Under the pieces are notes generated by a model. That model saw only the letters and a program-made list of their open reading frames with translations, had not been told where the DNA came from and ran no database searches. The position numbers were made by a program, and so were the translations under genes. Positions 1 through 37,804 of a stretch of DNA of 37,804 nucleotides are shown one piece after another. The DNA comes from a virus. The DNA is taken from positions 1 to 37,804 of IMG/VR virus record IMGVR_UViG_3300036944_000228, one strand, 5' to 3'. Within the stretch, counting starts at the first letter, position 1. Each line of letters opens with the position of its first letter.

Positions 1-127
1 TAGAGCCTCTGAAGTTAACTGTCCAGTTAGCACTTGCGTTACTTGTGTAGTACAAGACAGACTGAGTTGTAATGTCGTAGTTAATCGTACCTGTAGCTGC
101 TGTTGCAGATACTGTAGCTACCTCTGC
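1..127. repeat. Terminal overlap, identical to 37678-37804
   Basis: The first 127 bases match the last 127 bases of the window exactly. The repeat lies inside the tail-fibre coding frame, and the frame is continuous when the ends are joined. A 127-bp overlap is the size left by a k=127 assembly of a circular molecule or circularly permuted phage DNA. A true T7-type direct terminal repeat would not be expected in the middle of a gene. Unique genome length is 37,677 bp. Confidence 0.9.
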
Positions 128-1432
128 TGCATCGTTTAGAACAATGGCTGTGGCAGATGATGAACCTGTAAAAGTATTAGTGCCTGTAAAGGTTTGTGTA
201 CCTGAAAGTGTTGCAAAGGAGCCAGCTGTTAAAGTAGCTTGAGTCCATGCACTACCATTCCACACCCACAGATTAGAGGATGTAGAGTTCCAGTATAGAG
301 CACCTGTCAACAGTGAGTTACCGTCATTGTCAACTGATGGAGCTGATGTTTTAGAGCCTAAGTAGCGATCATCAAAGCTATCATAGGATGCTGCAGCTGC
401 TGAGGCACTTGCTGAGGCATTAGATTCACTTGTAGATGCTGCTGAGGCTGAATTACTTGCATTGGTTGCAGATGTGGCCGCTGCTGAAGCTGATGTAGCT
501 GCAGATGTAGCACTACCGAGGATGCTGTCAACGTAAGCCTTACGAGTTAAGTCATCGTCAGTTGTAGGTGTAGCTGTAGATGTAACCTTGTTAGATCCCA
601 TGACAATGTTACCTGTCATAGTTCCACCTGACAAAGGCAGACCGCCAGCAGCTGAAGTATCTACATAACCTTTAGTGGCTGCATCAGTGCTTGATGAAGG
701 AGTACCAAGACCTGTGATCTTGTTAGTACCCATGGCAATGTTGCCAGACATAGTACCACCAGCCAAGGGAAGCTTAGCTGCAATACTATTAGTTACAGTT
801 GTGGAGAATGAAGCATCATCATTCAAAGCTGCTGCAAGCTCATTCAAGGTATCCAAGGCTGCTGGAGCACCATCGACAACAGCTGCAACGGCTGAGTCAA
901 CATAAGCCTTGTTAGCTGCATCACCTGAGTTAGTAGGGTTTGGAAGGTTAGTAATGGTAGCTGAGGAAGCTGCATCCATGTCCAATGTACCGTTAATGGT
1001 TACATTGTTAAAGGTTGAACTACCTGAGGATGCTGTAACGTTACCTGTCAAGTTACCTGTGACATTACCTGTGACGTTACCTGTTACATTACCAGTTACG
1101 TTACCAGTCACAGCACCTGTCAAAGCACCTACAAAGCCTGTAGTAGCTGTAACTGTAGTACCTGTAACTGCTGCAGCTGTGGTAGCACCAATAGGTGTGT
1201 TGTTAATAGTACCGCCAGTGATAGCGACACCAGCCGATGTACCACCTGTAATGGCAGCTGCTGAAGCCTCTTGATTACCTAGAGAGCCTACCAACTTAAC
1301 AACTGTACCTGAGTTGTCTTTAGTGTACAGCTTCTTATCGGTAACGTTAACAGCTAACTCACCCTTAGTTAGATCCCCTGACGCAGGTGTAGCAGATGAT
1401 GTACTGCTATTCTTTGTAATGATCGTAGTCAT
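1..1432 (-). CDS. Tail fibre protein, N-terminal and central part (continues at 37677)
   Basis: The start is ATG at 1432 with GGAG about nine bases upstream. The frame stays open to base 1 and continues at 37677 down to the TAA at 37421, giving 562 residues across the join. The N-terminus (MTTIITKNSS, then KGELAVNVTDKKLYTKDNSG) is the usual opening of aquatic-phage tail fibres. Six VTGN-type repeats follow near residues 105-130. Then come two similar blocks containing LPLAGGTMSGNI and LPLSGGTMTGNI, each near an 'A.KGYVD/RKAYVD' motif, an Ala/Ser-rich stretch, and a YLGS...GALYWNSTSSNLWVWNGSAW segment. It probably forms a trimeric receptor-binding fibre on the short tail. Exact receptor and fold are unknown. 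Confidence 0.85.
   Translation of the reverse strand, partial: MTTIITKNSSTSSATPASGDLTKGELAVNVTDKKLYTKDNSGTVVKLVGSLGNQEASAAAITGGTSAGVAITGGTINNTPIGATTAAAVTGTTVTATTGFVGALTGAVTGNVTGNVTGNVTGNVTGNLTGNVTASSGSSTFNNVTINGTLDMDAASSATITNLPNPTNSGDAANKAYVDSAVAAVVDGAPAALDTLNELAAALNDDASFSTTVTNSIAAKLPLAGGTMSGNIAMGTNKITGLGTPSSSTDAATKGYVDTSAAGGLPLSGGTMTGNIVMGSNKVTSTATPTTDDDLTRKAYVDSILGSATSAATSASAAATSATNASNSASAASTSESNASASASAAAASYDSFDDRYLGSKTSAPSVDNDGNSLLTGALYWNSTSSNLWVWNGSAWTQATLTAGSFATLSGTQTFTGTNTFTGSSSATAIVLNDAAEVATVSATAATGTINYDITTQSVLYYTSNASANWTVNFRGS
1034..1120 (-). repeat. 12-bp tandem coding repeat (VTGN) in tail fibre
   Basis: On the minus strand, codons for Val-Thr-Gly-Asn recur about six times in a row with a 12-nt period and synonymous differences (GTAACTGGTAAT-type units). 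Such repeats build regular beta structure in fibre shafts and can change copy number by slippage. Confidence 0.8.
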
Positions 1433-1447
1433 TTATACTCCAAGTAT

Positions 1448-2854
1448 TTATTTATAAGCTGCTAAGACTTCATCTAATGTAAGACCAGATTTAGGTGCAA
1501 ACATACTATAAGCAGTCTGAACATCTGTAGGACTCACACCATACTGCTTCATTTGAGCTGCTGCCTCAGCTGGAGAGATACCTGACTGAGCTGCATTGGC
1601 AATGTTTTGATAGTATTGATCTAAACCCATGTCTTGAATAATTGCATACTCTTTAGCAGCTGAAGCATTCTGCTCAGTCAATGCTCGTGCAACGTCAGCA
1701 TCTGAGATACTGTACTTAGCTTGTTCAGCTTGAATCTGTGCGTTAGTAGCTGCTGGATTCTTAGCAAGCCAGTCTACAATGTTCTGGTTAACGTCTGACA
1801 ACCCCATGTTATGTGTCAAAGCGTACTTAGTAGCATCTGAGAAGGTACTCTCACCTAAGGCAGTCTGTACATCTACATCACTAACACCTAGCTCAGACTT
1901 AATTTTATTAATATCAGCCAAGGAAGCATTAGGATTGTCTAAAATCCACTGATTGATGTTGTTCAGGTACTGCATCGGTGTCATACCACCTTGATTAGTA
2001 GCCCACTGATAAGCTGTAGAACCTAGATTAACAGGTGTTGTAGTTGTTGGGGGAACTACTGGAGGTTTAACTACTGGAGGAGTTACAGGCTTTACACCAC
2101 CTGTCATGTCACCAAACAAACTACCTGTAATAGAAGCACCGGGATTAAACTCAGTTGAGTACCACTGCTGCAAAGGAGTTGCAACATCACGAGGAACTCC
2201 GGGCATCAAACTGTTATAAGTACTTTGAACTTGACTAAAGTAATCAGGAGAGTAACCACCCGCACCGCCACCTGAGTATGTAATAGGAGCTGCTGTAGCT
2301 GTGTTATTGTTACCTATGTTGGAAATAGCGTTAGTAGCACCTAAGAGTCCCGCTACGTTAATACCAGCCTTAGCTAAGTTAGCAAGCTGTGAAGCTGTAA
2401 GTCCTGTAGCTGCTGTATTTGCTGCTGCGGTTGCTGCTGCAACTTCAGAGGCTGGAGCTGCTGCAGCCATCTCAGCTGCCCATACGTCACCAGCAGGAGC
2501 TGCAGTGGCTGCCCCTCCAAACAAGGAACCATTTAAAGCACCGGGGAGAGCAAACAAAGCTGCAGATCCCGCTAAGAATTCTAAAAAGTCTTTACCTGAA
2601 TTTACTTCTTGCTGTGTGCCTGTACGTGCAAAGTTACCTGAAGCATCATACTGGTTGTACATTCCACCTACTTTATTTTGCTCAGGTGTATAACCATAGA
2701 TGTCCTGCAGAGCACCTTCTTGGAAAGTCTCACCAGCACCTGTATCAGCATAATTACCTTGGTAGATAGTGCCGTTAAGGTTGACAGTATTGCCGCGACC
2801 TGCAGCAATAATCTGTTGTATCTGTTCAGGTGTCAGTGCTTGAGGAGTAGCCAT
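1448..2854 (-). CDS. Virion-associated protein with helical repeats, function unknown
   Basis: A 468-residue protein; ATG at 2854 follows AAAAGGCG. I do not recognise a named family. The middle (about residues 95-190) is Ala/Gly-rich. A Pro/Thr-rich hinge (VVKPPVVPPTTTTP) lies near residues 262-275. The C-terminal 190 residues contain at least three related units of about 45-50 residues with the pattern YA...MGL....NI..W...NP.A....I......Y.VS..DV..AL. It sits between the small head genes and the tail fibre, so a structural or fibre-connecting role is likely. It could be a minor tail protein. Confidence 0.75.
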   Translation of the reverse strand: MATPQALTPEQIQQIIAAGRGNTVNLNGTIYQGNYADTGAGETFQEGALQDIYGYTPEQNKVGGMYNQYDASGNFARTGTQQEVNSGKDFLEFLAGSAALFALPGALNGSLFGGAATAAPAGDVWAAEMAAAAPASEVAAATAAANTAATGLTASQLANLAKAGINVAGLLGATNAISNIGNNNTATAAPITYSGGGAGGYSPDYFSQVQSTYNSLMPGVPRDVATPLQQWYSTEFNPGASITGSLFGDMTGGVKPVTPPVVKPPVVPPTTTTPVNLGSTAYQWATNQGGMTPMQYLNNINQWILDNPNASLADINKIKSELGVSDVDVQTALGESTFSDATKYALTHNMGLSDVNQNIVDWLAKNPAATNAQIQAEQAKYSISDADVARALTEQNASAAKEYAIIQDMGLDQYYQNIANAAQSGISPAEAAAQMKQYGVSPTDVQTAYSMFAPKSGLTLDEVLAAYK

Positions 2855-2859
2855 GATAG

Positions 2860-3192
2860 TTATTCGCCTTTTCTGTATAGCTCAAATGTATTAATACTGT
2901 TCATTGTTGAGCCAGCTTCTGACTCCATACGCACTTGATCACCCTCTTCAAGCACTACAAAAGCACCACCATCAAACTTAATAAACTGTGTAGGACTTAG
3001 CACGTATTGGTCTAAGACATGAATCTCAGTAGTTGTACTAGCGTCATACCAGATAGCATCAATAGCTTTATTGTTGCCTGTGGTGTTAACAACATAACAC
3101 AAGTTCCACTTAGCATAGTAACCAGTTGGAACTGTGTAGACCGTAGTCTTAGTTGCCGCTGTTAGAATCGTCCCCACTGATACTGGTTTCAT
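2860..3192 (-). CDS. Small beta-rich structural protein, function unknown
   Basis: 110 residues, from ATG 3192 with AAGG upstream, inside the end of the preceding gene (44-nt overlap). The protein looks all-beta (SVGTILTAATKTTVYTVPTGYYAKW..., ending FELYRKGE), with no signal peptide or membrane segment. Its place just after the major capsid and a 65-residue protein suggests a head-decoration or neck/tail component. No family is recognised with certainty. Confidence 0.7.
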   Translation of the reverse strand: MKPVSVGTILTAATKTTVYTVPTGYYAKWNLCYVVNTTGNNKAIDAIWYDASTTTEIHVLDQYVLSPTQFIKFDGGAFVVLEEGDQVRMESEAGSTMNSINTFELYRKGE

Positions 3193-3346
3193 CTGCTGTT
3201 ACCTTAGATTTTTTGGTTGATTTTACAGGGGCTTCTACAACTTCTTGTACTTCAGTGTAGCCTCCATGTTTACGCATTTCAGCGATCTCATGCTCTTGGA
3301 AGAACTCGATTGTGTTACCTGATTGATTGCACTTAAATTTTGCCAT
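3149..3346 (-). CDS. Small conserved phage protein following the capsid gene
   Basis: 65 residues; ATG 3346 has AGAAAGG upstream. The N-terminal half (MAKFKCNQSGNTIEFFQEHEIAEMRKH) resembles a small protein often seen after capsid genes of aquatic phages. The C-terminal half is charged and low-complexity (KSTKKSKV..., then Asp/Ser-rich) and is probably disordered. It lies downstream of the capsid terminator, so it depends on read-through. Function unknown. Confidence 0.65.
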   Translation of the reverse strand: MAKFKCNQSGNTIEFFQEHEIAEMRKHGGYTEVQEVVEAPVKSTKKSKVTADETSISGDDSNSGN

Positions 3347-3383
3347 GATATTAACCTTTCTGATGTACTACCCTTAGCACATT

Positions 3384-3413
3384 AAAAAGGCTCCCTCCTT
3401 GTGAGAGGGAACC
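3384..3413 (-). terminator. Rho-independent terminator after the major capsid gene
   Basis: Read on the minus strand: GGTTCCCTC, a seven-base loop, GAGGGAGCC, then TTTTT. The stem is nine pairs with one G-T pair. It starts 11 bases past the capsid stop codon. A partial terminator here would give capsid mRNA in excess over the downstream tail genes. Confidence 0.85.
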
Positions 3414-3423
3414 TAGTTAGCTA

Positions 3424-4383
3424 TTAAGCTGGAACGACGAGGGCAACGCCACCGTAGTTACGCAACTCAGCGCAGCCGTACAATGTATCAGCTGTGAACA
3501 ATGTACCAAGGTACTCTTGTTTGTACTGAGTCTGTGAACGGACACCAACTTGCTCCACCAACACCATAGAGTCTTTGTGAGCCATTACACACACACGACC
3601 GATAGTAGTGCCAGAACCGTCAGCTGCTGACTTAGCATAACCAGCATTAGACGAAACGTAGACTGGGACACCATAGATGTCACCAATCATGCCGTTACGG
3701 ATGCTGTTAGCAGAACCAGCTTCACCAACGCTGTTGAAGGTTGTGAACTCAGTCAAGCCGAGGATAGTGTTACGCACTGAAGGAGGAATCAAGAAGAAAC
3801 GATTGTCCATAGGAACATCGCTATCGTCAAGACGCTGAATAGTGCGACGAATACCAGCAGCTGTCAAAGCTGATGCGTTACCAGCATTGGTGTTAGCTGT
3901 GTAGTCGAAAGCTGTAGAGCCATCACCACCGATGAAACCACCAGCGTAGCGATAGTTACCTGCACCAGCTGTGGAAACGTTGAACTGCTGAGCCAAGTTA
4001 ATCAAGTCAGTATCAACTTGCTTACCCAAAGCGTAACCAGCATCATCAGTGTAAAACTGACGTAGGCTAGACAAAGCTTGAGCTTCAACAATATCCTCGA
4101 TCAAACGTGAATATTCGTAGTGCTTGTTGATAGACACAGTTACTTCGGACTCAGTAGCTGCAATCAGTGTAACTTGTGTAGAAGCTGCCTTAGCAGAAGC
4201 TGTGCCACGTGCAGGGACTGGAATGTGAACTACGTCACCCTTCTTGCCCTTGAAGCTCATCTTCTTAACTAGGTTAGCTGCAACCAAGCTCTTCTTGTAA
4301 GCCGCAACAATTTCATCACTCCATACTTCTGGAATAAACGTTGCTGCGGTCGTACTCGTTACGTGATCTGTTCCTAATGCCAT
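3424..4383 (-). CDS. Major capsid protein
   Basis: 319 residues, from ATG 4383 behind a strong AGGAG. The sequence (TFIPEVWSDEIVAAYKKSLV, GDVVHIPVPARG, EYSRLIEDIVEAQ, DDAGYALGKQVDTDL) is typical of HK97-fold major capsid proteins of T7/P22-like podoviruses. It self-assembles into the icosahedral head around the scaffold encoded just upstream. T7 gp10A is about 345 residues, so the length fits. The strong RBS, the sigma70-like promoter at 5794-5822 and the terminator right after the gene all fit very high late expression. Confidence 0.9.
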   Translation of the reverse strand: MALGTDHVTSTTAATFIPEVWSDEIVAAYKKSLVAANLVKKMSFKGKKGDVVHIPVPARGTASAKAASTQVTLIAATESEVTVSINKHYEYSRLIEDIVEAQALSSLRQFYTDDAGYALGKQVDTDLINLAQQFNVSTAGAGNYRYAGGFIGGDGSTAFDYTANTNAGNASALTAAGIRRTIQRLDDSDVPMDNRFFLIPPSVRNTILGLTEFTTFNSVGEAGSANSIRNGMIGDIYGVPVYVSSNAGYAKSAADGSGTTIGRVCVMAHKDSMVLVEQVGVRSQTQYKQEYLGTLFTADTLYGCAELRNYGGVALVVPA

Positions 4384-4412
4384 TTTATAAATCTCCTGTT
4401 GTTAATATTAAA

Positions 4413-5222
4413 TTACTTCACTCGACCTTCTTGATATGCTGCCATAATTTCTGGTTGTAAAGCCTCATATCGGTCGGGATCTGTCATACGTAGCCGGATA
4501 AGGTCGGCACGACGATATACTTTCTTAGAAGACTCTCCAGTTCCACCAACATCAACACCAGCTGCTTTCAGATTCTGTTTGCGAACAGCGTTACCTGCTT
4601 CAGTAGTTTGTTGTGTCTTAGATGTACGGATCTGTTTGAATGTAGTAATCAGTTCATCAGCTGCATTAAAATCATAGTTAGCATCAGCCATTGCATAGAT
4701 ATTAAGCCTCATGGGAGAAGCTTTAACCCATTCAATAAACTCACCATCACTTACAATATTAGCAAAGTCAGGATGCTTCTTGTTGAGCATTGCTTGTGTC
4801 TGAATCTGCTTAAGTTGCATTGAAGCTTGTTTAGCTGCCAATACGTCTGGATGATTCGCTACAGCACGATTAACGTGACTCTGCGGATCTTCAAAGAAGT
4901 CGATCTCTTGTGGTGGATTCTCCACCTTCTGTGGTTGTGCTTGTTGGTTCTTCTGAGCTAAGCTTTGTTTTAAGAGTTCATCCGCTAAACGTCTAACTTC
5001 ACCAACTTCCTGTGCTTGCCTACCGATTAGCTTTTCAGCCTCTTGGTGCATACGAACAATATCTTCAAGATTCTTCCCCTTGTACTTCTCAGGGATCTCT
5101 GATGCTTGTTCTGCCTCAGGTTGTTGCTTAGTTTGTTCGCTTGTTTGTTGGGACTGTTTAAAGTCCTCAGCGTCTAACTCACTAACACTACCTAGTTCCT
5201 CATTGTGATCAATTAAAGCCAT
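4413..5222 (-). CDS. Capsid scaffolding (assembly) protein
   Basis: 269 residues from ATG 5222, with GGGAAAGG/AGGT upstream. An in-frame GTG at 5243 would add seven residues but has no better RBS. The protein is acidic, Gln/Glu-rich and mostly helical, with motifs typical of scaffolds: IPEKYKGKNLEDIVRMHQEAEK, then a coiled-coil stretch, and a C-terminal basic segment (KVYRRADLIRLRMTDPDRYE). It would bind the capsid protein and be lost on DNA packaging. Its place between portal and capsid supports this. Confidence 0.85.
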   Translation of the reverse strand: MALIDHNEELGSVSELDAEDFKQSQQTSEQTKQQPEAEQASEIPEKYKGKNLEDIVRMHQEAEKLIGRQAQEVGEVRRLADELLKQSLAQKNQQAQPQKVENPPQEIDFFEDPQSHVNRAVANHPDVLAAKQASMQLKQIQTQAMLNKKHPDFANIVSDGEFIEWVKASPMRLNIYAMADANYDFNAADELITTFKQIRTSKTQQTTEAGNAVRKQNLKAAGVDVGGTGESSKKVYRRADLIRLRMTDPDRYEALQPEIMAAYQEGRVK

Positions 5223-5293
5223 ACCTAACCTTTCCCTGTCCACGAATGGATTACAGGATTAACTTATTAAATAGAATTGGGTTGCCTGAATAG

Positions 5294-5527
5294 CTATTCA
5301 GATCCTCTCTTTTGTTCCTGCTTGAGCCTGTCAGCCCTCACAGCAGCCCATTTAGCTGTAGCACCGGGAAAGTCCCCTGATAAAGGGTCTAGTCCGATAC
5401 TTGGAGCTGAAACGAGCCTGATAGCGTCCTTACTACATACCTTACATTTAGCAGTGGTATGATCACTATCAACTAGCGATTCAGTTATGTGATCGTTAGG
5501 ACATTTAAAGTCATACAGTCTTCTCAT
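5294..5527 (-). CDS. Small zinc-ribbon protein (FmdB-like)
   Basis: 77 residues; its ATG overlaps the stop of the upstream gene (ATGA). The N-terminus reads MRRLYDFKCPNDHITESLVD, followed by CKVC, giving a CPNDH...CKVC cluster like the FmdB-type regulatory zinc ribbon. Small zinc-ribbon proteins are often found between portal and capsid genes of phages. Their role is not established. The C-terminal part is charged and probably disordered. Confidence 0.7.
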   Translation of the reverse strand: MRRLYDFKCPNDHITESLVDSDHTTAKCKVCSKDAIRLVSAPSIGLDPLSGDFPGATAKWAAVRADRLKQEQKRGSE

Positions 5528-5754
5528 CCCTGTAAGTCCTCAAATACCTTCTCACACACAGCCTTACGCCCTAAAACTAATTCAATAATATCCAGCTGTC
5601 CTTTACGATAAAAAAGAGTGTGTGTATCGTCGACAGTGGAAAGATTGTTTAAACTAGCCTTAATCTCTTCGAAGTCCTCTATGAGGAACTCCCAACCCTT
5701 AGTACTCATCGTATTAAAGGTTTCTTCGTAATACTTTTGTAAATCAGGGGCCAT
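5524..5754 (-). CDS. Small hypothetical protein before the capsid operon
   Basis: 76 residues; ATG 5754 follows GGAGGG. It is the first gene after the promoter at 5794-5822. It has helical, acidic content (MAPDLQKYYEETFNTMSTKGWEF...), no membrane segment and no recognised family. Confidence 0.7.
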   Translation of the reverse strand: MAPDLQKYYEETFNTMSTKGWEFLIEDFEEIKASLNNLSTVDDTHTLFYRKGQLDIIELVLGRKAVCEKVFEDLQG

Positions 5755-5793
5755 AAGGCTTATCCCTCCATTAAATACTTAAACAATAGTGTT

Positions 5794-5822
5794 ATTGTAG
5801 CATAAAAACAACACTTTGTCAA
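5794..5822 (-). promoter_or_regulatory. Host sigma70-type promoter for the capsid block
   Basis: On the minus strand: TTGACA, a 17-base spacer, then TACAAT, with TGC directly before the -10 (extended -10). This is close to the bacterial consensus. It lies in the 88-bp gap between portal and the small gene ending the gap, about 40 bases upstream of that gene's start. It would boost expression of scaffold and capsid separately from terminase and portal. Confidence 0.85.
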
Positions 5823-5842
5823 GCTTTTTGTTAACTATTTTG

Positions 5843-7861
5843 TTATTTACGTGCTTTAGTCATCATCTGAAGGCTTGCAATACGTTCATTTGAGGCAATA
5901 TCAGCAGCTTTTAGATTAACTTGCTTCTCTTTAAGCATCATGTCAGCCAGTTTCAGACGCTTCTCGAAGTCATCACCGTTATCTAGGTTAGTTGCAGCTG
6001 CCTGAACTACCTTAACACGATGCTCTTCAGGGATCATCTGAGCTTCAATCATGGTCTTTTGAGCCTCAGCTGACTGCTTTTGAGCCTTAGACTGCAGATC
6101 TGCCACCTGAGCCTGTGCAAGTTGCATCTGAGCCATCTGTTGCTCTTGTTGAGCCTTAGCAGCATCAGGATTAGGCTGAGACATCTGATCCAAAGCTTGC
6201 ATCAACTCGCCACGGTTAGACAATGAACTGTTCTGCAAGATACCTTTAAGGATCAAAGGCAGTACAGGTGTATTAGGGCCAAGTGTCTGCAACAAGCCAA
6301 TCATCTGTTGCTGCTCAAACTCTCGTGCCAAGATACCCAAAGTAGCTGTAGGTACAAAAGTCATGTCAACTGAGGGATAACGCTCACTGTCAAACTGCAT
6401 ATAACGGAAGGCAGCCTTGTTAATGAACGGGATCATGAAGTCTTCTTGGAAGTTACTCAAGGTACGTTTGTACTTCTTGATGATACCTGCCATAGCCATA
6501 GACATACCACCTGCACCTGCATCACGAGGAACATTGGATGGCATACCTGCGCTGTCAACTGTACCTGTAGCTTGCAGGAGCATACGCTCAAAGTTCTGCG
6601 CTGCAGCAGCTGCATTGCCATCAGTCTGACCGAACTTGAAGGGATACAAGATCTCAGAAGGTGAGCCATTGGTTAGGATAGCCTTACCGGGCTTAATCTC
6701 AAACTTAGCACCACGAGGCAGACGAGTTGCATCCATTGCAATCATAGGTGCTGTGGTCAAAGCCAGTGAGTCCATGTGAGCACGGAGCTGACCATCAATA
6801 GCCTTCTGCATATTGTAGGCCTTCTCAGCTGTACCACGACCCCAGAAGCGACCGGGAACTGTATCGTCTTGGTATGCAATTACAGGACGATCCTTCATCA
6901 TGTAAGGATTAGCTTCAGCCTTCAAGAGGATTGAATCATTGGCAATAACGACAATGGCTTCAACCAAGTTACAGTGCTCATCAGCTACTGTACCTTCAGC
7001 GAACAACTCTTCGTACTCTTCCTCTTCTCCTTCAGTCAGGTACTCTTTAGGTACTAAACCGTAGTAAGTGATGAGCTTAACCTTATCATCTTGATAGGTC
7101 TTCAAGTCTTGAGTTACTTCTAAGTCTTCATCTTCAGAGGCTGTGGTAATGTCTACCTTTTTGTAAATGCCTCTCTCAATACCTTCCACAACCTTGTGAA
7201 TGGAAACGTACTTCTCGATAGCAACGCCCAAAGCATCGTCAACGGAATCAGCATTAGGATCAATAAGGAAGTTCTTAGGGTTAACTGGTTTGATCTTAAC
7301 GGCAATACGATCCTTCTCTTGAACTCCGATGGCAGCTGCATTAGCAATACCGGGAATTGCCTGAGTTGCTGGAATGTACTCCTTCTCAGTCTTGACAATG
7401 ATCTCACCAATACCTGTACCATAAATCTCAGCCATCAACTCAATCTGGTCAACAGCTTTCTTAATCTTGTCTCGTTTAAAGTCCTCATGCAATTGAACCT
7501 TAATCTGTTCAACATCTAGAGGATTACCATCTACATCTAAGACATCATCTGAGATGTCAAAGAATTCACCTTGACCGAAGATAGCTTCCATGATCTCAGC
7601 ATGGCGAGTCTCAATAGCTTGCTGAGTGGCTGGGGAGATGATACGTGAACGTTCACTCTCACGAGTCTTATCCTCAGCAGCCCAGATACCACGGAAGACA
7701 CGCTCGTACTCCAACCACAAGTCCATGTAGTTAGCATCACGATGGTCACGCCAGCGAGTAATGTGCTGAGTTACCCACGAGGTAAGTTCTTTCTCAGCCT
7801 CTGTAGGTTCCTCAAACTGAGTACTCTTCTCGTCATCAAATTGGTCGTTAGTTAGAGCCAC
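5843..7861 (-). CDS. Portal (head-tail connector) protein
   Basis: 672 residues, starting at GTG 7861 behind AAGGAATATATA; no closer ATG is available. It follows terminase large and precedes scaffold/capsid. The N-terminus (WVTQHITRWRDHRDANYMDLWLEYERVFRGIW...) and the central region with GRFWGRGTAEKAYNMQKAIDGQLRAHMD fit podovirus portals. A long Gln/Ala-rich helical C-terminus (about residues 570-640) may form the barrel. Twelve copies would form the ring through which terminase packages DNA. Confidence 0.85.
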   Translation of the reverse strand: MALTNDQFDDEKSTQFEEPTEAEKELTSWVTQHITRWRDHRDANYMDLWLEYERVFRGIWAAEDKTRESERSRIISPATQQAIETRHAEIMEAIFGQGEFFDISDDVLDVDGNPLDVEQIKVQLHEDFKRDKIKKAVDQIELMAEIYGTGIGEIIVKTEKEYIPATQAIPGIANAAAIGVQEKDRIAVKIKPVNPKNFLIDPNADSVDDALGVAIEKYVSIHKVVEGIERGIYKKVDITTASEDEDLEVTQDLKTYQDDKVKLITYYGLVPKEYLTEGEEEEYEELFAEGTVADEHCNLVEAIVVIANDSILLKAEANPYMMKDRPVIAYQDDTVPGRFWGRGTAEKAYNMQKAIDGQLRAHMDSLALTTAPMIAMDATRLPRGAKFEIKPGKAILTNGSPSEILYPFKFGQTDGNAAAAAQNFERMLLQATGTVDSAGMPSNVPRDAGAGGMSMAMAGIIKKYKRTLSNFQEDFMIPFINKAAFRYMQFDSERYPSVDMTFVPTATLGILAREFEQQQMIGLLQTLGPNTPVLPLILKGILQNSSLSNRGELMQALDQMSQPNPDAAKAQQEQQMAQMQLAQAQVADLQSKAQKQSAEAQKTMIEAQMIPEEHRVKVVQAAATNLDNGDDFEKRLKLADMMLKEKQVNLKAADIASNERIASLQMMTKARK

Positions 7862-7877
7862 TATATATTCCTTGTAA

Positions 7878-9137
7878 TTAATATCCGCTAATAACGTCTA
7901 AGACTTCGTAGTCATCATCTTCGTAGTCTTGGTTGTAGTTAGCTATAGCTAGTTGATCAATGTAACTTAGAGCATCTACCAAGTCATCATGTACACCTGC
8001 TGTAGGGAACATAACTAATTGATCTCTAAACTCACCCCAGTCCTCATCCTCATTGAAGGTAATCCTTCCATGCTCCATGCGACCTTGTAAGCTCCAGACA
8101 ACCCTATCAGTCTTCTTCTTATTCCCGTGAGTTAAGTCCTGTATGTGAGCATAGATGTTATTCTTTCTCATCAAGTCATTAAGGTATGGCAGTACAGCAT
8201 TCTTCAATGCTCCTCGCTCAATACCTATGCTTGTAGGTTGAAAGTCTCTAATCACCTTTAAAATGTTAACTGCAGTCTCTCTGATGTCCCACCGACCATG
8301 CTGTATCTTGTGAACCCACCAGTTACCGTTATCCTCTAACTTAACAACTGCAATAGCTGTCTCGTCTAGTCTCTTCTTAGATGCCCCAGCATTCTTACCT
8401 ACCTCTTCAAAACCTGCTAAGTCAATGGCTACAATGTAGCTACCGTAACTAGGTTCTTCAGCAGTCTTGAACCATTCCTCTTTAAAGACATCAGCACCTG
8501 CAGTATCAAAGCTAGACAAATACTCCTGCTTGAATGCAAAGGAACTCAATGTACGCTTTGCAGCTTCAATCTCCTTAGGATCAATAGTCTCATTGTCCTG
8601 CGTTGTGAAGTGCCAGCTCTTCCATTCCTCGTCTGTGTTGTCCTGTCCTAGATTAAAAGTATCGTAGAACCAGTTACGACCACTAGGAGTACTAATGAAC
8701 AGTGCTCTACCCTTCTTATCTGACAGTGAAGCTCGAATGATCTTCTGCCATACATCTTCCTTGATAAAGGCACATTCGTCCATCACTACATAGACTAACG
8801 ACACACCTCGGAGACTATCTGGATTATCAGCTCCTCGTACTAAGATCTTCTTACCGTTGATCAGAGTAATCTCTAAGTTATTCACATGGCTAGACTTAAT
8901 CACAGGTCTACCTAGCTCATGCAGTAAATCCCACATAATCGTTCTAGCTTGTCCTAAGGTAGGTGCTATGTACATCACAGCTGACCCATCTGGACAGTTA
9001 AGACCTTCAATCAGTAACGATACTGCTGACAGTCTAGACTTACCACACCTTCGACCTGCAGCTACTACTTTAAAGCGTGTAGTATCTTTAAAGACACTCT
9101 GCTGCCAATTCAGTAGCTTAAAGTTTAACTCTGTCAT
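7878..9137 (-). CDS. terL: Terminase large subunit
   Basis: 419 residues; its ATG overlaps the stop of the small subunit (ATGA). Visible motifs are Walker A AGRRCGKS (residues 27-34), Walker B YVVMDE (D120-E121), the coupling segment FISTPSG (about 148-153), nuclease acidic residue D239 in YIVAIDLAG, and HDDLVDAL with D384-D385. The ATPase drives DNA packaging through the portal and the RNase H-like domain cuts concatemers. It is shorter than T7 gp19 (586 residues). Confidence 0.95.
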   Translation of the reverse strand: MTELNFKLLNWQQSVFKDTTRFKVVAAGRRCGKSRLSAVSLLIEGLNCPDGSAVMYIAPTLGQARTIMWDLLHELGRPVIKSSHVNNLEITLINGKKILVRGADNPDSLRGVSLVYVVMDECAFIKEDVWQKIIRASLSDKKGRALFISTPSGRNWFYDTFNLGQDNTDEEWKSWHFTTQDNETIDPKEIEAAKRTLSSFAFKQEYLSSFDTAGADVFKEEWFKTAEEPSYGSYIVAIDLAGFEEVGKNAGASKKRLDETAIAVVKLEDNGNWWVHKIQHGRWDIRETAVNILKVIRDFQPTSIGIERGALKNAVLPYLNDLMRKNNIYAHIQDLTHGNKKKTDRVVWSLQGRMEHGRITFNEDEDWGEFRDQLVMFPTAGVHDDLVDALSYIDQLAIANYNQDYEDDDYEVLDVISGY

Positions 9138-9520
9138 ACGTCTATTACCTCGTCTGATGTACTAACCACAGGACTATTAAGTCCACTGATGTTAATACTG
9201 ATCTGAGGCATATTACCACCACTCTTAGCTGTATCAAACACTGAGGCTGGTAAGATCCTATCCATAGCTAACTTAATAGCTGCCATCTGTCCGGGATGTT
9301 CATCATCCAAGGCTATCTGAATCATCTTATCAAGGATTCTAGTACCACCTGTGGCTAATAGTCTTTCCTTGAATTCTTGAAGCCTACCTGCATCTCCTAC
9401 AGGTCTGCCTACCTTATTCTTAGTTCTGTTCTTAACAGCTTGTAGATCACTCTTTGGAGGTCTGCCCTTACCACGTAGTTTAGGAGACACAATCCTTGAG
9501 ACATCATCTTTAGTTTCCAT
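9134..9520 (-). CDS. terS: Terminase small subunit (putative)
   Basis: 128 residues, from ATG 9520 with AAAGGA upstream, translationally coupled to terL. The N-terminal third is very basic (KLRGKGRPPKSDLQAVKNRTKNKVGRP) with two AT-hook-like GRP cores, followed by a helical middle. Small terminase subunits recognise the packaging site on phage DNA. The assignment rests on position and DNA-binding character rather than a clear family signature. It is the first gene of the late arm. Confidence 0.75.
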   Translation of the reverse strand: METKDDVSRIVSPKLRGKGRPPKSDLQAVKNRTKNKVGRPVGDAGRLQEFKERLLATGGTRILDKMIQIALDDEHPGQMAAIKLAMDRILPASVFDTAKSGGNMPQISINISGLNSPVVSTSDEVIDV

Positions 9521-9564
9521 CGTCTTTGTCCTTTATAGGGAGACTTTTAAGTGTAGTACTATAA

Positions 9565-9592
9565 AGTACCTAAGACATTAACATAAATGTTA
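9565..9592 (+). promoter_or_regulatory. Regulatory element copy A with palindrome
   Basis: Contains TAACAT-AA-ATGTTA, a perfect six-base-arm palindrome, preceded by AGTACCTAAGACAT. Bases 9565-9585 match 13968-13988 at 20 of 21 positions, in the same orientation. Both sites are followed by AT-rich sequence with TACTTATAT. A repressor/activator operator or promoter element is likely; the protein is unknown. Confidence 0.55.
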
Positions 9593-9671
9593 TATAGACA
9601 TAAATATTATAAGTACTTATATTAGTTATTAATATTAATTTACTTAGTAAGTAATATATTATAAGTAACTG

Positions 9672-9697
9672 TTAATAGTGTATTTAACTTCTATGTT
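9672..9697 (-). promoter_or_regulatory. Regulatory element copy B, facing the late arm
   Basis: A 26-base stretch on the minus strand is identical to 13983-14008 on the plus strand. It begins AACATAGAAG and ends TACACTATTAA. It points towards terminase, about 150 bases upstream. TACACT would be the -10, but the -35 position here is poor, so the shared sequence may be a protein-binding site. Confidence 0.6.
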
Positions 9698-9715
9698 CCC
9701 TTTCCAAGGTGTACA
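9695..9715. repeat. 21-bp direct repeat, copy 1 (partner 9865-9885)
   Basis: Begins GTTCCCTTTC and ends AAGGTGTACA. The second copy at 9865-9885 differs at one base (C to T at the eleventh position). The copies are 170 bp apart and non-coding, each preceded by AACTT. Function unknown. Confidence 0.75.
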
Positions 9716-9842
9716 GTTCAGACTTTGTAGTCTTAACTTAGTAGTGGGGTCAGGCTACTTAGTAAACATAGTTATTTCCTATACAGAATATTATACACTA
9801 TGTTTGTCTATTTGTCAAGTCTTTTCTTAAATTTATTTCACT

Positions 9843-9860
9843 TTAGAGTCTAAACTCTAA
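9843..9860. repeat. Inverted repeat TTAGAGT-CTAA-ACTCTAA
   Basis: Seven-base perfect arms around a four-base centre, immediately upstream of the second 21-bp repeat. Could be an operator; there is no U-tract, so it is not a terminator. Confidence 0.55.
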
Positions 9861-9864
9861 CTTA

Positions 9865-9885
9865 GTTCCCTTTCTAAGGTGTACA
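9865..9885. repeat. 21-bp direct repeat, copy 2 (partner 9695-9715)
   Basis: Second copy of the GTTCCCTTTC...AAGGTGTACA repeat, with one mismatch. It lies four bases after the inverted repeat at 9843-9860. Confidence 0.75.
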
Positions 9886-10010
9886 AATTGTCTGTACTTA
9901 TCCTTAATTGTATACACTTTTGAATACATTTTAGATACTTTGTAGTTCTTGTTAGTTTTACTTTGTAGATCAAGGACTTATAGTTACTTCATCTGTCCCT
10001 AATTATCCTT

Positions 10011-10039
10011 TTTTGTGAGCTTCGTAGGCTCCCACAAAA
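10011..10039. other. Hairpin without U-tract
   Basis: TTTTGTGAGC, a seven-base loop, then GCT-CC-CACAAAA: ten pairs with a two-base bulge. The T-rich arm comes first and the A-rich arm last on the plus strand, the reverse of a terminator, and neither strand has a following T-run. It may act as a DNA cruciform or RNA structure. Confidence 0.4.
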
Positions 10040-10098
10040 GTAATCACTAAGTAGTCACCCCTCCCCCCATCAAAGTTAGTTAGTGCTCACTTACAAGG

Positions 10099-10112
10099 TA
10101 CACTATAGGTAG
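10099..10112 (+). repeat. T7/SP6-promoter-core-like direct repeat, copy 1
   Basis: TACACTATAGGTAG, repeated exactly at 10131-10144, 32 bp downstream. The internal CACTATAGG is identical to the melting/initiation core of the T7 promoter, and AGGT-ACACTATAG resembles the SP6 promoter. The genome encodes no recognisable phage RNA polymerase, so promoter use is unproven. The sites may instead bind an initiator protein. Confidence 0.5.
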
Positions 10113-10130
10113 CGTTAGTGAGTACTCACA

Positions 10131-10144
10131 TACACTATAGGTAG
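10131..10144 (+). repeat. T7/SP6-promoter-core-like direct repeat, copy 2
   Basis: Second perfect copy of TACACTATAGGTAG. It is preceded by GTACTCACA, which recalls the ACTCAC of the T7 promoter but with extra bases between. It adjoins the 23-bp tandem repeats. Confidence 0.5.
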
Positions 10145-10145
10145 T

Positions 10146-10191
10146 GTGTCGGAAAGTTGACACTAGAGGTGTCGGAATATTGACAGTGTGT
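10146..10191 (+). repeat. Two 23-bp tandem repeats (GTGTCGGAA..TTGACA)
   Basis: Units at 10146-10168 and 10169-10191 share GTGTCGGAA, two variable bases, then TTGACA. The TTGACA hexamers are exactly 23 bp apart. A further 10-bp tandem pair (GTGTAGGTCG, GTGTAGGTGG) overlaps at 10188-10207. The TTGACA hexamers have no good -10 at 17 bp, so these look like protein-binding repeats rather than promoters. Confidence 0.65.
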
Positions 10192-10240
10192 AGGTCGGTG
10201 TAGGTGGCTTTAAAGGATACTCAGGGTTAACCCTTAGAAG

Positions 10241-10360
10241 TACTCCATAGGGTATCAAGGATACTTTATAGGGTATGCAAAATACTAGGCAGGGTATATC
10301 TAAAGTTATTCACAAGTTATTAACACCTTGTGGATAAGGTACTGGCGGGGGTATACAGTT
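10241..10360 (+). repeat. 21-bp origin iterons, TACT-N4-(A/G)GGGTAT
   Basis: Three units in perfect 21-bp tandem at 10241-10261, 10262-10282 and 10283-10303 share TACT, four variable bases, then AGGGTAT. A fourth unit at 10340-10360 has GGGGTAT. A 21-bp period puts all sites on one face of the helix, as in iterons bound by plasmid and phage replication initiators. The gap between units three and four holds two of the DnaA-like boxes. Confidence 0.75.
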
Positions 10361-10403
10361 ATACACAGGTTAAGTCTTATATAAGAGTTAGAATTGTGGA
10401 TAA
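10306..10403. other. DnaA-box cluster, part of putative replication origin
   Basis: Four 9-mers fit TTATNCACA: TTATTCACA (10306-10314, plus), TGTGGATAA (10329-10337, minus, perfect TTATCCACA), TTATACACA (10359-10367, plus) and TGTGGATAA (10395-10403, minus, perfect). With the adjacent iterons and AT-rich flanks this looks like an origin using host DnaA with a phage initiator. T7-like phages usually start at promoters, so this would be a different mode. The initiator gene is not identified. Confidence 0.7.
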
Positions 10404-10628
10404 GTACTAGTTCTGGTGTTAGTAACTTCTGCCAAGGGGTAAGGTACTACTTGAGCTTGAACGTCACCACGGGGCTATAAATGGCCTTCCTGATACCATG
10501 AGAAAAACTCTTACATATTGTGAGAAAAAGTATAGATTATTTACAGTTTGTAAGGTTCACGTAAGGTAGCTCTGGATAATTGAGGGCAAGACAGAAGCAA
10601 TAGTGCACTGTTAAACTCAGGAGAATGT

Positions 10629-10802
10629 ATGACAAGCTTACCTACACCTAGTGGATGGACACTGCAGGAAATCAGAGACTGTTTAGAGAAAGTAACACAG
10701 ACAATGTCAGAGACTGAGAACAGGTCTCACCGTTGGTACTTACTGTCACAGCAACAATGTAACTTAGAACACCTTATCAACCTAATTGAAACAGCGGAGT
10801 AA
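10629..10802 (+). CDS. Small hypothetical early protein
   Basis: 57 residues, MTSLPTPSGWTLQEIRDCLEK..., ending LIETAE. An AGGAG lies just upstream of ATG 10629. It is helical and soluble with no recognised family. It is the first gene of the plus arm, six bases ahead of the next, and thus likely one of the first proteins made on infection. Confidence 0.65.
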   Translation: MTSLPTPSGWTLQEIRDCLEKVTQTMSETENRSHRWYLLSQQQCNLEHLINLIETAE

Positions 10803-10808
10803 TTTAAC

Positions 10809-11033
10809 ATGAAATATCAAGCAATCTTTGACATCTGGGCAGTGCCTACAGACCTACTAAAGCACGTTCAAGCGGGTCAAATGGTCTACGCAGGTGACAA
10901 GTCTAACAAAGGCAGATTCTTAGGTGTACGCAAAACAGGCAGTATTGTAGTAGCTTGGCAGGGTAATGTCCAAGCTCACTCTGACAAGATGGGCTACATT
11001 AAATCACTTCGTAACTATGCAAAGGGAGCATAA
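10809..11033 (+). CDS. Small hypothetical early protein
   Basis: 74 residues. MKYQAIFDIWAVPTDLLKHVQAGQMVYAG..., then GRFLGVRKTGSIVVAWQGN, suggests a small beta-barrel-like fold with a basic C-terminus (YIKSLRNYAKGA). No family is recognised. It lies in the early cluster where T7-like phages encode host-takeover proteins. Confidence 0.65.
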   Translation: MKYQAIFDIWAVPTDLLKHVQAGQMVYAGDKSNKGRFLGVRKTGSIVVAWQGNVQAHSDKMGYIKSLRNYAKGA

Positions 11034-11036
11034 AAC

Positions 11037-11135
11037 ATGAGCAAAGAAACTATTTATGACATCCTCTCAGCAGTACTGTTAGGTCTTGCATTGACCTGTG
11101 GTGCATTAGCATACTTTGACGTATTAACTAAGTAA
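11037..11135 (+). CDS. Tiny membrane protein (32 residues)
   Basis: ATG 11037 follows AAGGGAGCATAAAAC, so it has a clear RBS overlapping the end of the previous gene. The protein MSKETIYDILSAVLLGLALT continues CGALAYFDVLTK. One membrane segment covers about residues 8-26. Function unknown. Confidence 0.6.
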   Translation: MSKETIYDILSAVLLGLALTCGALAYFDVLTK

Positions 11136-11148
11136 AGGAAACAATATC

Positions 11149-11424
11149 ATGACTAAACTTGCATACATTAACTATTTTGCCTCACCTTATGCTGATGCTA
11201 GAGATCAATATCAGGTCGAATCTGTAGAGGTAATTGAAAAGCCTTTATGGTGGCAAGAAAAGGGATTGTCTTACACTGCTACAGGCTACGGTAAGAAAAT
11301 ACCTACACGCTACATGGTGAGCTATAAAGGCAAGTTTCGTAGGGTTTATTGTGCTATCTATTCCAACAATGGCACAATGTATATTGGCAACCTCTCGCAG
11401 GGTTTATTTGTAAATATCAACTGA
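11149..11424 (+). CDS. Hypothetical early protein
   Basis: 91 residues behind AAAGGAAACAATATC, the RBS leader form repeated before several early genes here. Tyr-rich, basic and probably beta-structured (VESVEVIEKPLWWQEKGL, RYMVSYKGKFRRVYCAIYS). No recognised family. It is followed by a 122-bp non-coding stretch with four hairpins. Confidence 0.65.
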   Translation: MTKLAYINYFASPYADARDQYQVESVEVIEKPLWWQEKGLSYTATGYGKKIPTRYMVSYKGKFRRVYCAIYSNNGTMYIGNLSQGLFVNIN

Positions 11425-11451
11425 GAGTCGCCTAAGTGACAGTCTACCATG

Positions 11452-11525
11452 TTGGAGTGTGACAGACTCCAATGTAGTGCACTATCGCACTTCACCCGTG
11501 GCTTTGCCACATAAGGCTACGGCCT
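11452..11525 (+). other. Array of four small hairpins between early genes
   Basis: In 74 nt four perfect stem-loops follow one another: TTGGAGT/ACTCCAA with a 7-nt loop (11452-11472), AGTGC/GCACT with a 6-nt loop (11476-11491), GTGGC/GCCAC with a TTT loop (11498-11510) and AGGC/GCCT with a TACG loop (11514-11525). There is no U-run, so this is not a simple terminator. It may be an mRNA-processing or stability element, or a small RNA. Confidence 0.5.
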
Positions 11526-11546
11526 ACCATTAAAGGAAACACGATC

Positions 11547-11870
11547 ATGGCTAAATCAGCAGAAAACTTTGTTCAACACATTGCTGACACTCTCACCAAC
11601 GGATTCGATGAGAATGACTTGAACGTTGACGATCAACCAATGACAGCCTTTGACTACTTAGGCGATGCCTTGGACATTGAATACATCGTCAACAGTAAGG
11701 CTGAGTATCTGGGTGCACGTGTACTGGTGGCCTTTGGTGGCCCTAATATCTGGATCAACACCCGTACAAACACCGTTGAGGGTCAATGGTGGGGTGACTC
11801 ATGCAAAGCTACCTTCACTGACAATATCGGCCTTGATGAGGCCTTGGAAGAACTCTGGAATTGCCGTTAA
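11547..11870 (+). CDS. Acidic hypothetical early protein
   Basis: 107 residues after AAAGGAAACACGATC. Strongly acidic (FDENDLNVDD, LDEALEELW) with WINTRTNTVEGQWWGD in the middle. No named family is recognised. A DNA-mimic or inhibitor role, as in T7 Ocr, is conceivable from charge alone but is not shown. Confidence 0.65.
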   Translation: MAKSAENFVQHIADTLTNGFDENDLNVDDQPMTAFDYLGDALDIEYIVNSKAEYLGARVLVAFGGPNIWINTRTNTVEGQWWGDSCKATFTDNIGLDEALEELWNCR

Positions 11871-11897
11871 TCTAGCACTATATAGGGAAACAGTAAA

Positions 11898-12059
11898 ATG
11901 ACTTATTACGATCACGAATTCAAGCGACTGGGTGACAGTGCTCAGGCAGATCTTAAACTAATGGCTGTTAACGGTGAGACTAGGTGGCTGACTGTATCGG
12001 CTGATAAGATCAAGGCTATTTTAGCCATTCTAAACATTGACGAAGAGGATATGTCCTAA
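11898..12059 (+). CDS. Small hypothetical protein
   Basis: 53 residues, MTYYDHEFKRLGDSAQADLK..., ending NIDEEDMS. ATG 11898 follows TATAGGGAAACAGTAAA, and the stop overlaps the next start (TAATG). Soluble, helical; unknown function. Confidence 0.6.
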   Translation: MTYYDHEFKRLGDSAQADLKLMAVNGETRWLTVSADKIKAILAILNIDEEDMS

Positions 12060-12268
12060 TGATTAAACAATCACAGATCATTGAATGTGCTGAAGAGTTA
12101 GGCTATGTCTTAGAGCCTCACGATGCTGATGATGTTCTATCAAGTTCATTTGAGGGTGAGACTGTCTACAGGGCAGTCACAGACTGGCTCAATGCCTTTG
12201 AAACGTGTGCTGATTTCGATGCACCTAAATATAAACAGATCAAGATTAAATGGGATACAAACAAATGA
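12059..12268 (+). CDS. Small hypothetical protein
   Basis: 69 residues (MIKQSQIIECAEELGYVLEP...). It starts on the last base of the previous stop and ends in an ATGA overlap with the next gene, showing tight translational coupling. Acidic N-terminal two thirds, basic tail (KYKQIKIKWDTNK). No family recognised. Confidence 0.6.
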   Translation: MIKQSQIIECAEELGYVLEPHDADDVLSSSFEGETVYRAVTDWLNAFETCADFDAPKYKQIKIKWDTNK

Positions 12269-12489
12269 CTAAAGAACAAAAAGCTTTTATGCACTTCTAC
12301 GGTAAGTGTATGGCGGTTGCCTCTGACGATGAAGTAAAGTACTTCTTTGCCAACAAAAACAAAGCTCAAGAGGGCACTTACAAAGAACAACAGGCCATCA
12401 GGGACGGGATTGTCTACTGGGGTCACATCGAAGACGCTTGGCTCTTATGGCTTGAGGCCGTTAACTATGCAAAGGATACAAACAAATGA
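12265..12489 (+). CDS. Small hypothetical protein
   Basis: 74 residues from ATG 12265, in an ATGA overlap. An in-frame ATG at 12250 is less likely because GGATACAAACAAATGA at the chosen start is repeated at the next gene's start (12486). The sequence MTKEQKAFMHFYGKCMAVAS... is helical and soluble, with VYWGHIEDAWLLWLEAV near the C-terminus. Unknown function. Confidence 0.6.
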   Translation: MTKEQKAFMHFYGKCMAVASDDEVKYFFANKNKAQEGTYKEQQAIRDGIVYWGHIEDAWLLWLEAVNYAKDTNK

Positions 12490-12665
12490 ATACTAAACTA
12501 TTAAAACACTCACGGGAACTATTCAAGACCTACGATGTACCTGAGCACGTTCGCAGGGATTATCGTCGCAAGTGGATTCGCTCTGTACGCCTACTGGGTG
12601 ACAAGTGGCTTTTGAGTCAATCTGTACAGCGTCTAAACCCTTCGAAGGGGACTCTAGATGTATAA
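12486..12665 (+). CDS. Small basic conserved phage protein
   Basis: 59 residues, MNTKLLKHSRELFKTYDVPE..., very basic (HVRRDYRRKWIRSVRLLGDKW). It starts in an ATGA overlap and its end overlaps the next start by eight bases. Proteins of this type recur in early regions of aquatic phages. The charge suggests binding to nucleic acid or an acidic host target, but no function is known. Confidence 0.65.
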   Translation: MNTKLLKHSRELFKTYDVPEHVRRDYRRKWIRSVRLLGDKWLLSQSVQRLNPSKGTLDV

Positions 12666-12813
12666 GATTGTGTCTATATCATCAGGGATTGTGGTGGCTA
12701 CCTTTAATAAGCTATCATTTGCTCAGGAGTGGCTCCAAGATAACAATAATCTAGAGGGTCAACCTGCGAACCTTTATAAACTTGTTATAACTCGAAAGGA
12801 ACCTAAACCATGA
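12658..12813 (+). CDS. Small hypothetical protein
   Basis: 51 residues, MYKIVSISSGIVVATFNKLS... with AQEWLQDNNN and a basic tail. It starts within the end of the previous gene and ends in an ATGA overlap. Looks like a small alpha/beta domain; unknown function. Confidence 0.55.
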   Translation: MYKIVSISSGIVVATFNKLSFAQEWLQDNNNLEGQPANLYKLVITRKEPKP

Positions 12814-13094
12814 TTAAATTCAAATTTGATACGTTACTGGCTGACAGTAGGGCTTTGGTCACTGTCTTATGTGAAATTGACATAGAGGCTGATTATGTAG
12901 ACTTTTCTGAGGTACTTTATGAGGGCTTCAACGTCTTCGATGTACTGTCTGACAATCAGTGGAAAGACCTAGAATGGGAGGCTTTAAAAGCTTATAAAGA
13001 TGAACATTATGAACAACTGACCATTGACCATGACAACAATAGCACTTTAGAAGCCCTCTATGGCCTCTCTAAGCCTTCATTTCACATACGTTAA
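12810..13094 (+). CDS. Acidic hypothetical protein
   Basis: 94 residues behind GAAAGGAACC, in an ATGA overlap with the previous gene. Acidic and helical (CEIDIEADYVDFSEVLYEGF...). No recognised family. Confidence 0.6.
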   Translation: MIKFKFDTLLADSRALVTVLCEIDIEADYVDFSEVLYEGFNVFDVLSDNQWKDLEWEALKAYKDEHYEQLTIDHDNNSTLEALYGLSKPSFHIR

Positions 13095-13107
13095 GGGGTA
13101 GGTAGCT

Positions 13108-13296
13108 ATGTTATACAATAAAGGCTCAATTGTAGGGTATTCAGGGGCTTATGGCCTTAAGGTCTTAGAGTTTAAATTTAACTGCCTTATGACTGACGAT
13201 GAACTAGGGGCTCTCATGTACTCATTGAGAGAGAATTTTAATGAGATGGGTGAAGGTTTAACCTTTAAAGTTAACTTTGAAAGTGAGGATGTATAA
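13108..13296 (+). CDS. Small hypothetical protein
   Basis: 62 residues after GGGGTAGGTAGCT. MLYNKGSIVGYSGAYGLKVL... has a beta-rich look. The TAA is followed at once by the next ATG. Unknown function. Confidence 0.55.
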   Translation: MLYNKGSIVGYSGAYGLKVLEFKFNCLMTDDELGALMYSLRENFNEMGEGLTFKVNFESEDV

Positions 13297-13521
13297 ATGT
13301 TATCAGAAATTGACTTAAAAGACTGGGATGAACAACCCTCTAAACCTTTATACGATGTACCTAAAGAAACACCTATAAAGACTCACATTGGGTTGTTATG
13401 GTTTAAGCACATAGACGGGGCTTACAGTCTGTGCTACGATGTAGAAGGACACCCAGTGCATATGCAAGCATGGGCTACAGTTAACCCTTATATGAGGAAA
13501 AAACAAGATGGTTCAATCTAA
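13297..13521 (+). CDS. Small hypothetical protein
   Basis: 74 residues, MLSEIDLKDWDEQPSKPLYD..., with HIGLLWFKHIDGAYSLCYDVEG and a basic end (MRKKQDGSI). GAAAGTGAGGATG upstream gives an RBS within the previous gene. Unknown function. Confidence 0.55.
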   Translation: MLSEIDLKDWDEQPSKPLYDVPKETPIKTHIGLLWFKHIDGAYSLCYDVEGHPVHMQAWATVNPYMRKKQDGSI

Positions 13522-13540
13522 AATGTACGGAGGTATGGTG

Positions 13541-13687
13541 ATGAATGAGTATTGTTATCAGGTAAGCCCTACAAAGACTGTTTGGGTGTATGCCTCAAAT
13601 GAGGAAGAAGCTGAAGGATTAGTGTTTGAGCAGCTTGGATACGATCCTAAGGAAATGGACTTAATTGAAGTGAGGGAAGACGTATGA
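13541..13687 (+). CDS. Small acidic hypothetical protein
   Basis: 48 residues from ATG 13541 (MNEYCYQVSPTKTVWVYASN...), chosen because GGAGG lies seven bases upstream. An in-frame ATG at 13508 would add 11 residues. It ends in an ATGA overlap with the next gene. The pattern 'A.NEEEAEGLVFEQLGYDP' suggests a small alpha/beta fold. Unknown function. Confidence 0.55.
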   Translation: MNEYCYQVSPTKTVWVYASNEEEAEGLVFEQLGYDPKEMDLIEVREDV

Positions 13688-13923
13688 AGTGCCAATGTTG
13701 TGATCGACTATTGACAGACTTTGAAGCTACACGTAAACACGCTGTAACAGGTATGTTTATAGACCTATGTCAGCAATGCTTCAAAACTGTACAGATGGAT
13801 GCTAATCTGCCCACCAAAGACCGTAGAGATTTGATCTCAGAGGATGACATTGATGACAGCGTAGAAGCTGAAGATGAACATGAGAGTAACATTGGTGACA
13901 CCTTAGATGGAAAGGACTATTGA
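13684..13923 (+). CDS. Small zinc-binding protein
   Basis: 79 residues. The N-terminus MKCQCCDRLLTDFEATRKH has a C.CC cluster, followed by LCQQC, giving a four-cysteine zinc-ribbon-like site within residues 3-33. The C-terminal half is highly acidic (SEDDIDDSVEAEDEHES). Such proteins recur in early regions of podoviruses with no assigned role; a transcription-modulating role is only a guess. The stop codon overlaps the -35 of the following promoter. Confidence 0.65.
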   Translation: MKCQCCDRLLTDFEATRKHAVTGMFIDLCQQCFKTVQMDANLPTKDRRDLISEDDIDDSVEAEDEHESNIGDTLDGKDY

Positions 13924-13948
13924 CAAACTGTACAAAGTATGCTACCCT
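13920..13948 (+). promoter_or_regulatory. Sigma70-type promoter for the second early block
   Basis: TTGACA (13920-13925), a 17-bp spacer, then TACCCT with TGC before it (extended -10). The -10 itself is weak (three of six), but spacing and TGn match the two clearer promoters on the minus arm. It overlaps the end of the previous gene. Confidence 0.55.
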
Positions 13949-13967
13949 TACTTTAAAGGTACTACAG

Positions 13968-14008
13968 AGTACCTATGACATTAACATAGAAGTTAAATAC
14001 ACTATTAA
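13968..14008 (+). promoter_or_regulatory. Regulatory element copy C, promoter-like
   Basis: Bases 13968-13988 match 9565-9585 (20 of 21), and 13983-14008 match the minus strand of 9672-9697 exactly (26 of 26). Within it ATGACA (13975-13980), a 17-bp spacer and TACACT (13998-14003) form a promoter 90-100 bases ahead of the gene at 14099. The sequence likely combines a promoter with a binding site also used at the divergent region. Confidence 0.65.
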
Positions 14009-14098
14009 AGATACTTATATATAAATATACTTATATAGTACTTTAAAGTGCCAGAGTTTCACAATGTAAAACAGACTATAACCCTTAAAGGATAATTT

Positions 14099-14296
14099 AT
14101 GTCTATTGAAATGATTGATGATGATGTCGATATGGATGTCGTTAAGTATGAATGTTGGTATTGGTCTGTCATTGACAGTATGGCTGACTTAATCTTGAAC
14201 AATGGTCGTGACAGGGTTATGGCTGATGTAGCTGATGTCGTGATTAAACGTTTAGGTGATGGATGTGTTTCACCTTTAGATGATCCACTGTCATGA
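14099..14296 (+). CDS. Acidic hypothetical protein
   Basis: 65 residues after AAAGGATAATTT. It is very acidic (MIDDDVDMDVV, ending SPLDDPLS) and is the first gene behind the duplicated regulatory element. Unknown function. Confidence 0.55.
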   Translation: MSIEMIDDDVDMDVVKYECWYWSVIDSMADLILNNGRDRVMADVADVVIKRLGDGCVSPLDDPLS

Positions 14297-14352
14297 TGAT
14301 GGCCTTGTTTGTCTTCATAGTAACTTTAATTAGACTGGTACTCACTAAATGA
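14293..14352 (+). CDS. Putative 19-residue membrane microprotein
   Basis: MMMALFVFIVTLIRLVLTK, almost wholly a membrane helix with a basic end. Its ATG overlaps the previous stop (ATGA) and its TGA overlaps the next start (ATGA), so ribosomes could pass straight through. No separate RBS is visible. It may be a genuine micro-gene or only a translational relay between its neighbours. Confidence 0.4.
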   Translation: MMMALFVFIVTLIRLVLTK

Positions 14353-14576
14353 CTGATATTGACGATACAAAACCTTGGCCTTTTCCGTCTGCAACCTTAG
14401 CAGGTGACTCAAGCCTTAAAGCTTTAGCTGATACACTATCAATGCTAGAGGATTTCACAGCTTTTCAGCTTCGAGGCGACATCTACTATGGATACCCTGA
14501 TAAAAAGGCTCTGAGCACGATTGAAGGGCTACGGGAGGCATTGAAACCAGTTGACGGAGGCAACGTAGATGCTTAG
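14349..14576 (+). CDS. Small hypothetical protein before primase
   Basis: 75 residues, MTDIDDTKPWPFPSATLAGD..., helical and acidic. It overlaps the primase-helicase start by eight bases and carries the primase RBS (GGAGG) in its last codons. Unknown function. Confidence 0.55.
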   Translation: MTDIDDTKPWPFPSATLAGDSSLKALADTLSMLEDFTAFQLRGDIYYGYPDKKALSTIEGLREALKPVDGGNVDA

Positions 14577-16191
14577 CATAGTACGTAAACCAAGTGAGTC
14601 AAAGTTTGTTAAGCACATTCCCTGTGAGTACTGTGGTAGCTCAGATGCAGGTGCTTTATACGATGACAATCACACCTATTGCTTTAACTGCCATGAAACT
14701 CATCATGAGAATGAATATGATGACTTCACAGTTAAGCGAGATGCAGTACAACCACGAAAGACAGTCATGATAGAGCCTAAAGGGACTATTAAATCAATAC
14801 CTGATCGAGGTATTAACTTACAAACCTGTGAGAAGTATGGAGTCACTCAAGATGCACAGAATCACTTTTACCCTTACACTGACGACAGTGGAACCATTGT
14901 CGCCTACAAAACACGAAGAGTTGCTGAAAAGTCTTTTTCAATTAACGGAACCTTTCACAATGCACGGTTGTTTGGGCAAGGTCTCTTCCACGCAGGAGGC
15001 AAATACGTCACAATCTACGAAGGAGAACTCGACGCACTCGCAGGCTACCAACTCACCGGAAGCCAGTGGCCTAGTGTCTCTATACGGAATGGTGCGCAAG
15101 CGGCCTTAAAGGACTGCAAAGCCCAGTATGAATGGCTAAACAGCTTTGAGAACATTGTGATCTGCTTTGATGCTGATGAGCCGGGTAAGAAGGCTTCTAA
15201 AGAGGTAGCTGAACTGTTCGGACAGAAGGCTAAGATTGTTAAGCATTTGAGTGGCTACAAAGATGCTTGTGATTACCTCATTGCAGGGGCTACTAAAGAG
15301 TTCGTGAATGAGTGGTGGAGAGCTGAGGTTTATATCCCCGATGGGATTATCAATGCAGCTTCACTGTGGGAGGAAGTTATTAAACCTGAGGCTAAGGCTG
15401 AGGCTATGTATCCTTGGAAGGGCTTGAATAAGCTTCTCTACGGTCTACGACCTTCGGAGTTAGTGACAGTCACAGCAGGTTCAGGCTTAGGTAAGAGTCA
15501 GTTCCTACGTGAGATATTGTTTAACATTCTGAACACTACGAAGTGGAACATTGGAGGGTTATTCCTCGAAGAGTCAACTCGTAAGACAGCTAGAAGTATC
15601 ATGTCTTTGCACGCTAATAAGTTGTTGCACTTACCTGATACACCAACAACAGAACAGGAGCTTAAAAATGCATTTGATGCAACACTTGGGAGTAATCGTA
15701 TCTATCTCTTTGATCATTTCGGGAGTAGCGATGTTGACAATATATCGAACAGAATTAGATACATGGCTAAAGCTTGCGATTGTAGGGTTATATTTCTTGA
15801 TCACATTTCCATTGTTGTATCTGGCCAAGATTTAGGTGATGAACGTAAAGCCATTGATAACATGATGACGAAGCTTCGTACACTGGTTCAAGAGTTAGAG
15901 ATTACATTGATCTGTGTAAGCCACCTTCGTAGACCTCAAGGTAATGCAGGACATGAGGATGGACAAGCTGTATCGTTGTCTCAGCTGCGAGGCTCAGGCT
16001 CTATTGCTCAGCTGTCAGATGCTGTTATTACATTGGAGCGTAACAGCATGGCTGAGGATGAGAATGAACGTCACATGACTAAGATAGCTGTGGCTAAGAA
16101 TCGTTACAATGGCTATACAGGCCCAGCTTGTGTACTTAAGTATGATATGGAAACTGGACGTATGATGGAGATGCAGGAGGAAGTGCTATGA
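14569..16191 (+). CDS. Bifunctional DNA primase-helicase (T7 gp4-like)
   Basis: 540 residues, near the 566 of T7 gp4. An N-terminal zinc finger has C19, C22, C38 and C41. The TOPRIM primase core has E151 (YEGELDALAG) and D201-D203 (CFDADEPGKKA). The RecA-like helicase has Walker A GSGLGKS (304-310), Walker B VIFLDH (D411) and CVSHLRRP near residue 446. An acidic C-terminus (MQEEVL) could contact the polymerase. It unwinds DNA at the fork and lays primers. The same operon carries polymerase, SSB and nucleases. Confidence 0.93.
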   Translation: MLSIVRKPSESKFVKHIPCEYCGSSDAGALYDDNHTYCFNCHETHHENEYDDFTVKRDAVQPRKTVMIEPKGTIKSIPDRGINLQTCEKYGVTQDAQNHFYPYTDDSGTIVAYKTRRVAEKSFSINGTFHNARLFGQGLFHAGGKYVTIYEGELDALAGYQLTGSQWPSVSIRNGAQAALKDCKAQYEWLNSFENIVICFDADEPGKKASKEVAELFGQKAKIVKHLSGYKDACDYLIAGATKEFVNEWWRAEVYIPDGIINAASLWEEVIKPEAKAEAMYPWKGLNKLLYGLRPSELVTVTAGSGLGKSQFLREILFNILNTTKWNIGGLFLEESTRKTARSIMSLHANKLLHLPDTPTTEQELKNAFDATLGSNRIYLFDHFGSSDVDNISNRIRYMAKACDCRVIFLDHISIVVSGQDLGDERKAIDNMMTKLRTLVQELEITLICVSHLRRPQGNAGHEDGQAVSLSQLRGSGSIAQLSDAVITLERNSMAEDENERHMTKIAVAKNRYNGYTGPACVLKYDMETGRMMEMQEEVL

Positions 16192-16352
16192 GTGGTAAAG
16201 GAAGTTCACCTAGACCTTACAGTGTGACTCAAGAGGAATATGACTCGCGATGGGATGCTATCTTCGGTAGAGACAAAGACGATAAAGTACGTGACTTTCA
16301 GTTCGATAAAGAGCAGGACAAGGAAGAGGAAACTAAAGATGACACAAGATGA
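16188..16352 (+). CDS. Small conserved phage protein (MSGKGSSPRP type)
   Basis: 54 residues starting MSGKGSSPRPYSVTQEEYDS, in an ATGA overlap with the primase stop. The opening is shared by many phage small proteins that sit next to replication genes. The C-terminal half is highly charged and probably disordered. Function unknown. Confidence 0.7.
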   Translation: MSGKGSSPRPYSVTQEEYDSRWDAIFGRDKDDKVRDFQFDKEQDKEEETKDDTR

Positions 16353-16530
16353 AATGGAAAAACTATTTCCTGACCATAACCTCATCAACATGGGTGCGTT
16401 TAAGTGTGACCCGTTTATGTCTGAAGCTATGTATTTTGCTGTACCAAAAAAGCAACTTACTGCTGAAGAGTTTGAAGAAAAGCAAAAGCGGATAGAAAAG
16501 TTATTTTCTTGTGGATTGGATAAAGCATGA
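16339..16530 (+). CDS. Small hypothetical protein
   Basis: 63 residues from ATG 16339 (MTQDEMEKLFPDHNL...), behind GAGGAAACTAAAG. An upstream in-frame ATG at 16240 lies deep inside the previous gene and is unlikely. The C-terminal part is a charged helix (TAEEFEEKQKRIEKLF). Unknown function. Confidence 0.55.
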   Translation: MTQDEMEKLFPDHNLINMGAFKCDPFMSEAMYFAVPKKQLTAEEFEEKQKRIEKLFSCGLDKA

Positions 16531-16673
16531 GTGCATGGCTAATTGCTGTAGTGGGGGTTGTCTACACTGTGGTAGCTGTAGACTTACTCATCAAAGGTAA
16601 CACAGGCTTAGGCATTGCCTTTGTAGGCTATGCTCTAGGTAACGTAGGACTGTACATGGAGGCTGCAAAGTGA
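16527..16673 (+). CDS. Small membrane protein (48 residues)
   Basis: MSAWLIAVVGVVYTVVAVDL, followed by LIKGNTGLGIAFVGYALGNV and a short tail. There are two hydrophobic segments separated by a Lys-Gly-Asn turn, so a membrane hairpin. It starts in an ATGA overlap and ends in a GTGA overlap. Its role in a replication operon is unclear. Confidence 0.6.
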   Translation: MSAWLIAVVGVVYTVVAVDLLIKGNTGLGIAFVGYALGNVGLYMEAAK

Positions 16674-16957
16674 ATAACAGTAAAACTATCCCTAAGTGGA
16701 TGCAACGTATGATTGACCTTAAAGTTCCTCCTGAAGTTATTGCTCAGAGAGCTGAACAACGTAGGCTCAGAGATCGTGAATGGTCTTTGAAGAACAAGGA
16801 CAAGAAAGCTATGCACAAGAGAACTTATAGGTCTAAGAAGAAAACTGTACAGACTGTATCAGAAGCTGGAATAGCTATAAAGTATACCTATCGTCCTAAC
16901 TGGAAGGAAGCTCCTGTATATAATTGTCCTGAGTTAACTTATAGAGGTAAAACATGA
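16670..16957 (+). CDS. Basic hypothetical protein
   Basis: 95 residues from GTG 16670 (GTGA overlap; GGAGG nine bases upstream). Very basic in the middle (RDREWSLKNKDKKAMHKRTYRSKKK), which suggests nucleic-acid binding. The N-terminal WMQRMIDLKVPPEVIAQRAEQRR could form a helix-turn-helix-like unit, but this is uncertain. Confidence 0.6.
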   Translation: MNNSKTIPKWMQRMIDLKVPPEVIAQRAEQRRLRDREWSLKNKDKKAMHKRTYRSKKKTVQTVSEAGIAIKYTYRPNWKEAPVYNCPELTYRGKT

Positions 16958-17136
16958 TGGACTTAGATAAGATAGCTGGTAGAATGATTGACTTGGAAAG
17001 TAAGTACTATGATCTGCAAGAAAAATATCAACTGCTTATCCATCACTATGAAGACTTGAAAGCTGAGTATGAAACGTATCGTTCTAGACATCGAGACAAC
17101 ATTAGATCACAACACGATCTGGATGGTAGTAACTAA
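16954..17136 (+). CDS. Small coiled-coil protein
   Basis: 60 residues, almost entirely helical with heptad character (KIAGRMIDLESKYYDLQEKY, then LLIHHYEDLKAEYETYRSRH). It starts in an ATGA overlap and its last 68 bases overlap the polymerase gene in another frame. Unknown function. Confidence 0.55.
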   Translation: MMDLDKIAGRMIDLESKYYDLQEKYQLLIHHYEDLKAEYETYRSRHRDNIRSQHDLDGSN

Positions 17137-18787
17137 GGATATTGACACTGGAGAAGTTAACGTATGGAAAGCAGCAAACAACCTCGTGGAGTATTTAAAG
17201 GACACTACGTTGATAATCGCTCAGAACGGAATAAGCTTCGATTTCCCGATACTCAATCGGCTCTGGAATACGAAGATTCGTTTGAGCCAAGTGTACGATA
17301 CGTTGATAGCCTCAAGGTTGTTAAATCCCTCAATAGAGAACGGGCACAGCTTAGAAGCTTGGGGCGACAGGATGGGATCGATAAAGAAAGTTGACTACAA
17401 AAGGATATGGCAATGGTTAATGGACAAGAAAGAAGAGTACAAAGGTGAGTGCTTTAACGTTCCTCATATGTCTCTTCTGGAGTATTATTGCATTAGGGAC
17501 GTTGAGGTCACTTGTAATCTTTATAAGCATCTTACTGATGAATTCGCTAAGAAAGACTTTTCACAAGAAAGCCTTGATCTTGAGCATAAGGTAGCTGCTA
17601 TCATAGCTGAACAGGAACGTAATGGCTTCAAACTTGACTTACCCTTCGCAACCTGCTTACTTGCTGACATCAAAGGAAAGATGGCAGGAATATATGAGCA
17701 GATGCAAGAGAGGTGGCCTCCAGTCATCACTCCAAGGTTCCACAAGACCAATGGAAAGCCTATCAAAGACTGCATTGATACTTTCAATCCCGGAAGTAGA
17801 AAGCAGATCGGAGAAAAGCTGATGGAGCTAGGATGGAAGCCTAAAGACTTTACTGAGAAGGGGCAGCCCATTGTCGATGAATCTGTACTGGCTAAGGTTA
17901 AGATTCCTGAGGCTCAGATGATCGCTGAATACCTGATGTTACAGAAACGTGTAGCTCAGATTGAAAGTTGGTTAGAGGCTGTAGGTAAGGACGGTAGAGT
18001 TCACGGTAAGGTGATCACGAATGGAGCTGTAACAGGTAGGATGACACACAGTAGTCCTAACATGGCACAGATTCCTAATGCAGGTAGCATCTATGGAAAA
18101 GAATGTAGAGAGTGTTGGACTGTGGAAGGCGGTAACGTATTGGTTGGTTGTGACGCTAGTGGCCTTGAGCTTCGTATGCTTGCACATTACATGAAAGATG
18201 AAAGTTATGTTAAGACGGTCACTGAAGGATCATCAAAGGATGGAACTGATGTACACACGCAGAACCAAAAAGCTGCAGGTCTTGAGACAAGGGATCAAGC
18301 GAAGACATTTATTTACGCATTCCTATACGGTGCAGGGCCAGCTAAGATTGGTTCCATTGTCGGTGGTAATGCTAAAGCGGGAGAGAAACTTATCAATGCC
18401 TTTCTCAAGAACACTCCCGCCTTACAACGTCTTAGAAATACGGTTAGCAGATATGCGGGTAAGGGCTTTGTACCGGGGCTTGATGGTCGTAAGATATGGG
18501 TACGCAGTGAACACGCTGCCCTCAATTCGCTCCTTCAAGGGGCTGGGGCGATAGTGATGAAGAAAGCTTTAGTACTATTTTATGATAAGACTAAGGCAAA
18601 TAAGTGGCCTGTCAAGCTAGTAGCTAATGTCCATGATGAATTTCAGCTTGAAGTTCCTAAGGAATATGCTACAATAGTAGGTGAGGCTGCAAAGGCAAGT
18701 ATCGTTGAAGCTGGGGAGTACTTTAAGCTTCGTTGTCCATTAGACGGGGAGTATAAATATGGTGCAAACTGGCGTGAAACACATTGA
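17069..18787 (+). CDS. DNA polymerase, family A, with 3'-5' exonuclease (T7 gp5-like)
   Basis: 572 residues (T7 gp5 has 704). The exonuclease domain has DIETT (D7, E9), N53...D58, and Y140...D144. The polymerase domain has motif A CDASGLELR (D362), motif B RDQAKTFIYAFLYG (R408, K412, Y416) and motif C VANVHDEFQLE (H522, D523, E524). Y416 aligns with E. coli Pol I Phe762 and T7 Tyr526; the Tyr form is associated with virulent phages. It replicates the genome with the primase-helicase and SSB encoded nearby. The start lies inside the previous gene. Confidence 0.95.
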   Translation: MKRIVLDIETTLDHNTIWMVVTKDIDTGEVNVWKAANNLVEYLKDTTLIIAQNGISFDFPILNRLWNTKIRLSQVYDTLIASRLLNPSIENGHSLEAWGDRMGSIKKVDYKRIWQWLMDKKEEYKGECFNVPHMSLLEYYCIRDVEVTCNLYKHLTDEFAKKDFSQESLDLEHKVAAIIAEQERNGFKLDLPFATCLLADIKGKMAGIYEQMQERWPPVITPRFHKTNGKPIKDCIDTFNPGSRKQIGEKLMELGWKPKDFTEKGQPIVDESVLAKVKIPEAQMIAEYLMLQKRVAQIESWLEAVGKDGRVHGKVITNGAVTGRMTHSSPNMAQIPNAGSIYGKECRECWTVEGGNVLVGCDASGLELRMLAHYMKDESYVKTVTEGSSKDGTDVHTQNQKAAGLETRDQAKTFIYAFLYGAGPAKIGSIVGGNAKAGEKLINAFLKNTPALQRLRNTVSRYAGKGFVPGLDGRKIWVRSEHAALNSLLQGAGAIVMKKALVLFYDKTKANKWPVKLVANVHDEFQLEVPKEYATIVGEAAKASIVEAGEYFKLRCPLDGEYKYGANWRETH

Positions 18788-18950
18788 TAAGAATCAAATA
18801 CTATTTAATGTTGAAGGTGACACTTTCAAGATTAAGATAGGAGAGGATCTAGATCTTGAAGAGGTATACACAATACTGTTATCAGCATTGGTTTACTTAG
18901 AAGATCTGGCATCGGGTAATACAGCTCACCCGTCACAAGAGCTGCATTGA
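18759..18950 (+). CDS. Small hypothetical protein
   Basis: 63 residues; ATG 18759 follows GGGGAGTATAAAT within the polymerase end. Acidic, with KIKIGEDLDLEEVYTILLSA. It ends in an ATGA overlap with an upstream in-frame start of the SSB frame, though SSB itself starts later. Unknown function. Confidence 0.5.
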   Translation: MVQTGVKHIDKNQILFNVEGDTFKIKIGEDLDLEEVYTILLSALVYLEDLASGNTAHPSQELH

Positions 18951-18985
18951 TAGTTAAGCAGTTTTACTGCGTAAAGGAAAATGAA

Positions 18986-19417
18986 ATGAGTATTGATAGC
19001 ATTAAACCCGTTAAAGTTGCTGGTGAAATCTTCTGGAGCAACTGGATGAATAACTTTAACACTAAGTTCAATGAAGACAACAAGAAGTATGAATGCACTC
19101 TCGGTCAACTGAGTGATGCTGCAGCTAGTAAGCTTGAAGAGTTGGGTATCAAGATCAAAGAGAAAGACTCACAAGGTAAGTTCATTGTTGGTAAGTCTCA
19201 ATTTGTCTTTGAGCCTGTCGATGAAGAGGGTAATCCTGTAGACATCTCTAAGATTGGTAACGGTACTAAGTGTTATGCACTGGTGTCTTCATACCGTCAC
19301 AAGATGTCAGCTAAGTTCGGTGCTGCTCCATCGATTAAGAAGTTGGTGATCACTGAGTTGAAGATCTATAACCCTGAAGGTGTCGCTGAGGAAGAGACAG
19401 CTGATGACATCCTCTAA
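18986..19417 (+). CDS. Single-stranded DNA-binding protein (T7 gp2.5-like)
   Basis: 143 residues from ATG 18986 (MSIDSIKPVKVAGEIFWSNW), chosen because AAAGGAAAATGA precedes it; an in-frame ATG at 18947 lacks this. An OB-fold-like beta pattern with LVSSYRHKMSAKFGAAPSIK in the C-terminal half ends in an acidic tail (EEETADDIL), the hallmark of SSBs that dock polymerase and helicase. It sits between DNA polymerase and exonuclease, where this role is expected. Confidence 0.8.
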   Translation: MSIDSIKPVKVAGEIFWSNWMNNFNTKFNEDNKKYECTLGQLSDAAASKLEELGIKIKEKDSQGKFIVGKSQFVFEPVDEEGNPVDISKIGNGTKCYALVSSYRHKMSAKFGAAPSIKKLVITELKIYNPEGVAEEETADDIL

Positions 19418-20126
19418 AAAGCCAACTGAGGCTATTGTAGATGCTGACTTTCTAGTTTATAAAGTTGGCTTCTCCAATGAGGATGAAGAGGAACGGTGGG
19501 CACTAAATCGACTCACAGAGTGGTTTACCGACATAATCTATATGCGCTTGAAGTGTGATGACTACAGAGCTTGGATTACAGGTAAGACTAACTTTAGATT
19601 CGAGGTAGCTACCACAGTTCCTTACAAGGGCAACCGAAAGGATGCTCCTAAGCCTAAGCATTATGATGCTCTCAGAAACCACCTCATGAAGCTTGGAGCT
19701 ACGATGTCAGAGGGTGAAGAGGCTGATGATGCTGTAGGCATAGCTTCCACTGAAGGTAACTACTGGATAGTTCACGTAGATAAGGATCTTGACCAGTTAC
19801 CGGGATGGCACTACAATCCTGTAAAGGATGAAGAATACTATGTTACTGAGTTTGAAGGCTTGTACAGTTTCTATAAACAGATACTGACAGGTGACAGGGT
19901 TGATAACATAGAGGGAATCAGAGGTATTGGCCCTGTAAAGGCTGATAAGATCTTGAAAGACTGTACAACTGAAAGGGAACTATATGAAGCTTGTATCAAA
20001 GCTTATGACGGCAATACTGACAGGGTCTTGGAGAATGGTCGGTTATTGTGGCTAAGAAGGGAACCAAACCAGATGTGGCAACCACCTTTGAACTCGCAGG
20101 ATCTAAGTGGTACGTCAACTACGTAA
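19404..20126 (+). CDS. 5'-3' exonuclease (T7 gp6-like, FEN family)
   Basis: 240 residues from ATG 19404, with GAGGAAGAG upstream; an ATG at 19380 would add eight residues. FEN/5'-nuclease signatures are IVDADFLVYK near the N-terminus, EEADDAVG (acidic metal ligands), VHVDKDLDQLPG, and the helix-hairpin-helix DRVDNIEGIRGIGPVKADKI. It removes primers and degrades duplex DNA 5' to 3', supporting recombination and recycling of host DNA. The gene overlaps the SSB end by 14 bases. Confidence 0.88.
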   Translation: MTSSKKPTEAIVDADFLVYKVGFSNEDEEERWALNRLTEWFTDIIYMRLKCDDYRAWITGKTNFRFEVATTVPYKGNRKDAPKPKHYDALRNHLMKLGATMSEGEEADDAVGIASTEGNYWIVHVDKDLDQLPGWHYNPVKDEEYYVTEFEGLYSFYKQILTGDRVDNIEGIRGIGPVKADKILKDCTTERELYEACIKAYDGNTDRVLENGRLLWLRREPNQMWQPPLNSQDLSGTSTT

Positions 20127-20344
20127 TGCACATGGAGGACTTTGGTAAGTGTGATCCTGAGAAGCAAATTATCAGTATTCGCATGGACATGAACAAGCAG
20201 ACTACTGAGCAAACCTTCTACCATGAGTTAGTTCATGCCATTATGTTCACAATGGGTAAGCTAAACCACGATGAAGAGTTTGTAGATACCTTTGGAGCAT
20301 TCCTCCATCAGTATCACGTTACAAAGGAGTCACATGAAATCTAA
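20048..20344 (+). CDS. Small zinc metallopeptidase-like protein (HELVH)
   Basis: 98 residues from GTG 20048, overlapping the exonuclease by 79 bases in another frame. The HExxH zinc motif HELVHAIMF lies at about residues 59-67, and the upstream part (FELAGSKWYVNYVMHMEDFG) resembles the beta-strand lead-in of small phage/bacterial metallopeptidases. This argues for the long start. An alternative ATG at 20126, coupled to the exonuclease stop (TAATG), would drop that part. Substrate unknown. Confidence 0.65.
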   Translation: MAKKGTKPDVATTFELAGSKWYVNYVMHMEDFGKCDPEKQIISIRMDMNKQTTEQTFYHELVHAIMFTMGKLNHDEEFVDTFGAFLHQYHVTKESHEI

Positions 20345-20771
20345 ACGTAAGAAACCTTTATCTGTACGTCAAGTAGCTTTGAAGCATGGATTCAGGTCAG
20401 GCTTAGAAGACAAGATAGCGGATAACTTAACAGCCTTAGGCATTCCATTTGAGTATGAGAAATTAATTATAGATTATATTCAACCTGCTAAGGCTAGAAA
20501 GTACACCCCTGACTTTGTACTTCTGAACAACGGTATCATCATTGAGAGTAAAGGTAGGTTTATCACAGCAGATAGACAAAAGCACCTAATGATTCAAGAG
20601 CAGTATCCTGAGTTAGATATTAGGTTTGTCTTTAGTAACTCTAAAGCTAGGCTTTCAAAGCTAAGTCAGACAACATATGGTATGTGGTGTGATAAGCATG
20701 GGTTTAAGTATGCTGATAAAGATATTCCTACAACTTGGTTAAATGAGAAAGGAACTAAATATGTTAAATAA
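20334..20771 (+). CDS. Endonuclease I, Holliday-junction resolvase (T7 gp3-like)
   Basis: 145 residues from ATG 20334 with AAAGGAG upstream; T7 gp3 has 149. Catalytic residues match the T7 pattern: E25 in SGLEDKIADNL, E40 in PFEYEK, D60 in YTPDF, and E71/K73 in IIIESKGRF. It cuts four-way junctions and branched DNA before packaging and helps degrade host DNA. Its place after the exonuclease supports this. Confidence 0.9.
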   Translation: MKSKRKKPLSVRQVALKHGFRSGLEDKIADNLTALGIPFEYEKLIIDYIQPAKARKYTPDFVLLNNGIIIESKGRFITADRQKHLMIQEQYPELDIRFVFSNSKARLSKLSQTTYGMWCDKHGFKYADKDIPTTWLNEKGTKYVK

Positions 20772-21024
20772 TCTTATTGAAGCTTTGCAGAAGTCACCTG
20801 AGATTCGTAATGCTTGGGATGACTTCACAGACGCTATCACAGTGGAAACTATGAAGCAGACTTACTTGAATACTCTCAATGGAGGCTTCAGTAGCCATCC
20901 TGAGGACATTGCAAGTAACAAAGAAGTTAATGCAGCCCTTGCTGTTTGTCTAAAATACTTCATGTACATCGCTGACGCTGAAGAATTCTTGAAGGAGGCT
21001 GAGAGTGAACGTAAATCTGATTAA
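20761..21024 (+). CDS. Hypothetical protein
   Basis: 87 residues from ATG 20761, with AAAGGA seven bases upstream; an in-frame ATG at 20743 is less well placed. Helical, soluble (MLNNLIEALQKSPEIRNAWD...), ending FLKEAESERKSD. Unknown function. Confidence 0.6.
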   Translation: MLNNLIEALQKSPEIRNAWDDFTDAITVETMKQTYLNTLNGGFSSHPEDIASNKEVNAALAVCLKYFMYIADAEEFLKEAESERKSD

Positions 21025-21190
21025 AGAGCATGAGAACGGTGATGCTACATTTCAGTTTGACTTAACTGCTGATGAAGCTCAATCACTCCTTACCTTTGGT
21101 ATCCTAGAAGCTATCAAAGCTGGACTACGTGAAGGTGAACGATTAACAGTTGAAGGGGATGATATTGATGAAAATCTTAGTGATACCTGA
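21005..21190 (+). CDS. Small acidic hypothetical protein
   Basis: 61 residues from GTG 21005 behind AAGGAGG. MNVNLIKEHENGDATFQFDL, followed by TADEAQSLLTFGILEAIKAG, resembles small phage proteins with a beta-hairpin and a helix. It overlaps genes on both sides. Unknown function. Confidence 0.6.
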   Translation: MNVNLIKEHENGDATFQFDLTADEAQSLLTFGILEAIKAGLREGERLTVEGDDIDENLSDT

Positions 21191-21935
21191 CTGTCAGATT
21201 AAGGAAGGTGTGCCTCTAGAGCACTTGACATGGGCTGGTAAAGCCATTGTCGATTACAAACCTGATGTAGTTGTTAATTTAGGTGACTTTGCAGATATGC
21301 CAAGCCTTAGTAGCCACGACATCAAGGGAAGTAAGTACTTTGAAGGTCTACGCTACAAGAAAGACATTGAAGCTGCTAAGGAGGCCATGAAGTTGTTACT
21401 GGCTCCATTGAGGGAAGCTCAGAAGGCTCAGAAGGACTCCAAACACAAGGTGTATAAACCTCGTATGGTATTGACTCTAGGCAACCATGAGAACCGTATC
21501 GATAGAGCTGTTAATAACAACCCAACTTTAGATGGCTTAATTTCAACTAAGGACTTAGACTATGAAAAAGACTGGGAAGTACATGGTTTTCTACATCCTG
21601 TGTTCATTAATGGTGTTGGTTTTAACCATTATTGGCCTGTTGGTGCAATGGGACGTCCAGCAGGGGCTGCTAGTGCTATCATTAATAAGCTTCATATGTC
21701 TTGTGTTGCAGGACATCAACAAGGAAAGCAAATTGCCTATGGCAAGCGGGCTGATGGCAAGCCTATTTGTGCTATCATCGTTGGCTCTTACTATCTCCAC
21801 GATGAAAGCTATATGGATCAGCTAAGTAACCGTCATTGGCGTGGCTTACTAATGATGAATGAAGTTAACGATGGACACTTCGATGAAATGTTTTTAAGTG
21901 TTGAATACCTTGGGAGGAAGTATGGACAACAATGA
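21168..21935 (+). CDS. Calcineurin-like metallophosphoesterase
   Basis: 255 residues from ATG 21168 (MKILVIPDCQIKEGVPLEHL). Metal-binding motifs in order are PDCQ, LGDFADMPS, LGNHENR, and VAGHQQG near the C-terminus, followed by IIVGSYYLHDESYM. This is the standard arrangement of the calcineurin-like fold, with Gln in place of the usual His in the first motif. Substrate could be a nucleotide, RNA or DNA end; not determined. It lies among nucleotide-metabolism genes. Confidence 0.85.
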   Translation: MKILVIPDCQIKEGVPLEHLTWAGKAIVDYKPDVVVNLGDFADMPSLSSHDIKGSKYFEGLRYKKDIEAAKEAMKLLLAPLREAQKAQKDSKHKVYKPRMVLTLGNHENRIDRAVNNNPTLDGLISTKDLDYEKDWEVHGFLHPVFINGVGFNHYWPVGAMGRPAGAASAIINKLHMSCVAGHQQGKQIAYGKRADGKPICAIIVGSYYLHDESYMDQLSNRHWRGLLMMNEVNDGHFDEMFLSVEYLGRKYGQQ

Positions 21936-22332
21936 CAATAAAAAATGTAAGACTTGCTTTTATAGTGAACTATATGGCGGTACTCACCCTTGTGTAGATT
22001 GTTTTCAATATGATCGATGGGTTGATCGTAATATCTACATCAATCAAGAAGCATCTAAGCCACTAAGTGAAGCTATTAAAGAATGGGTAGATGTTAAGGA
22101 TGAGGATGATATAGTTAACAAACCTAAGCACTACACTGAACATCCATCAGGTATTGAATGTATCCAAGTTACTGAGCACATGGGCTTTAACTTAGGTAAT
22201 GCAATCAAATATATCTGGCGTTGTGACTTGAAGAAAGATGCCATTGAAGACCTTAAGAAGGCTAAGTGGTATATTGACAGAGAGATCGATAAACGTGAGC
22301 GGAGCGACGGATGTGTTAAACATAACATTTGA
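21922..22332 (+). CDS. DUF3310 family protein (possible nucleotide kinase)
   Basis: 136 residues from ATG 21922 with GGGAGGAAGT upstream. An N-terminal CKTCFYSELYGGTHPCVDCF could bind zinc. The C-terminal part NKPKHYTEHPSGIECIQVTE...NAIKYIWR...DLKKAKWYIDREI is the DUF3310 signature. Some DUF3310-containing phage proteins are annotated as nucleotide kinases by relation to T7 gp1.7. The neighbour RNR makes a role in nucleotide supply plausible, but no catalytic proof is visible. Confidence 0.8.
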   Translation: MDNNDNKKCKTCFYSELYGGTHPCVDCFQYDRWVDRNIYINQEASKPLSEAIKEWVDVKDEDDIVNKPKHYTEHPSGIECIQVTEHMGFNLGNAIKYIWRCDLKKDAIEDLKKAKWYIDREIDKRERSDGCVKHNI

Positions 22333-22471
22333 AGAACTGAAAGAGGCTCTCAAACGTTTAGATGAGGTCACACTCTTGGAACTGCTAGGAATCCAGAGTG
22401 ATGATCTTGTCGAAAGATTTGATGATGTGATTGAGAAGAAACAAGAATACTTAACAAAGGAAATAGACTAA
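22313..22471 (+). CDS. Small conserved phage protein before RNR
   Basis: 52 residues from GTG 22313 (MLNITFEELKEALKRLDEVT), with GGAG eight bases upstream. An in-frame ATG at 22238 would add 25 unlikely residues. Helical and acidic (LLELLGIQSDDLVERFDDVI). The same small protein type is common in phages near nucleotide-metabolism genes. Its stop is directly followed by the RNR start. Confidence 0.65.
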   Translation: MLNITFEELKEALKRLDEVTLLELLGIQSDDLVERFDDVIEKKQEYLTKEID

Positions 22472-24373
22472 ATGACAACTATGACACCATACCAAGAATA
22501 CATTGGCAAGAGCCGCTACTCTCGCTACTTGGATGATAAGGGACGCAGGGAGCATTGGCCTGAGACAGTCAATCGCTACTTTGAGTTCATGACTAAGCAA
22601 TTGAAGACTAACCATAACTACGACATTCCAGCAGCTATGCGTAAAGAGTTGCAGGATGCTGTAACTAATTTGGAAGTTGTGCCTTCAATGCGTAGCATCA
22701 TGACAGCTGGTGATGCCTTAGAGCGTCAGAACATTGCAGGTTATAACTGTTCATACCTGCCTATAGATGATCCTAAAGCATTTGATGAAGCTATGTACAT
22801 TCTGTTGTGCGGAACAGGTGTAGGGTTTAGTGTGGAGCAAAAGTATGTATCTAAGTTACCTGAGATCCCAACTGAGTTGTACAATAGTGGCACTGTCATT
22901 AATGTTAAGGACTCCAAAGAAGGCTGGGCTAAGGCGTTACGACAAGTTATTGCCTTACTGTATGCTGGAGAAGTGCCTAAGTGGGATGTTTCGAGTGTAC
23001 GTCCAGCAGGTACAAGGCTCAAGACTTTTGGTGGAAGAGCATCAGGGCCGGAGCCACTTGTTGACTTGTTCAAGTATGTGGTTGCAAAGTTTCGTGGAGC
23101 GGTTGGACGGAAGCTCACCTCTCTTGAAGCACATGACATTCTATGTAAGGTCGGAGAAGTCGTGGTTGTTGGTGGTGTACGACGATCAGCAATGATCTCA
23201 CTGTCAGACTTGAGTGATGATCGTATGGCTCACGCTAAAGCTGGTAACTGGTGGGACGGTAATGGTCAACGTGCCTTGGCTAACAACAGTGCCATCTACG
23301 AAGTTAAGCCTGATGTAGGTAAGTTCATGCGTGAGTGGTCAAGCATTTATGAATCACACTCAGGAGAGCGAGGTATCTTTAATCGTTATGCAAGTGAACT
23401 TCAAGCAGCTAAGAATGGACGTAGGGAGTTGGGTAAAGAGTGGGGTACAAACCCTTGCAGTGAGATTATCCTTAGACCTTATCAATTTTGTAATCTGTCT
23501 TCTGTTATTGTTCGGAGCAGCGATAGTGTGGATACTCTACGGAATAAAGTGCGCTTGGCTACTATTCTGGGGACTTTTCAATCGACGATGACTCACTTCC
23601 CGTACCTGCGTAAGGTGTGGCAGACTAACACTGAAGAGGAACGTTTGTTGGGTGTGTCAATGACTGGTATCTTGGATAACACTTTGTTGAATAATCCTGA
23701 TGATCCTTACTTGCCAACTATCCTAGAGGACTTTAAAGATGTGGCTATTAACACTAACGCTGAGTTGGCTGATGCTATCGGTATTAACCGTAGTGCTGCC
23801 ATCACTGCCATTAAGCCAGAAGGAACTGTCTCTCAGCTTACAGGCACTGCTAGTGGTATCCATCCTCAGCACAGTCAGTACTTTATTCGTCGTGTACGAT
23901 CAGATAACAAAGATCCTCTGACTGACTTCTTGAAAGAGCAAGGATTCCCAGCTGAGCCATGTGTTATGAAGCCTGAGAGTACTACAGTGTTTAGCTTCCC
24001 AATGCGAGTTGAGAAGGGTGCTGTACTGCGTGAGGACTTGAATGCTATTAAGCACTTGAAGCTGTGGTTGTTGTTCCAGCGTCACTACTGTGAGCATAAG
24101 CCTTCAGTGACAATCTCAGTGAACGAGACTGAATGGCCTGAAGTTGGAGCTTGGGTGTGGAATAACTTTGATGAGATTACAGGTGTGAGCTTCTTGCCTA
24201 TGGATGGAGGAACATATCGACAAGCTCCTTATGAGTCCATCAATGAGTTTGAGTATCACGATATGGTATCTAAGATGCCTCTAGGTATTGACTGGGATAA
24301 GTTCATTGAACGTACAGACAATGTTGAAGGTTCTCAGACACTAGCTTGCACTGCTGGAGGCTGTGAAATCTAA
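22472..24373 (+). CDS. Class II (adenosylcobalamin-dependent) ribonucleotide reductase
   Basis: 633 residues, like monomeric RTPR of Lactobacillus leichmannii (739). The conserved cysteine set is visible: C93 in GYNCSYLP, C329 and E331 in NPCSEI, C340 eleven residues on in QFCNLSS, and the C-terminal pair C626/C631 in CTAGGC. It reduces ribonucleoside triphosphates to dNTPs using vitamin B12 as radical source, without oxygen or a second subunit. The C-terminal cysteines need re-reduction, fitting the glutaredoxin encoded right after (1-base overlap). Confidence 0.95.
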   Translation: MTTMTPYQEYIGKSRYSRYLDDKGRREHWPETVNRYFEFMTKQLKTNHNYDIPAAMRKELQDAVTNLEVVPSMRSIMTAGDALERQNIAGYNCSYLPIDDPKAFDEAMYILLCGTGVGFSVEQKYVSKLPEIPTELYNSGTVINVKDSKEGWAKALRQVIALLYAGEVPKWDVSSVRPAGTRLKTFGGRASGPEPLVDLFKYVVAKFRGAVGRKLTSLEAHDILCKVGEVVVVGGVRRSAMISLSDLSDDRMAHAKAGNWWDGNGQRALANNSAIYEVKPDVGKFMREWSSIYESHSGERGIFNRYASELQAAKNGRRELGKEWGTNPCSEIILRPYQFCNLSSVIVRSSDSVDTLRNKVRLATILGTFQSTMTHFPYLRKVWQTNTEEERLLGVSMTGILDNTLLNNPDDPYLPTILEDFKDVAINTNAELADAIGINRSAAITAIKPEGTVSQLTGTASGIHPQHSQYFIRRVRSDNKDPLTDFLKEQGFPAEPCVMKPESTTVFSFPMRVEKGAVLREDLNAIKHLKLWLLFQRHYCEHKPSVTISVNETEWPEVGAWVWNNFDEITGVSFLPMDGGTYRQAPYESINEFEYHDMVSKMPLGIDWDKFIERTDNVEGSQTLACTAGGCEI

Positions 24374-24558
24374 TGATTACAGTTTACACAAAGGATAACT
24401 GTCCAGCTTGTGTATCTTTGAAGGCTACTCTCTCACAAGAGGGTAAGCCTTTTAAAGAGATCAAGATAGGTAAAGACATCACAAGGGAAGACTTTATGAG
24501 TCAATTTCCAACAGTACGAACAGTACCATATACAGTCGTTGAAGGAGAAGCTACATGA
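24373..24558 (+). CDS. Glutaredoxin
   Basis: 61 residues, MITVYTKDNCPACVSLKATL, with the CPAC redox site at residues 10-13 and the cis-Pro motif TVPYT near residue 51. It is shorter than typical glutaredoxins (about 80). It overlaps the RNR stop by one base and the next start by four, so it is made with RNR and most likely regenerates its active-site thiols. Confidence 0.9.
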   Translation: MITVYTKDNCPACVSLKATLSQEGKPFKEIKIGKDITREDFMSQFPTVRTVPYTVVEGEAT

Positions 24559-24740
24559 ATAATCTGTTAGTTACTTTTAATAGGCCATCATATCTAGAAA
24601 CAACTAGAGCTATCTGTTCTCCTGAAGATATTCTTTCTGTAGTGTCTGCTTTTGTTAAGATGCTAGATACTACTGAGAAAGCTTGGAAGATTACAGTAGA
24701 GCCTACAGACATAGAGTACTTTAAAGGTGAACTTGAATGA
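24555..24740 (+). CDS. Small hypothetical protein
   Basis: 61 residues in ATGA overlaps on both sides. MNNLLVTFNRPSYLETTRAI... looks like a small alpha/beta domain. It is co-expressed with RNR and glutaredoxin. No family recognised. Confidence 0.55.
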   Translation: MNNLLVTFNRPSYLETTRAICSPEDILSVVSAFVKMLDTTEKAWKITVEPTDIEYFKGELE

Positions 24741-24892
24741 CTATAGAGTTTGAAACTAAAGCTGGTCTAGTGTTTGGCTTAGAAGCTGATCAACTGTACA
24801 TCATGGATGAAGATGAGAAGATGCACGATGAGCCAGTATCTGTTATCTATCTGCACATAGGATTCGTTACAGTAGCATTCATAATGGACTAA
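24737..24892 (+). CDS. Small hypothetical protein, last gene of the plus arm
   Basis: 51 residues (MTIEFETKAGLVFGLEADQL..., ending FVTVAFIMD), acidic in the middle and hydrophobic at the end. It is ATGA-coupled to the previous gene and ends eight bases before the terminator stem. Confidence 0.55.
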   Translation: MTIEFETKAGLVFGLEADQLYIMDEDEKMHDEPVSVIYLHIGFVTVAFIMD

Positions 24893-24900
24893 CCAACTAA

Positions 24901-24935
24901 AAAGCCCTTTAGAGCTAATAACTCTAAAGGGCTTT
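24901..24935. terminator. Bidirectional terminator between converging arms
   Basis: AAAGCCCTTTAGAG, a seven-base loop, then CTCTAAAGGGCTTT: a perfect 14-bp stem. The plus strand continues TTTCTTGT and the minus strand TTTTTAG, so both transcripts meet a U-rich run. It separates the end of the early arm from the end of the lysis cassette. Confidence 0.95.
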
Positions 24936-24971
24936 CTTGTAATTGTAAACTTAAAACTTACTATTGTATAC

Positions 24972-25484
24972 TTATTCTATATCTGATAGAAACAAGGCTT
25001 TCTCAGCTTTCCTACGTTTAACTAGACCGGGGAGTTCTCTTCCACCTCCCTTAGTCCACTGCATGAAAGCTTCAGCAGCAGCCTCCCATTCACCTCTATT
25101 GACTTTCATCCGAATAGTAGACCGCTGAAAATTGCCCAATCCAGCGTTGAAGGAAAAGCTGACACACGCATCGAAAGCCCCTTGACGACCAGATAGAGTA
25201 GGAGCAAGTCGTAGAACACCACGTTCAAAAAGACTGACATCATCTGAGAATAGTTTCTCGATTTCCTCTTTAGACCATACACGGTTATCCTCCTGCTTTA
25301 ACGGGTACTCCTTACGAATCATCGTAGATTGTCCCTCTTTAGATACCATTGGTAATCTAATCTGATCCTGATATAGGACATGACCATAACCAATAGTCCA
25401 GATATGAGCAGGACACAGGTAAGGCTTATTCCTGCATCCTTCATACTGGTGCATTAAATCAGCGCCAGCCTTGCTCAGTTTCAT
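24972..25484 (-). CDS. Endolysin, T4/P22-type lysozyme (GH24)
   Basis: 170 residues. The GH24 signature is MHQYEGCRNKPYLCPAHIWT, then IGYGH. The catalytic triad spacing E-x8-D-x5-T gives E15, C24 and T30, with Cys in the Asp position, a variant seen in other phage lysozymes. It cleaves the glycan strands of peptidoglycan. No signal peptide, so it depends on the holin encoded just upstream (ATGA overlap). It is the last gene of the late arm. Confidence 0.92.
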   Translation of the reverse strand: MKLSKAGADLMHQYEGCRNKPYLCPAHIWTIGYGHVLYQDQIRLPMVSKEGQSTMIRKEYPLKQEDNRVWSKEEIEKLFSDDVSLFERGVLRLAPTLSGRQGAFDACVSFSFNAGLGNFQRSTIRMKVNRGEWEAAAEAFMQWTKGGGRELPGLVKRRKAEKALFLSDIE

Positions 25485-25984
25485 TTCTTAGCCCAACTAC
25501 GTGATCCGAACCAGAAGCCTATGATACCACCTAACATAGCCATTTCATCAGAGCTAAAAATGATGTCTGACAAGGCTATCAAGTCACTCATGTTCAACAC
25601 TAAGTGAGGATTAGAGTAGACATAGTAGGCAATCCAAGCATTGATAGCACACAGCTCCAAGACAAAGATATAAGTTACTACAGGTCGTACAGTACCTACA
25701 AAGTTAACTACCCACTTACTAGCTTTGTCCATGATCTTCTTATCATGATCATAGGCTGCTACAGTCATTTCAGCATCAGTCTGCATTGCAATCTGATCTG
25801 TACGAATCTCTTCCATACGCTCTTGAGCTGCAAAGCCTTGAGCCATCATTTGAAGCTGCATCTGCACTTGAATCTGCGCTAACGCTAACTCATGCTTCTG
25901 ATCATCTTTGTTCTGGAAGAATTCTAATAGTTTAGGTAGACCAGATACTAATAGACCACCTAGTGTCGAGAATAGTGATAACAA
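25481..25984 (-). CDS. Holin-like membrane protein (3TM holin type)
   Basis: 167 residues from TTG 25984, with AGGA seven bases upstream. A weak hydrophobic N-terminus (LFSTLGGLLVSGLPKLLEFF) is followed by a long Gln/Met-rich helical stretch. Two strong membrane segments come near residues 100-125 (PVVTYIFVLELCAINAWIAY) and 148-163 (MLGGIIGFWFGSRSW). This layout fits holins of the GTA/3TM type. Its position directly before the lysozyme supports the assignment. Confidence 0.75.
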   Translation of the reverse strand: MLSLFSTLGGLLVSGLPKLLEFFQNKDDQKHELALAQIQVQMQLQMMAQGFAAQERMEEIRTDQIAMQTDAEMTVAAYDHDKKIMDKASKWVVNFVGTVRPVVTYIFVLELCAINAWIAYYVYSNPHLVLNMSDLIALSDIIFSSDEMAMLGGIIGFWFGSRSWAKK

Positions 25985-25985
25985 T

Positions 25986-26135
25986 TTAAAGTCCTATCTT
26001 AGATAATAATAAATCAACAATCTTGTTAGAAAGATCATCAGGGAGAAACTTAAGGAAGCCTAAGAACCACCAAGCTACAAGCATATAAATGAATATCCTT
26101 AGCAGTAAATCAAACTGCTTCTGATACTCGTTCAT
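25986..26135 (-). CDS. Small membrane protein in the lysis cassette
   Basis: 49 residues, MNEYQKQFDLLLRIFIYMLV, continuing AWWFLGFLKFLPDDL and ending LLLSKIGL. One membrane helix covers about residues 10-29. The ATG overlaps the upstream stop (ATGA), and the stop is one base before the holin start. It may be a second holin, antiholin or spanin-like partner; no lipobox is seen. Confidence 0.65.
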   Translation of the reverse strand: MNEYQKQFDLLLRIFIYMLVAWWFLGFLKFLPDDLSNKIVDLLLSKIGL

Positions 26136-26629
26136 CTACCACACCTTTTAGTTGCTTGGCAGAAGTCCATGAGTTCGTTGATACCGATACCTACTAGGAG
26201 TAGAACAAAGGCAATACCTCCAATGAGGGCTACCATTTCCATCTCCTCTTGTTCTTTCTGCTTCTGTTTCTTCTCTTCAGCCTTTAAAGCTGCCATCTCC
26301 TTAGCATCAGCTAGGTTGTCAGCAGCTTCACGAGCTTTAATCTTATTCCAGACGTCAATCTTTCCTGTCTGCATGAAGAGCAGTTTTAACTCCTCCTCAT
26401 AAGTCTTAGCTTGATCCAGAGCCATTTCGATCTGGAGAGCCACTGCAAAGTTAGACTTTGTTTTATCACGTTTAGCTTGGAGCATAGCCTTAGTAGCTTG
26501 GCTCTTAGCATCAAACATCTTACCGATCATAGGAGCAAGACCACCGATATCGTTGGCTACCTTGCTTGCCTTCTTGACCATCCCTATCGCTTTTTGTAGC
26601 CCATCAAGAGCTGCTATGGGGTCGATCAT
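26132..26629 (-). CDS. Coiled-coil protein with C-terminal membrane anchor
   Basis: 165 residues behind AAAGGACTATAA. Residues 1-125 are helical and charged, with a Lys/Glu-rich run (KAEEKKQKQKEQEEMEM). One membrane segment, ALIGGIAFVLLLVGIGINEL, is near residues 133-152, and a short tail contains two Cys. It lies between the large ejection-type protein and the lysis genes, so it could belong to either group. Function unknown. Confidence 0.65.
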   Translation of the reverse strand: MIDPIAALDGLQKAIGMVKKASKVANDIGGLAPMIGKMFDAKSQATKAMLQAKRDKTKSNFAVALQIEMALDQAKTYEEELKLLFMQTGKIDVWNKIKAREAADNLADAKEMAALKAEEKKQKQKEQEEMEMVALIGGIAFVLLLVGIGINELMDFCQATKRCGR

Positions 26630-26646
26630 TTATAGTCCTTTATAAG

Positions 26647-29187
26647 TTATTCTGAGAAAGGAACAACAGGCTGACGTTCACTTAAGCCAAGCTCACCTGT
26701 TACCACTGGTGCTAGACCTCCAAAGATACCTGCCGAGGCTGTATTCTTAGCTAACTTAGCGCCTATCTTTAATGCTTTACGCATACCTTGTTCTGAAGTA
26801 TCATCCAAGGCTTTAAGCAAAGCAGAAGCATCAGCGACAGCTCCGGGGTTCTTTAAGAACTCTTGAAGTTCAACAGCTTCAGCTTTAGTAGCTTTGTTCT
26901 GTACAAACCGACTAAACAAAGTAGAAGCCTTATAGAAAGTACTCTGAACTTGTTGTCTAATAAGCGATGCAGCCTTAGCAGGATCTGTACCAAACTCACG
27001 TTCAAAACCTGTTTGTTGTGTTAGTGTTTGGTTTACTTTGTTACGTAAAGGAAATTGAGAAAGTCTTTGAGAAGCTTCTAATAGATTTTTTACTTGTCCT
27101 GTATACTCTTTACCAAACAAACTATCAAGTGTCTTAGCATTAGCTTCAAAGAACTCTACCTTATTAGGACTATTCAAACCAATGTCTAATACTGTGCTCT
27201 TAAGACCACTACGTAGTGCGGGATCTGAACCAGCCATACGAATAAGATTATTCATGTCAGCAGGTGTCTTTAAAGCATTGTTTACAAAACCTTCAAAACC
27301 TCCCTTAGAGCCGTAAGCTTCTGACCAAACATTAGAGAACTTCTCTACAGAAGCTTTCTTTTGTTCGTCTAAGATACGTGCTCTATTAGCCGCTAAAGTC
27401 TCAACATTACCTGCCAAACCTTGTAACTTCTCATTCAAGCCGGGTACTTGATCAATAGTGGCTTTATGCTTCTTAATAAAAGATGTTAAAGCAGCTGGGT
27501 TAACTTCCAGTGTGTTCTTATTAACAATACCATCAGTTTGAGAAATACGCATTAAGAAAGCATCTTCAATAATCTTCTGTGCTTCAGGTGAGTTATCAGT
27601 AGCTGCTAAGATCTGACGAGCTGCTGAAGGCTTAGTAGTCAACATAGGAACTGTAGACTCTACAAACCTAGCACGATCAACTGACACTACACCTGCCTCA
27701 CTAAATGGCATTCCAATCTTAGCTGCAAAGTCTCTGTCAGCTTGTTTATAAGGTACTGAGAACTCTTCAGGCATTGTGGCAATAGCTTCATCTAGCTTTC
27801 GTTTAAAGCCTGACAAGATACGCAACTGATCACGGTCTTGAGTGTCTCCGATAGCTTTATTAACAGCTCTCTTTAAAGAGTCAACATCTAAAACTCCTAC
27901 GGGGTTAAAAGTACCCTCGGCTGAACGCACTAGGTTAGGATATTTAGCTGCAAACGTACTGCTTACAGGAGCTGTCTTGGGTGCAAATGATCGTTGAACT
28001 TGACTCAATAGACCGGGAAACTTAGCAAAGACATCATCAGCTTTTTCTTGCTTAATATAGTTCCACAAGACAGCAGCAACAGGAGATTCCATCTCTACGC
28101 CATCTTTTTTAGCTTTATCTAGCAAAGGTGTGTAAACGTTCTTAGAAAAGTCTTCTCTTAATGCTTTCTCTTTAGCTGATAACAAACTAGACACACGATT
28201 ACCAATGTCTTCTTTGTCTGTAGATACATTCAAAGTATCTTCAGTTAGTTCTTTAATTCGTGTATCAATACCTTCAATAGTACGATTCTGATTAGCTACT
28301 CGCATTTCCTGCGCTGTTTGTCGCCTAAAGTTCTCAAGCTCAACTTTTTTAGCCTCTACAACAGCTCGTGCTTCAGCATTCTTAGGATCACCAGCAAGTT
28401 TAAGTTGTGCTTGTTTAACAGCTTCAATAGCTTCTCTTTCTTGGTTAGCTAAGAAAGCAGTGAATTCAGCATTCTCGCCACGTGATGTTTGAGAAGTTAC
28501 CAAGCCACCCAATGTTGTATCGCCTTTAGAAGCAGCTGTAACAGGTAGTTTTACACCTGTGGATGCTTCAATCTCTTTAGCACGTGCTAGATCATCAGAT
28601 AGCATTGGATTAGCTTCCATAGCTTGAGACAAACGACCACGAGCACGTACGCCTCCAGCAGCTTGGGAAACCTCGTCAACAATGTTACCTGTTTTAGCTT
28701 GCCACGCACCTAAAGCCATTTCAGGTACGTTACGTGTAAGAGTGTTGGCAAATAAACCAGCTGTCATGCCTCCACCAAACTCACCTAATGGACGATATTG
28801 TTCACCAAACTTTTGAGCAACTTGCTGTCCTGTTTCGCCTCCAACAACACCACTTGCAGCCCCAATAACCCCTTCAGCTGCTAAGGCACGACCAGATTGA
28901 GGCATTAATGCTCTACCCAAGTTAGCTGTATAAGGTGCTACTTTAGTAAATTGTGTTAATGCTTGTAAACCTCTAGCACCTGCACCAAGAATAGGAACTG
29001 CTGCAGCGCCCATCATTGCATTGTTAAACATACGCTCACCCGCAGACATTTGAGGCTGTGCTGCAGGAGCTGGGCTATTACCTCCAGTAGGAATAGAACC
29101 GCTTAAGTCAGCTGCAATCTCATCAATCTCAGCATCAGTGAGTTCTCTATCTACAGTAACAGGTTTACCGTTAATAATATACTTCAT
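26647..29187 (-). CDS. Large putative internal virion (ejection) protein
   Basis: 846 residues, ATG 29187 after GTAGGGGAAT. An N-terminal MKYIINGKPVTVDRELTDAE is followed by Ala/Gly-rich hydrophobic segments (residues about 50-150), a long helical coiled middle, and an Ala/Gly-rich end. It is third in a run of three large proteins after the tail tube genes, the place of T7 gp14-16. No lytic transglycosylase motif is visible. Assignment rests on position, size and helical character. Confidence 0.7.
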   Translation of the reverse strand: MKYIINGKPVTVDRELTDAEIDEIAADLSGSIPTGGNSPAPAAQPQMSAGERMFNNAMMGAAAVPILGAGARGLQALTQFTKVAPYTANLGRALMPQSGRALAAEGVIGAASGVVGGETGQQVAQKFGEQYRPLGEFGGGMTAGLFANTLTRNVPEMALGAWQAKTGNIVDEVSQAAGGVRARGRLSQAMEANPMLSDDLARAKEIEASTGVKLPVTAASKGDTTLGGLVTSQTSRGENAEFTAFLANQEREAIEAVKQAQLKLAGDPKNAEARAVVEAKKVELENFRRQTAQEMRVANQNRTIEGIDTRIKELTEDTLNVSTDKEDIGNRVSSLLSAKEKALREDFSKNVYTPLLDKAKKDGVEMESPVAAVLWNYIKQEKADDVFAKFPGLLSQVQRSFAPKTAPVSSTFAAKYPNLVRSAEGTFNPVGVLDVDSLKRAVNKAIGDTQDRDQLRILSGFKRKLDEAIATMPEEFSVPYKQADRDFAAKIGMPFSEAGVVSVDRARFVESTVPMLTTKPSAARQILAATDNSPEAQKIIEDAFLMRISQTDGIVNKNTLEVNPAALTSFIKKHKATIDQVPGLNEKLQGLAGNVETLAANRARILDEQKKASVEKFSNVWSEAYGSKGGFEGFVNNALKTPADMNNLIRMAGSDPALRSGLKSTVLDIGLNSPNKVEFFEANAKTLDSLFGKEYTGQVKNLLEASQRLSQFPLRNKVNQTLTQQTGFEREFGTDPAKAASLIRQQVQSTFYKASTLFSRFVQNKATKAEAVELQEFLKNPGAVADASALLKALDDTSEQGMRKALKIGAKLAKNTASAGIFGGLAPVVTGELGLSERQPVVPFSE

Positions 29188-29190
29188 TAA

Positions 29191-30354
29191 TTATTCCCCT
29201 ACAGAATATTCAACACCACTCTTAGTCCTACGTACAGTAGTAGGTGTGCTTCCTCTTAGTGTGAACACTTCCTTAACTTGTTCAGGTGTGTACAAACCAG
29301 ACAATTCAGCTGTCCTTTGTGTCTGTCTAATCTCATTATTTTCAAGAGTTTCATTTTTCTTCTTGATAATTTGAGCAAGTTGTTTTAATTTACGTGTAGT
29401 GTCAGCAGTTGGTGTTCCAGTTGCAAGGCGAGAAGCAGTGTCGGACACCATTCCAATCAATGAAGGATCTCCTCCAAAAGCATCTACGTCAGCTTTTGAT
29501 AGCTGTTGTTCTCCCGCTGCCTTAGCCAGTTGTCGAGACAGGGCTGAAGCTGAAGCAAAGTTACCTGTTTTAAGAACATCGTCAGCCAGTGCAATGGCTG
29601 AATCAGCTGCGTTTAAAGCATCACGATAAGGTTTTAATGTAGTGTTTAAGGTTTGACGCAAACCTACAATATCGCCAGTTCCTTGTATACCGGGAAGCTG
29701 ATTAACAATTTTAGTTCCTTTACCTTCACCAGCAGCTCTAATAACAGCGTTTACTTCTGCAATCTCTTTATCTTGAGCTGGAGAGATAAGTGTCTTACGA
29801 TACTCTTGTAGTGTTTGAATCTCTGAAGGTGAGAATTCTTTGTCTTTAAACTTTAAATCACTAATATTTTTAGATGTTTTGTATGTCGCTAAACTTGCAG
29901 GAGTGTATACTCCTTTAGCTAATAGTTGTTGGAAAGGATCTGCAGCTTCTTTCTCACGAGTACGTTGTGCTGTGAGGGCTTGTTCAGAGCCTAATTTAGC
30001 TTGAGCTAACTCTAAAGCCTGAGCACGCTGCATAACTTGGTAGCCCAGCTCAGGATCTGTACCCTGCAGTGCTTGAGCCATTTGCTTCAAACCTTCAGGT
30101 GTATTGGTATCGAACTGAGAAGCCATCTGACGAAGCATAGTAGCTCGTTTAATAGCTGGATCTTGTACATCAACACCCATAGCACCAGCTAAGCCACGAC
30201 CTAAGTTACCAGTGTTCTTAAAGATGTTGTAGGATGTTTGTTGCTGAGGAGACATCTGAGAAAACTGCAAAGCCTTCTGTTCTACCAGCTGACGTTGCAT
30301 TTCCTCAGGAGTACCCATGCCTCCGAATAAACCTTGAATTCCTTGTGTAGCCAT
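29191..30354 (-). CDS. Putative internal virion protein
   Basis: 387 residues with AAGAGGAAAC upstream. Gln-rich helical N-terminus (EEMQRQLVEQKALQFSQMSP), a coiled middle, and a C-terminal helical part (KQLAQIIKKKNETLENNEI). No enzymatic motif. Three bases separate it from the 846-residue gene. It probably acts with its neighbours in DNA ejection, by analogy with the T7 core proteins. Confidence 0.65.
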   Translation of the reverse strand: MATQGIQGLFGGMGTPEEMQRQLVEQKALQFSQMSPQQQTSYNIFKNTGNLGRGLAGAMGVDVQDPAIKRATMLRQMASQFDTNTPEGLKQMAQALQGTDPELGYQVMQRAQALELAQAKLGSEQALTAQRTREKEAADPFQQLLAKGVYTPASLATYKTSKNISDLKFKDKEFSPSEIQTLQEYRKTLISPAQDKEIAEVNAVIRAAGEGKGTKIVNQLPGIQGTGDIVGLRQTLNTTLKPYRDALNAADSAIALADDVLKTGNFASASALSRQLAKAAGEQQLSKADVDAFGGDPSLIGMVSDTASRLATGTPTADTTRKLKQLAQIIKKKNETLENNEIRQTQRTAELSGLYTPEQVKEVFTLRGSTPTTVRRTKSGVEYSVGE

Positions 30355-30365
30355 TGTGTTTCCTC

Positions 30366-31352
30366 TTAGTATCCAAAGTAACCGCTAACTGCAGCTGGCT
30401 GATAAGGTGTAGATGAATTTTTAGTTAGACCACTAATCAACTGACTGATAGGATCTGTTAAACCACCTACTACAGCATTGTTACGTTGCATCTGCAAAGC
30501 TGCTGCCTGTTGTGCTGCTTCATTCTGCAATAAAGCACCTTGTTTAGCTGCTGCTGCAACACTTGAGCCTAGACCAGCACCTAGATTCAGTGCATTAGCG
30601 CCTTGATTCTCCAAGTTAATAGCTTGTTGAGCATACTGAGTATAAGGAGCCAGAGCTTGTGTCTGCAGTCCAAAGCCTTGACCTGCCAAGTTCAAACCAC
30701 CTGTCATCAAGCCTTGACCAAACTGTACTTGTTGCTGACCAGCTTGTTGTGCCTGAGCAGCCAACTGAGCATCCTGCTGAGCTTGAGCATTGTAGTATGC
30801 AGCCATTTGAGGATTAGTAGCTTGCAAACCGGGAGCACCTGCAGTGTAACCTGCTGCAGTACCACCAGTAGCTAGACCTAAACGACCTTGCTGTTGCTGT
30901 TGGTTAGTCAAGTTAGCCAATGTCTGTTCACGACCGGGAGCTAACAGTTGTTGTTGCTGAGTTAAGTAGTTCTGAGCAACCTGCTGAGGATTCTGAGCTG
31001 TGTATGTAGCACCAAGGTTAAACAAACCAGCGGCTTGAGCATTCACATTAGGCTGGAATGCTTGGATCTGCTGAGCTTGACCTAAGCCAGTACCTGCCAT
31101 GCCCATCAAACCTTCACGAGCTGCAGCTACGTCAGGAGCTACCTGATAACCTGCACCGATCAACTGACCTGATGCAGGATCATACTGGAAGCCTGACTTA
31201 CCAAACCTTGTAGTAACTCCTACAGGTCGGAACTGTGCAGCCTGTGCAGCTGCGTTAGCTGCGTTAGTGGTAGCATTAGCAGCTTGGTTAGAAGCATATA
31301 CGCTACCTGCAGTGCCCAACAGAGGGCCAATTAAGTCTGTCCAATCAGCCAT
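30366..31352 (-). CDS. Putative internal virion protein, Gln/Ala-rich
   Basis: 328 residues from ATG 31352 (MADWTDLIGPLLGTAGSVYA), with GGAGG upstream; an ATG at 31370 would add six residues and overlap the previous gene. The protein is extremely rich in Gln, Ala and Gly, with a possible membrane-active N-terminus (residues 5-20). Its position fits T7 gp14, which forms the outer-membrane part of the ejection channel. No sequence-level proof. Confidence 0.6.
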   Translation of the reverse strand: MADWTDLIGPLLGTAGSVYASNQAANATTNAANAAAQAAQFRPVGVTTRFGKSGFQYDPASGQLIGAGYQVAPDVAAAREGLMGMAGTGLGQAQQIQAFQPNVNAQAAGLFNLGATYTAQNPQQVAQNYLTQQQQLLAPGREQTLANLTNQQQQQGRLGLATGGTAAGYTAGAPGLQATNPQMAAYYNAQAQQDAQLAAQAQQAGQQQVQFGQGLMTGGLNLAGQGFGLQTQALAPYTQYAQQAINLENQGANALNLGAGLGSSVAAAAKQGALLQNEAAQQAAALQMQRNNAVVGGLTDPISQLISGLTKNSSTPYQPAAVSGYFGY

Positions 31353-31353
31353 A

Positions 31354-31584
31354 TTAGTACGTGCCTCCATCTACTGTTGCTGTAAAAGTGCCAGAGACAG
31401 TAAGATTCACTGCGGTGGCTGTTCCTGTTAATGCTGCATTATTAGCATCAGGTTTAGAGTTAACTGCTGATTGAATGTTATCAAACTCAGTGTTAACTTC
31501 TGTACCTTTAATGATCTTTGAAGGATTACCTGTTGATAGGCTATCCTTAATTGCAAAGTTAGTTGCCTTGGTGTAATTACTCAT
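31354..31584 (-). CDS. Small structural protein, function unknown
   Basis: 76 residues in an ATGA overlap with the nozzle gene. MSNYTKATNFAIKDSLSTGN... is followed by FDNIQSAVNSKPDANNAALT and a Thr/Val-rich beta end (GTATAVNLTVSGTFTATVDG). This composition is typical of small fibre- or tail-associated phage proteins, often found at this spot. Confidence 0.65.
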   Translation of the reverse strand: MSNYTKATNFAIKDSLSTGNPSKIIKGTEVNTEFDNIQSAVNSKPDANNAALTGTATAVNLTVSGTFTATVDGGTY

Positions 31585-33119
31585 CTTGTCTTCCCTGTCT
31601 TAACGTAGACATCAAGTTTCTGAATGGATATTGATTTATCAAATACTGTGGTTTCAAAACCTAATTGAATAACCTTACCTGATCCACCAATGTTAATGAT
31701 CTTATTATCGAAGGCTGATCCACCATACTCAGCTTCATTAAACTCAGCTATGTTGTACTCAGCTACTGCAGCATTAGACAAACTAAACTGTCTGAGGTTT
31801 AAAATGTCACTGTAATCGAAGCCAAACTTAAGAGTAACTGGATAACCTTGACCTCCGATAATCGTTACACCTACTTTCTTCATAATCTTAATTACCGTAG
31901 GTGACTGGAAGTCAAAGTAATTAGTGTAGTACTTCATCAGGTAGTTATTAGCATTGTCTTTATAACCACCATACTTAGCTATGTATCCACCCTTACCCAT
32001 CAATAACTCTTTACTGCGGGTGTACTTGAAAGCATAAGGTACTAAGCCATCCCATGTTGTAACCCTGTTAGCACCATTAGGTAGAGGTGCTCTCATGTCA
32101 AAGCAGTACACAATCTGACGAGCTGGTAGAGACAACAGATAGAAGGCTTCCTTATCTGAGTACACAGCCCTGATCTCATCAGCATCTTCTAAGCTAACTT
32201 CCAACACTAAGTCATCACGTACATTGGCACTGATGTCTCGCATTGGAGCTGACTTCTCTTGAATGGTACGCATAAGAGAACGTACACCTGAGTCAGACAA
32301 GAAGATTACATCACCACCTGTAGCTACTACTGAGTCCCTAGCTACACAGCCAATACCTGTAATGGCATCTGACAGTGTTAAGTTGTTAGGGTCTGTAGCA
32401 TTGGAGTACAGCAAGATCTGTCTACGTCCGAATACAATCAAGAAGTTATTGTGAGCAGCTAGAGAGATAATCTCATCTGCACCGTTAGGCCACACTTGAG
32501 ATACATCTAAAGTACCTGAAGTACCTGTACTCAAGACATGACCTGCAAGTAAGTCTGAGAACTGAATCGTACTCTTAACTGTTGAGTTATTAGCACTCCA
32601 TGTACGACCATAGGCACTGATTACACAGTTATTACTAGATACAGTCCCTAAGTAACCAGACTTCTCAGATACTCGTCTATATGTAGTTGAACTGGTCGCA
32701 GGATCGAACACTAGAGGATCATGCCCAGACTGATACAGATACATTACTCCATTCAACGGAGCCATCTGCCAGTTATCGTCTGTAATGGTAGGAGCTGTAC
32801 CGCCACCTCCGTAGGTCAACTGTGATAGTGTTGTACCTGAAAGCTTGAATAGCTTATTGTTACCAGCTGCAATAATGTATGAGTTACCTGAGTTATCAAT
32901 CAACTCACCGATAGCTTTGACGTTAGCTTCACCTAAATCATTATTAGATGAGTGTGCTGTAGTCCATCCCTTACGAGCACCAATACGTCCAAACTTATCA
33001 ATCACACAATTATTAGCTACAGTAGCATAGCCAGCCTCTAGAGAGACTGAGCTATCCTGAGTGTTCAACCCCATGAATCCCGGAGCTGACACTGTAGTAG
33101 TTAATATCTTAGCTACCAT
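31581..33119 (-). CDS. Tail nozzle / stabilisation protein (T7 gp12, P22 gp10 type)
   Basis: 512 residues from ATG 33119, which shares a base with the previous stop (TAATG); an in-frame TTG at 33134 is less likely. The opening SAPGFMGLNTQDSSVSLEAG..ANNCVIDKFGRIGARKGW is typical of the tail-nozzle/packaged-DNA stabilisation family. The rest is beta-rich, with NNFLIVFGRRQILLYS and VIFLSDSGVRSL. A hexamer would form the distal tail tube. It lies right after the tubular-A gene, as in T7. Confidence 0.85.
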   Translation of the reverse strand: MVAKILTTTVSAPGFMGLNTQDSSVSLEAGYATVANNCVIDKFGRIGARKGWTTAHSSNNDLGEANVKAIGELIDNSGNSYIIAAGNNKLFKLSGTTLSQLTYGGGGTAPTITDDNWQMAPLNGVMYLYQSGHDPLVFDPATSSTTYRRVSEKSGYLGTVSSNNCVISAYGRTWSANNSTVKSTIQFSDLLAGHVLSTGTSGTLDVSQVWPNGADEIISLAAHNNFLIVFGRRQILLYSNATDPNNLTLSDAITGIGCVARDSVVATGGDVIFLSDSGVRSLMRTIQEKSAPMRDISANVRDDLVLEVSLEDADEIRAVYSDKEAFYLLSLPARQIVYCFDMRAPLPNGANRVTTWDGLVPYAFKYTRSKELLMGKGGYIAKYGGYKDNANNYLMKYYTNYFDFQSPTVIKIMKKVGVTIIGGQGYPVTLKFGFDYSDILNLRQFSLSNAAVAEYNIAEFNEAEYGGSAFDNKIINIGGSGKVIQLGFETTVFDKSISIQKLDVYVKTGKTR

Positions 33120-33769
33120 TAGATACCCACCCAAGTAGTTTCTTCATCGTAGCGGTTACGCTCAATAGCTACAGCATCTGCCAAAGCTAAACGATATTGT
33201 TGATAAATCTCACTGAAGGTTGAACCTCCATCTTCACCTCGCTCACCAACAGCTTTAGCGTAGGCTAACATCTGTACCAAGTGATGAGGAACTAACAAAG
33301 CATCAGCATCTGCAGACAAGTCAGCTTGAGGGATAACTAACTCAAAGCGTAGTGAATAGACATTATCAGGCTGAGGCCAGACATCCACCTGAGTATCATC
33401 ACCGGAGATACCGTTGTAGTTGTAGTACACCGGAGCTGCATTCTGAGTTGTACCTAAGTAATACTGTCTGTTCATCCAGTTAGTAGGTACTTGTCTCATA
33501 GGTACATCTTCAGTGTCATTCAGTACATCAACAGTACGGAATCTCTGACCTGAACCTGTCAATGTATAGTTACGAGTACCCGCCACTGTAGACAACACAA
33601 TAGTCTGTGTGAGGACATTCCAGTCAAGGGCATCCTCAATCTCTCGCTTAGCATCATTAACAAAAACACCTATCAGGGAACTATAAGGAGTATCACCTAC
33701 CGACGATACTTCAGTCTCCCTTAGACGTACTAATACGTTGTTAACCAACTGTAGATATGTCGTAGCCAT
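33119..33769 (-). CDS. Head-tail adaptor / tail tubular protein A (T7 gp11 type)
   Basis: 216 residues, with AAGGAAT upstream of ATG 33769. The N-terminal YLQLVNNVLVRLRETEVSSV and the segment VNDAKREIEDALDWNVLTQT are hallmarks of the podovirus adaptor that joins portal and nozzle. It ends next to the nozzle start (one-base overlap) and is the first gene behind the promoter at 33797-33825. Confidence 0.85.
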   Translation of the reverse strand: MATTYLQLVNNVLVRLRETEVSSVGDTPYSSLIGVFVNDAKREIEDALDWNVLTQTIVLSTVAGTRNYTLTGSGQRFRTVDVLNDTEDVPMRQVPTNWMNRQYYLGTTQNAAPVYYNYNGISGDDTQVDVWPQPDNVYSLRFELVIPQADLSADADALLVPHHLVQMLAYAKAVGERGEDGGSTFSEIYQQYRLALADAVAIERNRYDEETTWVGI

Positions 33770-33796
33770 TAATATTCCTTATATATCTTGTATACT

Positions 33797-33825
33797 ATGG
33801 TATCACACTTTAAAGTAAATGTCAA
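33797..33825 (-). promoter_or_regulatory. Host sigma70-type promoter for tail and ejection genes
   Basis: On the minus strand: TTGACA, a 17-base spacer, then TACCAT preceded by TGA (extended -10). The -10 matches four of six bases. It sits in the gap between the 65-residue basic protein and the adaptor gene, 28 bases from the adaptor ATG. Confidence 0.75.
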
Positions 33826-33833
33826 TAGTTTTA

Positions 33834-34031
33834 TTACTTTTTCTTAGGTTTCTTAGCTGTCTTAGCTGCAGCTTTAAAGTCAGACTCTGTAGGAGCACCT
33901 TTAGAGCCTCCCTTGTTCATCTTCTCACCAGAGCCAGCTTTTATACGCTCCTGTTTAGCATGGATATTGGCATATAAGCCATTCTTCATCTTGTTCTTAG
34001 CTGTTCTCTGACCACGTGTAGGCATATTCAT
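33834..34031 (-). CDS. Small basic phage protein
   Basis: 65 residues from ATG 34031 (MNMPTRGQRTAKNKMKNGLY), with GGAG nine bases upstream; an ATG at 34046 inside the previous gene is less likely. Lys-rich and Gly/Ala-rich (KQERIKAGSGEKMNKGGSKG, ending KTAKKPKKK). The same type is frequent in aquatic podoviruses near tail genes. May be DNA-binding or virion-associated; function unknown. Confidence 0.65.
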   Translation of the reverse strand: MNMPTRGQRTAKNKMKNGLYANIHAKQERIKAGSGEKMNKGGSKGAPTESDFKAAAKTAKKPKKK

Positions 34032-34032
34032 C

Positions 34033-34269
34033 TTATTTAACTCCATGAAATCTGTTGTCGATAGCTAACCAAATAGCTCCAAAGAAAGCACCTATAATAA
34101 TGATAGGCTTTACAGCTTTAGCGATCCACTCAAGGACTTGGAAAGCCCCTTGAGCTGCATTGAAGGCTTTAACAACCTCGTCTGTATTCTTCTCTATGTT
34201 ATCCACCTTAGCCTCTACAGCCATTAGTCGATCATAGATGTGTTCATGTGTTACTTCCTCTATTTTCAT
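34033..34269 (-). CDS. Small membrane protein, XhlA/holin-like
   Basis: 78 residues, ATGA-coupled to the previous gene. The N-terminal half is a coiled coil (HIYDRLMAVEAKVDNIEKNT), and a C-terminal membrane segment (AVKPIIIIGAFFGAIWLAID) is near residues 52-71. This order matches XhlA-type holin/haemolysin proteins. It is far from the lysis cassette, so it could be a second lysis factor or a virion membrane protein. Confidence 0.55.
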   Translation of the reverse strand: MKIEEVTHEHIYDRLMAVEAKVDNIEKNTDEVVKAFNAAQGAFQVLEWIAKAVKPIIIIGAFFGAIWLAIDNRFHGVK

Positions 34270-34763
34270 GGTGCATCAGGCCAAGTAATAGTCCAAGGAA
34301 AGCCCTCCTGCGCTGTAATGTCACGCAAGGCTTGACGATAGGTAGCCCATACTGTCTTATCAACAGGAGCGTCATCTACCTGAGTCCAATCACACTCAGA
34401 TAACTTAGCATCACGAGCAGCACGAACAGACTTAGCCTGTTCAGCATCCTTCTGAGCCTTGTAAGTAGCTTCTTGTTCAGCAGCAGTAGTAGTTACACCA
34501 TCTACAACTTGGTCTAAGAAGACAGGGCCTAAGATGTACTTTGTGTACCACTTGCCATCTACTTGCTCTACACCAGAGGTTTGAGAGTATTGGTAAACAG
34601 TGCCACCAGTTGCTTGTGCGCCTTCAAAGACTACATCAGCACCCAAAGACTCCAAAACTTCGGTTGTTGTTGTTTCCCATGATGGGCCACCATTGGCTTT
34701 TGTGTATGCACGAAATTCACCCTCGTACATTACCTGTCCTGACTGTCGAATTCTAATTTGCAT
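34266..34763 (-). CDS. Tail fibre assembly / tail chaperone-like protein
   Basis: 165 residues from ATG 34763 (MQIRIRQSGQVMYEGEFRAY), with GAGGT eight bases upstream; an ATG at 34781 overlaps the previous gene and lacks a better RBS. The C-terminal segment RDAKLSECDWTQVDDAPVDK...WATYRQALRDI...GFPWTITWPDAP is the signature of phage tail (fibre) assembly chaperones. It follows the large tail gene, which may be its client. Confidence 0.75.
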   Translation of the reverse strand: MQIRIRQSGQVMYEGEFRAYTKANGGPSWETTTTEVLESLGADVVFEGAQATGGTVYQYSQTSGVEQVDGKWYTKYILGPVFLDQVVDGVTTTAAEQEATYKAQKDAEQAKSVRAARDAKLSECDWTQVDDAPVDKTVWATYRQALRDITAQEGFPWTITWPDAP

Positions 34764-34773
34764 TTTAATTACC

Positions 34774-36765
34774 TCAAGCAATAGCTAAAAAGATGAATGT
34801 TGCCCCTGCGCCTGTGTTAGGGCCTCCAGCGGGTACTGAAAAACCAGCAGAATATGGGTCTATCATGTCCATATCAGTTACTTCAGCGGCTGTTGTATTT
34901 AACGACAATCTAGGGTCATTACCACTTACGATTCCACGAGCTGAATCCCAAACATACCAATCAGAACTAGCGTCAGTTCGTTTAATCATTACAAATCTAG
35001 CACCGCTTGTAAATCCACAGTCAATGTTTAAGTTTGAATCTGAGCCTGTGTATGAGCCTACTTTGGAAACACCTGCACAAGTGGCAAATAGGTATGAAAC
35101 AATTGTTTGACCTGATGAATAAAAGAAGCCACTCAAATTGTTGATTGTTGTCGTTGTGGCTTGAGCAATATTAGTCAATCCATTTCCGTTACCAGTACCA
35201 CCCCATGCGTTAGTACTGTTTAAGATTCCATAGCCGTTTTGGTCTACACACACATACCATGAATCAGCAGAACCTCTGGTTTTGTAAATAACCATTTCTG
35301 GTCTGACACCAAGGTTATGATTTACTGACGCAGAAGATGCTGATGCTGTATAGCAAACCTCATCAAAGAAGCTAGGGGCGCGTTTCATAAAATATTGCAC
35401 GTTAGTTAATCCGTTTGTATTCCAATCGTAATTAACCGCTGTACCAGTATTTGAATATCCATTTTGCACATCAAATTTTAATGATGTATTAGAAGAAACT
35501 TCAGCATTAGTTGCCCAAGTTCGGATAACACCATTACCTCTTAACCTATCAACAGTCCAAACGCCACCAGTTCCTGTTCGCCCCAAGTTAATGGACAGGT
35601 CAATAGGTGCAACTGTGCTTGTAGTAAATGTCCGAGATGTTGAGCCATTACCTGTATACAAAGCTGGCTCAAACACCTTAGTCGCATCCGTAGGCACTTT
35701 CATCGGGCCTCTACGAATGGCTATGTAGATGTATGTTGTGCCACTATCATTAAAGTCAGCATCAGAATCAGAACAAGTAAAACCTGTTGCTGTTGGAACA
35801 ATGTGACTTCCTTTTTGCGCTTCAGCACTACTCAAGTTGGCGTATAAAACCCCGTTGTTGCCTGTGGAAGCGGTCATCCCTCGCATATTGTCTTGGATGT
35901 ACCAGCCTGTTGAAGAAGCATTCGTCGTGGAGTTTTTAATCATTACCCATTGCGGTTCAAAACCCAAATTCACATTCAAACTCGTATTGCCAGTTCCCGT
36001 ATAAGACCCACACGAAATCACATTGTCTGTACCAGTCAGACCAAAGCCTCCTGCGTTGTGGGCAAATAGGTAGGCTACGTAGGTTTGCCCATTTACGTTT
36101 GGGTTTAAGTTCAACGCAACATTGATTAAGCTTCCTGCGTTAAATGTTGTAGCCGTAAAGTCGCTTGCAACTCCCGCATCGGGCGCACTTGCCGCAGATG
36201 TTGCGTTCAGTTCAATGCCTGTAAGGTCTGTTGTTCCGCCATTGCCACGATGCCAAACCCACCACACGCTTGTGTTGCTTGTGCTTTTTACGATGACACA
36301 ACCGGGCGCAGAACCAAGATTGTGATTTATTACTTGAGGGCCAGCACCATTCCCTGTATAAGTCACAACATCAAAGAACTTTGGTGCTTTTGCCCAAGTC
36401 CATGAAACATAGTTAACACCAGAACCGTTGTAATCTCCATCAAGGTCTAAGTTATATCCTGTTGAATTAAAACCAGTAACACCATAAGCATCGTTTGTTT
36501 GTGGGTCTGTAGTATTTGAATAAAGTGCGTAACCAGCACCCCTTACTGTATCTACAAGTTTATGGTCACGAACTGCTGACCTACCTTTTGTCCAAACCAA
36601 TCCACCATCACCAGCCAAATCAATGCCATTAGTAATGGTCTGTGTAGAGCCGTTGCCTGTGTAAAGGTATGTGCTGAAACATGACTCTATATAGTTTGGC
36701 TCGGAAACAACACCTCCTCCGAACCCATCGTAGGATGCAGCCCCACTCGTAGCTTGTAACGGCAT
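34774..36765 (-). CDS. Repeat-built tail protein (possible host-range factor)
   Basis: 663 residues with AAGGAATAACA before ATG 36765. It has at least five beta-rich repeats, each opening with YTGNGS/YTGTGN-type motifs and followed by a (V/F)MI(K)-type strand and SxWYVWDS/STGWYIQDNMRG-like segments. It resembles the repeated domain called DUF7483 in phage tail proteins, which often includes lectin-like folds. It lies between the homing endonuclease and the assembly chaperone. Codon choice in 35.8-36.4 kb looks more GC-rich than neighbours, hinting at recent exchange. Confidence 0.7.
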   Translation of the reverse strand: MPLQATSGAASYDGFGGGVVSEPNYIESCFSTYLYTGNGSTQTITNGIDLAGDGGLVWTKGRSAVRDHKLVDTVRGAGYALYSNTTDPQTNDAYGVTGFNSTGYNLDLDGDYNGSGVNYVSWTWAKAPKFFDVVTYTGNGAGPQVINHNLGSAPGCVIVKSTSNTSVWWVWHRGNGGTTDLTGIELNATSAASAPDAGVASDFTATTFNAGSLINVALNLNPNVNGQTYVAYLFAHNAGGFGLTGTDNVISCGSYTGTGNTSLNVNLGFEPQWVMIKNSTTNASSTGWYIQDNMRGMTASTGNNGVLYANLSSAEAQKGSHIVPTATGFTCSDSDADFNDSGTTYIYIAIRRGPMKVPTDATKVFEPALYTGNGSTSRTFTTSTVAPIDLSINLGRTGTGGVWTVDRLRGNGVIRTWATNAEVSSNTSLKFDVQNGYSNTGTAVNYDWNTNGLTNVQYFMKRAPSFFDEVCYTASASSASVNHNLGVRPEMVIYKTRGSADSWYVCVDQNGYGILNSTNAWGGTGNGNGLTNIAQATTTTINNLSGFFYSSGQTIVSYLFATCAGVSKVGSYTGSDSNLNIDCGFTSGARFVMIKRTDASSDWYVWDSARGIVSGNDPRLSLNTTAAEVTDMDMIDPYSAGFSVPAGGPNTGAGATFIFLAIA

Positions 36766-36767
36766 TG

Positions 36768-37421
36768 TTATTCCTTATCTTTACAGTTATCAAAGTGCCA
36801 ACGCTTTGCCATTGCTGGCGATACTAGTTTGTGGCAATGAGGACATTCTATTTTTGCTTTAGGTTTACCAATTAAACCTGCTTTTATTTTTGCTTTATGT
36901 TCATCTGTAATTATTCTTCCCTTTAAAGCCTCGGAAGTCTTACGCTTTGTTTCTTCAGATGGTCTATAAGTTGTAGTCAATCTAGCTTTGGCAATATTAG
37001 CCCTACCTTCTTCAGACTTAGGTTTTCGCATCTTTTGTTTTGTTTCTTCAGAAACTATGCGACCTTTAAACAACTGAGTTACATATTTTTTATGTTCTTC
37101 AGTATGCTTGTATCCTTTAGCACCATCACCGCCATCAGTCATGTTTGTTAATGGTATGCCAATATCACGCATTTCAGCAATTAACAAACACTCAAAATCA
37201 ATAGCCTGTGCATCAGAAACATTTTCTTCAACTTTGGTAATAATTGGTTGCATACCAAGTGACATAAGTTTACGAATCTTATTTAGCTTCTTTGACTTGC
37301 GCTTAGTGTAATACTTAGCCTCATCCAAATGAAACTCGCAACGCTTTCCATGTCCCTTACCAACGTAAAAGGGCATCCCATTTCTAGGGTCAGTCAGCGT
37401 GTAAACGTAGGCGGTGTTCAT
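36768..37421 (-). CDS. GIY-YIG homing endonuclease with NUMOD3 repeats
   Basis: 217 residues; its ATG shares a base with the tail-fibre stop (TAATG). The nuclease domain has YVYTLTDPRNGMPFYVGKGHGKR (GIY-YIG-type core) and a conserved Glu in FECLLIAEM near residue 77. At least three NUMOD3-like DNA-binding motifs (SEETKQKM, SEETKRKTSEALKGR, TDEHKAKIKAGLIGK) follow at 110-185. A C-terminal CPHCHKL...HFDNC could bind zinc. Free-standing homing enzymes cut a related phage and spread by repair. It looks like a mobile gene inserted between two tail genes. Confidence 0.88.
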   Translation of the reverse strand: MNTAYVYTLTDPRNGMPFYVGKGHGKRCEFHLDEAKYYTKRKSKKLNKIRKLMSLGMQPIITKVEENVSDAQAIDFECLLIAEMRDIGIPLTNMTDGGDGAKGYKHTEEHKKYVTQLFKGRIVSEETKQKMRKPKSEEGRANIAKARLTTTYRPSEETKRKTSEALKGRIITDEHKAKIKAGLIGKPKAKIECPHCHKLVSPAMAKRWHFDNCKDKE

Positions 37422-37804
37422 TAGGCTTTGAACTGTGTATTAGATGCAAGGACAGTAAAGGTCGCACTTCCAGTTTTTAGAATCGCAAATCTGTAACTAT
37501 CTATACCACTAGCATTACCAGCAGTAGGAGCACCACCTAACCAACGTGTCGTCACTCCAGATGTAGTGCCATCAACTTGCACAGCAGAGTTATAGTAAGC
37601 AGTAGAACCTTGAGTCACCAAGAAAGCCACAGTCATTGACTGACCTGTACTCATCAATGTATTCAATGATGTACCGCTAGAGCCTCTGAAGTTAACTGTC
37701 CAGTTAGCACTTGCGTTACTTGTGTAGTACAAGACAGACTGAGTTGTAATGTCGTAGTTAATCGTACCTGTAGCTGCTGTTGCAGATACTGTAGCTACCT
37801 CTGC
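37421..37804 (-). CDS. Tail fibre protein, C-terminal part (continues from 1)
   Basis: Last 128 codons of the tail fibre, including the 127-bp overlap, in frame with 1-1432. The sequence has SVLYYTSNASANWTVNFRGS...MSTGQSMTVAFLVTQGSTAYYNSAVQVDG and ends LKTGSATFTVLASNTQFKA. This beta-rich terminal domain is widely shared among aquatic-phage fibres and probably binds the receptor or trimerises. The stop overlaps the homing endonuclease start. Confidence 0.85.
   Translation of the reverse strand, partial: AEVATVSATAATGTINYDITTQSVLYYTSNASANWTVNFRGSSGTSLNTLMSTGQSMTVAFLVTQGSTAYYNSAVQVDGTTSGVTTRWLGGAPTAGNASGIDSYRFAILKTGSATFTVLASNTQFKA
37678..37804. repeat. Terminal overlap, identical to 1-127
   Basis: Right-hand copy of the 127-bp end overlap. 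Remove one copy to obtain the 37,677-bp circular sequence. Confidence 0.9.

Follow-up and report, generated by a model that had tools for sequence, protein, structure and literature searches.

To our knowledge, it is not settled how T7-type replisomes start replication when the phage has no RNA polymerase of its own. This question is raised by a freshwater bacterial virus with T7-type replication genes, whose 37.8-kb stretch of DNA (37,804 nucleotides, hereafter the window) was described in an initial annotation as carrying, at 10241-10403, an iteron plus DnaA-box origin built on the plan of iteron plasmids. Two premises of that proposal were borne out. The fork proteins are T7-like, with a primase-helicase, likely the fork helicase, and a family A DNA polymerase, and the phage also has exonuclease, endonuclease I and ribonucleotide reductase. 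No single-subunit phage RNA polymerase was found in the window with the PF00940 profile, while the positive control P26059B scored E 3.7e-93. Considering that TerL shares less than 32% identity with its counterparts in the highest-listed phages from culture, the group seems to lack a close cultured member. We infer a host in the Burkholderiales from the form of the NrdR boxes and from the hosts of phages sharing the block.

The control region and its sites

The cluster lies in a non-coding control region with a leftward TerS/TerL operon on one side and a rightward early operon on the other. The features are as follows (relatives of types A to D are described below).

9521-10628: non-coding control region of 1.1 kb, from the ORF list
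9790-9818, minus strand: sigma-70 promoter TTGACA-17-TATAAT toward the TerS/TerL operon, 12/12 consensus match
10008-10032: element CTTTTTTGTG-N2-CTT-N3-AGGCTCC, present in 20/22 type A, 5/5 type C, 6/6 type B and 6/7 type D relatives
10100-10115: putative NrdR box 1, ACACTATAGGTAGCGT
10132-10147: putative NrdR box 2, ACACTATAGGTAGTGT, 32 bp from box 1
10146-10185: two dyads, GTGTCGGAAAGTTGACA and GTGTCGGAATATTGACA, from a repeat search; also in several relatives
10241-10255, plus strand: iteron 1, TACTCCATAGGGTAT, exact TACT-N4-AGGGTAT
10262-10276, plus strand: iteron 2, TACTTTATAGGGTAT, exact TACT-N4-AGGGTAT
10283-10297, plus strand: iteron 3, TACTAGGCAGGGTAT, exact TACT-N4-AGGGTAT
10306-10314, plus strand: DnaA box 1, TTATTCACA, matching TTATNCACA
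10329-10337, minus strand: DnaA box 2, TTATCCACA, matching TTATNCACA
10340-10354, plus strand: iteron 4, TACTGGCGGGGGTAT, degenerate with one mismatch (GGGGTAT); the copy most often kept in relatives
10359-10367, plus strand: DnaA box 3, TTATACACA, matching TTATNCACA; left flank of the core
10375-10386: AT-rich palindrome TCTTATATAAGA, putative core of a host SdhR operator; invariant in aligned type-A relatives
10395-10403, minus strand: DnaA box 4, TTATCCACA, matching TTATNCACA; right flank of the core
10417-10439: degenerate third inverted box (TGTTAGTAA) and conserved tail AACTTCTGCCAAGGGG; most aligned cassettes read GGTGTGGATAACTTTTTCCAAGGGG
10549-10565, plus strand: TGTAAGGTTCACGTAAG element, 5' of the first early gene, in 15/22 type A, 5/7 type D and 0/41 other loci
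10809-11033, plus strand: E2, an early protein of 74 aa (phrog_21585)
14569-16191, plus strand: T7-type primase-helicase (phrog_239, E 3e-188)
17069-18787, plus strand: family A DNA polymerase (phrog_17, E 3e-150)

A pattern scan agreed with the initial annotation on the three iterons in exact tandem, whose 21-bp spacing makes them helically phased direct repeats, and on the four TTATNCACA-type boxes, two of them TTATCCACA on the minus strand. The fourth iteron was placed correctly but is a degenerate unit, and the description of repeats and boxes as interleaved fits iteron 4 alone, which lies between boxes 2 and 3; iterons 1-3 are upstream of the boxes. By eye, the iterons are also imperfect dyads, TACTC-CATA-GGGTA. 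The four boxes fall within 98 bp, only one more (at 8878) occurs elsewhere in the 37.8 kb, and a degenerate fifth box, TTATTAACA, is found at 10317. In 2000 first-order Markov versions of the 1.1-kb intergenic region, the mean number of TTATNCACA boxes was 0.08 and none had two boxes within 98 bp, while the iteron motif appeared once in 10 versions and twice in none. The DnaA-box cluster is not due to chance.

The AT-rich stretch between the convergent boxes 3 and 4 is TCTTATATAAGA, which also forms the middle of the SdhR operator TCTTATGTCTTATATAAGACATAAGA described in PMC4494728. In betaproteobacteria, TCTTATATAAGA lies upstream of mdh, aceA, icd and a divergent gene for a GntR regulator, as these genes were named by reading their sequence rather than by profile search. 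Outside this centre, the operator arms TCTTATG/CATAAGA were weakly kept in the cassettes (3.05 and 3.14 of 7 positions, against 2.1 when shuffled) and were fuller in type D relatives. By motif identity, TCTTATATAAGA in the phage block corresponds to the core of the operator of SdhR, the host regulator of the TCA cycle.

Upstream of the cluster, the pair at 10100/10132 is a putative tandem site of the host NrdR type. In host-family genomes the same motif stands in tandem, 31-32 bp apart, before genes reading as ribonucleotide reductases, and 32-bp pairs also occur in relatives of the phage. The geometry of the pair matches that of the tandem NrdR sites given in PMC2892513, where NrdR, Fur and DnaA sites are reported together at nrd promoters. 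The phage itself encodes a ribonucleotide reductase (22472-24373). Of the 70 relatives, 22 have a Fur-box-like site, AATGAGAATCATTCGCATT, in the control region, between TerS and the box module (L107, L142, L136, L112, L019 and others); such sites are about 35-fold denser there than elsewhere, and none occurs in the window itself. Consensus sigma-54 promoters were present in 5/5 type C loci (L087, L113, L126, L133 and L141), 4/6 type B loci (L019, L022, L120 and L138) and 5/8 box-only loci, and in 0/22 type-A loci. The control region thus reads as a putative hub of host-regulator sites, NrdR and SdhR in the window, with Fur and sigma-54 in relatives, a feature absent from the initial annotation, and therefore a transcriptional role for DnaA stays in play.

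Several other features of the region were recorded. In 53 of 70 relatives, the initial 600 bp contain a leftward sigma-70 promoter with at least 11/12 matches, and in the window the perfect copy is bracketed by a 21-bp direct repeat, GTTCCCTTTCYAAGGTGTACA, at 9695-9715 and 9865-9885. The 10008-10032 element is independent of the box module, because it is kept in types A, B, C and D, and a C-rich run at about 10060-10070, just after it, is conserved with it whatever the module; together they are possibly a packaging or terminus signal. The dyads at 10146-10185 can also be read as GTGTCGGAA-N2-TTGACA. An Rfam search of the region gave no match.

Conservation, replacement and spread of the module

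Relatives were gathered by TerL and helicase scans (160 loci), and a set of 70 loci picked without regard to origin motifs included 22 of type A, the window among them. In these 70 loci, exact DnaA boxes numbered 1.53 per kb in the control region versus 0.051 per kb elsewhere. Type-A relatives keep box order and spacing, typically +0, -23, +53, -89, and the core has the fixed order of DnaA box, TCTTATATAAGA, inverted DnaA box; the sequence between boxes drifts while boxes and core stay. The iterons vary from 0 to 4 copies among the 22 type-A relatives and are often absent, and the quartet of the window (21, 21 and 57 bp) was found in 6 of them. In these comparisons the conserved part is the DnaA boxes, not the iterons.

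At the same place, relatives with 84-99% identical helicases (and a few more distant ones) carry other modules. In type B, a sigma-54 promoter is accompanied by NtrC-like sites and by four inverted DnaA boxes; in type C, such a promoter goes with CGGCAATATTTGCC repeats; type D has arrays of SdhR operators. The NtrC-like sites and the CGGCAATATTTGCC repeats lie upstream of the sigma-54 promoter. Modules without DnaA boxes occur in very close relatives (helicase 98.5% identical in L085 and 97.4% in L087), and no box cluster was found anywhere in the near-complete type C and D genomes. DnaA boxes are not obligatory for this replisome, because relatives whose helicases are 97-99% identical have box-free modules, and nothing weighs more heavily against a simple origin claim. 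The initial annotation had held that absence of repeats and boxes from close relatives would refute its proposal; half of this was seen, in those box-free relatives, while type A keeps its boxes. An early protein of about 290 aa (MQIKIFSNSAQKFKALQG...) with a TCPGAGECLDFCYSF motif was seen in the early regions of L085, L111, L112 and L141; it is linked to type-D loci (5/7), and none was seen in the window.

The block also occurs outside this group. A blastn search matched it to Limnohabitans phage DC31, and the DC31 block then matched Curvibacter phage P26059A; both matches are non-coding, with the cassette at 20.2-20.4 kb in DC31 and at 72.3 kb in P26059A, and in other respects the two phages, of 76 and 84 kb, belong to a different kind. 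At least 120 viral stretches matched the pattern TCTTATATAAGA-N4-14-TGTGGA in a scan, most of those examined having 2-13 boxes and some cassettes 9-13. The invariance of the 12-mer in these matches is partly due to selection, because the 12-mer was in the query; the upstream box and the downstream GGTGTGGATAACTTTTTCCAAGGGG were absent from the query, and the invariance in type A comes from loci found by TerL or helicase. The core with flanking boxes was also found in contigs of 74-84 kb. DC31, P26059A and four of the 74-84 kb contigs combine the cassette with a T7-type helicase, and a 39-kb phage (L209) combines it with a different primase. In a different 39-kb podovirus of similar genome plan, with a primase unlike the T7 type, 12 DnaA boxes were seen within 450 bp (L399, 7252-7705). 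No plasmid relatives of the block were found, and among 74 matches of the TCTTATATAAGA+TGTGGA pattern in bacterial genomes none lay inside a DnaA-box cluster. Because unrelated viruses share it, the block looks like a portable switch or a starting point of viral DNA copying that the host operates, and the DnaA-SdhR-DnaA core may have moved between unrelated phages. The DnaA-box cluster of the initial annotation thus retains its position, box order and spacing among relatives and recurs in unrelated phages.

A proposed replicator worked by host DnaA, and its alternatives

From this computational analysis we tentatively propose, with confidence a little short of even, that the block at 10241-10439 acts as a portable replicator which host DnaA operates within a hub of host-regulator sites. 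Host DnaA would bind the four boxes (up to 13 in other phages), and boxes 3 and 4, which converge on the AT-rich TCTTATATAAGA core, would bend or melt the core stretch. The primase-helicase, with no phage RNA polymerase to open the DNA, would enter at the core and start forks. Host SdhR on the core and host NrdR, a dATP-sensing repressor, on the upstream tandem boxes would probably gate firing or early transcription by host state, and the TACTN4AGGGTAT repeats would be an optional accessory rather than a Rep-type iteron system. An origin is favoured by the number of boxes, their fixed geometry at an AT-rich core, the spread of the block, the absence of a phage polymerase and of an initiator, and the lack of a recognisable promoter in the cassette. 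The DnaA-assisted initiation suggested in the initial annotation retains the cluster and the missing polymerase on its side; the iteron plan is not supported, and the box-free relatives tell against such initiation.

Two other measures were set aside as evidence. Cumulative GC skew has its minimum at 10071, where the gene strand also flips, and it was rejected as independent proof of an origin because the skew of DC31 and P26059A follows gene strand and not the cassette. Flanking-gene orientation, as a test of origin or promoter, was too noisy to use. It speaks against an origin that the least stable DNA of the window was at 9.6 kb, not at the AT-rich core.

Early-transcription control is a genuine possibility, though we lean against it. 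Host DnaA would act here as a regulator with SdhR and NrdR, as at nrdAB or lambda ori/pR, and replication would begin elsewhere or be primed by transcripts of the host RNA polymerase. Nine to 13 boxes in both orientations exceed the usual need of promoter control, no promoter is recognisable inside the cassette (no sigma-70-like site was found on the plus strand from 10200 to 10620), and the 85-bp core recurs in unrelated phages beside different genes. On the other side, the neighbouring sites belong to transcription regulators, the same position in relatives holds plainly transcriptional-looking modules (sigma-54, NtrC-like sites, SdhR arrays, Fur), and types A and D alone share the downstream TGTAAGGTTCACGTAAG element. 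Moreover, DnaA stimulates transcriptional activation of ori-lambda (PMC3985674), and NrdR, Fur and DnaA sites stand together at nrd promoters (PMC2892513).

It is unlikely that the boxes serve for titration, in which phage copies would soak up host DnaA and stop initiation of the host chromosome, like datA. Such a sink would not need strict order, spacing or a fixed 12-bp core between two boxes; many strong boxes per genome, multiplied by phage copy number, would suit it, and so would the fact that not every relative needs them. The readings as origin, transcriptional control and titration may overlap, by analogy with lambda, where DnaA acts on origin-activating transcription (PMC3985674).

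An iteron replicator served by a phage initiator that one of the early genes encodes, the core of the initial proposal, now seems very improbable. It would explain the 21-bp tandem repeats, and the best candidate initiator, E2, was found in 18 of 45 type-A loci versus 0 of 40 others (Fisher p 1.4e-6, relatedness ignored) and also in DC31. However, the iterons range from 0 to 4 and are often absent, 27 of the 45 type-A loci are without E2, and its homologues occur in many other phages. E2 matched no solved sequence, its model (pLDDT 87, best of five) matched no solved fold, and it was rejected as a universal initiator. No Rep or initiator domain was detected among 42 scanned ORFs (Pfam, PHROGs), and none of the early gene families is common to all genomes with DnaA boxes. 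That the block is a copy of host chromosomal oriC has next to no probability: a bacterial contig scan, nine sampled dnaA-upstream regions (without a box cluster) and a profile search of 301 host-family genomes gave weak matches at best, one of them an rpmH-dnaA intergenic region (L367, E 0.008), and the exact core pattern sits at metabolic promoters in betaproteobacteria.

In a wider reading, to which we give almost even weight, the control region would be a swappable "host-state sensor" of interchangeable host-regulator modules in freshwater betaproteobacterial podoviruses, with the DnaA-SdhR-DnaA core spread between unrelated phages. The proposed modules are DnaA, SdhR (TCA cycle), NrdR (dNTPs), Fur (iron) and NtrC/sigma-54 (nitrogen), which would couple the onset of replication, or early transcription, to the physiological state of the host. 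This region suggests that lytic phages sense the nutrient and dNTP status of the host by way of its regulators and that regulator modules are exchanged like cassettes. The host-DnaA replicator, if true, would explain how replication starts in an abundant freshwater clade that has no close relative in culture. Two phages that are in culture, Limnohabitans phage DC31 and Curvibacter phage P26059A, carry the block and make it open to test.

Comparison with known systems

DnaA boxes in phage origins are already known; the open-access literature searched yielded no description of a block in lytic phages that combines DnaA boxes with sites for SdhR and NrdR and passes from phage to phage. Bacterial oriC likewise has several DnaA boxes in both orientations within 100-450 bp and an AT-rich stretch between them, and the present block shares with it a box cluster beyond chance with conserved order and spacing. 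It differs in lying on lytic phages, in the host SdhR core fixed between two boxes and in having no sequence match to host oriC. The T7 primary origin is transcription-primed; this phage likewise has a T7-type primase-helicase and polymerase, but it is without the phage RNA polymerase, and its CACTATAGG copies, rejected as T7 promoters, are NrdR boxes. In iteron plasmid origins worked by Rep and DnaA, of the pSC101 and P1 oriR type, DnaA boxes likewise adjoin direct repeats spaced by two turns of the helix. Phased repeats are present here; they are neither required nor conserved, and no nearby Rep gene was detected.

In phage lambda, host DnaA sites likewise lie near the phage origin and early promoter (PMC3985674), but lambda has the O/P initiators, and none were found in this phage. 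Finally, host nrd promoters bring NrdR, DnaA and Fur sites, the same regulator set, into one control region (PMC2892513); here the set stands in a phage control region, with the tandem NrdR boxes 32 bp apart at 10100/10132 and with the central TCTTATATAAGA of the SdhR operator added at 10375-10386.
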